64,000 nucleotides of DNA. Origin: a bacterium. Its GTDB lineage: Bacteria; Omnitrophota; Gorgyraeia; Zapsychrales; Zapsychraceae. A program made the translations under genes and the position numbers. Positions 1 through 64,000 of the stretch are shown here, one piece after another. The stretch lies in the NCBI GenBank assembly GCA_030429765.1, contig JAUIER010000020.1, positions 1 through 64,000 of the forward strand, given 5' to 3'. Under the pieces are notes generated by a model that worked only from the letters and a program-made list of their open reading frames with translations, was not told where the DNA came from and searched no databases. Position 1 is the first letter of the stretch. Each line of letters begins with the position of its first letter.

Positions 1-92
1 TGATAGACCTCGGAAAATTCATGGTTACTACACCCCTGCTGAAGTTTTTAATAAAATGTTGCACTAGAAACTAGAATCCACCCTGACACCAA

Positions 93-2045
93 TTAATTGG
101 CCTGGCCGCGCAGTTCCATCATTTTTTGCTGCAGCTCGAGATTGCGCTGTTGCTGTTCCTTCTGATAGCGCTGCTGAATCGCCAGGCGCTCCTGCGGTGT
201 CTGGGCGTTTTGCATATCCTGCGAAAATTGCTGCGTGGATTCGAGCATCCGCTTTTGATATTCCATCGCCAACGCCTGGATCTTTTGCTGATTCTCCTGA
301 TGCTGCCGCATCATGTCGGCCTGATTGGCATTGCCATAATGATTGTTCTGCGGCGCGCGCGGGTTGACCGCATTTCGATTGGGAAAGTTTGACGGGACGG
401 CCGGTGTTTGTCGTCCCTTGGAACCTGAATGGATCCGGATTCCCTCAGCCTTACGGCGTTTGAAGTCTTCCATTCTTTTCTGCGCTTCGGCCTGCGCCCG
501 CTGATTCTGTTGATCAACGCGTTGCTGCCGTTTGGCCAGAATACTCTTCATGGCCTCAGTTGCGGAACTACCATTGTCAGGATCCGGTAACGGCGGTTCC
601 TTATCGGTGGTGAACTTACCCGTGATCGGCGGCTTGTTGTTAGCAAAGTTATACATATTTTCATAAGCCGTCGTGATACGCTCGTCCGAGCATTGTCCGC
701 TGAGGATTTCCTGCAGCTGGTTGATGTTACTGGTGAAGAATCCTATGGCCAGCGAGGTGGCCAGAAACGGGTTGGTCTCGCGGTGATGCGACTTCAGTGT
801 CGAGCTGATCATCCGCATCGTGGCCCATGGCTTCCAGGTGCCGAAGTATCGGTCGTAGGTGTCCGCGTACTTGCGTTCCAGCCGGATCTCTCTCGGTTCA
901 CCATCCACGGTCTCACTGATCAGAAATCCGTTATCGTCAAATTTCCGTTCAACCGTAAAAATGCGTCGGCCGACCGGATCTTTGATATGTCCGCCACAGT
1001 AATCCGAGTAGGCGCCCAGGGCTGATTCCAGAAAGAAACCGAAGAAGTTTTTATAGTGCCTAACAATATCAAAACGTCCGGCCGCCAGCACTTCCACAAA
1101 ATCCCCAAAGTCAGCAATCGGACTGTTGTATTCCTTGAGCACCATCTGCGAGGCGTCGACTTTCCAATCATCCGATTTTCGGGTGATCAGAAAGCAATCC
1201 TGACCTTCGGTCTTACATTTGTAATCCTGGGATAGCGGATTGATGATAAACTTGATGGTTTCAGTCGCGGGGCATTCCTTGAGATACATCTTTGACACAT
1301 CGGCGGCGACCATCCCCCAGCTGTGCATCTTGACCGGCTTGGCCAGCGCGCGCTCCTGGTTATTGGCAAATTGAGGCTCAAGTAAAAGCACCGGCTCCGG
1401 ATCGCAACCGCCGCGATAACGCATACCGGCGACGCTGAACACGTCACGGTAGGCCAGTTCAAATGTATGATATTGATCAAAGTCCGTCTCAACACGACCA
1501 TCCTGAATGCGCCATCCGTTGGCCTTGGTCATCGTGCCTTCGTAGGTGTAGTCCTCTTTGGTGTGATGGGCCGGATGAAACGTAAAGCGGATGACCTCCA
1601 CCTCATCATCGCATTGATCAAGAATGCCGTTGCGAAGCACCTCGAGCACATCGCTGACCGGCAGATCGTTACCGGAGCGTGTTTGCAGGAAGCGCGATAG
1701 GTCGAGCTTTCGTGTATCGCTGGCAACAGTCTCCACATTGATGAGCTTGCGGCATGCCCCGCGGTAAATGGCGGATACAGACGTTTGCCGATGAATGGTG
1801 TGGGCGGTAAATCCGTTCATCTCCGCGTCACGGTTGAACATCTTCGTCATGCGCAACTGAATTTGTCCATAATTCTCAATGATCTCATCGTCGCGTTCCC
1901 ATATCTTCATCTGGGCATTCGCATTGATTTGCAACGACATGATTCCAATCAGAGCCATGCCTACTGCTTGCCAGCTTTTACGTTGCCTTGAGCGGGTTGG
2001 TGTTTTTTTAGACGTAAAACAATGATCATCCGGGTAAGATTTCAT
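93..2045 (-). CDS. Large secreted protein of unknown function with Gln-rich C-terminal tail
   Basis: 650 aa, family not recognised. The N-terminus is basic, then a hydrophobic stretch (about residues 28-43) ends in an Ala-Asn-Ala-Gln signal-peptidase-type site near residue 45, so export is likely. Residues about 46-480 look globular, with scattered Cys and many aromatic residues. Residues about 500-650 are low-complexity, rich in Gln, Arg, Lys and Met, and probably form a long coiled coil. The ATG start has an AGGAC ribosome site 5 nt upstream. The next gene upstream on the same strand ends 33 nt away. I cannot assign a function; a periplasmic or envelope-associated structural role is only a guess. 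Confidence 0.7.
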   Translation of the reverse strand: MKSYPDDHCFTSKKTPTRSRQRKSWQAVGMALIGIMSLQINANAQMKIWERDDEIIENYGQIQLRMTKMFNRDAEMNGFTAHTIHRQTSVSAIYRGACRKLINVETVASDTRKLDLSRFLQTRSGNDLPVSDVLEVLRNGILDQCDDEVEVIRFTFHPAHHTKEDYTYEGTMTKANGWRIQDGRVETDFDQYHTFELAYRDVFSVAGMRYRGGCDPEPVLLLEPQFANNQERALAKPVKMHSWGMVAADVSKMYLKECPATETIKFIINPLSQDYKCKTEGQDCFLITRKSDDWKVDASQMVLKEYNSPIADFGDFVEVLAAGRFDIVRHYKNFFGFFLESALGAYSDYCGGHIKDPVGRRIFTVERKFDDNGFLISETVDGEPREIRLERKYADTYDRYFGTWKPWATMRMISSTLKSHHRETNPFLATSLAIGFFTSNINQLQEILSGQCSDERITTAYENMYNFANNKPPITGKFTTDKEPPLPDPDNGSSATEAMKSILAKRQQRVDQQNQRAQAEAQKRMEDFKRRKAEGIRIHSGSKGRQTPAVPSNFPNRNAVNPRAPQNNHYGNANQADMMRQHQENQQKIQALAMEYQKRMLESTQQFSQDMQNAQTPQERLAIQQRYQKEQQQRNLELQQKMMELRGQAN

Positions 2046-2078
2046 AATGAGTCCTATCGATTGGATTAGCGGATCGGT

Positions 2079-3050
2079 TTATGTGAAAAGCTCGGCCATG
2101 CGTTTTCTCATCGCCTGCGACGGTAGTATACCATAACCGGCGCGCATATTTTCATTCATATGTTCGACTTGTCGGGTGGCCGGAATCGCACAGGTCACCG
2201 CCGGGTGCGAGACGATGAACTTGAGTAAAAACTCCGGCCAATTGGCACACCCCATGTCAGCGGCCCACTCGGGGAGCGCTCGACGCTGGGCGTCATCAAT
2301 AAGGTATCCGCCTTGATAGGGCCGATTGGCGATCACCGCAATCCCTTCGTCTGCCGCCAGCGGTAATATCCGATCCTCCACCTCCCGGTCCCGGATATTG
2401 TACGTCACCTGAATGAAGTCCAGTGGCTGGGTGCGCATGATGCGCTCGAGTTCACGATGGCGCCGGCCATGTGATGTCGTGATCCCCAGGTAACGAATTC
2501 GTCCGGACTCCTTGAGTTCGCGCAGCGTGGCCAGGTGCTCTTCCCATGTCAACAAGTTGTGGACCTGAAACAAATCAAAGTTCGGTAACTTCCATAAACG
2601 GCAGGAATCCTCAAATTGGCGTGGGCCCATGGCCGGGTCCATGTTCCAGATCTTGCTGGCGCTGAACAGGGAATCCGTGTTGGTTAGGCCGGGTAAGACT
2701 TTTCCCAAGACCTGTTCGGCCAGCCCGTACATCGGCGACGAGTCGATCATTCCGCCGCCTAAATCAAAAAAGGCCTTTAACACTTGAGCCCTCGCGTCGA
2801 TTTCGGTCGGACCACTGACATGAAATGTCTGCCATGTTCCCATGCCGATGACCGGGATCTTCTCGCCGGTCGACGGAATGGTTTTTCGTATAGGCGACAA
2901 ATCCGATTGCTCCGCGAAGGCATTGAGCGAATCCAGGATCGAAAGTGAAGATATAAAAGGAGCTCCGGCCAAGAGCACGGCTAACTTTTTCAAGAATTCA
3001 CGTCGTGAGATACTGGTTGGCGTCGACTTTGGTGGAAAACTGTTTTTCAT
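2079..3050 (-). CDS. Tat-exported aldo/keto reductase
   Basis: 323 aa. A twin-arginine signal (SRREFLKKLAVLLAG, residues about 14-28) shows that the folded enzyme is exported. The mature part is an aldo/keto reductase barrel: GMGTW at the first strand, then the expected catalytic Asp and Tyr in IDSSPMYG, Lys in ASKIW and His in FQVHN. These enzymes reduce aldehydes or ketones with NAD(P)H. A periplasmic location, where NADPH is scarce, is odd but is seen for other Tat-AKRs. The substrate cannot be read from sequence. The start is an ATG with no strong ribosome site. Confidence 0.88.
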   Translation of the reverse strand: MKNSFPPKSTPTSISRREFLKKLAVLLAGAPFISSLSILDSLNAFAEQSDLSPIRKTIPSTGEKIPVIGMGTWQTFHVSGPTEIDARAQVLKAFFDLGGGMIDSSPMYGLAEQVLGKVLPGLTNTDSLFSASKIWNMDPAMGPRQFEDSCRLWKLPNFDLFQVHNLLTWEEHLATLRELKESGRIRYLGITTSHGRRHRELERIMRTQPLDFIQVTYNIRDREVEDRILPLAADEGIAVIANRPYQGGYLIDDAQRRALPEWAADMGCANWPEFLLKFIVSHPAVTCAIPATRQVEHMNENMRAGYGILPSQAMRKRMAELFT

Positions 3051-3116
3051 GATTAATATACCGGATCTATCGTTGATCTGAATGGACTATTTAACTCATG
3101 TGAATACAGCGATCTT

Positions 3117-3581
3117 CTAGAACGATGCAAAAAACGCCAGCCAAATTCCCGCGCCGATAAACAACACGGCCGTGATAAACGGGGTAAAATTGTAAACGGT
3201 TGGGCCCGGCTTAAGGACGCTGAATGACGGATCGTCAGGTTTATAGTAAACCTTCACCTGCTGACCGTTGCCGAACTCCTGCAACAATTTTTCCAGCGTT
3301 CCGGCTGTCTTCACTATTTTATCACTGAACGTGACACGTTGACTGGTATATGGCTGCCCATTGACTTCATAAGTGTAGGTATAGTCAACCTGGGTGCTTT
3401 TGTGTCCGCCGACCCGTTCTGCGGCCGACTTTACAATGACATAACGCGTTGACGCCTTTTGGATTTTGCCCCACGCGTAGGGCCATTGCCGACTTTGGAT
3501 CGCTTTCATCAGCTGGACGATGAGAAACGTCCCAAATATTCCGCCGACCGCGATGAAGATGAATCCCATGATAGATGACAT
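3117..3581 (-). CDS. DUF3592 membrane protein
   Basis: 154 aa. One hydrophobic segment at the N-terminus and one at the C-terminus flank an extracytoplasmic beta-rich domain. That domain has the DUF3592 pattern: YTYEVNGQPY, a valine-rich strand, then KVYYKPDDPSFSVL. The role of this family is unknown. An AAGGAG ribosome site sits 6 nt before the ATG. It appears to be a single-gene unit between the aldo/keto reductase and the VIT-type transporter. Confidence 0.8.
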   Translation of the reverse strand: MSSIMGFIFIAVGGIFGTFLIVQLMKAIQSRQWPYAWGKIQKASTRYVIVKSAAERVGGHKSTQVDYTYTYEVNGQPYTSQRVTFSDKIVKTAGTLEKLLQEFGNGQQVKVYYKPDDPSFSVLKPGPTVYNFTPFITAVLFIGAGIWLAFFASF

Positions 3582-3641
3582 GCTTAACTCCTTGTGCTGT
3601 TATCAAATTGTCCCTATATTGCAACCTTAACATTACTTGAC

Positions 3642-4400
3642 TTAGATGATGGCTTCAAGCAAAGCGCCCACACTATACGCCAATCCGGCCGCCATCGCGC
3701 CGATCGAAAATGTTTCAAGCCCTGAGAGCCACCATCGCTGACCGACGAACTTTCCTTTCATCGCCCCGACGATAAAAAAGGCCAATCCGGTCATTACGGA
3801 GCTGATCATAAACGGATGCGGGGTCTGGACCTGAAAGATCATCTCGTAGACAAAGATATACAGGGGCACAAAACCGATCAGCATGAAGGCGGCAAACGTG
3901 GCCAATCCCGCCTTAACCGGCGACGGCGGATTGAGTGACATCCCGAATTCTTCCTGGATCATGGTGTCGATCCACCGTTCCGAGTCCGACGTGATAACCT
4001 TGACGACCCGTTCGAGATCCGCGCCCTTGAATCCCTTGGCCTCAAAGATCTGGCGGATCTCTTCTTTCTCCCCTTCCGGAAATTTTTCGATATGCCGTTT
4101 CTCTGACTCACGGATATGGTCCAGCAGCTGGTGTTCGGCCTTGGTCCCGATGTAATTACTGATGGCCATACTGAAACCGTCCGCGATGAGATTGCTCAGC
4201 CCCAGGATAATAATGACCTTGCTCGATAGATTCGCCCCCACCACACCTGAGACAACGGCAAAGGTTGTCACCGTTCCGTCGATCGCCCCGTAGATGAAAT
4301 CCTTGAGGTAACTGTGCTTGAATCCCGCCTCAAGCCGTTCGCGGATCGCGGAGGGTGTGTGGGAATGACTGAATTTAGATGACTGTGATTTAGATGTCAT
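3642..4400 (-). CDS. VIT1/CCC1-family iron/manganese transporter
   Basis: 252 aa. The N-terminal KDFIYGAIDGTVTTFAVVSG segment is the hallmark first helix of the VIT1/CCC1 family, which moves Fe2+ or Mn2+ out of the cytoplasm using a proton gradient. About five membrane helices are visible. A charged cytoplasmic stretch between helices 2 and 3 (residues about 95-150, many Glu) matches the metal-binding domain of this family. No ferritin-like domain is fused. Substrate choice between Fe and Mn is not visible. An AGGAG lies rather far (about 12 nt) upstream of the ATG. Confidence 0.85.
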   Translation of the reverse strand: MTSKSQSSKFSHSHTPSAIRERLEAGFKHSYLKDFIYGAIDGTVTTFAVVSGVVGANLSSKVIIILGLSNLIADGFSMAISNYIGTKAEHQLLDHIRESEKRHIEKFPEGEKEEIRQIFEAKGFKGADLERVVKVITSDSERWIDTMIQEEFGMSLNPPSPVKAGLATFAAFMLIGFVPLYIFVYEMIFQVQTPHPFMISSVMTGLAFFIVGAMKGKFVGQRWWLSGLETFSIGAMAAGLAYSVGALLEAII

Positions 4401-4480
4401 ATTCGTTTGATAGCTCCTAAGTGAATACTGTTAACAGATTATGTACTTGAAGTTGCTGCTGTCCATCGCTATTGTTAGCC

Positions 4481-6169
4481 CTATTCACTATCATCACCGT
4501 CCCGGCTGAGCTCTAAAAGTCGAGTTGACACAAACTTTTTATACATCCGACGGTCAAAGCATCCCCGGATAACCGATTGTGAGTCCACCACAGGAATAAA
4601 TCCCAGGAAATATCTATCCATATAGCCTTTGGCCTCATACAGGCTGACCTTATCTTGAATTTGATGTTCAAAGTTTTCCTTGATGTCCACCCCGAGCAGA
4701 AAACTGCCGGAGTCCTCCAGCATGATTGAGTTTTTGATGCTGCTAATGTTTATGACGCCCGATAGTTTGCCTTCACGGTCAACCACCGGATATTGCGTGT
4801 AGGGACTTTCACTGAAAATATGCAGGATATCTTTAAGGGGCGTGCTGTCCTGGATTACCGGGTAATTTGTGTCCATTAGCTCATCCACTTGCACCTTTCT
4901 GATCAAATCCTCTTCGGATACATTACGGCCGATCTCTCCTGATTTCTCGATCGCTAACTTTACACACGGGGGACCGATCAACTGTACAACAAAGGTTGAC
5001 GCGACAACCACCGCCACAATAATATTCCCAAGATTTTCCGGAAAGATATGGGCCGCGACCATACTCAATCCAACCGCCACACCGGCCTGACTGAACAGAC
5101 ATAATGGCAGATAGCGCCGGACCGATGGATGGCTTGAGGACAGCCTGGCGCCTAGATACGCGCCTACCATCTTGCCGAATGTACGGCCGGTAACATATAG
5201 AAAGATAAGAATGAGCAATAATCGGTTAAGTGACTGCACGTTTAATTTGGCTCCGATCAGCACAAAAAACAGGATGAATATCGGCGGTGCAAAGTCTTCT
5301 GTTAATTCAAATATCCGGCGGCTGGTATGGGGAATGCCGTTGACAACGACAGCCCCGAGAATCATCGCGGCCAGCAACATACTCACATTAAGGGTTATGG
5401 ATAGTCCCAGGACAAACAAAACCATGCCGATCAGAAATACCAGGACTTTATCCTTTTGGTCGTAGTGCTTTAGTATACCGACAAGTATCAGTCCCGACAG
5501 TCCTCCGATGACAATGGCGCCACCGATTTCGTACATGGGATGAAAGATGGCCCATAGAACACTTTGATGCGCCATTCCCAAAATGTGAGTGGCCAGATTA
5601 GAGGCAATCGCAAACAGGATGATGGCCAGGGCATCGTCAAGCGCGACAATACCAAATATTGTCGTTGTCAGTGGGCCGCGCGCCTTGTATTCCCACAAAA
5701 CATCGGTTGTCGCGGCCGGTGCTGTGGCCGAGGCAATGGCCCCAAGCATTAACGCCACCGACCAACCCAGCGTTGTATCCTGGAGAAGCAGGCTACCGAT
5801 CACTCCGATGACCACGGTAACTCCGATGAAGGCCATAAGTCCTTCAAAAAGCAATATCGTAAAAAACTGCCGGCCGTATTTTTTCAGAATAGATTTTTTG
5901 AGCTCACCGCCGATCATAAAACCAATGAGACCCAGGGCAAATTGGTTGAACGGCTGTAATGTTTCAATCATATTCAGATCAATGATCTTGAGCCCGGTCT
6001 GTCCAAGAAATACGCCAATGAGGATATACCCTACCACCTGCGGAATCCTAAGTTTCTGAAAGAGACGTCCTCCCAGCGTCCCTCCGAATAAGACCAGGGC
6101 CAGAATAAACAGTGTGTTCAGATGTAAGGTGGAAACTTCCGATATCAGATATTGAAATTTCTGGATCAT
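4481..6169 (-). CDS. CPA2-type cation:proton antiporter with C-terminal CBS pair
   Basis: About 562 aa from the ATG at 6169; an in-frame TTG lies two codons upstream. Residues about 15-400 carry 12 or so hydrophobic helices typical of the Kef/NapA antiporter family, including the GGxLGGRLFQKLRIPQVVGY opening helix and the unwound-helix region ASATAPAATTDVLWEY. Residues about 430-555 form two CBS motifs in place of the TrkA-N domain of KefB/C, so gating is probably by an adenine nucleotide. The ion (Na+ or K+) cannot be decided. No clear ribosome site precedes the ATG. Confidence 0.85.
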   Translation of the reverse strand: MIQKFQYLISEVSTLHLNTLFILALVLFGGTLGGRLFQKLRIPQVVGYILIGVFLGQTGLKIIDLNMIETLQPFNQFALGLIGFMIGGELKKSILKKYGRQFFTILLFEGLMAFIGVTVVIGVIGSLLLQDTTLGWSVALMLGAIASATAPAATTDVLWEYKARGPLTTTIFGIVALDDALAIILFAIASNLATHILGMAHQSVLWAIFHPMYEIGGAIVIGGLSGLILVGILKHYDQKDKVLVFLIGMVLFVLGLSITLNVSMLLAAMILGAVVVNGIPHTSRRIFELTEDFAPPIFILFFVLIGAKLNVQSLNRLLLILIFLYVTGRTFGKMVGAYLGARLSSSHPSVRRYLPLCLFSQAGVAVGLSMVAAHIFPENLGNIIVAVVVASTFVVQLIGPPCVKLAIEKSGEIGRNVSEEDLIRKVQVDELMDTNYPVIQDSTPLKDILHIFSESPYTQYPVVDREGKLSGVINISSIKNSIMLEDSGSFLLGVDIKENFEHQIQDKVSLYEAKGYMDRYFLGFIPVVDSQSVIRGCFDRRMYKKFVSTRLLELSRDGDDSE

Positions 6170-6297
6170 GGGCAATAAAAGTTTAAGAATTCATTTTCTT
6201 AGTATCAACGTTTTGCTCTTGGGTGGGGATGGCCAGGCCATCGGCATATTAAGTCATACGGCCTCACTCTTGAGTGAATGGTTCAGATGGCGATCGT

Positions 6298-6834
6298 TTA
6301 AAGTTTGGTGACATTATCGATCTGAACCGATAGGTTTCCGTTCTGATCTTTGACAAGTGGTGTGACACACATCATAACATTACTGCTATTGAACGTATAG
6401 CTGCCGGACGGGACTTTTTTAAAGATATCCCGGAACAGCGCGGGGTAACCTCCCATCATTTCGAGTGACGACAGCATACAGTGTTTACCGCCGTCGAGAT
6501 CACCGGCATCGAGCATGAGTTTGACATCACTCTTGACCGCTTCGGGAACTGGGTACGTGCGGGCCTCTTTCCAGTCCTGATTGGCACGTGATTGCAGAAA
6601 CTTAAGCATTGACGCGTCATCGCCGTTGGCGATATAGACTTTACCGCGCAGCCCCGAGATATAGACGCGATTGGTTTCGTACCACAAGTTAAGTATGGCC
6701 TCTCCGTTATCGCTTTTGTTGCTGCGTACGTCCTCCACACTGATATCTCCTGTTGAAAGGCTGTTATCCGGTTTGTCCACCGGGGGGGTGCTGGCAACTG
6801 GCTTGGCCCCGAAAAGTTTTTTCAAAAAGCCCAT
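6298..6834 (-). CDS. Unknown 178-aa protein
   Basis: Not recognised. The first 12 residues (MGFLKKLFGAKP) are an amphipathic basic helix of the kind seen in peripheral membrane proteins, followed by a Pro/Asp linker and a compact mixed alpha/beta domain from about residue 45. There is no signal peptide or Cys motif. The start is certain: AAGGAGG 7 nt before the ATG, and a good sigma70-type promoter upstream. It is probably a single-gene transcript. Confidence 0.65.
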   Translation of the reverse strand: MGFLKKLFGAKPVASTPPVDKPDNSLSTGDISVEDVRSNKSDNGEAILNLWYETNRVYISGLRGKVYIANGDDASMLKFLQSRANQDWKEARTYPVPEAVKSDVKLMLDAGDLDGGKHCMLSSLEMMGGYPALFRDIFKKVPSGSYTFNSSNVMMCVTPLVKDQNGNLSVQIDNVTKL

Positions 6835-6882
6835 AGGTATCCCTCCTTGGTATGGCTGTGATCAACAACCGATTATCTGCTT

Positions 6883-6911
6883 ATTATAGGGAATCGTGAA
6901 GTGTAGATCAA
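6883..6911 (-). promoter_or_regulatory. Sigma70-type promoter of the 178-aa gene
   Basis: On the minus strand, TTGATC (6906-6911) and a perfect TATAAT (6883-6888) are separated by exactly 17 nt. The predicted transcript would begin about 40 nt upstream of the ATG at 6834. Confidence 0.6.
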
Positions 6912-6998
6912 TATGCGATTGAGTTGCAGGAAGGTGCAATTCCTCCCGCTTGGCAAGGCAGGTATGCGTGCACGTAGAAGGTGGTCGCCGCATTATCC

Positions 6999-7997
6999 TT
7001 AACTGCGGGGTTGATAGCTCTGCAAGGTCTTCATGTAATTGGCCCGTTCAAACGCCTCGGGGTTGGCGCAGGATTTCTGGCTCATGCTGCCCTGCATCTG
7101 CGCGACAGATTCGTATTCATTCTCCTCCATCCATTCGACGATGCCATCCTGGATGCGGCGTGCTTCATCTACCCCGTTCTTCAATAGGGTCGAGCACAAC
7201 ATGGTTACATTCGCGCCGACCATCAGCATTTTGATCACATCTTCATCGGTGTGAATCCCGCTGGTCGCGGCCAGGTTGCATTTAAGATGCCCATAGAGAA
7301 TCGCGATCCAGCGTAATGGCAACCGCATGGCATGCGGGGTGCTCAGGATCACGTTGGGGCGAACGTCAAGATTTTCCAGATCGATATCCGGCTGGTAGAA
7401 GCGGTTGAATAGCACTAGCGCGTCGGCGCCGGCCTCGTCGAGCCGCCGGGCCATGTAGGCCATGTTGCTGAAAAATGGACTGAGTTTCACCGCGACCGGA
7501 ATGCTGATTTGTTTTTTGACCGATTGCAGGACATCGATATAGGACTGCTCAATGGCCTCGCCGGACTGGTCGAACTGGGTGGGGATGTGATAGATATTGA
7601 GTTCAAGCGCGTCCGCACCGACCTGTTCGATATGTTTCGCATACTTGGTCCAGCCGCCAGCGGTATAACCGTTAAGGCTGGCAATAATCGGAATCGCGCA
7701 GGCCTTCTTGGCCTTTTCAATATGCTCGAGATACTCGTCGGGTCCGCCGTAAAAACGGACCGGCTCCGGAAAATATGTCAATGATTCGGCGTAGCTCTCG
7801 GTGCCGTGTGTCAGATGATGGTGCAGGTCGAGTGTCTCCAGCGCCAGCTGTTCTTCAAACAGTGAATGCAGGACGATAGCCGAAACACCTGCGTCCTCCA
7901 GTTTTCGGATACTGTTGAGATTTTCCGACAGCGGCGACGCCGAGGCCACTAACGGATTCTTGAGTTTCATACCGAGATATTGTGTGGTCAGGTCCAT
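6999..7997 (-). CDS. Dihydroorotate dehydrogenase-like flavoprotein
   Basis: 332 aa TIM-barrel protein of the DHOD-like family found beside nifJ in many anaerobes. The N-terminus (MDLTTQYLGMKLKNPLVASA) and ALELNIY, VAVKLSPF and TSGIHTDEDVIKML segments match the FMN-binding barrel of class 1 DHODs. It starts 38 nt after nifJ and on the same strand, so the two are probably cotranscribed. The context argues for a redox role linked to PFOR and against orotate synthesis, but this is inference. The ribosome site is weak (GAGATGAG). Confidence 0.85.
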   Translation of the reverse strand: MDLTTQYLGMKLKNPLVASASPLSENLNSIRKLEDAGVSAIVLHSLFEEQLALETLDLHHHLTHGTESYAESLTYFPEPVRFYGGPDEYLEHIEKAKKACAIPIIASLNGYTAGGWTKYAKHIEQVGADALELNIYHIPTQFDQSGEAIEQSYIDVLQSVKKQISIPVAVKLSPFFSNMAYMARRLDEAGADALVLFNRFYQPDIDLENLDVRPNVILSTPHAMRLPLRWIAILYGHLKCNLAATSGIHTDEDVIKMLMVGANVTMLCSTLLKNGVDEARRIQDGIVEWMEENEYESVAQMQGSMSQKSCANPEAFERANYMKTLQSYQPRS

Positions 7998-8035
7998 ATT
8001 GATCTCATCTCTCTTTGACGTGTTTCACCTAAATT

Positions 8036-11608
<3,573 letters not shown>

Positions 11609-11638
11609 GACACGAACCATCCTGTCTCTAAAATGATT

Positions 11639-11666
11639 GATATACTTTTATTTTAGGTAATTTCAA
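11639..11666 (-). promoter_or_regulatory. Possible nifJ promoter
   Basis: On the minus strand, TTGAAA (11661-11666) and TATATC (11639-11644) are 16 nt apart, in an AT-rich 268-nt gap between hypE and nifJ. The rest of this gap holds no ORF, convincing hairpin or other site that I could recognise. Confidence 0.4.
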
Positions 11667-11876
11667 TTTAAAGAACAAAGTATTTGTTGCAAAATAACGG
11701 GGTTGATCGACAAATTTTTCTGTTTATTTAGCTCATAAAACTTAAAAATACTAAAACCTCGACGAGAAAATTATCTTAAACCTCAAATTCAGTAATAGAG
11801 TAGATGAATGTACGTGATTATACGCAGAACCCTATGATCCTGAAAAAAACGTATTCATATCAGACGCTGTGACGAG

Positions 11877-12926
11877 TTAGCATATGCGCGGCAATTGATC
11901 GCCCGCCAGCAAATCCAGGATACGGTTGGCCCCGATACGGCTTTTAAGGATCACCAGCGATGGGTGTTGTTCAGTCACTCTCCCAATGAAGTTTGCGGAT
12001 CCAAATCCCGGATGGTCTTGCATAATGGCCAGGGCCCGCTCAGCTTGGTCACCCGGTACAAACGCGACAAAGCGCCCCTCATTCGCGACATACAATGGGT
12101 CCAGTCCGAGCAATTCACAGGCCGAGGCCACATCCTCTCTGACCGGAATGCGAGCCTCGTCAATCTCCATCGATAATCGTGTTGACGACGCGATTTCATT
12201 CAAGGCGCTCGATAGTCCACCGCGCGTTAAATCCCGCAGGCAATGCACCTCGATATCGGCGTCAATTAGTTCCATGACGACATCTCCCAGCGGGCATGTA
12301 TCGCTGGTAATGGCTGATTCAAATTCCAGTCCCTCACGCATGGCCATCACCGCCATGCCATGCCGCGCGAGATCGCCATTGACGATAATGGCATCACCGG
12401 CTCGAACGCTCGATGGAGCGATGGTCAACGGATGATCAATGGTCCCGATCCCTGATGTGTTAATAAAGATCCCGTCGCCCTTGCCGCGGTCGACGACCTT
12501 GGTGTCACCGGTCACAATTTGGATCCTGGCTGCGTCAGCAGACCGGCGGATCGATTCACACACAGTCCACAGCGTCGGCATATCGAGTCCTTCTTCCAGG
12601 ATCAATCCCAAACTCAAGCTGTGCGCCCGCGCACCGGCCATGGCCAGATCATTCACCGTTCCGTTCACCGCCAGCTGTCCAATATCGCCGCCCGGAAAGA
12701 TCAATGGATTGACCACATACGAGTCCGTGGTGTACGCAAGATTGTCCGACGATACATTGAGTACGGCTGAATCATGCCCGGGAGCATGACGGGTGTCCTC
12801 ATACAGATGCGCGAAGATCTGATCGATCAGCTGATGCATGAGTTTGCCGCCGCTGCCGTGCGCAAGCTGCACCTGGGTGTGCTGTGTGATCGGAAGCGGA
12901 CATGTGGGATTGAATTCTGTCGTCAT
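11877..12926 (-). CDS. hypE: Hydrogenase maturation protein HypE
   Basis: 349 aa. HypE dehydrates the carbamoyl group on its C-terminal Cys to the thiocyanate that supplies CN ligands to the NiFe active site. The protein ends in Pro-Arg-Ile-Cys, the expected functional tail. An ATP-binding PurM/AIR-synthase fold is shown by [13 protein letters not shown] near residue 23, HDSAVLN and GDTKVVDRG. It is the last gene of the hydrogenase operon and starts 4 nt after hypD. Confidence 0.97.
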
Positions 12927-12930
12927 AGTT

Positions 12931-14028
12931 CTAAGTGGTTAATGATTGACCTCGATATCGATAATACGCCGCGCACGCGCCCTCGGATGAGACCATCGTG
13001 GCGCCTAACGGATGCTCCGGTGTACAGGTGGTGCCAAAGGCCGGGCAATCAAACGGTTTCTTGTGTCCCTGCAAAACAAGTCCGCTGATGCAATCCGCGC
13101 TTTCTTCCGCTTGTATACCTCTGACATTAAATTTTGTCTCGGCATCGTACATGCGGTATTCGTCGCGTAACTGAAAACCGCTGTGCGGGATCTGTCCAAT
13201 GCCGCGCCATTTACGCGTGCCGATTTCAAATACACGCGTCAACATCTGCTGAGCCGGTTGATTGCCCTGCTTGATGACCGAACGGACATACTGATTCTCA
13301 ACATCGTGACGTCCCTCTTCGAGCTGCTTTACGCACATCAGCACGCCTTGTAAAATATCCAGCGGTTCAAACCCGGTGACGACGATCGGGACCTGATACT
13401 TTGCCGCCAGCGGATCATACTCATGATATCCCATAACGGCACACACATGTCCGGCGGCTAAAAAACCCTGCACTCGATTGTTCGTCGACGACAGAATCGC
13501 TTCAATCGCCGGCGGTACCAGCACGTGAGACACCAGAATGGAGAAATTGGCGATCCGCTGGGCATGGGCTTGGTACACCGCCATCGCATTGGCCGGCGCC
13601 GTGGTTTCAAAGCCTACGGCAAAAAAGACAACTTCCTTATCCGGATTTTCACGGGCGATCTTCAAGGCGTCGAGCGGTGAGTAAATAATCCGCACATCCC
13701 CGCCATTGGCCTTGACCGCAAATAGGTCCAGATGACTGCCCGGCACCCGCAGCATGTCACCGAAGGATGTAAAAATCACCTCAGGGCGCGACGCGATGGC
13801 AATGGCCTGATCGATCAGCTCTAGAGGCGTCACACATACCGGACAGCCGGGTCCATGCACGAGTTCAACTTTGTCCGGTAAAAATTCATCAATCCCAAAC
13901 TTGACGATTGCGTGTGTCTGACCGCCGCAGACCTCCATGATACAGTGATGACGTGTCGTGATCCGGTGAATCTCGTCGGATAGTCGTCGGGCAAGATCTG
14001 GGTCCCGGTATTCGTCTAAGTATTTCAT
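12931..14028 (-). CDS. hypD: Hydrogenase maturation protein HypD
   Basis: 365 aa [4Fe-4S] scaffold protein on which the Fe(CN)2CO unit is assembled together with HypC. Conserved signatures are present: CGGQTHAI near residue 35, [10 protein letters not shown] near residue 66, and the C-terminal cluster of Cys in [21 protein letters not shown] and [10 protein letters not shown]. The start codon overlaps the hypC stop (ATGA), so translation is coupled with its partner. Cytoplasmic. Confidence 0.97.
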
Positions 14029-14282
14029 GCCGATTCTGCCTCCAGCTCGTCGAGTTCTCCCATCTGCCGCAGGTATTCGAATACCTTGACGGCCTCGTCT
14101 TCCTGCACAATACTGATCGCAAAGCCCACATGCACAATAACGTATTGACCTTGCCGCGCCTCCGGGACATACGCCAGGGAAACGGTCTTGGTGATCCCGC
14201 CAAAATTAACCCGGGCCTGTGTTTGCAGCGGGTCGTCGTGTTGGAGAATTTCAGTGATTTGTCCGGGTATGGCCAGGCACAT
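14025..14282 (-). CDS. hypC: Hydrogenase maturation chaperone HypC
   Basis: 85 aa from the ATG at 14282. The family requires the mature N-terminus Met-Cys-Leu-Ala-Ile-Pro, whose Cys2 binds iron and HypD, and this ATG gives exactly MCLAIPGQ. A longer reading frame upstream overlaps hypF and is not used. The beta-barrel core follows ([21 protein letters not shown]). The gene sits 8 nt after hypF and overlaps hypD by 4 nt. Confidence 0.96.
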
Positions 14283-14290
14283 AGGTTTCC

Positions 14291-16597
14291 TTATCTTTGA
14301 ATCAGGCTGATGGTTTGTTGTTGCGTCGATAGTTTTGTCAGGGCGCATACGGCCTGACCCAGGGCGATCCCTCCATCATTCGGCGGCACATTCTGATGTG
14401 TATAAACTTGATAGCCGTCCGCGCTTAAGCGCTGCACAAGCTGTTCGACCAGATAAGCGTTTTGAAAACAGCCGCCGCTTAAGATGATTTTGTAACGTCC
14501 GATTGCTTTAATCATATCGATGGTCATGGCGATAACCGTTGCATGAAATCGTGTCGCCAGTACTTTGACATCTTCCCCGTTTTGAATATCCTGTATGAGT
14601 TCCTGGATCATCGGGCGCCAATCCGCCCATAGTCCCGATCCGTGATGGATAATGTCATACGAATAAGGACTCACTTCCAAGTCCGAGATTGTTGAGAATT
14701 CCAGCTGCATCGCCGCGTGACCTTCGTAGTCATTGTATTGGGCCAATCCCAATAGCGCGGCGACACCGTCAAAGAGACGTCCCATACTCGAGGTCGAAAC
14801 ACAATGCCGACGGTCGGACAATAGTTGGCTGAGCATACGCCTTTCTGTCGGTGTGAAGCTCTGCACCGGCGACAGTTTTTCATATTCGTCGTCCCAATGC
14901 GGGGATAATTCATGGAGTAGTCCCAGGGCCGATCGACGCGGTTCCGCCGCGGCCTTGTCGCCTCCTTGTAACTGAAAGGGATACAATGATCCGACTCGCT
15001 GAAATTGATCACGCGTGCAACGCAGGAATTCCCCTCCCCACACGGTGTGGTCCGTGCCGTAACCGGTCCCGTCAAAGGCGATGCCAAGCACCTCTTCATT
15101 GAGTTGATTCTCGGCCATGCACGCTACAATATGAGCGTGGTGATGCTGTACCTCAATCAGCGGTTTGCCGAGATGACGGGCAAACTGGGTGGATAAATAG
15201 CCTGGATGCATGTCCACCGCCACGGCCTCGGGCGACGAATCATATATTTGTGTAAAACTCTGAATGGCCTGTTCAAAGGCTCGCCGTGATTCCACACCTT
15301 GCAGATCGCCGATGTGCTGACTCAGGAAGACATTGTCCGCCCGACTGAAGGCGATGGTATTTTTGAGATGCGCGCCGAGCGCCAGAACCGTGGCCGTGCT
15401 TTGGCTGTCGGACGCGACGGGCAAAGGGGCAAACCCCCGGGCGGGTCGCAGCATCAGGGCCCTGTTATTAACGATGCGCACGACGGAATCATCCACCGGA
15501 CGGACAATCGGACGATTGTGGCTTAAGTAGTAGTCCGCGATCGAGTCCAAACGTCTACGGGCGTCATGATCTTCATAGCAGATCGGTTCATCTGATAGAT
15601 TCGCACTCGTGCACACGACCGGCCGATCGAGCTTGAGCATGAGGATATGATGTAATGGCGAGTATGGCAACATTAATCCAAGCTGCGGGTTTCGCGGTGC
15701 CACTCGATCGGAGATGGAAACCTGTTCCGGCCTTTTACGAAGCAGCACAATCGGGGCCTCTGGCTGTTCCAGAATCTGCTGTTCGAGCTTTGACAGACGG
15801 CAATATTGATGCGCCCAGGCAACGGATGGTATCATCACCGCCAAAGGTTTGTGCTGACGTTGCTTTCGATCCCGTAACCGTTGAACGGCGTCATCAGATG
15901 CGGCATCGACCATAAGTTGATAACCACCCACGCCCTTAATAGCCACGATATATCCGTCAACGATTTTGCGGACCGCTTCGTCAAGTGCCGATTCCTTTTC
16001 ACTTAAGATGTTGCCCTGCTGGTCGACAAAGGCCACCTGCGGACCGCAGTCCGGACAGGCATTCGGCTGCGCGTGAAAGCGTCGATCAGCGGGATTATGG
16101 TACTCCGCGGCGCAGTGCGGACACATCTGAAATTCATGCATACTGGTATTTGTCCGGTCATAAGGCAGATCATGGATGATCGAATATCGCGGGCCGCAAT
16201 GCGTGCAGTTGGTAAATGGATAAAGATACCGGCGGTTTGAGGGATCAAATATTTCATCCCGGCAAGTCGGGCAGGTCGCCAAGTCGGGCAGGATGACGGC
16301 TGATTTTTGTGAATCCTTGCGGCTCGAACGGATTGTAAATGTCGTATATCCGGCCGGATCCAATTGTGTGACCTGTGTGTGATGAATGCGGGCCGGGTAC
16401 GGAAGTGAATCACATAGTTCTTGATAGAATCGATCCATTTGTTCGTCGCTGCCCTCGACCTCTACGGTGACACCTGTCCCGGAATTCTGAATGGTGCCAG
16501 TGAGCCCATACCGGCCCGCCAGTTGGTGGACAAATGGCCGAAAGCCGACGCCCTGAACCACGCCAAAGATCTTGAGAAGTCTGCGTTGAGGTGTCAT
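14291..16597 (-). CDS. hypF: Carbamoyltransferase HypF
   Basis: 768 aa from the ATG at 16597 (GGGGGA ribosome site). HypF makes the carbamoyl group transferred to HypE. Domains in order: acylphosphatase (VQGVGFRPFVHQLA near residue 15), two zinc fingers (CPTC...CTHC and CPHC...CPDC, about residues 110-185), a YrdC-like nucleotide-binding domain (about 200-390), and a Kae1/TobZ-like carbamoyltransferase domain with HHHAH near residue 480 and GGCFQN near the C-terminus. Full length and apparently intact. Confidence 0.97.
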   Translation of the reverse strand: MTPQRRLLKIFGVVQGVGFRPFVHQLAGRYGLTGTIQNSGTGVTVEVEGSDEQMDRFYQELCDSLPYPARIHHTQVTQLDPAGYTTFTIRSSRKDSQKSAVILPDLATCPTCRDEIFDPSNRRYLYPFTNCTHCGPRYSIIHDLPYDRTNTSMHEFQMCPHCAAEYHNPADRRFHAQPNACPDCGPQVAFVDQQGNILSEKESALDEAVRKIVDGYIVAIKGVGGYQLMVDAASDDAVQRLRDRKQRQHKPLAVMIPSVAWAHQYCRLSKLEQQILEQPEAPIVLLRKRPEQVSISDRVAPRNPQLGLMLPYSPLHHILMLKLDRPVVCTSANLSDEPICYEDHDARRRLDSIADYYLSHNRPIVRPVDDSVVRIVNNRALMLRPARGFAPLPVASDSQSTATVLALGAHLKNTIAFSRADNVFLSQHIGDLQGVESRRAFEQAIQSFTQIYDSSPEAVAVDMHPGYLSTQFARHLGKPLIEVQHHHAHIVACMAENQLNEEVLGIAFDGTGYGTDHTVWGGEFLRCTRDQFQRVGSLYPFQLQGGDKAAAEPRRSALGLLHELSPHWDDEYEKLSPVQSFTPTERRMLSQLLSDRRHCVSTSSMGRLFDGVAALLGLAQYNDYEGHAAMQLEFSTISDLEVSPYSYDIIHHGSGLWADWRPMIQELIQDIQNGEDVKVLATRFHATVIAMTIDMIKAIGRYKIILSGGCFQNAYLVEQLVQRLSADGYQVYTHQNVPPNDGGIALGQAVCALTKLSTQQQTISLIQR

Positions 16598-16625
16598 GTG
16601 GTTCCCCCGGGATTTTGCCGAACGG

Positions 16626-16766
16626 CTAACGTTTGAGTTTGAACAGGCAAAAGCCGCCAATCAGCGCTGCCAGGACAATACTCGTCAGCAACGCGGTCGA
16701 TGACATGTGCGTGTGTGCGGCAGAGCAATGAAGATAGATATTATGATTTATGAATTCAATAAACAT
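16626..16766 (-). CDS. Unannotated 46-aa membrane peptide with His/Cys-rich N-terminus, inside the hyp cluster
   Basis: 46 codons in the gap between hypB and hypF. The ATG is 15 nt after the hypB stop, and AAAGGGG lies about 9 nt before the ATG, overlapping the end of hypB. The N-terminal half reads MFIEFINHNIYLHC then SAAHTHM: four His, one Cys and two Met in residues 1-21. Residues about 24-42 are a single hydrophobic helix (TALLTSIVLAALIGGFCLF), and the protein ends Lys-Leu-Lys-Arg. By the positive-inside rule the tail is cytoplasmic and the His/Cys segment periplasmic. I do not recognise the family. Position between two nickel-hydrogenase maturation genes suggests a role in metal handling or complex assembly; this is inference. 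Confidence 0.72.
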   Translation of the reverse strand: MFIEFINHNIYLHCSAAHTHMSSTALLTSIVLAALIGGFCLFKLKR

Positions 16767-16781
16767 TGTCGTTGTGCCCCT

Positions 16782-17462
16782 TTATGTTTCAACAAATTTG
16801 GCCTTGACGCCTACGGAGGATTCACGTTTGTCCTGAAGCCACTGGATCCATTCGTCGAATCCGGTGCAGGATTTGACGGATATCTTCATCAGCGGCGCTT
16901 CCTGATTGAGTTTACGAATGTCCGACTGGACACGGTCCATATCAAAATCAATGACGTCGATTAAATCCATCTTGGTTAACAGGATGATATCCGCCACACG
17001 GAAAATAGTCGGATACTTGGCGACTTTATCGTCGCCCTCACAGATGCTAAGCAAGGCCACCTTGAGATTTTCGCCTAAATCAAATTCCCCGGGGCAGACC
17101 ATGTTGCCGACATTTTCGATAAACAGGTAATCGGCCTGGTCCAGCGGTAAATCCCGGGCAGATTGCGCGATTTGATTGGCGTACAGATGGCAACTCAATC
17201 CAGTATTGATCTGCGTGACTTCATACGCGTGCGGCTGCAGCCGGTCGGCATCACGTGAGGTTTCCAGATCACCGACGATCACCACTGATTGCTGGGCTGG
17301 CTTCAAGGCGGAAATCGTCCGCTCGAGCAGTGTGGTCTTACCGCTGCCCGGCGAGCTGATCAAATTCAGCGCCACTGTACGGTACTGCCGAAAAAGGTCT
17401 CGATTGTTTTCAGCAATAAGATCATTGGCCTTGAGAACGCTCTTTACGACATTGACTTTCAT
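16782..17462 (-). CDS. hypB: Hydrogenase nickel-insertion GTPase HypB
   Basis: 226 aa SIMIBI-class GTPase that loads nickel into the hydrogenase large subunit with HypA. The P-loop is SSPGSGKTTLLE (about residues 35-46); GDLETSRDADRL, the metal-binding NTGLSCHL and LLTKMDLID are also present. It lacks both the N-terminal CxxCGC motif and a His-rich stretch seen in many HypB proteins, so it has only the G-domain metal site. The start overlaps the hypA stop (ATGA). Confidence 0.97.
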   Translation of the reverse strand: MKVNVVKSVLKANDLIAENNRDLFRQYRTVALNLISSPGSGKTTLLERTISALKPAQQSVVIVGDLETSRDADRLQPHAYEVTQINTGLSCHLYANQIAQSARDLPLDQADYLFIENVGNMVCPGEFDLGENLKVALLSICEGDDKVAKYPTIFRVADIILLTKMDLIDVIDFDMDRVQSDIRKLNQEAPLMKISVKSCTGFDEWIQWLQDKRESSVGVKAKFVET

Positions 17463-17821
17463 CGGGCACCTTCACCTTTCTGTGTTCCGTTGATGGATAG
17501 TAAAATAATATCATTTCCCTGAATGATCCGGACCTTTGTCCCTTGACAGGACGGGCATTGAAAATCATGGATCATCGGCTTAAAGCGCGTCTCGCAGAAC
17601 TGACACTCCGCCAGTCCTGTTTCCTCCGTGAGCGCCAGCGTCGCTTGCTCCGCCACGGTTCCCTGTCGAGCCGATTGAAATGCGGTCTGCATCATTTCCG
17701 GAATGACCTGTCGCAACTCGCCGGTTTGCAGGTGAATATCGGTGATACGGTCCAAGTGATTTTCACGCGCCACGGTATCAACTTGATCCAGCATTGCTTC
17801 AATCAGGGAGAACTCATGCAT
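17459..17821 (-). CDS. hypA: Hydrogenase nickel-insertion protein HypA
   Basis: 120 aa from the ATG at 17821, which gives the family-typical N-terminus MHEFSLIEAMLDQV; the N-terminal Met-His is the nickel ligand. A zinc-binding domain follows with CQFC and CPSC pairs (about residues 73-95). The ATG is 5 nt downstream of the hoxH stop. A longer frame reaching into hoxH is rejected because it would bury His2. Confidence 0.96.
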   Translation of the reverse strand: MHEFSLIEAMLDQVDTVARENHLDRITDIHLQTGELRQVIPEMMQTAFQSARQGTVAEQATLALTEETGLAECQFCETRFKPMIHDFQCPSCQGTKVRIIQGNDIILLSINGTQKGEGAR

Positions 17822-17826
17822 GGCTG

Positions 17827-19254
17827 TTATCCGCGCGCGATGCGCTGGATCACCTCGCCCTGACTGTTTTTCAATTCGATTCGAATCGGCATGTCGCCCA
17901 GGGCATGCGTCGAACAGGATAGACATGGATCGAAACAACGGATCGCTCCTTCTACCCGGTTGAGCGCCCCTTCCTCAATGTGATCACCTTTGACATATTG
18001 CCGGGCCACATCGAGAATGGCCTGATTCATCGACGGATTATTTTGGCCGGTCGCGATCAAAAAGTCGATTTGATTAAGCTTACCGTCGGGATCGGTTTTA
18101 TAGTGATGGAACAGGATACCCCGCGGCGCTTCACAGCAACCGATACCTTCCGGCTGATTTCGGCTGGCGTGGGTTTGGATGTCGGTTGATAAGATGTCCG
18201 GATCCTTCATCATCTGTTCAATCTCCTCAATCCCCGCCAGGATCTCGATAAACCGGGCATAGTGATAGTAGAAATTGCCGTGCACCGGCCTTCCCTGACC
18301 CAGCGCCCTGAACTCTTCAAATTCTTTTTGGGCTTGGGGCGTCTTCATGCGATCAATGACGTTTAGTCGAGACAGCGGTCCGACCCGGTAGATACCGTCC
18401 GGATATCCCATGGGTTTATAGAAAAAGGACTTGAGGTACGACCACGATACCGGTTTTTCCTGAATGAACTGGTGGTAGTCCAGCGGGTTCAGCCGGTCCG
18501 CGACAATGTCTCCATTCGCCGCGACCAGACGAATGCGGCCGTCGTAGAGTTCATGACTGCCGTCGTCGGCAATGAGCCCCATATGCATCGATTCAATATT
18601 GGCGAATGAATTGACCATATCCGTATGATCGGCGTGATATTTCTTGAGCAGGTCAATCGACATGTGCGTGGTCTCCAACACCTCGGGGATCCAGTCCAGA
18701 ATGGCCTGCCGGTTTTCCTTGGTTAAAGCGTAGCTCATGCCGCCCGGAACTATCCCCATAATGTGAATCTTTTTGCCGGTGATGCGTTCACTCACCTCCT
18801 GGCCGAACTTACGAAGCCGGATGCCGCGCACGCCGAGATCCGGATCCTTCTCAGCAATCCCGAAAATATTTCGGGTGGCGGGATCGGAATCCCAGCCGAG
18901 CAATAAATCCGGTGCGGAAAGATGGAAAAAGCTCAGGGCGTGTGACGAGATGAGCTGGGCCTGCTGGATCACCCGGCGCAGCAACTCGGCCGTCCGCGGG
19001 ATCTTGATCTGCTGGATCATCTCGCAGGCCTTGACACTTGAAATGGTGTGACTGACCGGACAAATGCCGCAAATACGCGGGGTAATCACCGGCATCTCCG
19101 TGTAATACCGTCCCTCACAAAATTTTTCAAAACCCCTGAACTCATTGACATGAAAGATCGCGTCGCTGACCTGTCCGCTGTCGTCCAGCTGGATGGTGAT
19201 CTTGGCATGACCTTCAATGCGTGTTACCGGATGAATAAGAATTTCTTTACCCAT
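17827..19254 (-). CDS. hoxH: [NiFe] hydrogenase large subunit, HoxH type
   Basis: 475 aa catalytic subunit carrying the NiFe(CN)2CO centre. The N-terminal L1 motif is RICGICPVSHT (about residues 60-70) and the C-terminal L2 motif is DPCLSCSTHALG. Cleavage after the His in CSTH by the maturation protease would remove about 24 residues. Motif spacing and the HoxEFUY neighbours place it in the group 3d bidirectional NAD-linked enzymes. It overlaps hoxY by 8 nt. Cytoplasmic, with no signal. Confidence 0.95.
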   Translation of the reverse strand: MGKEILIHPVTRIEGHAKITIQLDDSGQVSDAIFHVNEFRGFEKFCEGRYYTEMPVITPRICGICPVSHTISSVKACEMIQQIKIPRTAELLRRVIQQAQLISSHALSFFHLSAPDLLLGWDSDPATRNIFGIAEKDPDLGVRGIRLRKFGQEVSERITGKKIHIMGIVPGGMSYALTKENRQAILDWIPEVLETTHMSIDLLKKYHADHTDMVNSFANIESMHMGLIADDGSHELYDGRIRLVAANGDIVADRLNPLDYHQFIQEKPVSWSYLKSFFYKPMGYPDGIYRVGPLSRLNVIDRMKTPQAQKEFEEFRALGQGRPVHGNFYYHYARFIEILAGIEEIEQMMKDPDILSTDIQTHASRNQPEGIGCCEAPRGILFHHYKTDPDGKLNQIDFLIATGQNNPSMNQAILDVARQYVKGDHIEEGALNRVEGAIRCFDPCLSCSTHALGDMPIRIELKNSQGEVIQRIARG

Positions 19255-19786
19255 ATTTGACCTCTCCGTCGCCTTCGGTGGTCGGTTCGCGACCGTGAAG
19301 GATTTCTGAAATCACATAAAATATTTTATCGGCTGACGGCGGACATCCCTGAATGTAATAGTCCACCGGGACTTCCTCATGCAGCGGTCGCACCCGATCC
19401 TCGAGCTTTTGAAGGACGGGATGCGTGGGCAGGACGCCATCCAAATTGACACCGCTGTCGAGATACGCGCGTTCGAGCGCCTGTTCCTTGGTCACCCGGT
19501 TGCGGATACCGGACACATTGCCGGTGATGGCGCAATCACCTAGGGCCACGAGGATCTTGGCCTGTCGGCGGATGTGCTTGAGCTCTTCGAGATGCTCATC
19601 ACTCGCGACGGCCCCTTCGACAATAGCCACATCCACTTTGGGCAGCTCCTTGCCGTCGACAACCGGACTTTTAACAATATCGGCGAGCTTGGCCACTTCC
19701 AGCAGACGTTCATCCATGTCCAATAGCGACATGTGACAGCCCGAACAACCGGCTAGCCAAATAGTAGCGATTTTTTTCTTGCTCAT
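19247..19786 (-). CDS. hoxY: [NiFe] hydrogenase small subunit, HoxY type
   Basis: 179 aa, short as expected for group 3 small subunits, which hold only the proximal [4Fe-4S] cluster. Cluster ligands are visible: WLAGCSGCHMSLLD at residues about 10-22, ALGDCAITGNV near residue 85, and YIQGCPPSADK near residue 150. There is no Tat signal, so the enzyme is cytoplasmic. The start overlaps hoxU by 4 nt (ATGA). Confidence 0.95.
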   Translation of the reverse strand: MSKKKIATIWLAGCSGCHMSLLDMDERLLEVAKLADIVKSPVVDGKELPKVDVAIVEGAVASDEHLEELKHIRRQAKILVALGDCAITGNVSGIRNRVTKEQALERAYLDSGVNLDGVLPTHPVLQKLEDRVRPLHEEVPVDYYIQGCPPSADKIFYVISEILHGREPTTEGDGEVKYG

Positions 19787-20490
19787 AGATTGACTTTCCT
19801 TTTCTCAATCAGATCTTTGATCATCTGCGGATTTTTCTTGGATTGTCCCTGGGCCTTGTCCTTAGACCACAGCGATCCGGTCGGACAAACCTCAACGCAT
19901 TTGCGGCAGGAAGTACAGGATTCCGATTCGCCCCACGGCGTATCAAAATCCGAGATAATCCTGACCTTGTATCCTCTGTTTTTAACATCCCAGTTGTGCG
20001 CGCCCTCAACCTCGCTACAGACCCGTACACAACGGGTGCACATGATGCAGCGGTTGTGATCGATGACAAACATGGCGTGTGAGGCATCGACTTCACATTC
20101 CTGAAACAAATATGGAAACCGGACATGCTTCATCCCGACCTCGGTGGCCAGGTCCTGCAATTCACAATTTCCATTCGCCACGCAGACCGCGCAGACATGA
20201 TTGCGTTCACTGAAGAAAAGTTCAGTGATCATCTGGCGGTGACCGCTCAGCCGATCGGAATGGGTCCGGATCTTTTGATTGGGCTCGACCTGGGTTGTGC
20301 ACGACGGCAACAATTTGGATTGGCCTTCGATCTCCACCAGGCACAGACGGCACGCACCGACGTCGGTCAGCCCGTCAAAGTGACACATGCTGGGGATCTT
20401 GATATTGTGTTCCTTGCATGCCTCCATGATGGTCTGGCCGGATTCAACTTTATACGGTTCATCATTAATCGTGATCGATATTTTCGACAT
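19783..20490 (-). CDS. hoxU: Hydrogenase/diaphorase iron-sulfur subunit HoxU
   Basis: 235 aa from the ATG at 20490; GGGAGGA lies 4 nt upstream. A TTG four codons earlier is possible but has no ribosome site. The N-terminal [2Fe-2S] domain (GACRLCLVEIEG) is followed by the NuoG-type CxxCxxxxxC loop (CAVCVANGNC) and two [4Fe-4S] sites (CIMCTRCVRVC and CTSCRKCVEVC). It passes electrons between the HoxF flavin and HoxY. Confidence 0.94.
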   Translation of the reverse strand: MSKISITINDEPYKVESGQTIMEACKEHNIKIPSMCHFDGLTDVGACRLCLVEIEGQSKLLPSCTTQVEPNQKIRTHSDRLSGHRQMITELFFSERNHVCAVCVANGNCELQDLATEVGMKHVRFPYLFQECEVDASHAMFVIDHNRCIMCTRCVRVCSEVEGAHNWDVKNRGYKVRIISDFDTPWGESESCTSCRKCVEVCPTGSLWSKDKAQGQSKKNPQMIKDLIEKRKVNL

Positions 20491-20507
20491 ATGTCCTCCC
20501 AAGGGTC

Positions 20508-22169
20508 CTATCCGTTGGCTTGGAGTAAAATTTCGTTCTTACGGATTTGTTCGTCATATTCCTCATGAAAGTAGCGTAAGGTGCTAAGCAAAGGATTGGG
20601 GGCGGACATGCCCAGTCCGCACAAACTGCATTCCTTGACCATCACGGCCAATTGTTTGAGCAGGTCCAGATCGCGCTGAACGGCCTTGCCGGTGACGATC
20701 CGGTCGAGCATGTCGTATAGTTGTTTGGTGCCTACCCGGCACGGAACACATTTACCGCACGATTCGTCCATGCAGAATTCCATGAAGTATTTGGCGACGT
20801 CTATCATGTTGGAGGTTTCGTCCATGACAATCAATCCGCCGGAGCCCATGATTGATCCTAATTCGGCCAGGGATTCATAATCCACCGGCGTATCCAGATG
20901 CTGCTCGGGGATACATCCGCCTGACGGCCCGCCGGTCTGGGCGGCCTTGAATTTTTTGCCGTCCTGGATGCCGCCGCCGATATCAAAGATAATCTTTCGC
21001 AGGCTGGTTCCCATGGGCACTTCAATGAGCCCCGAGTACTGAACCTTACCGGCAAGCGCGAAGACCTTGGTGCCCGCACTCTTCGTGGTGCCAAGTTGTG
21101 TGTACCATTCGCCGCCATGTTCAATAATCGGCGCGATGTTGGCGAGCGTCTCGACATTGTTGATCAGAGTGGGTTTACCCCACAATCCCGACTCGGCGGG
21201 ATACGGCGGACGCGGCCGTGGTGTGCCGCGCTTGCCTTCGATCGACGCGCACAGGGCCGTCTCTTCGCCACATACAAAGGCGCCTGCGCCGATACGGATT
21301 TCAATATCAAACGCGAATGATGAATTCATCACGCTCTTGCCAAGCAATCCGAGTTTGCGGGCCTGCTTGATGGCCGTCTCAAAACGTGAGATAGCCGTCG
21401 GATATTCACCACGGATGTAGGCGAAGCCTTGTGAGGCGCCGACGGCGTAGGCCGCGATGACCATGCCTTCAATGACGCGATGCGGATCTCCCTCCAGGAC
21501 ACTCCGGTCCATAAATGCCCCGGGATCACCTTCGTCGCCGTTACACACCACATATTTTTGATCGGCGACATATTTGTACACCGTTTCGAACTTGAGTCCC
21601 GTCGGAAAACCCGCGCCACCCCGGCCGCGCAAACGGCTGTGCTTGATCTCGGCTATTACCTCTTCGGGTGACAACAGATTAATCGCGCGGGCGAGCGCCC
21701 GGTATCCGCCGACAGCGATATACTCATCGATACTTTCCGGATCAATATTGCCGCAGTTGTGAAGCACAATTTTATGCTGTTCCTTAAAGAACGGGTCTTC
21801 CAGGGCATTGGTGTATGGTGTGTCGCGAAATTCATGGAACAGCATCAGCTCGGGAACCGGTTTTTGCTGTTTGACATGCTGGTCCAGGATTGTATCCAGA
21901 TTTTCACTCGATACGGTTTCATAGATGGTTTCATCGGGTTTGATCTTGACGAGCGGTCCTTGATTGCAGGGGCCCATACAGCCCGACGCTGAGACCTTGA
22001 TTTTATCCTCCAATCCCTGTTCCTTGACCCGCGACTGCAGATCCGTGAGGATCTTCTCGCTGCCCGATGAAAGGCATCCGGCTCCGCAACACACGCAAAT
22101 CTTGTGGGAGTTCATGGATTCCTGGGTCTTGAGTTTCGCAGACAGCTCTTCAAATTCATGATAGTCCAT
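20508..22169 (-). CDS. hoxF: NADH-binding diaphorase subunit HoxF
   Basis: 553 aa. An N-terminal thioredoxin-like [2Fe-2S] domain (CVCCGAGC and SGCMGPC, about residues 25-75) precedes a NuoF core with the FMN/NADH-binding [22 protein letters not shown] and FVCGEETAL segments. A C-terminal [4Fe-4S] motif follows ([11 protein letters not shown] and CSLCGLG). It exchanges electrons with NAD. The ATG overlaps the hoxE stop by 1 nt (TAATG) and has a GGAGC ribosome site. Confidence 0.95.
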
Positions 22170-22681
22170 TAAGCAGCTCCGGTTTTTGAATCGATGACCG
22201 ATTGGGTATCTTCAGGATTTAGCTTGGGGATGACTTCGTCATCAATCACCACCGCCGGTGCTAATCCGCAGGCACCGAGGCAACGCGCCACCTGAATGCC
22301 GAGCTTATTGTCTTCGGTCACTTGACCGGGCTTGAGGTGATAATGGTCTTCGATCTGATCAAGAATCTCCTGGGCCCCTTTGACATAACAGGCGGTTCCC
22401 GTGCAGACCAGACAGGTGTGTTCCCCTTTTTGTTTGAGTGAAAAGAAATGATAAAACGTGACGACCCCGTAAACCCGGCTGGCCGGCAGATGCAGCGCAT
22501 GCGCGATGTGCCGGATGACCTCAAGGGGCAGATAACCGAACATCCCCTGGGCTGTGTGCAGCACCTGAATCAGGGCGTCCGGGCGGCCTTTACTCTTTTT
22601 GATGGCCGCGTTTAGGAGTTTCGTGCGGGAATCATCCGCGTTGAGAATTTTTGGTTCTTCTGTCTTTGTCGATCCAGTCAT
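22169..22681 (-). CDS. hoxE: Diaphorase subunit HoxE (NuoE-like)
   Basis: 170 aa NuoE-type thioredoxin-fold [2Fe-2S] protein. Ligands are [11 protein letters not shown] (about residue 98) and CLGACGLAP (about residue 138). The first 35 residues are polar and not conserved. It is the first gene of the structural operon, directly downstream of an extended -10 promoter. The ribosome site before the ATG is weak (GGAA). Confidence 0.94.
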
Positions 22682-22743
22682 GTGAATTCCATGGTTAAAA
22701 TGGTTAGTCAGATGTTTGGGAAAAACAGATTGTTGAAGTCTTA

Positions 22744-22752
22744 ATTATAGCA
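22744..22752 (-). promoter_or_regulatory. Extended -10 promoter of the hox/hyp operon
   Basis: On the minus strand the sequence reads TGCTATAAT, a consensus extended -10. No good -35 is present (TGGAAT at the 17-nt position). It sits in the 132-nt gap between the protease gene and hoxE, about 60 nt from the hoxE ATG, and probably starts the hoxEFUYH-hyp transcript separately from the upstream genes. No specific activator site was recognised. Confidence 0.55.
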
Positions 22753-22813
22753 ATGAACAAAACTTAATTCCATAAAATAATCATAAAAAAACATGTGTTT
22801 GTCCGAAATAGGA

Positions 22814-23290
22814 CTAGTTAGTGTCAGCTTCGATGCCAAATTCATCGTTTTGTATCATTTGAACCAGGAAATCAATCGCTGATTCAAGATTCTTGGCGGC
22901 CTGAGGGCTCAGCTCTTCGCCAAAACCGTCAAACGTATAGCCCCTTATTCCCAGGACGTATCCGATGGTATCGGCCCGGTACATCTGCTCGACAATCTGC
23001 ATGAGGGCCTCGGGCTTAAGATGGTGCGATGTGATGTGACCCGCCGGTTGGGGCTGGATCTGACTGAAGGTGTAGGGTTCCTTGCCGTTGGTATCCGCGT
23101 CGATAAAGATGACCCGATCGTATTCGCGGATTTCCTCGGCATGTTCGATATTGATCATCATCATTGAACGCGTGGTAACATTGGGAAGGCTATACTCGAG
23201 AAGACGCTCGATCGCCTTCGGACCCAGCCCGTCATCCATTCTGGCGATGTTGCCGTATCCCAAAATGAGGACAGATGGTTGCGTCGTCAT
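22814..23290 (-). CDS. Hydrogenase maturation protease (HyaD/HoxW-like)
   Basis: 158 aa. GYGNIARMDDGLG near residue 12 carries the conserved metal-binding Asp of the M52 endopeptidase family; FIDAD and the HHLKPEAL His follow. The enzyme would remove the HoxH C-terminal peptide after nickel insertion. It is separated from hoxE by the hox promoter and abuts the deacetylase gene with no spacer, so it belongs to the upstream transcript. Confidence 0.92.
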   Translation of the reverse strand: MTTQPSVLILGYGNIARMDDGLGPKAIERLLEYSLPNVTTRSMMMINIEHAEEIREYDRVIFIDADTNGKEPYTFSQIQPQPAGHITSHHLKPEALMQIVEQMYRADTIGYVLGIRGYTFDGFGEELSPQAAKNLESAIDFLVQMIQNDEFGIEADTN

Positions 23291-24247
23291 TTAGACCGAC
23301 CAGTATGGCGAAAGATTCGACTCAAGCGCTCCCATGCGCAGATCAAATTCATCAATGACATCGATCCGTGACTCGGTCGGTCGCTCTTCAAAGTAGATGT
23401 CCTTGCCGTTGATCCCATTCAGGAAATTATAGAGACAATTCGGCAGCATTTCGATGTTGTAACCGCCTTCCAGGGTGGCAAAGATATGATCGAAGTGCTC
23501 GTTGAGTTTCTGCCCCAAATAATAAAATGTGTTCGCGCTCCATTTTAAATCCAGCAGCAGATCATTTTGATGGGCGTCAAAACCGGCCGATACGGCCACG
23601 ACATCAGGCTTGAACTGTTTGGCCACCTTGATCCAAAAGTCGAACGCCCGCAGGCAGAGATCATCCGCGCTTCCCGGCGGCATAGGGATATTGATTGTAT
23701 AGCCCTTGCCTTCATCTGCTCCGATCTCATCCTCTGTCCCCCATTCCGGAAATGCCGGATACTGATGCAGCGACCAGTACATCACCTGATTGGAATCGTA
23801 AAAAATCTTTTCTGTTCCATCTCCGAGGTGGCCGTCAAAGTCGACGATCAAGACGCGCCGTCCTTGATTGACCAGATGTTGCGCGGCTATCGCGACATTG
23901 TTAAAGATACAGAAACCACTGGCGTGATGCGGATACGCGTGATGGCCAGGCGGTCTTACCAGGGCAAAATCCTGCTGGTCAGCGGCCATGATCGTCGCCC
24001 CGACGGCGTAACACGCCGCCTCATAGCTGGCCGGACTGACCACGGTGTCGGCGTCAAGATGACCGCCGGTCTGACAGAGGCTTTTGACCTGATCAATATA
24101 CTCCTCTGAATGAATCAGGGTGAGATAAGGTTCGCCATTGATCAATGAGGAAGATGGAATGCCCGCAAAGGCCTCCAGCCTCTTCTTGTTTTCCGGATGC
24201 ATCCCGGTGTCATGTTCCAGAAAGATGGTGTCGGTAATTATGTTCAT
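23291..24247 (-). CDS. Histone-deacetylase-family hydrolase (AcuC-like)
   Basis: 318 aa from the ATG at 24247. A longer TTG frame would overlap the preceding gene. Catalytic features of the class I/II zinc deacetylase fold: RPPGHHAYPHHASGFC (paired His), DFDGHLGDGT with zinc-binding Asp and His, SLHQYPAFP, and the third zinc ligand in SAGFDAHQND. These proteins remove acetyl groups from lysines or small amines. The gene directly follows a CoA-transferase/GNAT fusion, so it may reverse acetylation made there. Its stop codon abuts the protease ATG. Cytoplasmic. Confidence 0.88.
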   Translation of the reverse strand: MNIITDTIFLEHDTGMHPENKKRLEAFAGIPSSSLINGEPYLTLIHSEEYIDQVKSLCQTGGHLDADTVVSPASYEAACYAVGATIMAADQQDFALVRPPGHHAYPHHASGFCIFNNVAIAAQHLVNQGRRVLIVDFDGHLGDGTEKIFYDSNQVMYWSLHQYPAFPEWGTEDEIGADEGKGYTINIPMPPGSADDLCLRAFDFWIKVAKQFKPDVVAVSAGFDAHQNDLLLDLKWSANTFYYLGQKLNEHFDHIFATLEGGYNIEMLPNCLYNFLNGINGKDIYFEERPTESRIDVIDEFDLRMGALESNLSPYWSV

Positions 24248-24260
24248 CGGTTTCAACGCG

Positions 24261-26135
24261 TCAATGAGCGGTATATTTTTGCAGGTCAAGGGACAGAAAG
24301 TATCCGTGCACCTGCCGGCTTTCTTTGACGGTAAAGTTATGGTTCTTAAAGATTTTCAGCATCGGTGTATTTGAATGCGCCACATAGGCGGTCAGTTTTT
24401 TGATGCCGTGTTCTTTGGCCGCGTCGATCAGGTGTTCGCACAAAAATGCGCCGATGCCGATGGCTTGATACTCTTCTTTGACGATGATGCCGATCTCCGC
24501 GACATCATCGCCTTGACGGATGTAACGTCCTAAACAAACCATCTTCGCGTACGGCGTCCAGTCATCATAACCGGCAATCGCCATGTCCGTGTTGTAATCG
24601 ACCGCTACACGGCCCTGGGCCTCCTGCCGCGGCAGGGCCTCGACATTTGTCAGATAACGTTGATAGATGGTTTCTGGTCGGTGACTATAGAAGAAGTCTT
24701 GAATGGCCTTTTCGTCACTGGGCGTAAGCGGCCGGAAATAGATGGTCTTGTCTTGAAATGTTTTGCTGTGGGGGATGTCCTCTTTGACCTTGCTTTGATC
24801 GTCCTTAAGCGTTTTTTGATCATGATAGACAAAATTTTTGTGCTTGAGATAGTCCAGTAATTCATCGCGGAATTTGGGATGCGCGATCTGAACCAGGGCC
24901 AGTCCGCGTTCGCGGATATTCTTGCCGTGCAGATAGGCGACCCCGTACTCTGTAGCGACGTAATGTACATCGGCCCGGGAAGTGACGACCCCGGCGCCTT
25001 CAGATAATATCGGCACGATCCGCGAGACACTGCCGTTTTTCGCTGTCGACGGAACGGCGATAAAAGATCGTCCGCCGAGCGAGCGCTTGACTCCGCGCAC
25101 AAAATCCACCTGTCCGCCAAATCCGCTGTAAAAGCGTGTGCCGATGCTGTCCGAACACACCTGTCCGGTAAGATCGATCTGAATGGCCGAGTTGATCGAG
25201 ACCATGTTGGGATTCTGGCAGATGGTAAACGGATCATTGGTGTATTCCGACGGATAAAATAGAAAATCATCATTTTGATGAATGGTATCATACAGCTTTT
25301 TGGTTCCCAGGACAAAACTCACGACCGACTTGCCGCGATTGATACGTTTAAACTGGTTGGTGATGTTTCCGTTGTTATACAGATCGACAACACCGTCTGA
25401 GATCATCTCCGAGTGTATACCCAGATCATTCTTGTTCTGAAGATTGAGTAACACGGCATCGGGAATGTTGCCGATACCCAGCTGAAGCGTGTCACCATCC
25501 TGAATATAGCGGGCCAGATGTTTACCAATCTGCATCGAGATATCATCCGGCTCTCCTTGCGGAAAGGCCATGAGCTCTTCATCCGCCTCGACGAGATAAT
25601 CAATACAATTCAGCGGTATCTGGGCCGGGCCGAAGGTCTCGGGCATATTCTTATTGACCTGCGCGATGACAATGTCCGCCATCGAGATCGCTGCCGGCAG
25701 GATGTCCACACTCACTCCCAGCGACACCATGTTGTCAGCGTTGGGTGGCGACACCTGGATCAGCACCGCATGGATCGGCATCTGCCGCGTCTTGAACAAT
25801 CGCGGGATTTCCGATAAGAAAATCGGCATATAGTCACAATGCCCTTGAGCTACGGATTCCCGAATGTTGTGTCCGATAAAAAAGGCGTTGTGTCGAAAGT
25901 TATGCGTGTATTGGGCGTCGGCATAGGGCGCGATACCGACGGTCAGGATGTGAACGACTTCATTGTCGCGAAAGTTATCGGCGTTGGCGACGAGTGATTT
26001 GACCAGAAATTGCGGCTCAGCGCAGCCGGATCCGATCAGGATGCGTTTGCCCTTCTGGATTTTACGAATGGCCGTGTCGACATCAAGCCAGACCGGCTTT
26101 TTCGTGGGGTATTGATACTCTTCGTACAGAAACAT
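24261..26135 (-). CDS. CoA-transferase/acetyl-CoA hydrolase fused to a GNAT acetyltransferase
   Basis: 624 aa. Residues about 1-450 match the 4-hydroxybutyrate CoA-transferase/acetyl-CoA hydrolase family: GSGCAEPQFL, GIGNIPDAV, the IHSEMISDG segment with the expected catalytic Glu, and GFGGQVDFVRG. Residues about 465-624 are a GNAT domain (FRPLTPSDEKAIQDFF; acetyl-CoA loop near EYQAIGIGAFLCEHLI) resembling that of Pat protein acetyltransferases. The fusion couples acyl-CoA turnover to protein or small-molecule acetylation. AAGGTG precedes the ATG. It leads a three-gene unit with the deacetylase and the hydrogenase protease. Confidence 0.9.
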   Translation of the reverse strand: MFLYEEYQYPTKKPVWLDVDTAIRKIQKGKRILIGSGCAEPQFLVKSLVANADNFRDNEVVHILTVGIAPYADAQYTHNFRHNAFFIGHNIRESVAQGHCDYMPIFLSEIPRLFKTRQMPIHAVLIQVSPPNADNMVSLGVSVDILPAAISMADIVIAQVNKNMPETFGPAQIPLNCIDYLVEADEELMAFPQGEPDDISMQIGKHLARYIQDGDTLQLGIGNIPDAVLLNLQNKNDLGIHSEMISDGVVDLYNNGNITNQFKRINRGKSVVSFVLGTKKLYDTIHQNDDFLFYPSEYTNDPFTICQNPNMVSINSAIQIDLTGQVCSDSIGTRFYSGFGGQVDFVRGVKRSLGGRSFIAVPSTAKNGSVSRIVPILSEGAGVVTSRADVHYVATEYGVAYLHGKNIRERGLALVQIAHPKFRDELLDYLKHKNFVYHDQKTLKDDQSKVKEDIPHSKTFQDKTIYFRPLTPSDEKAIQDFFYSHRPETIYQRYLTNVEALPRQEAQGRVAVDYNTDMAIAGYDDWTPYAKMVCLGRYIRQGDDVAEIGIIVKEEYQAIGIGAFLCEHLIDAAKEHGIKKLTAYVAHSNTPMLKIFKNHNFTVKESRQVHGYFLSLDLQKYTAH

Positions 26136-26246
26136 ACGGTCACCTTCTTTCTGCTTATCTTTTTATCTTATGCCAGTGCGGAATGAAGTCAAGTTGATTG
26201 TGGAAATAAGTGGCTGCTGAATGTGATTTACATGAGGATTATCGAC

Positions 26247-27140
26247 TTAAGGTGTCGGGGCGATCTCGGCCAGTCCACCGGTAATCCTTGTACCATTGGT
26301 GAGATTCCCTGAGGAGGTATGAATGATGGCATGCACTTCAACGGTTCTTGTCTCCGGGTTTATGAAAGGTGAAAAAACGGACACCTCCCCCTGTATTACT
26401 TCAGTTTCGTTTGACGAAAGCGTCATCTTCAATGGGGTTCCCGGTGGGATTATCTCCATGTTGCTGACGCGGGTCTCGAAGATCACCAGCGGTTCGCTGC
26501 CCGGATCTTGACGGATTGTTCCCGCAAACTGAAAATCGGCTCTGCGTTGAGATAATTCCTTCTCACGTTGTTGTCTGAGTTCGGCTCCGCTCAACATCGG
26601 CTGTCCCGTTATTTGCGATATTGGACGAGTTTCCTTGTGTGATTTTGGTGTGGCCGTTGGGGCAGAGCTGAACATGTTTCGATAAAATTGTCGTTTTTGC
26701 TGTTCGTTGCGGGTCTTCATAATGTGAAAGACGATGCAGAATATCAGGATGGTCCAGATCATCTGAGACGCCGGGGTATTGTGTTTTGATAGGTCGAGAT
26801 TCATCTGACGACCGACCAGTATGCCTCCCCATCCGCAGCTGCACATGAGTGCGAACCCGAGCAAACCTCCCGCGACAAAATGACCTCGGGAGCTATCTAT
26901 GCCTGACAGGTAGATCATGGCGGCAAGCGCGATGATTGTGGCAAATATGCTCCGGCGTAAATGGAAGTTTCCGGTATGATCGAAGGCAAAACCAAAGGCC
27001 GCACAGGATATCAGCGCGGGTAATACCGCATCTTCATACTTCAGGCCGATAAAACCGCCCCACACCTGCGGGATAATGATCAATCCGCCGAAAACAAACA
27101 GGCCGCCTAAAAACGGAATGTAGTCGCGTTCTTTGTACAT
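26247..27140 (-). CDS. Unknown membrane protein with cytoplasmic C-terminal domain
   Basis: About 297 aa from the ATG at 27140; a TTG nine codons upstream is the alternative. Four or five hydrophobic segments fill residues about 5-145. A soluble region of about 150 residues follows, with a charged stretch (LRQQREKELSQRRADFQ) and a beta-rich C-terminal domain (residues about 200-295). I do not recognise the family. The gene stands alone between the CoA-transferase fusion and the alcohol dehydrogenase. Confidence 0.65.
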   Translation of the reverse strand: MYKERDYIPFLGGLFVFGGLIIIPQVWGGFIGLKYEDAVLPALISCAAFGFAFDHTGNFHLRRSIFATIIALAAMIYLSGIDSSRGHFVAGGLLGFALMCSCGWGGILVGRQMNLDLSKHNTPASQMIWTILIFCIVFHIMKTRNEQQKRQFYRNMFSSAPTATPKSHKETRPISQITGQPMLSGAELRQQREKELSQRRADFQFAGTIRQDPGSEPLVIFETRVSNMEIIPPGTPLKMTLSSNETEVIQGEVSVFSPFINPETRTVEVHAIIHTSSGNLTNGTRITGGLAEIAPTP

Positions 27141-27249
27141 AATATATTTTCCATCACCCACCCCCAATACGGAACCTTAACTTGATTTGGGACGATGAGT
27201 GTTCCAGCTACAATGTCGAAGACCTTGATCATCATGGGGGGTAGACGGC

Positions 27250-28308
27250 CTATGCCAAAGATTTCATATCAATGACAAAACGATATTTGACATCACTTTT
27301 TAGGATTCGTTCATAGGCTTCATTGATCTGGTCCATGCGAATCATTTCGATATCACTGACGATGTTGTGCTGCCCGCAAAAGTCTAGCATCTCTTGGGTC
27401 TCTTTGATGCCTCCGATGAGGGATCCGGAAAAGTTCCGCCGCATAAAGACCAGGCTGAACGCCTCGACGGACAAGGGATTCTCCGGCGCGCCCACCAGGC
27501 AGATATTGCCTGATAATTTCAGGAGGTTCATATACGCGTTGATGTCATGGTCCGCGGAAACGGTATCGATGATGAAATCGAGTTTACGGTCGAACTGCTT
27601 CATCTGCTCTTTATCCGTCGATAGGATGACACCTTTTGCCCCCAGACGCAGAGCATCATTCGTCTTGGACGGTGATCGTGATATGACATAAACCTCCGCG
27701 CCGAAAGCGGCCGCAAACTTGACGCCCATGTGTCCCAGTCCGCCCAATCCAACGATGCCGACGCGTTGTCCCGGTCCGACATGAAAACGTTTCAGCGGTG
27801 AGTACGTAGTGATCCCCGCGCACAATAGCGGCGCGGTACCGGCCTTGTCGAGATTGGCAGGTACATTCAGGACAAAATGTTCGTCAACGACAATACGCTG
27901 TGAATAACCGCCATAGGTGTTTTCCTTGGTGACGCGATCTTCCCCATTGTATGTAAAGGTCGGAAAATTTTCACAGTGCTGTTCTAAATTGTCCTTGCAA
28001 GGCGCGCATGTTCGACACGAATCAACCATACAGCCCACGGCGGCGGTGTCTCCGACTTTAAATTTTTTGACGGCGTCGCCCACTTGCGTAACCGTGCCGA
28101 CAATTTCATGGCCGGGCACACAGGGATAAACAGTATTTTTCCATTCATTGCGGGCCTGATGGATATCGGAATGACAAACACCGCAGTAGTCAATCTCCAT
28201 CTTCAGCTGATTAGGGCGGGGTTCATGCCGTTGAATCTCATGGAGCGTGAGTGGTTGATCGGGTGAATGGGCGGCATAAGTTCGGGTTTGGATAGATTTA
28301 GGTGTCAT
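27250..28308 (-). CDS. Zinc-dependent alcohol dehydrogenase
   Basis: 352 aa medium-chain dehydrogenase of the cinnamyl-alcohol/YahK group, which reduces aldehydes with NADPH. Catalytic zinc ligands lie in CGVCHSD and VPGHE; structural zinc is held by four Cys around CRTCAPC. The Rossmann loop is GLGGLGHMG. GAGGA lies 7 nt before the ATG. The neighbours (VOC and SRPBCC proteins) do not reveal a substrate. Confidence 0.93.
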   Translation of the reverse strand: MTPKSIQTRTYAAHSPDQPLTLHEIQRHEPRPNQLKMEIDYCGVCHSDIHQARNEWKNTVYPCVPGHEIVGTVTQVGDAVKKFKVGDTAAVGCMVDSCRTCAPCKDNLEQHCENFPTFTYNGEDRVTKENTYGGYSQRIVVDEHFVLNVPANLDKAGTAPLLCAGITTYSPLKRFHVGPGQRVGIVGLGGLGHMGVKFAAAFGAEVYVISRSPSKTNDALRLGAKGVILSTDKEQMKQFDRKLDFIIDTVSADHDINAYMNLLKLSGNICLVGAPENPLSVEAFSLVFMRRNFSGSLIGGIKETQEMLDFCGQHNIVSDIEMIRMDQINEAYERILKSDVKYRFVIDMKSLA

Positions 28309-28373
28309 ATGGGTTTCCTCATTGAGGGTATCATGTCCCTATTTTAGGGCTGATTATGATTGGTGATTGACGG

Positions 28374-28754
28374 TCAAGTTTTGGGAATATGCTGATCCAG
28401 CATGATGATGTTTCCGTCTGGATCTTTGATAACGAAGTGCGCCGGACCTTCCGTCTGATCATCGGCTTTTTGTTCAAATGATACGCCCTGCTCCTTCAAA
28501 TGTTGCTGAATATCGCGAACATCCATAAAAGATTTGAGCGCCTGACCGTCCTGGTCCCAGCCGGGGTTGAAGGTTAGAATATTTTGGTCAAACATTCCCT
28601 GGAATAACCCGACTAGATGGCGGCCGTTCTTCATAATCAGCCAGTTTTGGGATATATCCCCGGCAAAATCCGTAAATCCCAGTTTCGTGTAAAAGTTGCG
28701 CGAGGCCTTAATATCTTTGACTGCAAGGCTAATCGAAAAGGCGCCTAGATCCAT
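28374..28754 (-). CDS. VOC (glyoxalase/bleomycin-resistance) family protein
   Basis: 126 aa from the ATG at 28754, with AAAGGA 7 nt upstream. It shows the paired beta-alpha-beta-beta-beta units of the vicinal oxygen chelate fold: SISLAVKDIKASRNFYTKLG near the N-terminus and a final FVIKDPDGNIIMLDQH. A metal-dependent enzyme or binding protein; substrate unknown. Confidence 0.88.
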   Translation of the reverse strand: MDLGAFSISLAVKDIKASRNFYTKLGFTDFAGDISQNWLIMKNGRHLVGLFQGMFDQNILTFNPGWDQDGQALKSFMDVRDIQQHLKEQGVSFEQKADDQTEGPAHFVIKDPDGNIIMLDQHIPKT

Positions 28755-28783
28755 TTGTTGTCCTTTCGTCAATTGATTACAGC

Positions 28784-29305
28784 CTATTCAACTAGCTGTT
28801 TGAGATTGCTGAGGCCGGTCTCGAACTGAGGCCCGATCATCTTGTCACAGTCCATTACCAGACCGATCGCCTTCATGATAAAATTTTTGGTTCCGGTCAT
28901 TGACCAGGTCACCCGCGTTTGATTATTTTGCTCCTCAAATATAAACTCCGCGTTATTCGTCGCTTTGAACGGCTTGAGAAACTCGAGCCGGGTTTGAATG
29001 CGCTTGTTGGGTTCGCTGACGGTGATCGTGTTAATGCCTTGACCGACATCTTTGTTTCCATCCCAGCTCATCCGCGCGCCTACTCCGCTTAACGGGCCTT
29101 CAAAATCTGTTTGCTGGTTCGGGTCCATCTCGGCCCAGGGAGACCACTTGGACCAGTTCCTGAAATTATTGACTTGTAGAAACACCTGCTCGGAGGGTGC
29201 TTCGATGACAATGCTGCGGCTGACACGCATTTGATCGGATTGCATGTGAATAACGACACATAGTCCGACAACCAAAACTAAAAATATCGCTAGAAACTTT
29301 TTCAC
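28784..29305 (-). CDS. SRPBCC (polyketide cyclase-like) protein, membrane-anchored
   Basis: 173 aa. One N-terminal hydrophobic helix (about residues 4-22) is followed by a START/Bet v1-type SRPBCC domain: SIVIEAPSEQVF, NWSKWSPWAEMD, and a long C-terminal helix. The start is GTG, supported by AGGAGGG 5 nt upstream. The fold binds hydrophobic ligands; function unknown. Confidence 0.82.
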   Translation of the reverse strand: MKKFLAIFLVLVVGLCVVIHMQSDQMRVSRSIVIEAPSEQVFLQVNNFRNWSKWSPWAEMDPNQQTDFEGPLSGVGARMSWDGNKDVGQGINTITVSEPNKRIQTRLEFLKPFKATNNAEFIFEEQNNQTRVTWSMTGTKNFIMKAIGLVMDCDKMIGPQFETGLSNLKQLVE

Positions 29306-29342
29306 GACTCCCTCCTCTTATTGAGTTCCAGTTCCGGAAGAA

Positions 29343-29371
29343 ATTATATCGTCAATAGTGCATCAATACAA
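29343..29371 (-). promoter_or_regulatory. Sigma70-type promoter of the SRPBCC gene
   Basis: On the minus strand, TTGTAT (29366-29371) and a perfect TATAAT (29343-29348) are 17 nt apart. The promoter lies in the divergent gap between the minus-strand SRPBCC gene and the plus-strand block. Confidence 0.55.
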
Positions 29372-29442
29372 GACATGACCGTTAAAGGTCTTGGTATTCG
29401 GACTCTAAATTGCATAAACACGTGCGAATATCAAAATAATAC

Positions 29443-29500
29443 TTTACAAATGATTCGGGAGGGAGTAAAGTGTGAATCTTAAGGGCGAAGGCAGACGCCC
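29443..29500 (+). promoter_or_regulatory. Possible promoter and leader hairpin of the plus-strand block
   Basis: TTTACA (29443-29448) and TAAAGT (29466-29471) are 17 nt apart. A leader of about 75 nt would follow, containing a GGGCG/CGCCC hairpin (29483-29487 with 29496-29500, 8-nt loop) and then a C-rich run. No known riboswitch class was recognised. The ATG of the first gene has a poor ribosome site. Confidence 0.35.
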
Positions 29501-29551
29501 ACCCACCCCGGAAAGAGTCATTTTTAATAACCAATCGACAACGGTGTTGAC

Positions 29552-30211
29552 ATGAAAAATATTTTCAGACCATTGGTCTACCTAGTTATCCTTCTATCCG
29601 CGTCTGTCGGCCAGGCCGAAGATGACTTTCGATACTGGTCGCAGTACAGTTTTAAATTGCTGGATACTCAAAAAGTAGATGTTTCGGTGTTTACCGAAGG
29701 CCGATTCTATGATGACGCCAGCGAGGATGGTCTGCATTTGGTCCAGCCCAAGGTATCATATGATTTCTGGCCGAATTTAACGCTGGGGACCAATTATTGT
29801 TATATTGGGTACAAGTCGGGCGGCGAGTACCGCTATCAGCATCGCGCGGAGCTTGAGATTAATCCCCATTTTAAGCTGGGCTCTCGCCTCAAGTTTTATA
29901 ACCGTAATCGAATCGAATTTAGATGGATTGAAGGTCGCGGGTCGCATAACACACGCTCCCGTCACCGTTTGGGATTGACCTGGCCGATTAAGGAGCATCG
30001 CTGGGTCAAGGACATATACTGCAATTCAGAATTTTTCTATAACTGGGCAGAGAATGATTATGATGAAAACCGTACGATTCCGATTGGATTAACCCTAAAA
30101 GTTACTGACAAAGTCTCACTCAAAACGTATTATATGGTTCAGAGTCAAAGTCGGAATAACGACTGGCATTCAAATCAGATCCTGGGAACACTTTTAGTGG
30201 TCAAATTTTAA
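29552..30211 (+). CDS. DUF2490 outer-membrane beta-barrel protein
   Basis: 219 aa. The signal peptide covers residues 1-22 (cleavage after GQA). The rest is alternating-hydrophobicity strands with the DUF2490 pattern: FRYWSQYSFKLLD, FTEGRFYDD, RHRLGLTWPI, and a C-terminal strand ending in Val-Lys-Phe, a typical outer-membrane insertion signal. It is probably a small barrel of unknown cargo. It begins the plus-strand block and ends 9 nt before the transporter. Confidence 0.8.
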   Translation: MKNIFRPLVYLVILLSASVGQAEDDFRYWSQYSFKLLDTQKVDVSVFTEGRFYDDASEDGLHLVQPKVSYDFWPNLTLGTNYCYIGYKSGGEYRYQHRAELEINPHFKLGSRLKFYNRNRIEFRWIEGRGSHNTRSRHRLGLTWPIKEHRWVKDIYCNSEFFYNWAENDYDENRTIPIGLTLKVTDKVSLKTYYMVQSQSRNNDWHSNQILGTLLVVKF

Positions 30212-30220
30212 AGGTGATAT

Positions 30221-31636
30221 ATGAAGAAAATACTGGGTTTGACATTAGGAATCCTGCTCCCCCTGGGAGTGATGTGCCTGCCGCTCGACGCTATTCCGAT
30301 CGTCGGGATCACACTGGTGGAGCAGCGCCTGCTGGCGATCTTTCTGTTTGCGGTGATCTTCTGGATTATGGAGCCAATTCCGATTTTCTCAGCCTCCGTC
30401 CTAATCATCTTTCTAGAGCTGCTGCTAATTTCCGATAAAGGTTTGATTTGGTTCCGTCAATCGTCGGAGGCGGACAACTTCGGCACCTTGATCCCCTACA
30501 AAAGTATATTTCACACATTTTCAGAGCCGATAATCCTGCTGTTTCTAGGCGGTTTTTTTCTGGCCATGGCCGCAACCAAATACCGGCTCGACGTGAATCT
30601 GGCCAGGGTTCTGCTTAAGCCGTTTGGTCAAAAACCGCGTATGGTGATGATGGGGATCATGTTGATCACGGCGATGTTCTCGATGTTTATGAGCAATACC
30701 GCCACGACCGCCATGATGCTGGCGATTCTGGCCCCGGTACTGGCCCTGTTTGAAAAGGACGATCCGGCGCGCATCGGTATCGCCTTGTCGGTCCCGTTCG
30801 CCGCCAACGTCGGTGGGCTGGGCACGCCGATTGGTACACCACCCAACGCCGTCGCCATGAAATATCTCATTGGTGATATGGCCGTGAGTTTTGGCGGGTG
30901 GATGGCCTTCGCCCTGCCTTATGTCGTTGCCCTCTTGGCGTTCACATGGGTTTTGTTGAGTGTGCTTTACAAGCCGCGGGCCGAGTCCATTGACCTTAAA
31001 ATTCCCGGACGATTTATGCGCTCCACGCAGGCCTATACGGTTTACATAACTTTCGCCGTAACGATTTTGCTGTGGCTGTTCGGCAGCCGGATTGGACTGA
31101 ATTCATACGTGGTCGCTATGCTGCCTGTTGCGGTGTTCACCGCGACAGGGATTATCACCGCCGCCGATATGAAGAAAATGTCCTGGGATGTGCTGTGGCT
31201 GGTCTCCGGCGGAATCGCGTTGGGTGTCGGCCTTGAGAAAACCGGATTGAGCCGCCATATCATTGCCACGATTCCATTTGATCAGTTCCCGCCCATGTTG
31301 ATCATCGGCATGTCTGTACTCTTGTCGATTGTCATGGCCACATTTATGTCCAACACCGCGACCGCTAATTTGATCTTACCTATCATTGCGGCCCTGGGAA
31401 CGAGCCTGGTTTCGCTGGAGTCTTTCGGCGGGGCCAAGATGTTGATCATTGCGAGCACTTTCGGCTGTTCGCTGGCGATGGCACTGCCTGTCAGCACGCC
31501 GCCGAACGCGTTGGCGTACGCGACGAATTTCTTTGAGACGCGTCACATGATCAAGGCCGGCTTGTGGATCGATCTCGTCGGCTTGGTTTTTGTCTTCATC
31601 CTGTTATTTGTGTTAACTCAATTGGGTTTTGCCTAA
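30221..31636 (+). CDS. SLC13/DASS-family sodium:anion symporter
   Basis: 471 aa with about 11 helices. The two inverted repeats each carry the substrate-binding Ser-Asn-Thr motif: FMSNTATTAMML near residue 165 and FMSNTATANLIL near residue 375. GTPIGTPPNAVA follows the first. DASS proteins import di- and tricarboxylates, sulfate or other anions with Na+. The substrate is undecided. Translation is helped by AAAGGTG before the ATG. The kinase gene follows after 12 nt, suggesting transporter and sensor act together. Confidence 0.93.
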   Translation: MKKILGLTLGILLPLGVMCLPLDAIPIVGITLVEQRLLAIFLFAVIFWIMEPIPIFSASVLIIFLELLLISDKGLIWFRQSSEADNFGTLIPYKSIFHTFSEPIILLFLGGFFLAMAATKYRLDVNLARVLLKPFGQKPRMVMMGIMLITAMFSMFMSNTATTAMMLAILAPVLALFEKDDPARIGIALSVPFAANVGGLGTPIGTPPNAVAMKYLIGDMAVSFGGWMAFALPYVVALLAFTWVLLSVLYKPRAESIDLKIPGRFMRSTQAYTVYITFAVTILLWLFGSRIGLNSYVVAMLPVAVFTATGIITAADMKKMSWDVLWLVSGGIALGVGLEKTGLSRHIIATIPFDQFPPMLIIGMSVLLSIVMATFMSNTATANLILPIIAALGTSLVSLESFGGAKMLIIASTFGCSLAMALPVSTPPNALAYATNFFETRHMIKAGLWIDLVGLVFVFILLFVLTQLGFA

Positions 31637-31648
31637 GGGAATTAAAAT

Positions 31649-32950
31649 ATGGGATCTCTGGTTGATAAATATTTTACGGACCGTCATAAAGTAATCCGAT
31701 TGATCAAAGATGAAATGTTATTTGAAAAAGGTGCCGTCAATCAACGGCTGTATTTTTTAAAGGAAGGCTCGGTCAAAGGCATCGATCCGGATGATCAGGG
31801 TGAGTTTTTTGTGGCCGAATCAGGTGATTATATCGGACTCTTCAGTTTTTTCAGTCTGGATGATCAAACCCGCATGAGCGTCAGGGCCTTGAGTGACTGT
31901 GAACTGCTGTACGTCGATAAAGAGGATTTTACCCATGAGTCTCAGGACCAATTGCTGGTTGATTTCATGCCTGTGGTCCTGCAGATGCTATCCAAACGGC
32001 AGGAGCAGGCGCGGTTGGATTATCTCAAGCATCAGAAAGTGCTTAAGGATATGCAGGAAGTCGAACGCCTGGCCGCACTGGGTCAGTTGTCCGCGGGTGT
32101 CGCGCATGAGCTGAACAACGCGATTACCGTAATTAGCCGACGCAGCGACCATATCATTCAGGAGGTCCTTCAACATATGCGCCGCACCGATCTGGAGACC
32201 GAGCTGATCAATCTCGGTTTGGAGCGCGGACGTGTCGTTCCAAGCGCCGAGGCACGGCGTGTGGCACGCGAACTGCGGAAAATTTCGGATGCGTCGGACG
32301 CCAAACTGCGTGATTACGCGCGTACCGGCAAGGGCGAAGAATTAGCGCGGCAGGACCAGGCCACCGCGCAGCGCGCCTTTGGTTTGTGGAATCTTGGCGC
32401 CTCCATGCATGATTTGCAGTTGGCCGTCAAACAATCAGAGCACGTGATTGCCTCGATGCGCAGCCTGGCCGTCACTCAGGTGGTCCGTCAGAATGATTGC
32501 GATGTCAACGAAAGCATACGCCACGCGGTGGTGCTGTTGCGAAATAAGCTCAAGCACGTCGAATTGTCATTGGACCTGGATGAACTCCCTCCGATCTTCG
32601 GTAACACCAATGAGCTGGTGCAGGTTTGGAGCAATCTCATCAAAAATTCTGTAGACGCGATGGACCATCAACGGACTGATTATTCCAAGCTTGTTGTCAG
32701 CACCTCGCATGATGATACATATGTCATCGTGCGGATTGCAGATTCCGGACCGGGCATTCCCGATGAGATCCGCGATGAGATCTTTAAGCCGCATATCACG
32801 ACAAAACAGCAAGGACAGACATTTGGATTGGGATTGGGATTGACCATCGTTCAGAAAATTATCAAACGCTATGCCGGACAGTTGAACGTCCGCAGTTCGC
32901 ACAAAGGTGCCGAATTTGAAGTGCGGATACCGATCAAGGAGACACAATGA
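31649..32950 (+). CDS. Cytosolic sensor histidine kinase with cyclic-nucleotide-binding-type domain
   Basis: 433 aa, no membrane helices. Residues about 10-125 resemble a cNMP/effector-binding (CRP-like) beta roll (LFEKGAVNQRLYFLKEGSV, YIGLFSFFSL). The phospho-acceptor region is GQLSAGVAHELNNAI (His near residue 153). The two helices of the dimerisation domain are separated by an unusual insert of about 100 residues. The ATPase domain has NLIKNSVDAMD (N box), DSGPGIP (G1) and GLGLGLTIV (G2). The stop overlaps the response regulator start (ATGA). Confidence 0.9.
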   Translation: MGSLVDKYFTDRHKVIRLIKDEMLFEKGAVNQRLYFLKEGSVKGIDPDDQGEFFVAESGDYIGLFSFFSLDDQTRMSVRALSDCELLYVDKEDFTHESQDQLLVDFMPVVLQMLSKRQEQARLDYLKHQKVLKDMQEVERLAALGQLSAGVAHELNNAITVISRRSDHIIQEVLQHMRRTDLETELINLGLERGRVVPSAEARRVARELRKISDASDAKLRDYARTGKGEELARQDQATAQRAFGLWNLGASMHDLQLAVKQSEHVIASMRSLAVTQVVRQNDCDVNESIRHAVVLLRNKLKHVELSLDLDELPPIFGNTNELVQVWSNLIKNSVDAMDHQRTDYSKLVVSTSHDDTYVIVRIADSGPGIPDEIRDEIFKPHITTKQQGQTFGLGLGLTIVQKIIKRYAGQLNVRSSHKGAEFEVRIPIKETQ

Positions 32951-33441
32951 AAAAAGCCCATATCATTATTATCGACGATCAGATTGATGTTTTATCAGCC
33001 CTGCTGCAAGACCTTAAACCGTTCCGGGAACGCTTCATCCTTGACGATTGTGAATCCGCGGATGAGGCCCATGAATTGATGGAAGAACTATTTGCCTCCG
33101 GCGAGAAAATCGCCTTGATCATCAGCGACCACATCATGCCGCGAAAGAACGGTATCACGCTCTTGAGTGAGCTGTCGTCTGATGAACGTTTTGAAAAGAT
33201 CCGCCGGATTCTGATCACCGGTCAGGCGAGCCATATGGACACGATCAACGCGATCAACAATGCCTCGATTGATCACTATATCAGCAAACCTTGGAAGGTT
33301 GATGAGCTGCACGCGATCATGCGCCGGCTGATCACGCACTGGATTCTCGATCAAGGGTATGATCACAAGGATTTTGAAGGGATGGTGGATGTGGACGTAC
33401 TGTTCAAGCGGATCAAATCCGAAGGCGGACCGGTCAACTAA
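32947..33441 (+). CDS. Response regulator (receiver plus short C-terminal extension)
   Basis: 164 aa. It has a receiver domain with acidic DDQ near residue 10, the phospho-Asp in LIISDHIMPRKNG, Thr in LITGQ and Lys in YISKPW. The last 45 residues are a helical extension with no DNA-binding or enzymatic domain, so output is probably by protein contact. It is the direct partner of the kinase: overlapping genes and a strong AAGGAG ribosome site. Confidence 0.9.
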   Translation: MKKAHIIIIDDQIDVLSALLQDLKPFRERFILDDCESADEAHELMEELFASGEKIALIISDHIMPRKNGITLLSELSSDERFEKIRRILITGQASHMDTINAINNASIDHYISKPWKVDELHAIMRRLITHWILDQGYDHKDFEGMVDVDVLFKRIKSEGGPVN

Positions 33442-33453
33442 GCGATGAGATAA

Positions 33454-34029
33454 TCATGAAAGGTCTTCAGGGGTATTGATATTTTTTAGACCTGTGACCA
33501 AATCCCCCGGGGGTTGGACGGCTTGTCCGTTGAGATCTTGCACCAGCTGATGCATCGCCAATTTTTTTGTTCGAAGCCGCTTGACGACTTCCTCATAAAT
33601 CTCCGGCCCGTAACGACCGACCAGCGGGTCCAGACCTTTGTCGTCTCTTAAGACCACCGGTAACGGTCCTTGCTGTTGAATCATGAATTCAAAAAGTTCG
33701 CTGCGGCATCCCATTAAATCACAGGGCGCGATTAAGTATTCATCCGCCAGTTTCGAATCCAACAGTGTCGCCAGTCCGCCCATCGGTCCGTATAATGGAT
33801 ACTGATCCTTGAGGCGTGGTAAATGGATCAATGACCGTGGCACACCCTCGGCGTGTCCAACCAACACAATTTTGGAGCAAACCGGTTCGATGGCCCGGTA
33901 AACATGTTCCACAAGGGTCAGCCCGTCCGGTCCGATGATTCCGGCCTTGGGCTCTCCCCCCATCCGTTCGCTGCGCCCACCGCAAAAAATCGCCGCGACG
34001 CCTTTATACTGTATGTGTTCGCTGTTCAT
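33454..34029 (-). CDS. mobA: Molybdenum cofactor guanylyltransferase MobA
   Basis: 191 aa from the ATG at 34029, which overlaps the hemerythrin stop (ATGA). It converts Mo-molybdopterin to the bis-MGD cofactor that NapA requires. GTP-binding loop: FCGGRSERMGGEPKAGI near residue 14; APCDLMG carries the Mg-binding Asp; NTPEDL is at the C-terminus. It is the last gene of the nitrate reductase operon and convergent with the response regulator, 12 nt apart. I saw no clear terminator there. Confidence 0.93.
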   Translation of the reverse strand: MNSEHIQYKGVAAIFCGGRSERMGGEPKAGIIGPDGLTLVEHVYRAIEPVCSKIVLVGHAEGVPRSLIHLPRLKDQYPLYGPMGGLATLLDSKLADEYLIAPCDLMGCRSELFEFMIQQQGPLPVVLRDDKGLDPLVGRYGPEIYEEVVKRLRTKKLAMHQLVQDLNGQAVQPPGDLVTGLKNINTPEDLS

Positions 34030-34418
34030 TTGGCGCAATTCTTCATTTTCATGTCGATCAGGCAGATGTGATTGGTGATCCATTTTTCCACCATGTCATG
34101 GATTTTCCAGGCCAATTCATCACTGTGCCCTTCACGTTTATACCGTTCCATAAAATTTTCATAGGCAAAGATAAAATTATCATGGGCTTTTTTATTCTGT
34201 GCGGCCACGGGACATTTCCAGCGCAGCATGCAGCCCTCTTCATAATTAAAATGACGCTTGGCGTACTGGTTGAGTGACTCAAGGACTTCATCGATCCGGG
34301 CGCCCTTGTCGCCGTATTTTAGTTGTTGTTCCAGACCATTAACAAAATCAAACAGCCAACGGTGCTGTTCATCAATTTCCTCGATACCCAGCTCGTATTT
34401 GTGTTGCCATTTGATCAT
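34026..34418 (-). CDS. Bacteriohemerythrin-like protein lacking one canonical iron ligand
   Basis: 130 aa from the ATG at 34418 (GGAG about 12 nt upstream). Four-helix hemerythrin pattern: WQHKYELGIEEIDEQH, HFNYEEGCM, AHDNF and NHICLID. In the usual HxxxH motif of helix 3, the first His is replaced by Asn (NKKAH), and two Cys lie just before it (GCMLRWKCP). Canonical hemerythrins bind O2 or NO at a diiron site; the substitution may alter this. Its place in a nitrate reductase operon suggests O2/NO sensing or protection (inference). Confidence 0.88.
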   Translation of the reverse strand: MIKWQHKYELGIEEIDEQHRWLFDFVNGLEQQLKYGDKGARIDEVLESLNQYAKRHFNYEEGCMLRWKCPVAAQNKKAHDNFIFAYENFMERYKREGHSDELAWKIHDMVEKWITNHICLIDMKMKNCAK

Positions 34419-34444
34419 ATAGAGTAACTGCTCCTGCTGATTAA

Positions 34445-34915
34445 CTATCCTGCGACGGCCGGCCGGACACACAATCCCTCGCCGACCTCCACGGTTCCCT
34501 CCACCAAAACCCTGGCATACATGCCGCAGCGTCCTTCAATGTCGCTTTTAAGCCGCGGGCTAATGGAATCCAATACGTAGCAAGGCTTACGAACCTTGGC
34601 GATTTCCAGGATAACGCCCTTGTCAAATTCCAGACGCGTACCGATGTCGAGCGCATTGATATTGATGCCGTCCAGATTGATATTCTCTCCGGTTGTCCCA
34701 GGCTTCAGATCATATCCTTCGGCGTTGAGCGCGGTCAACGTCGACATATCCTGTAAGCTCACCGCTTGGTACAGGCGGTAATGCTTTTCATGATTATGTC
34801 CGTCTCCCTCAAGCCCCTGTGTTGTGATTTTAATGCGCGGTACCGGCAACTTGGGGATACCGCCTGGCGATATATTAATTGAAATAATTCTTGGATGCGG
34901 ATCAGCTGAATTCAA
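34445..34915 (-). CDS. MOSC-domain protein
   Basis: 156 aa. MOSC beta-barrel (molybdenum cofactor sulfurase C-terminal type): GLEGDGH, GTTGENI, RKPCYVLD with the conserved Cys, and GRCGMYARVL. The start is TTG, with AGGAGA 8 nt upstream and no nearby in-frame ATG. Stand-alone MOSC proteins bind molybdenum cofactor or handle sulfur or nitrogen transfer. Location between tatA and mobA points to cofactor work for NapA. Confidence 0.88.
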   Translation of the reverse strand: MNSADPHPRIISINISPGGIPKLPVPRIKITTQGLEGDGHNHEKHYRLYQAVSLQDMSTLTALNAEGYDLKPGTTGENINLDGININALDIGTRLEFDKGVILEIAKVRKPCYVLDSISPRLKSDIEGRCGMYARVLVEGTVEVGEGLCVRPAVAG

Positions 34916-34926
34916 TATGGAGTCTC

Positions 34927-35232
34927 CTACGACGAAGATTCCGAACGCCAGTCTCGGCGAGGACGATCGGGATCAAAATCATTGGTCTTGTTGATTGATG
35001 TCTTCTGTTTCGTCCCCGATATCGGGTCGGGGTCAGGTTTTAAGGAATTGTCGGTGTCCTTCCTAACTTGACTCAGTTCAGCATCATCCGATATTCCCTG
35101 TAATTCTTTTTTAAACAATTTGATCCCATTCGCTAATCCGCGCGCGATTTCCGGAATGGATTTGGCGCCAAATAACAGGATCACGATAAGAAATATAAAA
35201 ACAAGCTCTGGAATGCCGATGCGACCTAACAT
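34927..35232 (-). CDS. tatA: Twin-arginine translocase subunit TatA/E
   Basis: 101 aa from the ATG at 35232, with a perfect TAGGAGG site 6 nt upstream. A longer frame upstream overlaps the previous gene and is not used. Short N-terminal helix (LVFIFLIVILLFG), hinge Phe-Gly, and amphipathic helix (IARGLANGIKLFKKEL) are all typical, followed by a polar tail of about 50 residues. It would help export NapA and the Tat-FeS protein encoded in the same operon. Confidence 0.93.
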   Translation of the reverse strand: MLGRIGIPELVFIFLIVILLFGAKSIPEIARGLANGIKLFKKELQGISDDAELSQVRKDTDNSLKPDPDPISGTKQKTSINKTNDFDPDRPRRDWRSESSS

Positions 35233-35242
35233 AATAATCCTC

Positions 35243-35692
35243 CTAATCTGGAATTGAATCTGCCAGGCGGCAGATATAATTATAGTATTCCTCCTTCCCC
35301 ATTCCCATGGCTGAGGAGCCAAACTCTTCAGCTTCGTTATAGGTGGCAAAGTCTCCGTAGTTTACCGTGACTAAAAGATAAAAAACCAGCGCCGCGAGAT
35401 CACCAGGTCTGTCCTCGAAATGTTCATGAACGTAAATGATGTAGCCGTCAGATGCCTTATCGCCACTCCGTTCAGCATGACCAAACATGCCTGGTTCCAA
35501 GTTGTCACGGCTGAACTTAAGCCTCGTGGGATGACGCACAAAATCCCGATCCAACAATATTCGATCCAGAGTTTCGCGGTCTACAAAATTCCCGTACTTC
35601 AGCTTCAGCTGATGGCCGCGTTCCAGCGCGTGAGCCCCGGCCGCGCGTCTTCCATCCTCAAGTGTAAGTTTAAGTGGTGAGTGTTCCGTCAT
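35243..35692 (-). CDS. Unknown 149-aa protein in the nitrate reductase operon
   Basis: Not recognised. No signal peptide, helix or heme site. It is a soluble, probably cytoplasmic protein, acidic, with many aromatic residues (YGNFVDRETLDRILLD, LEPGMFGHAE, GYIIYVHEHF, EEYYNYICRLAD). It has one Cys near the C-terminus. AGGTGA precedes the ATG. It lies between the heme protein and tatA, so a chaperone or assembly role for Nap is possible, but it does not look like NapD or TorD. Confidence 0.65.
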   Translation of the reverse strand: MTEHSPLKLTLEDGRRAAGAHALERGHQLKLKYGNFVDRETLDRILLDRDFVRHPTRLKFSRDNLEPGMFGHAERSGDKASDGYIIYVHEHFEDRPGDLAALVFYLLVTVNYGDFATYNEAEEFGSSAMGMGKEEYYNYICRLADSIPD

Positions 35693-35730
35693 GATGCTTC
35701 ACCTAGTTGGTTACATTAGGAAATAAGCTG

Positions 35731-35739
35731 ATTGTACCA
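35731..35739 (-). promoter_or_regulatory. Possible internal extended -10 promoter
   Basis: On the minus strand the 66-nt gap between the four-heme gene and the 149-aa gene contains TGGTACAAT, an extended -10, preceded by a T-rich run. It could give extra transcription of the accessory half of the operon. No convincing -35. Confidence 0.3.
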
Positions 35740-35758
35740 CAAAAAAAGGGATTTCAGG

Positions 35759-36319
35759 CTAAAATTGAGCCTGATATTCCGGAACATGACACTGCAGACA
35801 GCTGGTTCTTTGGGGGTGTGTTGTTCTGAGTCGCGTATCCGGATTTTCCGGACCGTGACAAGACAAACAGTTTTCGCGTAAGTAAATTCGATGAGGGACC
35901 GTTGGAGGTGATACCGTGAACCAGCGGTCGCCCCGATCCGGCTCTACAAGCCCTGACCAATTGGATTGTGATTGATCAAATGAATCTGTCGAACCGCCTA
36001 CATGACATTGCATGCAGTTCGTTAGCTGCGGATGCGGAGTTTGCATCGATACACGCCCATCATCGAGGCGCGTGACCTGTTGATGGCACTCCAGACATCG
36101 CCGAGCGTCCTCTGATTCAATCTCATGCGGGATAACCGGAGGCGCGGTGTAAAAAGCCCTAAGGGTCGCACGGCGGTCTTCATCATAGATTTGTTCAGTC
36201 TGTATGATCTTTTTCAGTGTATGATCTTCGCCTGCGGATAGTTGACGCTGAACGAATAGTCCGATGCTGAGAAGTATATACAAGACAATCAGAATTGAAC
36301 AGATCTTGACGCGCCTCAT
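35759..36319 (-). CDS. Four-heme NapB-like periplasmic cytochrome (internal duplication)
   Basis: 186 aa from the ATG at 36319, which overlaps the napA stop (ATGA) and has GGAGAGGG upstream. An N-terminal membrane anchor or signal (about residues 5-22) leads a periplasmic domain with four CxxCH hemes: CLECH, CMQCH, CLSCH, CLQCH. NapB normally has two. Each half repeats the same plan: PPxxPH, CxxCH, THPQ or TPHPQ, then CxQCHV. The final CLQCHVP is the classic NapB ending. It should be the electron donor of NapA; the gene arose by duplication of a NapB unit (inference from the repeat). Confidence 0.85.
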   Translation of the reverse strand: MRRVKICSILIVLYILLSIGLFVQRQLSAGEDHTLKKIIQTEQIYDEDRRATLRAFYTAPPVIPHEIESEDARRCLECHQQVTRLDDGRVSMQTPHPQLTNCMQCHVGGSTDSFDQSQSNWSGLVEPDRGDRWFTVSPPTVPHRIYLRENCLSCHGPENPDTRLRTTHPQRTSCLQCHVPEYQAQF

Positions 36320-38673
36320 ACCCTCTCCAGTTTGACCGCGCATTTTTTATAATCCGGTTCCTTGGATATCGGACAGTAAGCGTCAAGCGTGACCAGGTTG
36401 ATCAATTTGCTCTCGTCAAAGAAGGGTACAAATATGGAGCCTTTCTGAGGTATGGAACGACCATTGAGAAGTACCGGCAGTTCAATGGAACCTCGTCGAG
36501 AAGTAATACGCACCTTTTCTTTGTCCTGTATTCCCAGAGATTGGGCGTCCTCTGGATTGAGTTCGACATAGGCGTAAGGATTGGCATTATGTAATTGCTT
36601 GACCCGGCGTGTCATGGAGCCTGTATGCCAATGTTCCAAAACTCTGCCTGTACAAAGCCAAAAAGGAAATTCCTTGTCGGGGACTTCAGGCGGAGCTTCA
36701 TACGGACGCGCCCAAATATTGGCTCGATTGTCCTTTTCCTTGTCCATATAGAAGGCGATCCCTTCACCGCGTGGAACATATGGATCCTCACCTTCGGCAA
36801 ACCGGATACGGGTTTCCTGCCATACTCCGTTCTTATCCTGTACGACAGGCCAACGCAATCCACGGGTTCGAACATATTCGTCGTAAGGAGCCAAGTCTTT
36901 GTGTTTTTTCGTCGTAAATTGCCGGTATTCTTCGAAAAGCGGTTTGTCAATATTATGGGACTTAAAGTTGTCCCATTTCCACGCCTCAATCTCCTGACCC
37001 TTCTCATCTTTGACGCTCAGAATAAACTTTCCATCTTTGTCCTTCATGCCGTCGAATCCATTTTCAAACATTCGGTGGGCTACCGCAAACATCTGCCAGA
37101 CATCGTCACGGGCTTCCCCCGGGGGATCAATCATTTTAAACCATTGATGCGTGCGTCGTTCGGAGTTTCCATAAATACCATTTTTCTCCACCCACATCGC
37201 GGAGGGAAGGACTACATCCGCCAATTGAGTTGTGGCCGTAGGATAAACATCCGACACGACGAGAAACTGATTCTTCTTTTTGAAATTAGCATTCAAGTTC
37301 GGGATGGATTGTCCGGGATTGGTTACCTGGACCCACATACCCGTGAGTTCGCCCGCTACAAACGCCTTAAACATGGCCACGGTATGATGCCCTGGTTTTG
37401 AATTAATCGTCCCGGGCTTGAGATTCCAGATACGCTCGGCATCTTCCCGATCTTCGGCATTTTTCACATGCCGGCCTCCAGGCAGGGCGTGCGCCAATGT
37501 CCCCACTTCACGACACGTGCCGCAAGCGGCTGGTTGTCCGGTCAGCGAAAAAGGAGTGCTCCCCGGTTTTCCAATCTTGCCGGAAAGCAGATGAACATTG
37601 TAGACCAGATTATTGATGGCGGTTCCACGAGTATGCTGATTCATGCCCATGCACCACAGGGAAACAACTTTATGGTTAGGATCCGAAAAGATATCAGCCA
37701 GCAGGTCGAGCTGCTTGAGCGAAATGCCCGACATCTTTGTCACCGTTGCCGGGTCATACGCCTCCAGAAAATTGACATACTGATCGAACGTAATCGTTTG
37801 TTTGTCATCAGCTTTGAACCGCACCCTCGACTCAACAAATTTCTTATCATAGCTGCCGCGTTTTATCAGCAGATGACAAATTCCGTTGGCGATCATCATA
37901 TCGGTTTGCGGTTGAAACTCAAGATAGTGGTCGGCCGCTAACGTTGTCCGGGTTTGACGTGTGGCCAAATCGATCATCTGAATTTTGTCGCCTTTTTGTT
38001 TGCGGTCAATGAACCGTGAATAGAGGATTGGATGCATTTCCGCCCAATTATTTCCCCAGCAAATCACTGTGTCACAGACGTCCAGATCATCATAACAACC
38101 CGATGGCTCATCGACACCAAATGTGGTGATGAAACCGGTCACAGCACTGGCCATGCATAGACGAGCGTTCGGGTCGATCTCATTGCTCTTAAGTCCGCCT
38201 TTCAAAAATTTCATGGCGGTGTAACCTTCGGGAATGGTCCATTGTCCAGAGCCGTAGATCGCGAATTTTCCTGGATCCGCCATTATTTTCGTGGCAATCA
38301 GGTCGATGGCCTCCTCCCACGTGGCCTGCTGTAATTTGCCGCCTCGACGAATCATCGGATGCTTAAGCCTGTCTTCACCGTATAAAGCGGCGCCGGCATG
38401 ATATCCTTTAGCGCATAGCAATCCTTTGTTGACGGGGGCAAAACGATCACCCTGAACGGCGACGACACGTCCTCCCCTTACGCCGACGAGTGTTCCGCAA
38501 CCCGTTCCGCAAAAGCGGCAAGGCGCTTTGTGCCATTTAAGTCCGACGGAATCATCATCCTCCAAGGCATAGGCCATAGCAGAAAAACCGCCGTTAACCG
38601 TCAGTGTGGCCAGGGCCGCCATCTTGGCCGAAAATTTCAGAAACTCCCTGCGTGTCATTGTTTGCTCAGCCAT
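36316..38673 (-). CDS. napA: Periplasmic nitrate reductase catalytic subunit NapA
   Basis: 785 aa from the ATG at 38673 (AGGAGG 8 nt upstream), overlapping napD by 8 nt. Tat signal TRREFLKFSAKMAA near residue 6. [4Fe-4S] ligands CRFCGTGC and LCAKG follow, and the molybdenum-ligand Cys lies in ARLCMASAVTG, the NapA pattern. Later bis-MGD contacts such as GRVLEHWHTGSMTRR are present. It reduces nitrate to nitrite in the periplasm. Full length. Confidence 0.95.
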   Translation of the reverse strand: MAEQTMTRREFLKFSAKMAALATLTVNGGFSAMAYALEDDDSVGLKWHKAPCRFCGTGCGTLVGVRGGRVVAVQGDRFAPVNKGLLCAKGYHAGAALYGEDRLKHPMIRRGGKLQQATWEEAIDLIATKIMADPGKFAIYGSGQWTIPEGYTAMKFLKGGLKSNEIDPNARLCMASAVTGFITTFGVDEPSGCYDDLDVCDTVICWGNNWAEMHPILYSRFIDRKQKGDKIQMIDLATRQTRTTLAADHYLEFQPQTDMMIANGICHLLIKRGSYDKKFVESRVRFKADDKQTITFDQYVNFLEAYDPATVTKMSGISLKQLDLLADIFSDPNHKVVSLWCMGMNQHTRGTAINNLVYNVHLLSGKIGKPGSTPFSLTGQPAACGTCREVGTLAHALPGGRHVKNAEDREDAERIWNLKPGTINSKPGHHTVAMFKAFVAGELTGMWVQVTNPGQSIPNLNANFKKKNQFLVVSDVYPTATTQLADVVLPSAMWVEKNGIYGNSERRTHQWFKMIDPPGEARDDVWQMFAVAHRMFENGFDGMKDKDGKFILSVKDEKGQEIEAWKWDNFKSHNIDKPLFEEYRQFTTKKHKDLAPYDEYVRTRGLRWPVVQDKNGVWQETRIRFAEGEDPYVPRGEGIAFYMDKEKDNRANIWARPYEAPPEVPDKEFPFWLCTGRVLEHWHTGSMTRRVKQLHNANPYAYVELNPEDAQSLGIQDKEKVRITSRRGSIELPVLLNGRSIPQKGSIFVPFFDESKLINLVTLDAYCPISKEPDYKKCAVKLERV

Positions 38674-38914
38674 TCGCAAAGTCCTCCTCGTCTTCAAAAT
38701 TATGATAGATCAAATCGCAGCTGATCACACCGGGCAAACTCTCGATCTGTTTCCATAGCATTTTGTCTTGTGATCGCTGTTGTGTGTCGGTGATAACAAC
38801 AATATTGGGCTCTTGAACTTTAGCCACTTCGGTTTGTTCAAGCGCCCTAAGCCGATGTACAACATGTTGCGTTTGTTCCGGTTTAGCTGTGATAATTAAG
38901 CTTGATATCGGCAT
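38666..38914 (-). CDS. napD: NapA chaperone NapD
   Basis: 82 aa from the ATG at 38914 (AAGGAGT 7 nt upstream). Small ferredoxin-fold protein that binds the NapA Tat signal before export. SSLIITAKPEQTQHVVHRL and EQTEVAKVQEPNIVVI match the family, as does the position directly before napA. Confidence 0.9.
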   Translation of the reverse strand: MPISSLIITAKPEQTQHVVHRLRALEQTEVAKVQEPNIVVITDTQQRSQDKMLWKQIESLPGVISCDLIYHNFEDEEDFANG

Positions 38915-38935
38915 ATGGGATACTCCTTGGTCCAA

Positions 38936-40177
38936 TCAGGATTGCATTTTATCTGTGTATTTTAAATTAATGTGAAATTTGCCCTTTAAAATTGGCGTGG
39001 CCAGACGCAGTAAGATGGTATAAAGCAGCAGGCCAAATGAGATGATTCCCACACAAACCAGGATTTCATTCAGCGTCGGGGTATATTCAACGACTTCACC
39101 CAAAGGAGACGGTATAAAGCCCGGGATGATGAGTCCCATACCCTTTTCGATCCAGATTCCGACCACGAGCAGCGCGCACGCGACATTGAGTTTCCATAAT
39201 GTCTTACTTAAAGGCAGCATCAGCAATATCAGTCCGATGGTGTTCATGGCCAGCGCCGCCCATATCCATGGCACCAGCTTAGCGTGACCATGCAGTCCAA
39301 AGAATAAGTACTTGGCTGAGGCATTGTGCAATGACCCTGTATAAAATTCTTTAAACACCTCGTTCCCGAATAAAAATATACTGATCAGTAGAGCAACCTG
39401 GATGATGCGCCGTAACATGAAAATGGCATCATCTGAAATGTGATAGTTAAAGGCCTTTCGGATCACCTGAATGGTTAGCACAATGACGGCCGGGCCGGCC
39501 GCAAAGGCCGAGGCGATAAAGCGGGGTCCCATAATCGCCGTATTCCAGAACGGTCGTGACGCCATACCAGCCAGCAAAAAAGCCGTGACAGTATGAATAC
39601 TAACGGCCCAAACAATTGATATGAAGACAAATGGCGTATATAGCCAGGCCGATGGTTTGCGCCCGAGATATCGCATGTAGAGCAGATATCCGCATATGTG
39701 CATATTCAGCAGTAAATATATATTAAGGACCACAACGTCCCAGCTAAGCATAGAGATTGGCCAGTTGAATTTGCCTATGATCGGTATGAGATGCCAGAAT
39801 CGATCCGGTCGTCCCAAATCAACCAGAACAAACAACAGACACATGATGATCGCGACAATGGCAAACAGCTCGCCGAAGATGACAACGTCCTTCAGATCCT
39901 TATTCTTGTAGACGTACACCGGAATGACGAGCATCACGGCCGCGGCCGCCATACCGACTAGATAAGTAAAATTGGCAATGTACAATCCCCATGATACATG
40001 GTCCGTCATGCCGGTCATCATCAGTCCATGCACCAGCTGTTTACAATAGGCATTAAGCCCGATGAGCGTCAGACAGGTCAGCACCGTCATCCAGCCGTAG
40101 AACATAGGAGTTCCATTGAAACTGAGAATAAAACAACGCCATAAAAAGTACAGATAATCACGAAGCCATCGAAACAT
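38936..40177 (-). CDS. NrfD/DsrP-type quinone-interacting membrane protein
   Basis: 413 aa, about ten membrane helices, no heme-binding motif. The N-terminal DHVSWGLYIANFTYLVG segment is typical of the DsrP/HmcC branch of the NrfD superfamily, which exchanges electrons with quinones and passes them to a partner FeS protein. It would replace NapC, which is absent here, as quinol oxidase. AGGAA precedes the ATG. It follows the FeS gene by 8 nt. Confidence 0.9.
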   Translation of the reverse strand: MFRWLRDYLYFLWRCFILSFNGTPMFYGWMTVLTCLTLIGLNAYCKQLVHGLMMTGMTDHVSWGLYIANFTYLVGMAAAAVMLVIPVYVYKNKDLKDVVIFGELFAIVAIIMCLLFVLVDLGRPDRFWHLIPIIGKFNWPISMLSWDVVVLNIYLLLNMHICGYLLYMRYLGRKPSAWLYTPFVFISIVWAVSIHTVTAFLLAGMASRPFWNTAIMGPRFIASAFAAGPAVIVLTIQVIRKAFNYHISDDAIFMLRRIIQVALLISIFLFGNEVFKEFYTGSLHNASAKYLFFGLHGHAKLVPWIWAALAMNTIGLILLMLPLSKTLWKLNVACALLVVGIWIEKGMGLIIPGFIPSPLGEVVEYTPTLNEILVCVGIISFGLLLYTILLRLATPILKGKFHINLKYTDKMQS

Positions 40178-40185
40178 AGATATTC

Positions 40186-41157
40186 CTATTTATCAAAAAA
40201 GTAGAAAAATCGAGGCAATGTACCGGCCTCTTCTTTAAGTACAAATACTCGTTTATTCTTCAATACGTAAGAAACCTCACTATCCGGATCCAGAATATTT
40301 CCAAAGATCCTGGCCCCCGTGGGGCAAGCCTCGAGACATGCGGGCAACTTTCCTTCCCTGGTCCGATGCAGGCAGAAATGGCATTTTTCGACAACGCCCT
40401 TAGGGCGCGGACGATTCGACAAATAACTCATACTTGGATTAATCCGCTCCTTGGGAATATTCGGTTCGGCAAAATTGAAGCGCCGGGCCCAGTACGGACA
40501 GGCCGCCTCACAGTACCGGCAACCGATACACCAATCATAGTCGATGACCGTGATACCGTCTTTTTCCTGCCATGTCGCCTCGACCGGACATGCCTTGGTG
40601 CACGGCGGTTCTTCACACTGAAAGCATTGAACTGGAAGATAGAATGAATCATCTTCCGGGACTGTTTCCGGATTGTAATCGCGCGTTCCCTGTTCCATAT
40701 CAAAGGTGCCTTTGGGCATTTTAAAGACGCTGATATACTGAATTTCCGGGCTTCGCGATTGATTGTTTTCGTTGACACAGGCATGGACGCATCGTCGACT
40801 ACCATTGCAACGCGACAAATTCAGCGCATAGACATACTCGACACCGTCCATTGGTTTGATATCTTTGACTTCGGCATCAACACCATATCGCTCTTTCACC
40901 TTTCGTTCTATGCGTTTGAGAACACGATCCAATTCTTCAGACGACATTTCTTTATAGTGCTTCTGAACGAACTCTTCAGCGGTCAATGTGTCTTTGAGCA
41001 ACCTCAAGGGAGACATCGCGGCCACAAGCGCTGCCGCTCCGGTCCCAACGACCGCAGAGCGTTTAAGAAAATCACGCCGGCTGACTTTCGTGTTCATGAA
41101 GCCGTCGGAATGATCACTTGATGAAGGTGTATTATCCTGATTGTTATCGGGATGCAT
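40186..41157 (-). CDS. Tat-exported [4Fe-4S] ferredoxin subunit (DsrO/HmcB-like)
   Basis: 323 aa from the ATG at 41157 (GAGGA upstream). A GTG four codons earlier is less likely. Tat signal SRRDFLKRSAVVGTG lies near residue 25. Four Cys clusters for [4Fe-4S] centres: CNGSRRCVHAC, CFQCEEPPCTKAC, CIGCRYCEAAC and CHFCLHR with CLEAC. This is the standard partner of NrfD-type proteins, on the periplasmic face. Overlaps the tetraheme gene by 14 nt. Confidence 0.92.
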   Translation of the reverse strand: MHPDNNQDNTPSSSDHSDGFMNTKVSRRDFLKRSAVVGTGAAALVAAMSPLRLLKDTLTAEEFVQKHYKEMSSEELDRVLKRIERKVKERYGVDAEVKDIKPMDGVEYVYALNLSRCNGSRRCVHACVNENNQSRSPEIQYISVFKMPKGTFDMEQGTRDYNPETVPEDDSFYLPVQCFQCEEPPCTKACPVEATWQEKDGITVIDYDWCIGCRYCEAACPYWARRFNFAEPNIPKERINPSMSYLSNRPRPKGVVEKCHFCLHRTREGKLPACLEACPTGARIFGNILDPDSEVSYVLKNKRVFVLKEEAGTLPRFFYFFDK

Positions 41158-41779
41158 GTGATTCCTCACTCGTCATTAATTGATTGAGAAAGCTGATATA
41201 ATTATTAATGTTTGGCGCCGGCGACGGCTGCATATCCGGAAATTTGGGCTGATGCGGATTATGACACTCCACACAGGTCAGTTTTCGGGTTGGACCGCGT
41301 TCTGTATCCCAGTAATCATTCATCCGTCCATGCACACCGGCTTCCCAGTCTCGATATATCGGACCATGGCATTGCAAACAACTTTTGTGACTTTGGTCAA
41401 ATGCCACATCGTAACCATTGATGTCAAGAAGCCTCTCGCGGTTGTCCGGACTATGACATGTGGTGCAGTAATTGTTGGCCCCGTGTTCGAGGATGACATC
41501 CGGATGCGCCGATATGTACGATTTCTGCACGTCAGATGGTTCTAAGACGCTATGGCAATCGTTACATCGATATGAATATCCATCTTTGACATAAATTGGA
41601 TTTAAGGCCGGTGTCCGTGCAGGTTTTTGACTGAAGTTTGCCTGGTCTACCGTTGGATGGATGACCCGTTTAGGCGGTTCTCCCCAGATATCCACGATAA
41701 AGGAGATGGCCAGTACGAGAAATACCACGGCCATCCACCAGAGATAGTTGTTGTTTGAATTTTTGGACGTTTTACCCAA
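41144..41779 (-). CDS. Membrane-anchored tetraheme c-type cytochrome
   Basis: 211 aa. One N-terminal anchor helix (about residues 12-32), then four CxxCH motifs: CNDCH, CTTCH, CLQCH, CVECH, spaced through residues 70-175. It resembles NapM/NrfH-like electron carriers but not NapC in detail. The start is TTG, since the first in-frame ATG would cut into the anchor; ribosome site is weak. It probably links the FeS/NrfD module to the NapB-like cytochrome. Confidence 0.85.
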   Translation of the reverse strand: MGKTSKNSNNNYLWWMAVVFLVLAISFIVDIWGEPPKRVIHPTVDQANFSQKPARTPALNPIYVKDGYSYRCNDCHSVLEPSDVQKSYISAHPDVILEHGANNYCTTCHSPDNRERLLDINGYDVAFDQSHKSCLQCHGPIYRDWEAGVHGRMNDYWDTERGPTRKLTCVECHNPHQPKFPDMQPSPAPNINNYISFLNQLMTSEESHASR

Positions 41780-41794
41780 TAGTTGCTCTTTTCC

Positions 41795-43138
41795 TTAGAA
41801 ACTCAGAACCGTCTGTACATAGAAGAAATCGGCATCCTCCGCGGTGCCCGTATCCTCAAGATAGTCTCCAGCAAAGAAATGTGAGTATCCGACCATCAGA
41901 TTGGCGTAATCACACACCTTGTACTTGACGAGTAAATCAATTTCTTGTCCGACGGACGAAGACGCGCCGGCTGCCGTGGCACGTTTAATGGCTCGACCGG
42001 CAGAATAAAGATTATCATCCGGCGTATCCAGATAAATCAGGTGATAATCGGCTTGCAGCTTGAGCTTCGGGCAGGGTTTTGCGGTAATCTGAAACCGGTA
42101 GTTGTTGATATTCTGCAGGCTGGCAAAATCCATGTATCCGTAAAACAGGTGATTGGTGGGATAAAGATTTTGAAAAGTTTCACGTTCCGAGTCGCTTGCA
42201 TTGCCGTCGCCTGAGGCATAGTCAAATTCAAATGCGATGCGCGGTTTCCAGGGGATATCAAACGTGTATCCAAGAATAAAAACCGCCATCTGGGCGTCGA
42301 CGTCAAGCGCTCCGGAATTACCGAACTGCTTGGCCGCCTCGATTTCAAAATCGAACGCCGTGTCCGGAATAATTCCTTTGATCCGGCCGCCGATGGTGTA
42401 GTCTTCTACCTCTCCGTCGCCTGTCTGCCCAAACGATACGGTTTTGCCCTCTGTATTCCGATGCAGCATGTACTGTTCCACGGTCAGATGATCGCTGTGT
42501 CGATAGACCCCGTAATAACCGGCCAGATCATCATTCGATGAGCCGTCAAAGAGGTCGTCGGATTCCCTTGGTGATTTGTTGGGTGTTTTATCTCCGGCAA
42601 AGAAGTCCAATTTGAATTGCCCGTCCGCAAACTCCAATATAATCTTTCCCGCGTCGAAAGTTTGCGCGATATTAGACCAATTAAATCCGCCCAGAAGACG
42701 CTGCGCTCCATACGATAATTCCTGACGTCCAAACCTGAAACCCGCGGAGGTTAAATCTATTGGCTCAATAGACGTGAAGGTCGGGATGTATTGCAGCCAC
42801 AACTGCCGCGTCTCCATCCAATCTTCAAAAGCGGCCTTGGAGCCTCCGATACTGTCATTAGTTATCCGGGAATCCTGGAATTGATAAAAAAAGCGAATGT
42901 CATCCGTGGGCTTGAGGAGCGTACTGACGCGGACCCGCCACAATGAAAAACCCTTGTCATCTTCGACCGCCTTATTGAAATCAAAGTCGGACTTCCATTC
43001 ATAACGGTGCCGCAACTGGACATCAATCTCCGCCCATTCCGGCAGATATTCGTTAATAATGCTGCCGGCCTGGACCGCGGGCGTGCCGGCGCATGCCATC
43101 GTGATAAGAGCAACGATGAATGACAGGATTCGTTTCAT
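41795..43138 (-). CDS. Outer-membrane porin (alginate-export-like barrel)
   Basis: 447 aa from the ATG at 43138 (AAAGGAGA 7 nt upstream). Signal peptide residues 1-24 (GTPAVQA). Mature region begins with LRHRYEWKSDFDF and continues as about 18 amphipathic strands ending in a C-terminal Phe. It belongs with large anion-selective barrels of the alginate-export type. Placed first after the regulator in a nitrate reductase operon, it may admit nitrate to the periplasm (inference). Its start overlaps the regulator stop. Confidence 0.82.
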   Translation of the reverse strand: MKRILSFIVALITMACAGTPAVQAGSIINEYLPEWAEIDVQLRHRYEWKSDFDFNKAVEDDKGFSLWRVRVSTLLKPTDDIRFFYQFQDSRITNDSIGGSKAAFEDWMETRQLWLQYIPTFTSIEPIDLTSAGFRFGRQELSYGAQRLLGGFNWSNIAQTFDAGKIILEFADGQFKLDFFAGDKTPNKSPRESDDLFDGSSNDDLAGYYGVYRHSDHLTVEQYMLHRNTEGKTVSFGQTGDGEVEDYTIGGRIKGIIPDTAFDFEIEAAKQFGNSGALDVDAQMAVFILGYTFDIPWKPRIAFEFDYASGDGNASDSERETFQNLYPTNHLFYGYMDFASLQNINNYRFQITAKPCPKLKLQADYHLIYLDTPDDNLYSAGRAIKRATAAGASSSVGQEIDLLVKYKVCDYANLMVGYSHFFAGDYLEDTGTAEDADFFYVQTVLSF

Positions 43139-43560
43139 TTTTTTCTCCTTTGCGCGGTTTGCATGATCTTTCCCAGCGATTTTTGTTGGAGCTCTCGAAT
43201 AAGCTCGGACTTGACCTTCTTCCATGTATCATGGACCGGACAGGGGGCGTGATGATTACAATTCGGCAGCCCCATGATACACCGTTCAAACACATCCTGA
43301 CCGTCCACGGATTGGATAATCTCCAGCAGCGAGATATTATCTGGATGAGAGGTGAATTTATAGCCGCCTCCCGGCCCGGGAACAGCGTCGAGAATGCCGG
43401 CGTGCACGAGCAGCTGAAGGCCTTTGCGGGTAGATGTCTCCGACACACCGGCCTTTTTGCAAAGCTCTTGGGCGAGAAAATTGTTCTCATACTCTTTGAT
43501 CGGGATGGTTGAGAGCGCGCTGAGAACATGCTCGCATCCCTTTGAGTAAATCTTAAACAT
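43135..43560 (-). CDS. Rrf2-family regulator with putative Fe-S cluster
   Basis: 141 aa from the ATG at 43560 (AAGGA 5 nt upstream). Winged-helix Rrf2 domain: NFLAQELCKKAGVSETSTRKGLQ and GPGGGYKF. A C-x6-C-x5-C cluster (CIMGLPNCNHHAPC) matches the [2Fe-2S] or [4Fe-4S] ligand loop of IscR/NsrR. It likely senses NO, O2 or redox state and controls this operon, of which it is the first gene; the porin start overlaps its stop (ATGA). Confidence 0.9.
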   Translation of the reverse strand: MFKIYSKGCEHVLSALSTIPIKEYENNFLAQELCKKAGVSETSTRKGLQLLVHAGILDAVPGPGGGYKFTSHPDNISLLEIIQSVDGQDVFERCIMGLPNCNHHAPCPVHDTWKKVKSELIRELQQKSLGKIMQTAQRRKK

Positions 43561-43577
43561 CTGAATCCTTGGGTTAA

Positions 43578-43599
43578 TTATGGACAATTATATCCACAA
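43578..43599 (-). promoter_or_regulatory. Dyad over the -10 box: candidate autoregulatory operator
   Basis: A 22-nt imperfect palindrome, on the minus strand TTGTGGATATA/ATTGTCCATAA, matches at 7 of 11 symmetric positions and covers the -10. Size and A/T-rich form fit Rrf2-family operators. Binding by the regulator 18 nt downstream would block transcription. Confidence 0.4.
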
Positions 43600-43615
43600 T
43601 ACAAAAACATTTCAA
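43587..43615 (-). promoter_or_regulatory. Sigma70-type promoter of the Rrf2-porin-nap operon
   Basis: On the minus strand, TTGAAA (43610-43615) and a perfect TATAAT (43587-43592) are 17 nt apart, about 27 nt from the regulator ATG. This is the only strong promoter seen for the 10-kb operon. Confidence 0.65.
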
Positions 43616-43666
43616 GCGTAAAAAGATTTATTCTGTCCTTTGGCGTGCACTTCATTAGGCCAAAAG

Positions 43667-44182
43667 TCAGGATTTTTTTTCTAATAATGGCCGGGTGATA
43701 AAGTTGATGATTTCCTGATTGGTGATCATGCCGAGAATCTGTTTATCCGGATTGATAATGGGGATGCAGCTGACCTTGCGTCGATGCATGCTGAGAATGG
43801 CCCGGGCGACGGTATCGTCCGGTCCGAGTGTGATGGGATCGTCCCACATAATCGATTTGAGGATATACTTATCCAGCGAATCTTTGAGATAAAAACTGTC
43901 ACCATCGATGATATAGTTGGGATCGGTATACTGGGCCTCGCCCAGAATCTTACGCGGGCTATGCGTTTTGTACAGATACTTGGGGCTGATGAGGCCGACG
44001 AGCTGGTTCGTGTCATTGACCACAACTAAGTGGCTGGCCTTATGCGTCTGAAATAATTCCTGCGCCTTGACCAGGTCGGAATCCTGATGAATTTTGACGG
44101 GATTAAGGTTCATCACATCTCGAATAATAGCCGTTTCCAACAACGTCTTGAGATGGCTGTCCTGTTCATAAATTTTTTGCAT
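43667..44182 (-). CDS. CBS-domain-pair protein
   Basis: 171 aa consisting of two CBS motifs: residues about 18-70 (VMNLNPVKIHQDSDL, VVVNDTNQLVGLIS) and about 115-165 (MWDDPITLGPDDTV, IINPDKQILGMIT). Such stand-alone modules bind AMP, ATP or similar nucleotides and regulate a partner. No partner is evident; the operon regulator upstream on its right side is separated by 100 nt. Confidence 0.85.
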   Translation of the reverse strand: MQKIYEQDSHLKTLLETAIIRDVMNLNPVKIHQDSDLVKAQELFQTHKASHLVVVNDTNQLVGLISPKYLYKTHSPRKILGEAQYTDPNYIIDGDSFYLKDSLDKYILKSIMWDDPITLGPDDTVARAILSMHRRKVSCIPIINPDKQILGMITNQEIINFITRPLLEKKS

Positions 44183-44269
44183 GCTCTCCCCCTCTGCACT
44201 GGCATTGACTAATAGTTCAATTTTAGAGCAACATATCGGGTTGAGCCATCTTTTTCCTGAAATTTTCAG

Positions 44270-44602
44270 CTAGGAATCGGTGGGTTCCGATGGAGAGGAT
44301 TTTGTCGACGTTTTTTTTCTCAAACGGGCCTCCACTTGATCCAGCCAGTGGGCCACAAAGGGGATTTGAGTGAGGATGATCAACAGACCGATCGGTATAA
44401 AGACAAATGCCGGACCCGGTAAAAAGATTAGGATAATTCCAAAAAGGGTGACCGCCACACCGATTCCGATACGTATCAGACGTTTGATCGGGTTTTCTGA
44501 TTTTGGAAAGTGTTCAGCGTAGGTGCGAAACCGGTTGCCGGGCTCGCCCTTTTTCAGGACCTTCACATGTTTGTTGATGTGCTTGCGGATCTTTCGTTTC
44601 AT
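44270..44602 (-). CDS. PGPGW-type small membrane protein
   Basis: 110 aa. Two hydrophobic helices (about residues 45-62 and 65-82) enclose LPGPAF, the signature of the PGPGW transmembrane family, which has no known function. The N-terminus is very basic and the C-terminus Ser/Thr-rich. It follows mgtE by 26 nt on the same strand, so cotranscription is likely. Confidence 0.75.
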   Translation of the reverse strand: MKRKIRKHINKHVKVLKKGEPGNRFRTYAEHFPKSENPIKRLIRIGIGVAVTLFGIILIFLPGPAFVFIPIGLLIILTQIPFVAHWLDQVEARLRKKTSTKSSPSEPTDS

Positions 44603-44628
44603 GAGTTTACTTCACAGACAGCGGCAAT

Positions 44629-45981
44629 CTAGTTCAGATAGGACAATGACATCGTCGCAAATCCCAGGGCCAATAAAAATCCGCACATGTCGGTCACGGT
44701 CGTCAGGATCGGACCGGAAGCCAGCGCGGGATCTTTGCCGGATCGTTGCAGAAACAGCGGGATTAATCCACCGAGGCTGACAGCGACGATGGTGTTGACC
44801 GCCAGCGCCCCGCCGACAACTAAACCAAAGAGGACATTCCCCTTCCACAGCCAGGCCGCCGCGCCGAGCAGCAGGCCGAGGATCAAACCGTTAATCAGGC
44901 CTACACCTAATTCCTTGAGCAATACGCGTCCGAGTTCATGTGGTTTTACCAGACCTAAGGTTAACTCCCGAATGCTGACCGCGACTGCCTGATTGCCCGA
45001 GCAGCCGCTCATATCGGAAATGATCGGTAAAAAGACGGCTAGAGCAATGACCTCTGATAGTGTTTCCTGAAAAAATGCAATCACACTTGCCGCAATAATA
45101 TTCAGGATGATGTTGATGCTCAGCCACGACAAACGTCGTTTGCTACGCTCGCGTAACGGCATCGACCTAAGCTCTTCACCGCCCACAATCCCGCTGGCCT
45201 TGAGATACGTGTCGGTGTTCTTGTCATCATAGGCTTCCAGAATATTCTTACGACGGACCACCCCGACAAGCTTCTGTGCGCCATCGACCACCGGCAGTCC
45301 CAGAAATTTGTGATCTTCAAAGATTTGAACCATGTCATCCAGAATCATGTCAACGGGAACGGACAACGGATCCTTGATCTTCAGATCCCTGACCCGCGTG
45401 ATACGCGGTGAAAATATTAAATCGCGCAGACGTATGACTCCAGCCAACGATCCATCAAGGGTGGTCAGGTAAATATACTGCGTCTGAAAGTCGGAGTATG
45501 TTGAAGCGTTTCCCTGTAAATCATCCAGGACCTCACCAATCGTTGAATCTTCCGGAAATGAAATATAGTCGGTCTGCATGAGACCGCCCGCGCTGTCTTC
45601 GGGATACTGGAGGATCTCCCGGGCCTTTTGCGCGTCTTCCGATGACATTTCGCCGAGAATCGCCTCGGCTTTATCATCCTCCATATCCGCCAAGATATCG
45701 GCCTGATCCGTGGTCGAAAGACTGTCGACAATCTCAAAGGCGTCCCGGCTGGGCAGCAGTTCGACGAGATCGGCCGCCTGCTCATCTGGCAGCTCCTCGA
45801 GCAAATCGCCGGCGTACTCTGAAGGCAGCAGCAGGAACATCGCCCGGATGGTTTCCGGATCCAGTCGTGAGAATGCGCGGGCCCGTTCCGAGACCGAGAT
45901 CTTTTCAATCAGGGAAACCAGGCGTTTGGCGTTACCCTTTTCGATGGCCTTTTTTAAATTGATCCAGGGTTGAGTGAGCAT
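44629..45981 (-). CDS. mgtE: Magnesium transporter MgtE
   Basis: 450 aa, complete. N-terminal superhelical domain (ELLEELPDEQAADLVELL, about residues 20-130), two CBS motifs (about 140-265), then five membrane helices with the Mg-binding PIISDMSGCSGNQAVAV segment. The cytosolic part closes the channel when Mg2+ is plentiful. No clear ribosome site precedes the ATG. Confidence 0.95.
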   Translation of the reverse strand: MLTQPWINLKKAIEKGNAKRLVSLIEKISVSERARAFSRLDPETIRAMFLLLPSEYAGDLLEELPDEQAADLVELLPSRDAFEIVDSLSTTDQADILADMEDDKAEAILGEMSSEDAQKAREILQYPEDSAGGLMQTDYISFPEDSTIGEVLDDLQGNASTYSDFQTQYIYLTTLDGSLAGVIRLRDLIFSPRITRVRDLKIKDPLSVPVDMILDDMVQIFEDHKFLGLPVVDGAQKLVGVVRRKNILEAYDDKNTDTYLKASGIVGGEELRSMPLRERSKRRLSWLSINIILNIIAASVIAFFQETLSEVIALAVFLPIISDMSGCSGNQAVAVSIRELTLGLVKPHELGRVLLKELGVGLINGLILGLLLGAAAWLWKGNVLFGLVVGGALAVNTIVAVSLGGLIPLFLQRSGKDPALASGPILTTVTDMCGFLLALGFATMSLSYLN

Positions 45982-46012
45982 AAATATTTTGGGTTGATCG
46001 GTTTACCGCGGC

Positions 46013-46018
46013 ATTATA
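46013..46018 (-). promoter_or_regulatory. -10 element upstream of mgtE
   Basis: A perfect TATAAT on the minus strand, 32 nt before the mgtE ATG. No matching -35 was found. The short leader excludes an M-box riboswitch. Confidence 0.3.
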
Positions 46019-46056
46019 CAAGCTTTTAACAGGCACGGTGATATAAAAATAAAAAA

Positions 46057-46770
46057 CTAACAGCAGCCCTTCACGTCGGTGCGATCCGACTCGTGACAAC
46101 GGATCATGTTGTAGATCAGCGCGCCGCCTACGGCACCGACAACGGGGCCCAGGATATAGGCAAACAGATGGTTCCAGTTGCCCGCGATCAGTGCCGGCCC
46201 CAAGCTTCTGGCCGGATTCATCGATGCGCCGCAGACAGATCCGGCAAACATCGCGTTGAGCAGGACCGTCCCGCCAATCGCGATTCCCGCCGCCTGCCCC
46301 ACCGCACGATAATCTGTCGCGACGGCCATGATCACGAACATCAGCATAAATGTCAGGATGATCTCCCACACCAACGCTGTCATAAACATCCCGTCCGCCG
46401 GAAGGGTCACTCCCATGTTCATGGTTTGTCCGGGTAAGCGTTGTAAGAACAGTCCTTTGAGTGTCACCCAAAGGGTGGCGCTTCCGGCTAAAGCTCCGAG
46501 GCTCTGAGCGAGGATGTAGGGTAAGATTTGCGCGGGCGGAAAATGCCGGCCGATGCTAAAGGCAATGGTGACGGCCGGATTAAAATGCGCGCCGGAGATG
46601 TGACCGACGGCATAGATCATCACCATAACCGTTAGTCCGAAGGTCGCCGCGATTCCGGCGTGCCCGATGGCGCCTGCCTGAATCTGATTGACCAATACGG
46701 CCCCGCATCCCGCAAACACAATCGCAAAGGTCCCAATGAACTCGGCGATACATTTTTTGATCAGTGTCAT
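46057..46770 (-). CDS. Aquaporin/glycerol-facilitator family channel
   Basis: 237 aa, six helices and the two half-helix motifs: HFNPAV near residue 63 and SMNPARS near residue 182. The narrow second pore half matches aquaporin-type more than glycerol channels. The ATG is 2 nt after the modC stop and its ribosome site (GAGGA) lies inside modC, so it is translated from the molybdate operon. That linkage is unusual. Confidence 0.92.
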   Translation of the reverse strand: MTLIKKCIAEFIGTFAIVFAGCGAVLVNQIQAGAIGHAGIAATFGLTVMVMIYAVGHISGAHFNPAVTIAFSIGRHFPPAQILPYILAQSLGALAGSATLWVTLKGLFLQRLPGQTMNMGVTLPADGMFMTALVWEIILTFMLMFVIMAVATDYRAVGQAAGIAIGGTVLLNAMFAGSVCGASMNPARSLGPALIAGNWNHLFAYILGPVVGAVGGALIYNMIRCHESDRTDVKGCC

Positions 46771-46772
46771 AT

Positions 46773-47669
46773 TTATGTTTCCTCAGATTTTATAGACAAT
46801 GGTTTTACGATAATCGGATTGAACGCCTTGGTGGCGACCAGTATTGTATCACCCGGTTGAAGTCCCTGCCATTCTTCTTTGCTGGCCACGATCCTCGACA
46901 GGTGCTGTCCGATTTGCAGTGTGATGACCGATAATGGTTCGTCGGGTTTAATGTCGACAATACGTGCCGGAAAACGAAATTTACCGCTGCATAAATGTTC
47001 CTGAAAGAACCGGTCGGGAGCCGCGTCATGCTTGATTTGTCCATCCGCGAGCATTAACACGCGTCGCGACATGCGCACCACCTCGCTCAGATCATGTGTG
47101 ACGAATAGTGTCGGTATGTTTACCTTTTCGTGCAATTGCAGCAATTCATCCTGCAATTGGATACGCAATTTGAGATCCATCGCGGACAGGGGTTCATCAA
47201 GGAGGAATACCGACGGTCGACGCAGCAGCGCACGGATTAACGCGACCCGCTGCTTCTGTCCGCCTGACAATGTCGATGGTTTCTGATCAGCCAGGGAGTC
47301 CAATCGCATGAGTGCGAGATACTCCTGGATCAACCCGCGGCCTTCACCATCAATGACGGCATACTCGAGATTCTGACGCAGCGTCATATTGGGGAACAGC
47401 GTGGCATCCTGAAACACCATACCGATCGAGCGTTGTTGAACCGGCCTATCGATGCGTTGTGAGTGATCAAACCAGATCTCATCATTCACGACAATCCGTC
47501 CTTGGTCCGGATGGGTAAGTCCCGCGATCATCCGTAAGATCGTGGTTTTTCCTGATCCTGATTCACCGAATAATGTCACCAGTTCGCCCGGTCCTATCTG
47601 GAAGCGTGCGTGAAGTTGCTGGTCGCCGCCCGAGCTGCGTATTTTTTTCTTAACATCAACGTCGATCAT
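46773..47669 (-). CDS. modC: Molybdate ABC transporter ATP-binding protein ModC
   Basis: 298 aa from the ATG at 47669, overlapping the modB stop (ATGA). Walker A GESGSGKTT, signature LSGGQKQR and Walker B FLLDEPLSAMD are intact. Residues about 230-298 form a C-terminal TOBE/Mop regulatory domain that can bind oxyanion. It powers molybdate import for the cofactor of NapA. Confidence 0.93.
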   Translation of the reverse strand: MIDVDVKKKIRSSGGDQQLHARFQIGPGELVTLFGESGSGKTTILRMIAGLTHPDQGRIVVNDEIWFDHSQRIDRPVQQRSIGMVFQDATLFPNMTLRQNLEYAVIDGEGRGLIQEYLALMRLDSLADQKPSTLSGGQKQRVALIRALLRRPSVFLLDEPLSAMDLKLRIQLQDELLQLHEKVNIPTLFVTHDLSEVVRMSRRVLMLADGQIKHDAAPDRFFQEHLCSGKFRFPARIVDIKPDEPLSVITLQIGQHLSRIVASKEEWQGLQPGDTILVATKAFNPIIVKPLSIKSEET

Positions 47670-48340
47670 GCCACCACCTTCGCCATTCGTCGATTCAGGA
47701 TTTGAAACACAAACAAAATAACAAAACACATCACAAAAAGGATGATCGAATACATGTGCGCCGCGCCATAGTTTAACGCCTCAACCTCGCTGTACACCGC
47801 GATCGACGCGACCCGTGTTTGATTGGGGATATTGCCGCCGATCATCAATACGACACCGAACTCGCCGATTGTATGCGCGAAGGTCATCACCAGTCCCGTG
47901 CCGATGGCGGTGAAGCTGTTGGGTAATATCACATGAACAAAGGTGCTCAACGATGAACGCCCCAGTGTCCATGAGGCCTCAAGCCAATTGCGCGGGAAGG
48001 ACTGAAAGTGAGATTTAATCGGATTGACCATGAACGGCAGACTAAAGATCACGGAGCCGATCACCAGCCCCGCGAAGGAGAAGACAAAACGGGTATGGAA
48101 GATCTCTTCCAACCATCCGCCAAATCCCGCATTGGGATTAAAGATCAGCAGGATATAAAAGCCCAGCACCGTCGGCGGTAAGACCAGCGGCATGCTGACG
48201 AGCGGTTCAATGAAAACCTTCCAGCGGGCCTTGCCAAATGCCAGCCAGTAGGCCAGCGGTAATCCGAGAATCAGCAGAATCACGGTGGTGACGCTCGCCA
48301 ATTTAAGAGTCAGCCAAATCGGCGATAGATCAGGCATCAT
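47666..48340 (-). CDS. modB: Molybdate ABC transporter permease ModB
   Basis: 224 aa, about five or six helices. The ATPase-coupling loop (EASWTLGRSSLSTFVHVILP) and the following AHTIGEFGVVLMIGG are diagnostic of ModB. The start overlaps the end of the Mop-domain gene by 11 nt. Confidence 0.95.
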   Translation of the reverse strand: MMPDLSPIWLTLKLASVTTVILLILGLPLAYWLAFGKARWKVFIEPLVSMPLVLPPTVLGFYILLIFNPNAGFGGWLEEIFHTRFVFSFAGLVIGSVIFSLPFMVNPIKSHFQSFPRNWLEASWTLGRSSLSTFVHVILPNSFTAIGTGLVMTFAHTIGEFGVVLMIGGNIPNQTRVASIAVYSEVEALNYGAAHMYSIILFVMCFVILFVFQILNRRMAKVVA

Positions 48341-48740
48341 CGGCCCCCTCGATCAGCATAATATGATTCGCCGGGATCAGCCATTGAACGGTTTCATTGG
48401 GCTGGATGGACATCAATTGAAGGGCGTTTGTGTCAACAATCCCGTAAACAGTCTGCTGTTGATAGCTGAGTTCCACCTTGGATAGGATTTCTCCATGTGT
48501 GATTGATCGAATGGTCGCCGCATGAGCATTGGTGATCGTGGGCGATGGCGCATTGGATTGGCTCAGAATTACATCGGTGGGTTTGAATGCCAAATCAATG
48601 CCTTGATCAATGTGATACGTGTGGCTGTCATCCGACTGGATGATGAGGGCGTCAAATCGGTCTGCACCGACAACGACCGTGACGCGGCAGACTGATGGGG
48701 TGACGTCAATGGATGTGATGCGTCCGGTCAGGCGGTTCAT
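48330..48740 (-). CDS. Stand-alone Mop/TOBE molybdate-binding protein
   Basis: 136 aa with two Mop-like beta-barrel repeats, residues about 1-62 (NRLTGRITSIDVTPS, LAFKPTDVILSQ) and about 72-130 (NAHAATIRSITHGEILSKVEL, WLIPANHIMLIEG). Size and duplication resemble ModG-type molybdate-storage or sensing proteins. Inserted between modA and modB, it overlaps both neighbours. It may buffer or sense cytoplasmic molybdate. Confidence 0.82.
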   Translation of the reverse strand: MNRLTGRITSIDVTPSVCRVTVVVGADRFDALIIQSDDSHTYHIDQGIDLAFKPTDVILSQSNAPSPTITNAHAATIRSITHGEILSKVELSYQQQTVYGIVDTNALQLMSIQPNETVQWLIPANHIMLIEGADDA

Positions 48741-49552
48741 GGAGAATCATCGCTCTCCCGGACTGTGTAACCGAACTTTTCAAAAATTTCGCGGGCCTCG
48801 TCGCTGAAGAGAAATTGAAAGAACTGCAACGAAACAGCCTGTCGCTCAAAACTACTGGTTTTGATCACCAACGCCGATTGCGCGATGGGTTCATAGGCGT
48901 CGGGATCGATATCGACCCATTGGCTGCCCTCATTGATATAATACGAATTGGCAATTGACCGCGCGGTGATCCCAACATCCGCGGCGCCGGAATAGATAAA
49001 CTGATTGGTTTGCGCGATGCTGCCGCCCATGATCAGGCGCGGCCCCACATAGCTGTACATGCCGTAATGCTTGAGCGCGTTGATGGCCTGTTCCCCGTAC
49101 GGCGCGGTGATCGGATTCGGAATGGCGATGGTCCGGATATTGTCACCGGTCAGGGCGTCCATCCCCTTGGAAAGATCGACCTCATTCTGTGTCCACAAGA
49201 TCAGTCCGCCGTAGGCATAAACCTCCGGTTCTTCGATACCGAATCCCTCTTTAAATAATTTTTCCGGATATTCCTTATTCGCTGACAGGAACAAATCAAA
49301 ATCAGCTCCTGCGCGAATTTGAGCGGCCAGATGTCCCGATGAGCCAAAGACTCCCGTTACCTGCGAGGCAAAATTATCTTCGAAGGCGGCTTCTAACTCT
49401 TTAAACACAAATTGAACGTTGGAGGATACCGCGACCGTGATATGCGGCACATCACCAAAGGCGGCCTCGGCCGATTGTGGCACTATGAATCCAACCATGA
49501 GGGCGGGAATAATGCTCAGAAAAGCGACAAGTAAACGTATGTGATTCTTCAT
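48737..49552 (-). CDS. modA: Molybdate-binding periplasmic protein ModA
   Basis: 271 aa. Signal peptide residues 1-31 (PQSAEAA). Type II binding fold with AVSSNVQFVFKEL, GSSGHLAAQIRAGADFDLFLSAN and QTNQFIYSGAADVGITA, the characteristic ModA segments. First gene of the molybdate operon, with GCGGAGG 5 nt before the ATG. Confidence 0.95.
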   Translation of the reverse strand: MKNHIRLLVAFLSIIPALMVGFIVPQSAEAAFGDVPHITVAVSSNVQFVFKELEAAFEDNFASQVTGVFGSSGHLAAQIRAGADFDLFLSANKEYPEKLFKEGFGIEEPEVYAYGGLILWTQNEVDLSKGMDALTGDNIRTIAIPNPITAPYGEQAINALKHYGMYSYVGPRLIMGGSIAQTNQFIYSGAADVGITARSIANSYYINEGSQWVDIDPDAYEPIAQSALVIKTSSFERQAVSLQFFQFLFSDEAREIFEKFGYTVRESDDSP

Positions 49553-49579
49553 AAGACCTCCGCAAAGAAAATGTTTGTT

Positions 49580-49804
49580 TCAGGTGTCCATGATCGACTG
49601 CGAATTCTTCGGGGAGCGGTCCTGACGACGCCCCAAAATAAAGCCGATAATCAGACCGAAGCTGAATAGAATCGGCAATAGGATGATGCGGGACAAACTC
49701 AACTCCCATACCAGAAACCGATAAGATACGACTTCGGTGTTCTGTAGTATTAGAATAGACACGATCACAAAAAGTGTCAGGGCTAGGTAGAGTTTGGGTT
49801 TCAT
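49580..49804 (-). CDS. LapA-domain small membrane protein
   Basis: 74 aa with two helices and the LapA (DUF1049) arrangement: ILQNTEVVSYRFLVWELSLS between helices and GLIIGFILGRR after. Paralogues work in lipopolysaccharide assembly. AGGGG precedes the ATG. Confidence 0.78.
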   Translation of the reverse strand: MKPKLYLALTLFVIVSILILQNTEVVSYRFLVWELSLSRIILLPILFSFGLIIGFILGRRQDRSPKNSQSIMDT

Positions 49805-49827
49805 TGTTGGGCCCCTTTAATCTCCAT

Positions 49828-50214
49828 TTAAGGATGGTATCCACCCGGCATTGGTTCACCTGCTGGCATTACCTCCACGTATTGCCAACCTTCAGCGTAT
49901 AAGCAGTCTTTCACCAGCCGTTTTTTGTATTGTTCGCGTTTGTATTGGCCGGGGTCATGATGTTTCTGCGTGGATTGTTTCTGATTCTGCTCGCCGTCCA
50001 CCACGGTATTGACCACAACCGTATTGGCCGGCGCAACCACCGGATACATCGAAATGGCCAGGCCTGTGGCGTACTCTTCACAATTGAGCTTGTCCTGATA
50101 CCAGATTTGAGTGTCTTTGGTAGGATGCACCCATTCCCTGCGCGAAATGGAACATCCGGCGCATAAAATTGTTGTGATAAGGATTATTCCCAGAAATCGG
50201 ACATATGGCGGCAT
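49828..50214 (-). CDS. Unknown lipoprotein
   Basis: 128 aa. Lipobox LCAGC at residues 17-21 after a hydrophobic leader marks it for lipid attachment. The mature part has two Cys (LNCEEYA, DCLYAEGW) that could form a disulfide, and a Lys/Gln-rich middle. Family not recognised. A single-gene unit or cotranscribed with the LapA gene (23 nt apart). Confidence 0.72.
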   Translation of the reverse strand: MPPYVRFLGIILITTILCAGCSISRREWVHPTKDTQIWYQDKLNCEEYATGLAISMYPVVAPANTVVVNTVVDGEQNQKQSTQKHHDPGQYKREQYKKRLVKDCLYAEGWQYVEVMPAGEPMPGGYHP

Positions 50215-50304
50215 TGATCACCTTTGGTTCAAATGTTTGACAAATTCGGTAATGATTATACTAGCGTTCGGGAATGAACACAAGGCAGGTGTTATTTGAT
50301 TGGT

Positions 50305-50330
50305 GTTGCCAGCCCCGGAGAGCTGGCAAC
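50305..50330 (-). terminator. Strong hairpin after the entericidin-like gene
   Basis: A perfect 9-bp stem (GTTGCCAGC with GCTGGCAAC) and 8-nt loop, 7 nt downstream of the stop. There is no T-run on the minus strand, so it may act as an mRNA 3'-end stabiliser or a partial terminator. Confidence 0.45.
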
Positions 50331-50337
50331 TTAAAAA

Positions 50338-50664
50338 TTACTCGACGGTTTCATCGCTCATATCGATGAGAAAATCAGTCTTGAGATTGGGCATTTCGCC
50401 TTCGCTCCAGTTTCCGGCATTATTGATCTCAACCCCGGCATCATCCGAATACGGCATATAATCCACGTACTCATCATCATGGATCTCGTACTGAGTCCGT
50501 GATCCCGGCGGATTTTCTTTCATCTGATGCTTAACGTGATCAGAGCTCTGCGAGATCCAGCCTCCGACCGTGGTCAGATCTTCGCCTACACCCTTTATCG
50601 TTCCGCAGCCTGTCAGACTGATACTGACGACGGATAAGATGATCCAAAAATAAAGTTTCGACAT
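50338..50664 (-). CDS. Entericidin-like lipoprotein with acidic C-terminal extension
   Basis: 108 aa. Lipobox LTGC at residues 17-20 is followed by GTIKGVGEDLTTVGGWIS, the entericidin A/B pattern. Entericidins are about 45 aa; this protein adds about 65 residues rich in Asp, Glu and Tyr. GGGAG precedes the ATG. Envelope-stress or programmed-lysis roles known for entericidins cannot be assumed here. Confidence 0.75.
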   Translation of the reverse strand: MSKLYFWIILSVVSISLTGCGTIKGVGEDLTTVGGWISQSSDHVKHQMKENPPGSRTQYEIHDDEYVDYMPYSDDAGVEINNAGNWSEGEMPNLKTDFLIDMSDETVE

Positions 50665-50835
50665 ACGACTCCCTTCGCTCGCTGTTGGGTTTACGCCTTG
50701 GACGGAAAATTTATGGCAAACCGTTCGGGGGCAATCCCTTGAATTATTCGCTTAATATGCAGGAATGATACCAATAAATGAGGCTGAGGTCAATATGACA
50801 CACAGGGTCAATCAGGGACAGGGAAATTTGCCCGG

Positions 50836-50854
50836 AAAAAGCCACGCGCGTGGC
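50836..50854 (-). terminator. Rho-independent terminator of the YdeI-like gene
   Basis: On the minus strand, the perfect palindrome GCCACGCGCGTGGC is followed directly by five T. It lies 12 nt after the stop codon at 50867. Confidence 0.75.
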
Positions 50855-50866
50855 CAATAAAGTGGT

Positions 50867-51436
50867 TTAGCCCCTGACACGAATGCCGCGAGCGGCCTTT
50901 TCGACCGTCTCCTGGACCCGCTTGGACTGGGTTTCCGGCCGTTTGGCCGAGTAGATCCATTCGAGGATCATGCGTTTGTTGGAATCGGTGAGTGATTCGA
51001 AATAGGATTGAGCCTTGGGCGTACGGGCCAGCAGCTCGGCCAGCTCCGGCGGAAGTTCAAGGCGGTCGGACTTGCTGAGTGATTCCCAGGATCCGTTGGC
51101 CTGGGCCAGTTCAATCGCCGCCTGGCCGGCCGGCGTCATCTGACCGGTTTCAATCAGTCGGGCGGCGGTCTTCTTGTTGATGGCCGACCACACAGACTTG
51201 GGCTTTCGGGGCGAAATATATAACAGAAAGTAATCCGCGTTGCCGCGGGACGGCACGCTGTCAATCCATCCAAAGCACAGGCATTCTTCGGTCACATCAC
51301 TGGTGGTGAACTGCCGCCGTCCGCTGTGTTTTTTGTAGACGCGCACATACACGCCTTCACGCTGCGTGTGACAACGCGACAACCAGTCGCGCAATGCCTC
51401 GCGGGTGTCGGGTTTAATAATCTTACGGTCCAGCAT
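50867..51436 (-). CDS. YdeI/OmpD-associated family protein
   Basis: 189 aa. Family features: W-L-x3-H near residue 18, ECLCFGWIDSVPSR near residue 50, and the C-terminal YIxSAKRPETQSKR-type ending. Known relatives affect resistance to cationic peptides, but the mechanism is unclear. Translation is coupled to the upstream 75-aa gene (TGATG). Followed by a clear terminator. Confidence 0.88.
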   Translation of the reverse strand: MLDRKIIKPDTREALRDWLSRCHTQREGVYVRVYKKHSGRRQFTTSDVTEECLCFGWIDSVPSRGNADYFLLYISPRKPKSVWSAINKKTAARLIETGQMTPAGQAAIELAQANGSWESLSKSDRLELPPELAELLARTPKAQSYFESLTDSNKRMILEWIYSAKRPETQSKRVQETVEKAARGIRVRG

Positions 51437-51663
51437 CAGACGTTGATCTCGTACTTTCTCGACAGCATATCCCCGTTGACCGCGTTGAGAAACGCCTTGA
51501 GTTTTTGATTGGGAATGTTGATCTCTGTCACCTTGTCATGGGTGCTATCTTCGAAGATGATGTTCATACTGACTTTGTCCTCGGTGTCACGGTAGTGCTT
51601 GACATAAAGTCGGTATTCACTGCCGAATTCATTCCATTCGATAATATCGTTGATCGCCGGCAT
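51436..51663 (-). CDS. Unknown 75-aa protein
   Basis: Not recognised. All-beta, then alpha, small soluble protein with no Cys (VKHYRDTEDKVSMNIIFED). GGAGG lies 5 nt before the ATG. It overlaps the YdeI-like gene by 1 nt, so the two are probably one transcript. Confidence 0.65.
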   Translation of the reverse strand: MPAINDIIEWNEFGSEYRLYVKHYRDTEDKVSMNIIFEDSTHDKVTEINIPNQKLKAFLNAVNGDMLSRKYEINV

Positions 51664-51695
51664 AGGACCTCCTCAAGTTGGGTTTAACCGTCGGT

Positions 51696-52397
51696 TTACG
51701 GCTTAAAGGTGAATTCAAGCGGCTCAGCCTTGCCGCCGCTGACCGTTACTTTTTGTTTTTGTGTGCCGAGCTTTTCGTGCCAGGCCTCAATCTCGTATTC
51801 GCCGTCGGGAAGATCTGCAATTTCAAACGATCCCTCGATGTTGGACACGCCGAAATACGGATGGTCCATCACGGCAATCCATGCCCCCATCCACGGATGC
51901 ACATCGCATTTGACTTTGAACATAAATTCCGCCTTGTCAAATGTCCGCTTGAGCTTTTTACGGAACTTGGGCATGGCCAGGTTGAATTTTTTATTGATCT
52001 TGGGGGATCCGTGCACATTGTGCAATGTCCCGTCTGGATTGAGCACTTCGAGGGTCTGCCCGACCATGACGCCCATGACATGCGGTGAATACATGCAGCC
52101 CTTCTGGTCCAGCACGGCCGGTTCGGCCGGTGGATCATACTTTTTCTTGGGAAGACCGTTGACCACGTGGACGAAGACATTGGCCAAGCCATTATCCTCA
52201 CCGACTTCTACGCTGGATGTAAAAACTGTGTCCTTGTGCTTGGTCAGACAAACCGGATCCGCCCCCATCTTGATCTCTTTACGTTTGGGCAGTTCGCCCT
52301 CGTATTTGACCGTGCCAATCAATGCCGCGTCAGCCATGCAGGTGGTACCGATAGAAAACAATACGGCCAAAAATGATGATTTGAAAATATGTCTCAT
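51696..52397 (-). CDS. Periplasmic cupredoxin with regulatory-like beta domain
   Basis: 233 aa. Signal peptide residues 1-24 (CMADAA). The copper-binding pocket is visible: His in LHNVHG (about residue 126) and CDVHPWM (about residue 167) gives Cys, His and Met ligands for a type 1 site. Residues about 180-233 are a beta-sandwich of the carboxypeptidase-regulatory type (GSFEIADLPDGEYEIEAWHEKLG). It could be an electron carrier. AAGGAG precedes the ATG. Confidence 0.85.
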   Translation of the reverse strand: MRHIFKSSFLAVLFSIGTTCMADAALIGTVKYEGELPKRKEIKMGADPVCLTKHKDTVFTSSVEVGEDNGLANVFVHVVNGLPKKKYDPPAEPAVLDQKGCMYSPHVMGVMVGQTLEVLNPDGTLHNVHGSPKINKKFNLAMPKFRKKLKRTFDKAEFMFKVKCDVHPWMGAWIAVMDHPYFGVSNIEGSFEIADLPDGEYEIEAWHEKLGTQKQKVTVSGGKAEPLEFTFKP

Positions 52398-52591
52398 GTT
52401 GTCTCCTTAATACTTGTTAGCATTTAATCAGCCTATCCTACCACACAGTCGCTATCAATCAACCCGTGTGAATCGCTGAGAGATCATGTAGGGTCACATC
52501 TGTGTATCCGTCCTAATGCAGATCAACTGTAGGAAGTCTGCACGAAACCTGGGTTAATAGGACATGAACATCGTTCGTCTGTATGCGGTGT

Positions 52592-54355
52592 TTAACCCAC
52601 TGCGCTCAGCATAAACAGTAAGGTAAATAAAATCAAAAACAATGTCCCGAACACGCGCCACGCGCTGAACATCTCGGCGATCTTATCCAGATTTTGACGC
52701 GGTAGATTGACCGTCCGTCCACACACCGTTAACGTCTCCACAAGTGCTTGATAGGTCGTTGTCACCACCGATGATACCCCCAGCATTCCACGTCGAAGAT
52801 ATTTCCACAACTTCTCATAAATCAGTAAGACATCCCCGGCAGGGACCGGCCATTGATTTTTGAGTCCACTCACGACCGCCAGAGCCGAAGCGGCCAGTCC
52901 CGCGATCAACGGCCATCCGCTGCTCCACGAAAACCAGTAGAGACTGTTCTTTTTGACCACCCCGATAAAAGATTGCCACTCGATGATCGCCGGCATGATC
53001 AGGATGATTAAGAGTACCACACCCCAATAGCCGTAGCAGCCATTGTTCGTGTTTACATTGGCCGGTCGCTGCGGTCGATTGGGCCGAATCATCCAGATAA
53101 AGCGAGCCATTAAAAGCGTTGTTCCAATCGCCCCGATGCTGATCCACCATTTGACGGCGGCCACCGAATACCCGTCGGTGGACATATGTTTGAGCACGTA
53201 CTTGAGCGAGCCCTTGGCAAAGGCCCCGCTGGTGAACGGCGCCCCGGCAATCGCCAGCGCCGGTATCAACAATGAGCCATAAAGTCCCACTAACGCCCTG
53301 CGGGAACGAACGGCTTGGTCCGACAATCCGACACTCAAGAACAATCCGGCCTTCGCGATGCCGTGATGCGCGGCATAGATCATCAGGACCGGCCAAATTT
53401 TGATCCAGGCCTTGGGGTACATCAAACCCAGTCCCACCATAATCGTCATTACCCCCATTTGACTGATACTTGAATAGGCCAATACCGATTTGGCCTGCCG
53501 TTGCGTAATTCCGATCAGCGCTCCGTAAATCGATCCGAAAATTCCCAACCCGACAATGAGTTGACCCCATTCCGGCAAAGCTGTTTCGCCTAACGGAAAA
53601 AACCGCAGCCATCCGATCAGACCGGCATTGATCATCGATCCGCTTAAGATCGCGCTCGCCGGTGTCGGCGCGACCGGATGAGCCAGCGGCAACCACACGT
53701 GCAGCGGCAGCATCCCGGCCTTGATCCCGAATCCTGCCAGGATCAATCCGATAATCCAATCCCGATGGACCGATCCGGCCACCTGTTGATACAGATCCGA
53801 GATATAGATACTGCCTCCCGGTCCAATCGCCAGCAGCATGCCGCTAAAGATCAGGATTTCACCGATCACAACCAGTGCGATATACACCGTGCCCGCCCGG
53901 TAGGCCTCCGGTGTTCGTGAAAAAACCACCAGGCCATACGAGGCAAAGCTCATCAGCCCGAACAGAAAATAAAAACTGATGACATCCTGAGCGAGGATCA
54001 GGCCCATGTTGCCGCTCATCGCCAGCAGATAATACACGAAAAACTCAAAGCGTTTGGGATGTGTCTTCAAATAAGCCGTGGCGTACAGTCCGCCGGTGAA
54101 CCATATCAAGGCGGTAAAAAATAAAAATGTCTTAGCCGTGGCATCCATTCCGAATGACGCCCCGGATAAAAACCACTGCGCGACAATTCCATGCCCGGGC
54201 TCCGCCAAAATGGCGGTCAGTAAGGCCGGAAACGCCGTCCAAGGGGCTGCGCGGATCAGCCAATCGGCCCGCGGCTTGGGCGCGAATAACAGGGCCAACA
54301 CTACCGGCGCGAAGACGATTCCAATCCAAAACCATTGTTGTGTGAGAATGTTCAT
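52592..54355 (-). CDS. Mrp operon antiporter-like subunit, NuoL-like (third copy)
   Basis: 587 aa, about 16 helices. The core contains LHVWLPLAHPVAPTPASAIL, the conserved Lys-bearing channel motif of NuoL/M/N and MrpA/D. It lacks the C-terminal MrpA domains. It is the last gene of the operon and ends in a long tail with an amphipathic segment (residues about 515-560). Probably substitutes for the N-terminal part of MrpA, translocating H+ or Na+. Confidence 0.85.
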   Translation of the reverse strand: MNILTQQWFWIGIVFAPVVLALLFAPKPRADWLIRAAPWTAFPALLTAILAEPGHGIVAQWFLSGASFGMDATAKTFLFFTALIWFTGGLYATAYLKTHPKRFEFFVYYLLAMSGNMGLILAQDVISFYFLFGLMSFASYGLVVFSRTPEAYRAGTVYIALVVIGEILIFSGMLLAIGPGGSIYISDLYQQVAGSVHRDWIIGLILAGFGIKAGMLPLHVWLPLAHPVAPTPASAILSGSMINAGLIGWLRFFPLGETALPEWGQLIVGLGIFGSIYGALIGITQRQAKSVLAYSSISQMGVMTIMVGLGLMYPKAWIKIWPVLMIYAAHHGIAKAGLFLSVGLSDQAVRSRRALVGLYGSLLIPALAIAGAPFTSGAFAKGSLKYVLKHMSTDGYSVAAVKWWISIGAIGTTLLMARFIWMIRPNRPQRPANVNTNNGCYGYWGVVLLIILIMPAIIEWQSFIGVVKKNSLYWFSWSSGWPLIAGLAASALAVVSGLKNQWPVPAGDVLLIYEKLWKYLRRGMLGVSSVVTTTYQALVETLTVCGRTVNLPRQNLDKIAEMFSAWRVFGTLFLILFTLLFMLSAVG

Positions 54356-54374
54356 CGACTAATTACTTTTGGTG

Positions 54375-55868
54375 TTAATGTCCATATTCTCCGAGGGTGA
54401 TCAATTTCGCCCAAGCCAACGGACTGTAGGGTGAGCCGGCACACACGCCCATGATAATTGTCATCAAGGCTGTGAACACCGGCGGCCAGATCATCAGCGA
54501 ACGATGTTGGTTCCACCGATCGGTCAATGGCTGTTGTGCCTCCTCGCACGGCTCGGCAAACCAGGCCGCGTAGATAATCGGTAGAAAATATGCAGCATTT
54601 AAGACACTGCTGGTCAATAAAATCCCGATAATCCATGGTTGGCCCGCGTCGAGCGCGCCAAGTCCCAGATACCATTTGCTCATGAATCCAGCCAATGGCG
54701 GGATGCCGATCATCCCCAGCGCCGCGACAGTAAACGCTCCCATCGTCAACGGCATTTGGCGGCCGATCCCGTTCATCTGACTGATACGCTTGATGTTCAT
54801 GGCCTCGGCTAAATTTCCGGCGCAGAAAAACAAGGTGATCTTCATGATCCCCTGATGTACCAGGTGCACCATTCCCCCAATGGTCGCGATCGGACTCAGG
54901 GTAGCGACCCCCAGCGCAATGTACGATACCTGACTGACGGTCGAATACGCCAGCCGACGTTTGAGGTCATCCTGAAACAAGGCCCGTATGGATCCGTAGA
55001 CAATCGTGATCGCGGCCAGGATGGCCAGTCCACGAAGTAATCCCAGTTGATGAGCGAATTCAATCCCGTAGATATCGTACACAACACGAACGATGCCAAA
55101 AGCACCGGCCTTGACGACGGCAACCGCGTGCAGCAACGCGCTGACCGGGGCCGGCGCGACCATCGCCTTGGGCAGCCAACCGTGTAGCGGCACCAGTGCG
55201 GCCTTAACGCCGAATCCGATGATTAGAAAATAAAAGATCACAAATAATTGCGAATGAAATTGCGCATCAATACCGGATAGGATACCTCCCTGCGTAAAGT
55301 CCGCCGAACCGGCCAACGAACTCAGCCACACCATGCCCAACAGCAGGACCGATCCACCCAGCAGCGTGTAGCCGAGATACACTCGGCCGGCCTTAATGGC
55401 TTCATCCGATCCCTTATGCACGACCAGCGGGTACGTTGACAATGTCAAAAATTCGTAAAATACCAGTAACGTAAACAGGTTACCGGCTAGCGCGATTCCT
55501 GTTGTCGCACTGACACACAATGAAAAAAATCCAAAAAATCGGCTCTGATTCGCGGTGTCCTTGAGATATCCGATGGCGTACAGCGTTGTTACAAACCATA
55601 ATAACGCGGACAAACCCACGAATAACAATGAGAGTTTATCAGCGGTCAGCGAGATATCAAATCCCAGAAACAATGGAAACCGAAATTCAAAACTAGCACC
55701 ATTGAAGGTCCCGATCAACAGCATGCCAACGAGAATGATCTTGACGCCGGCGTTAAAAAGATTGAGAAAATTCCGCAGGTAATCGCGTCCATCGGGAATA
55801 AAAAAGATCGCAATTCCCGTCAGGAATGAGGTCAAAAAAGTAATCAACGGCAGCATGCTCGACATCAT
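54375..55868 (-). CDS. Mrp operon antiporter-like subunit, MrpD/NuoN-like
   Basis: 497 aa, about 14 helices. Channel motif LHGWLPKAMVAPAPVSALLHAVAVVKAG with the two key Lys. The start overlaps the preceding subunit (ATGA). Role in ion translocation with its paralogues; which one carries Na+ is not visible. Confidence 0.88.
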   Translation of the reverse strand: MMSSMLPLITFLTSFLTGIAIFFIPDGRDYLRNFLNLFNAGVKIILVGMLLIGTFNGASFEFRFPLFLGFDISLTADKLSLLFVGLSALLWFVTTLYAIGYLKDTANQSRFFGFFSLCVSATTGIALAGNLFTLLVFYEFLTLSTYPLVVHKGSDEAIKAGRVYLGYTLLGGSVLLLGMVWLSSLAGSADFTQGGILSGIDAQFHSQLFVIFYFLIIGFGVKAALVPLHGWLPKAMVAPAPVSALLHAVAVVKAGAFGIVRVVYDIYGIEFAHQLGLLRGLAILAAITIVYGSIRALFQDDLKRRLAYSTVSQVSYIALGVATLSPIATIGGMVHLVHQGIMKITLFFCAGNLAEAMNIKRISQMNGIGRQMPLTMGAFTVAALGMIGIPPLAGFMSKWYLGLGALDAGQPWIIGILLTSSVLNAAYFLPIIYAAWFAEPCEEAQQPLTDRWNQHRSLMIWPPVFTALMTIIMGVCAGSPYSPLAWAKLITLGEYGH

Positions 55869-57376
55869 CGGACGAATCCCTCCATCGATTTAAAGGAAAC
55901 GGGACTGTCGATCTTGAGGATTTCAAGCGGAACGATCGCGATCAATCCAAGCGCGACAGCGATACACGCCATAGTCAAGGCCGCAAACCGCATACGTTGC
56001 GGGACCTGCATGCGCTGCGTTCCTTCCGGGACTTTTTGAAATGCTATCTCCAGAAAACGAAAGATATAAAACGCCGACAGGACGCTGCCGATCAGCATGA
56101 AGACGGCATACCACCATTGGCCGGATAACATCGCCGCCTTAAGCAGCATCCACTTGCCGATAAAACCTCCGCTGGGCGGCAGCCCCATAAGGCTCGTACC
56201 GGCGATGGCAAAGGCAAAGACGCCGATCGGAAACATCTTGGCCAGTCCCTGAAGGTCCTGGATGCGGTCGTGCCCAAGGGCGTACATAATCGCCCCGGCG
56301 ACCATAAAGGCCGCGGCCTTGGCGCAGGCATGCGCGATCGAGAAATAAATCCCTCCGCTCCAGGCAAAACCCTGCCCGATGGTGTGGGCGGTAATGAGCG
56401 GGAACAGCAGGAACATGTAACCTATCTGCGCGATGGTTGAATAGGCCAGCATCATCTTCAGACGTTCCTGGCGGATGGCCATCCACGCCCCACCCACAAT
56501 ACAAATGCATCCGAGCACTCCCAGCAATTGTCCGGCCGTCGGCGTGACAATCGCGGCGAATGAACCAAACCACAATCGAACAAGCAAGTAGAACGCCCCC
56601 ATCACCACCAGACTAGACAGGATTGCGCTGACGGGTGCCGGTGAGTTCGCGTGGGCCGGCGGCAGCCAAAAGTGCATCGGAAACAATGACGTTTTGATCA
56701 ATAGACCGATGGTTATCAGTGCGACCGCGATCGCTGAGACGACGTCCGGCGTGGCGACCTCCTTAAGCAGCGCGATGTCAAGCGTCCCGTAAGCGCTGTA
56801 GAGAAAACTCACGCCGAGCAGATAAACCAACGACCCCAAAAGTGTCAGATAAAAATATCGGGTGGCCGCCAATAAAGATTCAAGTGATCCTTTCAACGCG
56901 ACCAGCGCAATCGCTGAAAAACTGATAATCTCCAGCGCCACATAGATGTTAAAAATGTCGGCCGACAAGAACAAGACGTTGAGTCCGCCCCACGCGAACA
57001 GCCAGATCGGCCAGAAGTACCGCTCCATTTTGAGATACTGTTGCCGCTTGTCGTTGCATGGGTCCGCCCGTCCCCGAAAATATCCAGAGGCATAAACACT
57101 GATACACGAACCGGCAATGGCGGTAAAGATCAGCATCACGGCGGTGAGACCGTCGACCTGAATGCCGATACCCAACGGGCTCGCCCATCCGCCCATGGCG
57201 TAACGCATTGACCCGTTGGCATGCAGATTCATCCCCAAAACAAACGTCAGGATCATCAGGATGAGCGCGCTGATGAATCCCACCTGCGTACCGATACGGC
57301 GACCGGTCATGAAGCACACCAGGCTTGTAAAAAAAGGCAGTACGATGATCCAGACCGGTAGATGCGTATCAAACAT
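55865..57376 (-). CDS. Mrp antiporter subunit MrpD-like
   Basis: 503 aa from the ATG at 57376, overlapping the mrpC-like gene by 8 nt. About 14 helices, with FWLPPAHANSPAPVSAILSSLVVMG as the channel motif. Of the three large subunits it most resembles MrpD by place (directly after MrpC). A frame extending 24 codons further upstream is rejected, since those residues lie in mrpC. Confidence 0.88.
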   Translation of the reverse strand: MFDTHLPVWIIVLPFFTSLVCFMTGRRIGTQVGFISALILMILTFVLGMNLHANGSMRYAMGGWASPLGIGIQVDGLTAVMLIFTAIAGSCISVYASGYFRGRADPCNDKRQQYLKMERYFWPIWLFAWGGLNVLFLSADIFNIYVALEIISFSAIALVALKGSLESLLAATRYFYLTLLGSLVYLLGVSFLYSAYGTLDIALLKEVATPDVVSAIAVALITIGLLIKTSLFPMHFWLPPAHANSPAPVSAILSSLVVMGAFYLLVRLWFGSFAAIVTPTAGQLLGVLGCICIVGGAWMAIRQERLKMMLAYSTIAQIGYMFLLFPLITAHTIGQGFAWSGGIYFSIAHACAKAAAFMVAGAIMYALGHDRIQDLQGLAKMFPIGVFAFAIAGTSLMGLPPSGGFIGKWMLLKAAMLSGQWWYAVFMLIGSVLSAFYIFRFLEIAFQKVPEGTQRMQVPQRMRFAALTMACIAVALGLIAIVPLEILKIDSPVSFKSMEGFVR

Positions 57377-57698
57377 CCGGTGCCTCCTTGGTCTGCGCGG
57401 CAATTTCCTCAAAGCTGGTATGTCCGGTGACATTGTATAGGCGCACAATTAACGCCAGGATAAAGGCCGTGGCGCTGACCGAGACAACGATACCGGTGAG
57501 AACCATCGCGTGCGGCACCGGGTCAGGCGCGTCTGTCGGCGTGCGATGGGCCATGGCGATCAGGAACATAAAAATGCCTGAACCCATCACATTAATGGCC
57601 ATGACCTTACGGATGAAATGCGCGTAAACGATGAGTCCGCGGAAGCCGAGAACGAAAATGATCATGCCGGTTGTTCCATATAAAAAGGCCAGGCTCAT
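57369..57698 (-). CDS. mrpC: Mrp antiporter subunit MrpC (NuoK-like)
   Basis: 109 aa, three helices. Residues GLIVYAHFIRKVMAINVMGSG carry the conserved helix-2 pattern of MrpC/NuoK, and PVPHAMVLTGIVVSVSATA the helix-3 pattern with the ion-path polar residues. The start overlaps the MrpB-like gene by 4 nt. Confidence 0.92.
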   Translation of the reverse strand: MSLAFLYGTTGMIIFVLGFRGLIVYAHFIRKVMAINVMGSGIFMFLIAMAHRTPTDAPDPVPHAMVLTGIVVSVSATAFILALIVRLYNVTGHTSFEEIAAQTKEAPDV

Positions 57699-58684
57699 GT
57701 TGATGTTCCTCCGATCTCACAATCCTCGGGATGATCCGGAATCAAAAATCCGGCGCATCCGGCAAAGAGCGTCACCAATGTCGCCGCGATACTGATGGTC
57801 GCCAGCCCTTCGATCGCGAGGATTAAATGTTTGGCCGATTCCACTGGATACTGCAGAAAATTTCGTTGGTTCTGAACCACTAAAATCCCGACGAGGAGAA
57901 AGCCGGCAAAACCGGCGATATAGATAATCCTCATTAGGGCATTGCGCGCGGAAAGGTCCACGGTCGTCCCGCCCACGAGCATCAGGATAATCACACCGGC
58001 CAGCATGGCACCGGCCTGAAACGCGCCGCCCGGCGCGTGTCCGCCCGCCCACAATAGATAAAAAGCCATCAACACCATCACGGGTGTGAGCAGATATAAA
58101 AATACAGCCAGCACACGGCTCTTTTTGGGCAACGCCCTATTAAGGGAAATCGGTTGGGTCGCGTGCAGGGCAAAGATCGCGAAGACAACCAGCAGCAGCA
58201 CGCCGATTTCCAGTAATGTATCGTACCCGCGAAAATTTAAGATCACGGCCGTCACCGAATTCTTCACCCCGCTATGGCTCATTTCTCCTGCTACATGGGC
58301 CGACAGACCGGTGAAGGTTTGGTCAAGTTGAAAGATCGTCCAGCACAGAATACCGCCGAACATGGAGACCAGAAAGGTAAAGATCAGCTCACGCGGTTGA
58401 CGGGACAGGAAAGATGAACGGTCGGACGCGCGTTGTCGGCCCGATCCGGATTCGATGTAGCCGAGGCTTCCCAAAAACAATACGCCGGTCAGCGCCGAGC
58501 CGATCACCGCTTCCACCAAAGCAACATCCGGTGCCTGCAATTCGACCCAGGCCAACGAGATCAGCATTCCGAGCAGAATAAACAAAACAATGCTCGTGAA
58601 CAAATCCCGTGAGCGCAGCATCATCCAGGTCAGAAAGATCAAAACAACGGCGAGTAAGTAGTCAAATGCGGTGGCAGTGGTCAT
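57695..58684 (-). CDS. Fused MbhD (DUF4040) and MnhB subunit
   Basis: 329 aa from the ATG at 58684, overlapping mrpG (ATGA). Residues about 1-75 are the DUF4040/MbhD module (SLAWVELQAPDVALVEAVIGSALTG), normally the C-terminal part of MrpA. Residues about 85-125 resemble MbhE, and about 160-315 are MnhB (GGHAPGGAFQAGAMLAGVIILML). This fusion explains why no standard mrpA is present. Confidence 0.88.
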   Translation of the reverse strand: MTTATAFDYLLAVVLIFLTWMMLRSRDLFTSIVLFILLGMLISLAWVELQAPDVALVEAVIGSALTGVLFLGSLGYIESGSGRQRASDRSSFLSRQPRELIFTFLVSMFGGILCWTIFQLDQTFTGLSAHVAGEMSHSGVKNSVTAVILNFRGYDTLLEIGVLLLVVFAIFALHATQPISLNRALPKKSRVLAVFLYLLTPVMVLMAFYLLWAGGHAPGGAFQAGAMLAGVIILMLVGGTTVDLSARNALMRIIYIAGFAGFLLVGILVVQNQRNFLQYPVESAKHLILAIEGLATISIAATLVTLFAGCAGFLIPDHPEDCEIGGTST

Positions 58685-58980
58685 CGCGACTCCTTGGGCT
58701 GAATCTTCATGCGCAGCGCCGATCGCGCGATCAGATAACACGACGTCGCGCTGGCAATGATGATCAGGATCCAGATCACAAAAAGTTTGACGGTGATGGC
58801 CAGACTGCCGCTGAGCATCGCCAGACCGATCACGACAAAACCCAAGCCGATATTATCCGCCTTGGTCAGCGCGTGCAGGCGGCTGTAGATATCCGGGAAC
58901 CGCAGCAATCCCACGGTACCGGCAATAAAAAAGACGATCCCGATCCCGATCATGATATGGGCCAGCCACGCGATGATCAT
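58681..58980 (-). CDS. mrpG: Mrp antiporter subunit MrpG
   Basis: 99 aa from the ATG at 58980, overlapping mrpF (ATGA). Three helices with GTVGLLRFPDIYSRLHALTKADN, the unmistakable MrpG loop. Confidence 0.94.
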   Translation of the reverse strand: MIIAWLAHIMIGIGIVFFIAGTVGLLRFPDIYSRLHALTKADNIGLGFVVIGLAMLSGSLAITVKLFVIWILIIIASATSCYLIARSALRMKIQPKESR

Positions 58981-59264
58981 GATTTGCCCCCTGCTGTGTT
59001 GGCCTCGGTCGTGCTGTACCACGTTAGGCGCACAAAACCGATGGTTGACATCGCCGCCAGCACGGCGATCACCAGCGCGAGGTCATACAAGAATGATTCC
59101 TGGCGCAGCACAGCCAAAAGTAACACAATGGCCACGGACGCAGTTCCGCAGAGTTGGACGGCCAGCATACGGTCGGCTCGCGTGGGTCCCATGAAGACGC
59201 GGATCAGCCCGATAAAGATGGATAGTAGCAACAGGCAGACAAAAATAATCTCGACGATGTACAT
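58977..59264 (-). CDS. mrpF: Mrp antiporter subunit MrpF
   Basis: 95 aa, three helices. IRVFMGPTRADRMLAVQLCGT is the MrpF signature. Starts directly after the mrpE stop. Confidence 0.94.
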   Translation of the reverse strand: MYIVEIIFVCLLLLSIFIGLIRVFMGPTRADRMLAVQLCGTASVAIVLLLAVLRQESFLYDLALVIAVLAAMSTIGFVRLTWYSTTEANTAGGKS

Positions 59265-59768
59265 CTAAATGGCCTCCCCGAAAAGATAGGCGACACGGTC
59301 TTCAAGGGTACGCAGATTCGCCTGATTGGGATTATCCATGTCAAGTACATGCACACGGATATCCTTATCACGTAGATGTACGCTCAGCGTCCCGGGCAAT
59401 AGGCTGATCGCGTTGACGAAAAAGACCCGCGCGAAATCACCTTTTAAGCGGATCGGATAGGACAGAAAACCGGCCTTGACCGGACAATCCGGATGAAAGG
59501 CCCGGTAGGCCACGTCCAATCCCCCGGCAATCGATTGCTGTATGAAATAGATGACGAATGGAATGATACGGGCGAAACGGATACGGCACGTGGGTATCGT
59601 GGGCAGAAAATGCAATACGCCCAGCGCGATCAGAATAGCCGGCACTCCGATCAGCCACGAGTCCGGACTCTCTCCTGCCAGTAGATACCACGCCGCCGCC
59701 ATCAATATCGCCGGGAAGACGGTACGTGAGACAAGCGACGGATCAGATTTTTGAGTGTTTGCGTTCAT
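59265..59768 (-). CDS. mrpE: Mrp antiporter subunit MrpE
   Basis: 167 aa, about four helices in the N-terminal half, then a cytoplasmic domain with FVNAISLLPGTLSVHLRDKDIRVHVLD, the family signature. First gene of the operon. The 127-nt gap upstream holds an AT-rich stretch with a small hairpin (GATAA/TTATC) and no promoter that I can define. Confidence 0.92.
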   Translation of the reverse strand: MNANTQKSDPSLVSRTVFPAILMAAAWYLLAGESPDSWLIGVPAILIALGVLHFLPTIPTCRIRFARIIPFVIYFIQQSIAGGLDVAYRAFHPDCPVKAGFLSYPIRLKGDFARVFFVNAISLLPGTLSVHLRDKDIRVHVLDMDNPNQANLRTLEDRVAYLFGEAI

Positions 59769-59895
59769 GGTTGATTGACGGATTCACGACAGAGAAACGC
59801 TCTGGCCGCTTAATAAGTCGCAGCGATAAGCAATTCACTGATAACTTTTTATCACAAATTAGGGGGAATATAAACTGAAACCTGTGTCGAAACGG

Positions 59896-60981
59896 CTAGG
59901 ATGGCTTGCGCGAATACGTCGTAAGCTCGCACCCGAACTGATCGACAAAATAATTGTCCATCTCATCCGCCTTGAGGATCATTTGGCGGATATTGGCCTT
60001 GATATCAGCAGCCTTGTCCGACAGGATATCAGAAAGATGCACGCGATAATACATGGAGATCTGATTGTCATAAATGCCGAGATTGTAGGGTTTCACCGGG
60101 CGGCTGAGAATGTACTCGTAGAGTTTCTCCAGGTTTTCCTTGGGAAGTTTGTTGAGCGGTGATGTGACAAATAAATAATTCGTGTCGTAAACAAAGATCC
60201 GGATCATACAGCTGCCGTGATGAAATTCCCAGAATTCGTGACCGCTGCGTCCCAGAACCGGGCTGACAATGACATCCTTGATCGCGTCCTCAACAAACAC
60301 GGCCAGCGTGGTCAAAGGGGTTTCATCAAATAATTTTTTGTCGATCGTCGCCCCGCAATTCGGACAATAGGCTACTGCTTCGGATAAAATTTCATTACAG
60401 GAATGACATTTGATCGAAAAGGCATCACCGATATCCGCTGGCAGTCCCGCCAATTCATCCTTAAGCGCCTGAAACGGAATGGCGAAACCCACATTGTCGG
60501 CCTCGGTGATCTTGGCGGTGGTGATGCCGATCAAATGGCCTTTCTCATTGACAATCGGTCCGCCGCTGTTCCCGGGATTGACGGCCGCATCGGTCTGGAT
60601 GTAGTTGCGTCCATTATTGATCTGATTGACCGACGAGATAATCCCCTCTGTCTCGGTGTACGGCATCCCGTAAGGAAATCCCAAGACATAAACCTTGTCA
60701 CGATTTTGGATCTCGTCCGTATGATCTGTGATGATCTGCGGCAGCCCCTCGGAATTAAACGGCGCCGGGACCTTTAGAAAGGCCAAATCCACATCCGGAT
60801 TGGCGTATACGACGGTCGCCACGTAACGGTTACGATCCTGATCCTCGATACCCACCACATGCGCCCCGTTGATCACGTGATGATTGGTCACAATCACATT
60901 GCGGTCGGCATACCAGAAACCGCTGCCGGTCCCCTGGGCGGTGTTGATCTTGAAAACTGATTTGGCGAGTGACTGAGTCAT
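59896..60981 (-). CDS. Trypsin-like protease with zinc ribbon and YbjN-like C-terminal domain
   Basis: 361 aa, no signal peptide, so probably cytoplasmic, unlike HtrA. Protease triad: His in TNHHVI (about 37), Asp in NPDVDLAFLKV (about 67), Ser in NPGNSGGP (about 141). There is no PDZ domain. A four-Cys zinc ribbon (CHSC...CPNC, about 196-213) follows. Residues about 235-355 form a domain that recurs in the neighbouring gene and resembles YbjN/secretion-chaperone folds (HGSCMIRIFV, VTSPLNKLPKENL, DNYFVDQFGCEL). It starts 13 nt after that neighbour. The ribosome site is poor, suggesting low translation or coupling. Confidence 0.83.
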   Translation of the reverse strand: MTQSLAKSVFKINTAQGTGSGFWYADRNVIVTNHHVINGAHVVGIEDQDRNRYVATVVYANPDVDLAFLKVPAPFNSEGLPQIITDHTDEIQNRDKVYVLGFPYGMPYTETEGIISSVNQINNGRNYIQTDAAVNPGNSGGPIVNEKGHLIGITTAKITEADNVGFAIPFQALKDELAGLPADIGDAFSIKCHSCNEILSEAVAYCPNCGATIDKKLFDETPLTTLAVFVEDAIKDVIVSPVLGRSGHEFWEFHHGSCMIRIFVYDTNYLFVTSPLNKLPKENLEKLYEYILSRPVKPYNLGIYDNQISMYYRVHLSDILSDKAADIKANIRQMILKADEMDNYFVDQFGCELTTYSRKPS

Positions 60982-60994
60982 AAATTAAAATTTT

Positions 60995-62149
60995 TTAACG
61001 GTTGAAGATCGACGAGAATAATCCCTTGCCCGACCGCGGGATGTGGCGTCCGGTCATGATATCGTTCAAACATCCCCAGAGTGTGGCGGATGATTTCTTC
61101 CACGGATCACCCGAGGCCTTTTTCAAACTGCGGCTGATAAAATCGGCCGTGTCATTCAACACATTGTATGAATAAAACAGATGATAAAACGCGTACAGAC
61201 AGGTCATGGAGCACATCATATGATTTCCGTCATTACGCTCTTTGCTGGCCCGTTCATAACTGGGCTGCAGCTGATTCTTGAAATTTTGGATCAATCCGAT
61301 GGATTTATACGGGATAAAGATCTCGACCTGATAGATATCGTGCAGGAACTTTTCCTTGCCCTCCTGCTCCAGACGTTCGAGAAACTTCTTGGCCGTGTCG
61401 ATCTGCACCATCATGTCGCCCTTGGTCTGCATAAAACCGATGACCTTCTCGATCTCGTTACGGATCGTGCCCTGCGGCGCGAAGCAATAATCCAGCCGTT
61501 TTATCGACATATTGAGCATGTCCCAAGCGGACCCATGCCAGCGTTTTTCCTCGAAATACTGCACAAAGGCGCGTGTCTCCTGAAAAATATTTAACGCGGT
61601 GTCCCACACCTTGTCGAGCTTGGCATCCGGATAGGATGTGACCTCGGGCTTCTGGATGTGCTCGGCCCCAAAGTCCTCAATAAACTGATCATCGTAATTA
61701 TCGGCATTGATACAGATCTCGTAGAGCATGTCATAGATCTTGTAGGGCTCGGAAAGCGACAAATCACAGTCACCAAAGAATGTCAATTCATCGTCGCGTA
61801 GATAAATTTGTGACAACTTAAGCGGGGTAAAGTTCAACTGCGCAACCTGACGCATCAGCGGAACACGCTGCTCTTTGGGCATCTTGAGAAATGGCGCGCG
61901 CACCTTGATGACGTCATTCTCAATCTTGATCGTGATAATCACCGAACCATGCGGGATGCGAAACTCCGTGCGGTCTTTATTGGCGTACTTCTTGAATACC
62001 GACGGATTGATATATTTGAGGGTTTTGTGAAAACTGTCGAGATATTTTTTCTTCTTCCACGCGTCCAGCACGGCGTCCCAGGCCAGCACATCCACGTTGG
62101 AGGCATGCGAACGAAGAATAGATGAAAAATATTTTGGTGAATTATCCAT
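60995..62149 (-). CDS. Unknown protein sharing the protease's C-terminal (YbjN-like) domain
   Basis: 384 aa, soluble. Residues about 45-155 parallel the protease's last domain segment by segment: FRIPHGSVIITIKI, VRAPFLKMPKEQR, DNYDDQFIEDFGAEH. The remaining 220 residues are largely helical, with no catalytic motif that I can see. The gene probably forms a unit with the protease 13 nt downstream and may recruit or be cleaved by it (inference). Confidence 0.65.
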   Translation of the reverse strand: MDNSPKYFSSILRSHASNVDVLAWDAVLDAWKKKKYLDSFHKTLKYINPSVFKKYANKDRTEFRIPHGSVIITIKIENDVIKVRAPFLKMPKEQRVPLMRQVAQLNFTPLKLSQIYLRDDELTFFGDCDLSLSEPYKIYDMLYEICINADNYDDQFIEDFGAEHIQKPEVTSYPDAKLDKVWDTALNIFQETRAFVQYFEEKRWHGSAWDMLNMSIKRLDYCFAPQGTIRNEIEKVIGFMQTKGDMMVQIDTAKKFLERLEQEGKEKFLHDIYQVEIFIPYKSIGLIQNFKNQLQPSYERASKERNDGNHMMCSMTCLYAFYHLFYSYNVLNDTADFISRSLKKASGDPWKKSSATLWGCLNDIMTGRHIPRSGKGLFSSIFNR

Positions 62150-62242
62150 AATTTGAGTGTCACGCGGGATTGGATGATGATACTGAGGGTATTATAGATT
62201 GAATCGGGACGGTGTCAACGATTAGTGGAAATAACGCGCGGT

Positions 62243-63172
62243 CTAGCGGTGGGCGGCCTCGTTCAGGCGATGCAGCGCCTGGCGGATGTTCTTTTGAGAC
62301 ATCATTTTCTCCAGCCGTTTGAGCGGAAGACGGGCGATTTCACCGGCGCGCGTGAACCACATGTATGCCGAGATGTGATCTTCAGGTCCGCCGATACCGT
62401 CACGCAGCATCTCACCAAACTTGAGCTGTCCCTCGGGATGTCCGACCTCGGCGGCCTGTTTGTAGTACTGCCGCGCCTTGATGATATCGAGTTTCTTGCC
62501 GTGCGTGCCTTCTTCAAATGATCGCGCCAGCAACATCATGGCATCCCCATTGTCCTGCCCGATGGCCCGGTCGATCCACGACCATCCGGCCTTGATATTG
62601 GCATCCGTCTTCAACAGCTCCCGTCCATAGGCCAATTGCGCCAGGTCATGATTTTTGTCAGCAGCCTGAAACAGCCACTTGAGTGCGGCCTCAGTGTCCG
62701 GCTCAACCCCCTTGCCCTCCAAGAAATTTCGACCGGCCTTGTATTGGGCCTCAAGCTCGCCGTGTTCCGCCGCTTTGAGATACCAAATGTGGGACTGTTT
62801 GTCATTCTGACCCACGCCCTGACCGGTTTCGTACAGCGATCCGAGGAGGCTTTGGGCAGCAGGATAATCGCGCTGCGCCGCCATCAAGGTCCAGTAAAAT
62901 CCGCGTTCTGAATCTTTATCCACACCGATGCCTTCAAAATACAACCGGCCAAACTCCATCTGTCCTTCAGGATGACCTGATTCGGCCAACTCACTCAGCA
63001 ACTCTACGGCCCGTTTGATCTTGTTGTCTCGAATAGCCGAGTGGGCATAACGTAACATCTTGGCCGCCTCGGCCGGTTCAATGGCCTTGCCTCCATTGCG
63101 CGGACTGCACTGCAATCCCGTCACGGATACCAGTAGACAGAGTATCAATATTGAAAGGTGTAGTTTCATCAT
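62243..63172 (-). CDS. Sel1-repeat secreted protein
   Basis: 309 aa. An N-terminal hydrophobic leader (about residues 4-22) ends near GLQCS; it may be a lipoprotein but the -1 Gln is not typical. About six Sel1 (TPR-like) repeats follow, each with the AAEHGELEAQYKAGRNFLEGKG pattern. Such solenoids mediate protein-protein contacts in the envelope. It is 93 nt upstream of the protease pair on the same strand. Confidence 0.87.
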   Translation of the reverse strand: MMKLHLSILILCLLVSVTGLQCSPRNGGKAIEPAEAAKMLRYAHSAIRDNKIKRAVELLSELAESGHPEGQMEFGRLYFEGIGVDKDSERGFYWTLMAAQRDYPAAQSLLGSLYETGQGVGQNDKQSHIWYLKAAEHGELEAQYKAGRNFLEGKGVEPDTEAALKWLFQAADKNHDLAQLAYGRELLKTDANIKAGWSWIDRAIGQDNGDAMMLLARSFEEGTHGKKLDIIKARQYYKQAAEVGHPEGQLKFGEMLRDGIGGPEDHISAYMWFTRAGEIARLPLKRLEKMMSQKNIRQALHRLNEAAHR

Positions 63173-63500
63173 CGTTCGTTAGTGAATTAAGAATGAAAAT
63201 TGCTTATGGGTAGTTTATCGCATTCGGTGGAGTCCGCAAAGGGATGATTTGGTTTTTCGGGGGGCAAAATCGATCCGCAGGAAAATAATTCCCTGTTAAT
63301 GATCCATCCGCCAAATAAGCTTGAATATTCTATTTAGTACATTTTGTTGCCTTTTATAAATTTGACATATATTTACAGATTAATACATTTAAAGGGCCTA
63401 ACATGAACATCTGCTTTCTTTGATTAATTCGTCGATTAAGTCGGAATTAATGCTGAAGTCATTGAAAGCGCTAATTTTGGGGAGTTCTGACACCAATTTT
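63173..63500 (-). other. AT-rich gap with no gene
   Basis: 328 nt. On the minus strand TTTGCG and TAAACT, 17 nt apart and about 50 nt before the Sel1 gene, may be its promoter. On the plus strand a TTGACA (near 63363) is followed by a TACATT-like box, but no ORF lies downstream. No terminator hairpin was seen after the methyltransferase. One minus-strand frame stays open over 63398-63607 with no ribosome site. Confidence 0.5.
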
Positions 63501-64000
63501 TTAAATCCGGCTGCCCCAGCGACGCGTGCGGGCTTGCGAGTATCTGGCCCATGGGAGAATTCGGCCGATCCAACGGAAGATACCATGTTCATTGATCCAC
63601 TCGGCATACGCCACGTATTCGGGATAGTTGGATAGATGATTCTCTTCGGTCTTGGCGCGCAGAAAATAAATCACCGAGATCGCGGTCAGCGCCAGGGTAT
63701 GCCTCACCGCCGCATCGTTTCCATCAATCGACAGAAACGGTACCGAAATCAACCACCAGCTCGCCACCTTACACAAATACGCCGGATGTTTGGTGAAGCG
63801 ATACGGTCCCGACGTGATAATCCCGCGGTAGGTCAGGTTCGACATGCGATAGCCAAAGGCCACGGTCGACAACGCGTAGATGAAGGTGAGTCCGAGGATC
63901 AAGACATACGCCGTCCAAAACACCGGCGGGTTGAGCACGAACCAGTCATTCCACTGCAGCCCATCATCATACGTCAGCAATGACAATCCAAAATTGGCAT
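63501..64000 (-). CDS. Isoprenylcysteine/phospholipid methyltransferase-like protein (partial)
   Basis: The frame is open to the window edge, so the N-terminus lies beyond base 64000; at least 165 codons are present. About four helices. GPYRFTKHPAYLCKV and RAKTEENHLSNYPEYVAYAE match the S-adenosylmethionine-binding C-terminal half of the ICMT/PEMT-type membrane methyltransferases. Substrate unknown. The C-terminus ends in a basic stretch (RYSQARTRRWGSRI). Confidence 0.8.
   Translation of the reverse strand, partial: ANFGLSLLTYDDGLQWNDWFVLNPPVFWTAYVLILGLTFIYALSTVAFGYRMSNLTYRGIITSGPYRFTKHPAYLCKVASWWLISVPFLSIDGNDAAVRHTLALTAISVIYFLRAKTEENHLSNYPEYVAYAEWINEHGIFRWIGRILPWARYSQARTRRWGSRI

Follow-up and report, generated by a model that had tools for sequence, protein, structure and literature searches.

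Does the only wide gap in an otherwise tightly packed hydrogenase operon conceal a small membrane protein gene and, if it does, is the product likely to be concerned with nickel? The operon lies in a 64,000-nucleotide stretch of DNA (the window) from a 3.3-Mb, 95%-complete Omnitrophota MAG. Its genes are all on the minus strand, in the order hoxE-F-U-Y-H, hypA, hypB, the candidate ORF, hypF, hypC, hypD, hypE (Table 1). Enzymes of group 3d have been reported in Omnitrophota, for example in Ca. Aceula and Ca. Zapsychrus (PMC8542988), and the hypB genes of these two organisms are among the nearest relatives of the hypB studied here. Elsewhere in the hoxEFUYH-hypABFCDE operon, junctions overlap or leave no more than about 20 nt, and the 184 nt between the end of hypB (16782) and the hypF ATG (16597) form the sole larger gap. 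An earlier hypF start at a TTG (16660) was rejected: HypF homologues begin near the ATG, which is preceded by a strong ribosome site (GGGGGA, -8.6 kcal/mol).

The gap contains a complete ORF that runs from ATG to TAG (MFIEFINHNIYLHCSAAHTHMSSTALLTSIVLAALIGGFCLFKLKR) and covers 141 of the 184 nt, leaving 15 nt before it and 28 nt after. Ahead of the helix lie His 8, 13, 18 and 20, Cys 14 and two Met, of which Met 1 is the initiator and Met 21 internal; two of the four His sit in a repeat-like stretch, CACACGCAC. The helix, TALLTSIVLAALIGGFCLF (Kyte-Doolittle 2.25 over 19 residues), includes a second Cys (Cys 40), and the C-terminal tail is KLKR. The original prediction, which named no strand, had described this ORF correctly in all of its sequence details, and the ribosome site that it placed across the end of hypB is likewise present. 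AlphaFold2, run on the single sequence, models the peptide as one helix (residues 2-45, mean pLDDT 82.6), a prediction that adds little; many short helical peptides would be expected to behave likewise. In size and shape the ORF product fits the small membrane proteins that have a single hydrophobic helix and no more than some 50-70 aa. The ORF also has the position of a hyp operon component, lying within the operon on the same strand with a ribosome site of its own.

Table 1. Coordinates of the candidate ORF, its predicted ribosome site and the surrounding hydrogenase genes in the window
Feature	Position	Strand	Basis
46-codon ORF: N-terminal segment with 4 His and 1 Cys, one hydrophobic helix, KLKR tail	16626..16766	-	sequence, AlphaFold2
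ORF codons 8-23 (His 8, 13, 18, 20, Cys 14, Met 21), predicted outside	16698..16745	-	positive-inside rule
AAAGGGG, candidate ribosome-binding site, overlaps hypB stop codon (TAA)	16777..16783	-	sequence, pairing energy
hypB, 226 aa, without N-terminal His/Cys region, G-domain Cys-His site present	16782..17462	-	NCBIfam TIGR00073, E 4.7e-79
hypF, 768 aa	14291..16597	-	NCBIfam TIGR00143
hypA, 120 aa, 4-nt overlap with hypB	17459..17821	-	PF01155, E 2.5e-28
hypC	14025..14282	-	PF01455
hypD	12931..14028	-	PF01924
hypE	11877..12926	-	PF00586/PF02769
hoxE-F-U-Y-H, NAD-linked cytoplasmic [NiFe] hydrogenase, group 3d type	17827..22681	-	HoxU NF005745, E 6.9e-104; NuoF-type HoxF; PF00374, PF01058
hoxE	22169-22681	-	position and overlap with hoxF only

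The ribosome site stands 10 nt before the ORF's ATG. Its predicted anti-SD pairing energy of -7.0 kcal/mol is reached by 23% of long ATG genes in this genome versus 6% of internal ATGs. Gaps simulated with an order-2 Markov model of intergenic composition contained an ATG ORF of at least 46 aa in 3.6% of cases, such an ORF with a ribosome-site motif in 0.4%, and one with a strong helix as well in about 0.01% (2 of 20,000), a per-gap value that overstates the case because the reader who singled out the ORF was seeking such features. A survey of real gaps provides a second comparison. Across 1.2 Mb of sequence from this genome, 72 gaps of 120-260 nt lie between co-directional genes. In these gaps three sense ORFs of at least 44 aa had an equally strong site, and all three encode helix proteins with clear gene scores (10.6-18.9). 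The antisense strands of these gaps yielded no site-bearing ORF of at least 44 aa and at most one shorter one (41 aa, without a helix). The hypB-hypF gap did not itself qualify for the survey because the simple gene caller stretched hypF to the upstream TTG.

Codon-type evidence is ambivalent, placing the ORF between genes and non-coding sequence. Its synonymous codon choice is gene-like (0.127, compared to 0.137 +/- 0.148 for genes and -0.155 +/- 0.109 for random sequence). Its frame-specific Markov score of -1.3 is lower than that of 86% of gene N-termini and higher than that of 97% of simulated non-coding ORFs. The gene/non-coding density ratio is only 2.2, falling to 0.7 among helix-type pieces. 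The helix half scores as coding (+3.2 bits), and the AT-rich first half, which holds the His residues, is not gene-like (-5.1 bits). Taken jointly, the chance estimates, the gap survey and the codon data favour a real gene, though not strongly.

Searches for relatives returned only the peptide itself in its own genome and no homologue in any of 92 relatives or across 384 genomes from the phylum, a comparison in which short diverged peptides can escape detection. The few weak matches in the 384-genome search did not exceed the expected number, and the best outside match (L164, E 0.0015 for one genome) was discarded on account of an internal stop. Plasmids, Pfam, NCBIfam, PHROGs and the PDB gave no match beyond chance; a VPDSG-CTERM sorting tail (E 0.5-1) and Cyt_c_ox_IV (E 0.16) both fell far under the cut-off. 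Among relatives of the HypB, the nearest reach 63-67% identity, and at the threshold applied no HypB turned up in the one other genome from the genus.

A comparison of loci in which hypF follows hypB revealed distances of 6, 6, 18, 26 and 39 nt (L076, L080, L082, L113 and L088, respectively) and, in L077, of 887 nt. A genome of the same family, G030 (L024/L104), has 540 nt at this junction, filled by a HycI-type maturation protease (L024:6667-7186). A comparable helix ORF directly upstream of hypF is absent from all of the hypB-hypF loci compared. The window also encodes a HycI-type maturation protease, at 22814-23290, upstream of hoxE. Derivation of the ORF or the gap from a displaced protease gene was considered and rejected, as the gap has no convincing match to either protease.

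These comparisons bear on a reading in which the 184 nt are an untranslated spacer, the scar of a rearrangement that placed hypF after hypB, with the ORF open merely by chance. Within the phylum hypF seldom follows hypB, the protease found between the two genes in G030 is located elsewhere here, the peptide has no homologue, and the coding score is intermediate, with a His half unlike genes. The His residues are scattered and their enrichment is weak, the count being attained by 3-4% of pieces (four or more His in 46 aa were counted in 2.9% of pieces cut from genes and in 4.2% of random ORFs), which is near chance. Against a spacer stand the small chance of finding site, helix and length together and the lack of convincing similarity between the gap and the protease genes. 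We consider a spacer possible but rather doubtful. A third reading, that the act of translation rather than its product matters, would have ribosomes handed on from hypB to the start of hypF, 28 nt past the ORF stop. The 15-nt and 28-nt spacings to the neighbouring genes would suit such coupling, but hypF has its own strong site and the gap RNA has no Rfam match and no unusual structure (folding z +1.19), making this a very improbable account. Promoter-like sites in the gap occur at chance level only.

With respect to nickel, the original prediction observed that HypB lacks the usual N-terminal metal-binding region, which is correct, and proposed that the peptide stands in for it as a nickel-handling or anchoring factor, which is unsupported. 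Closer HypB homologues, from Omnitrophota, some Deltaproteobacteria and Planctomycetota, begin at the same residue and also lack a His/Cys region; longer readings of some of them are an artefact of choosing the most upstream possible start. Cys/His-rich N-termini occur among more distant homologues, such as those of Kiritimatiellales. All but one of the HypB homologues compared retain the G-domain CH site, and the present operon has this site and HypA intact. According to a review, the high-affinity site at the N-terminus is unique to HypB of E. coli, and H. pylori HypB binds nickel at the G domain (PMC7055735). Since closer homologues do without the N-terminal region and the review confines the high-affinity site to E. 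coli, there is no gap for the peptide to fill, and the homologous hypB genes without this region that were examined have no such peptide next to them. Relatives with a HypB of this type thus manage without it. An N-terminal CxxCGC or His-rich region would resemble the ORF in bringing His/Cys residues near HypB, but such regions are cytoplasmic, form part of HypB itself and follow another pattern (the HypB of L079 has 13 His among its first 47 residues).

A nickel or anchoring factor could operate in two ways: an outward His/Cys face might bind and hand on Ni2+, or the peptide might tether HypB or the Hox enzyme to the membrane. The location between hypB and hypF and the four His and one Cys within 20 residues are consistent with this proposal, as is the result that no nickel permease of the CbiM/NikM, NicO or HupE/UreJ families was found in the genome, in a search that covered these three families. 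However, a permease is unlikely to be built from a lone 19-residue helix. The positive-inside rule predicts that the His/Cys end faces outward and therefore away from HypA and HypB, which are inside, and the hydrogenase is of the soluble, cytoplasmic Hox type. The peptide matches no recognisable nickel chaperone or storage family or motif (CxxCGC, His runs) in Pfam, NCBIfam, PHROG or the PDB. The searches gave no sign that its His and Cys residues are conserved. These points, together with the normality of a HypB without the N-terminal region and the review's account of the E. coli site, render a nickel or anchoring factor very unlikely. More unlikely still is the specific version in which a lineage-specific outward His/Cys peptide, made together with HypA and HypB in a host without the three permease families, captures Ni2+ or organises maturation at the membrane. 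Only if the peptide did bind nickel would it have a bearing on HypA/HypB supply in bacteria whose HypB lacks the N-terminal metal region.

The explanation we prefer, with moderate confidence, is that the ORF is a genuine gene for a small membrane protein restricted to this lineage, sharing a transcript with hypA-hypB and hypF and using its own site for translation. The existence of a real gene at this position seems somewhat more probable than its absence. The suggestion that a small membrane protein gene had been overlooked here accordingly stands as plausible, with moderate support from the filling of the gap, the ribosome site and the helix. What is directly established is the ORF, the ribosome-site sequence, the position and the absence of detectable homologues. 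From these, the gene would presumably be transcribed with its hyp neighbours, and ribosomes would start on it at the stop codon of hypB. Its product would be inserted into the membrane as one helix, with the N-terminus out and the C-terminal KLKR in. If functional, it would most likely act as other single-helix small proteins do, by packing against and modulating a larger membrane protein, and its hyp operon position would set the timing of synthesis without implying nickel handling. Translation would place it in the large group of orphan small membrane proteins that consist of a single helix, as one more example hidden in an operon gap.

Several known systems offer partial parallels. The bacterial single-helix proteins MgrB (47 aa) and YohP (27 aa) are similar to the ORF product in length, in having one helix and in having no other domain (PMC8404706, PMC7549839); they have no known sequence relation to it, and the ORF is without a known partner. 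The extended hyp operon of Nostoc includes putative transmembrane ORFs, asr0689/asr0690 and Npun_R0366/R0365, that adjoin and are expressed with hyp genes (PMC3126725), a precedent that speaks for a real gene here. The likeness to the present ORF is one of position and features, namely hyp adjacency and a putative transmembrane region. The Nostoc ORFs differ in being conserved in N2-fixing cyanobacteria, located upstream of the hyp genes and tied to the Hup uptake hydrogenase (PMC3126725). Genome G054, whose hypF was the nearest homologue detected (56% identity), encodes between feoB and hypF a Cys-rich protein of 49 aa that has one helix and looks like a FeoB-associated protein (L135:1282-1431). 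This protein shares with the ORF a single helix and a place directly upstream of hypF. It was rejected as a parallel in that it follows feoB, has its helix first and its Cys-rich tail last, and shows no visible sequence relation.

Two further gaps in the present genome (G000:C1:215797-216979) hold very short one-helix ORFs, of 36 and 35 aa, whose coding scores are like that of the hypB-hypF ORF. Elsewhere in the window, we identified an acetyl-CoA hydrolase/transferase fused to a GNAT acetyltransferase domain (24261-26135) and, adjoining it, a histone-deacetylase-family gene (23291-24289), which possibly form an acetylation/deacetylation pair beside the hydrogenase operon.
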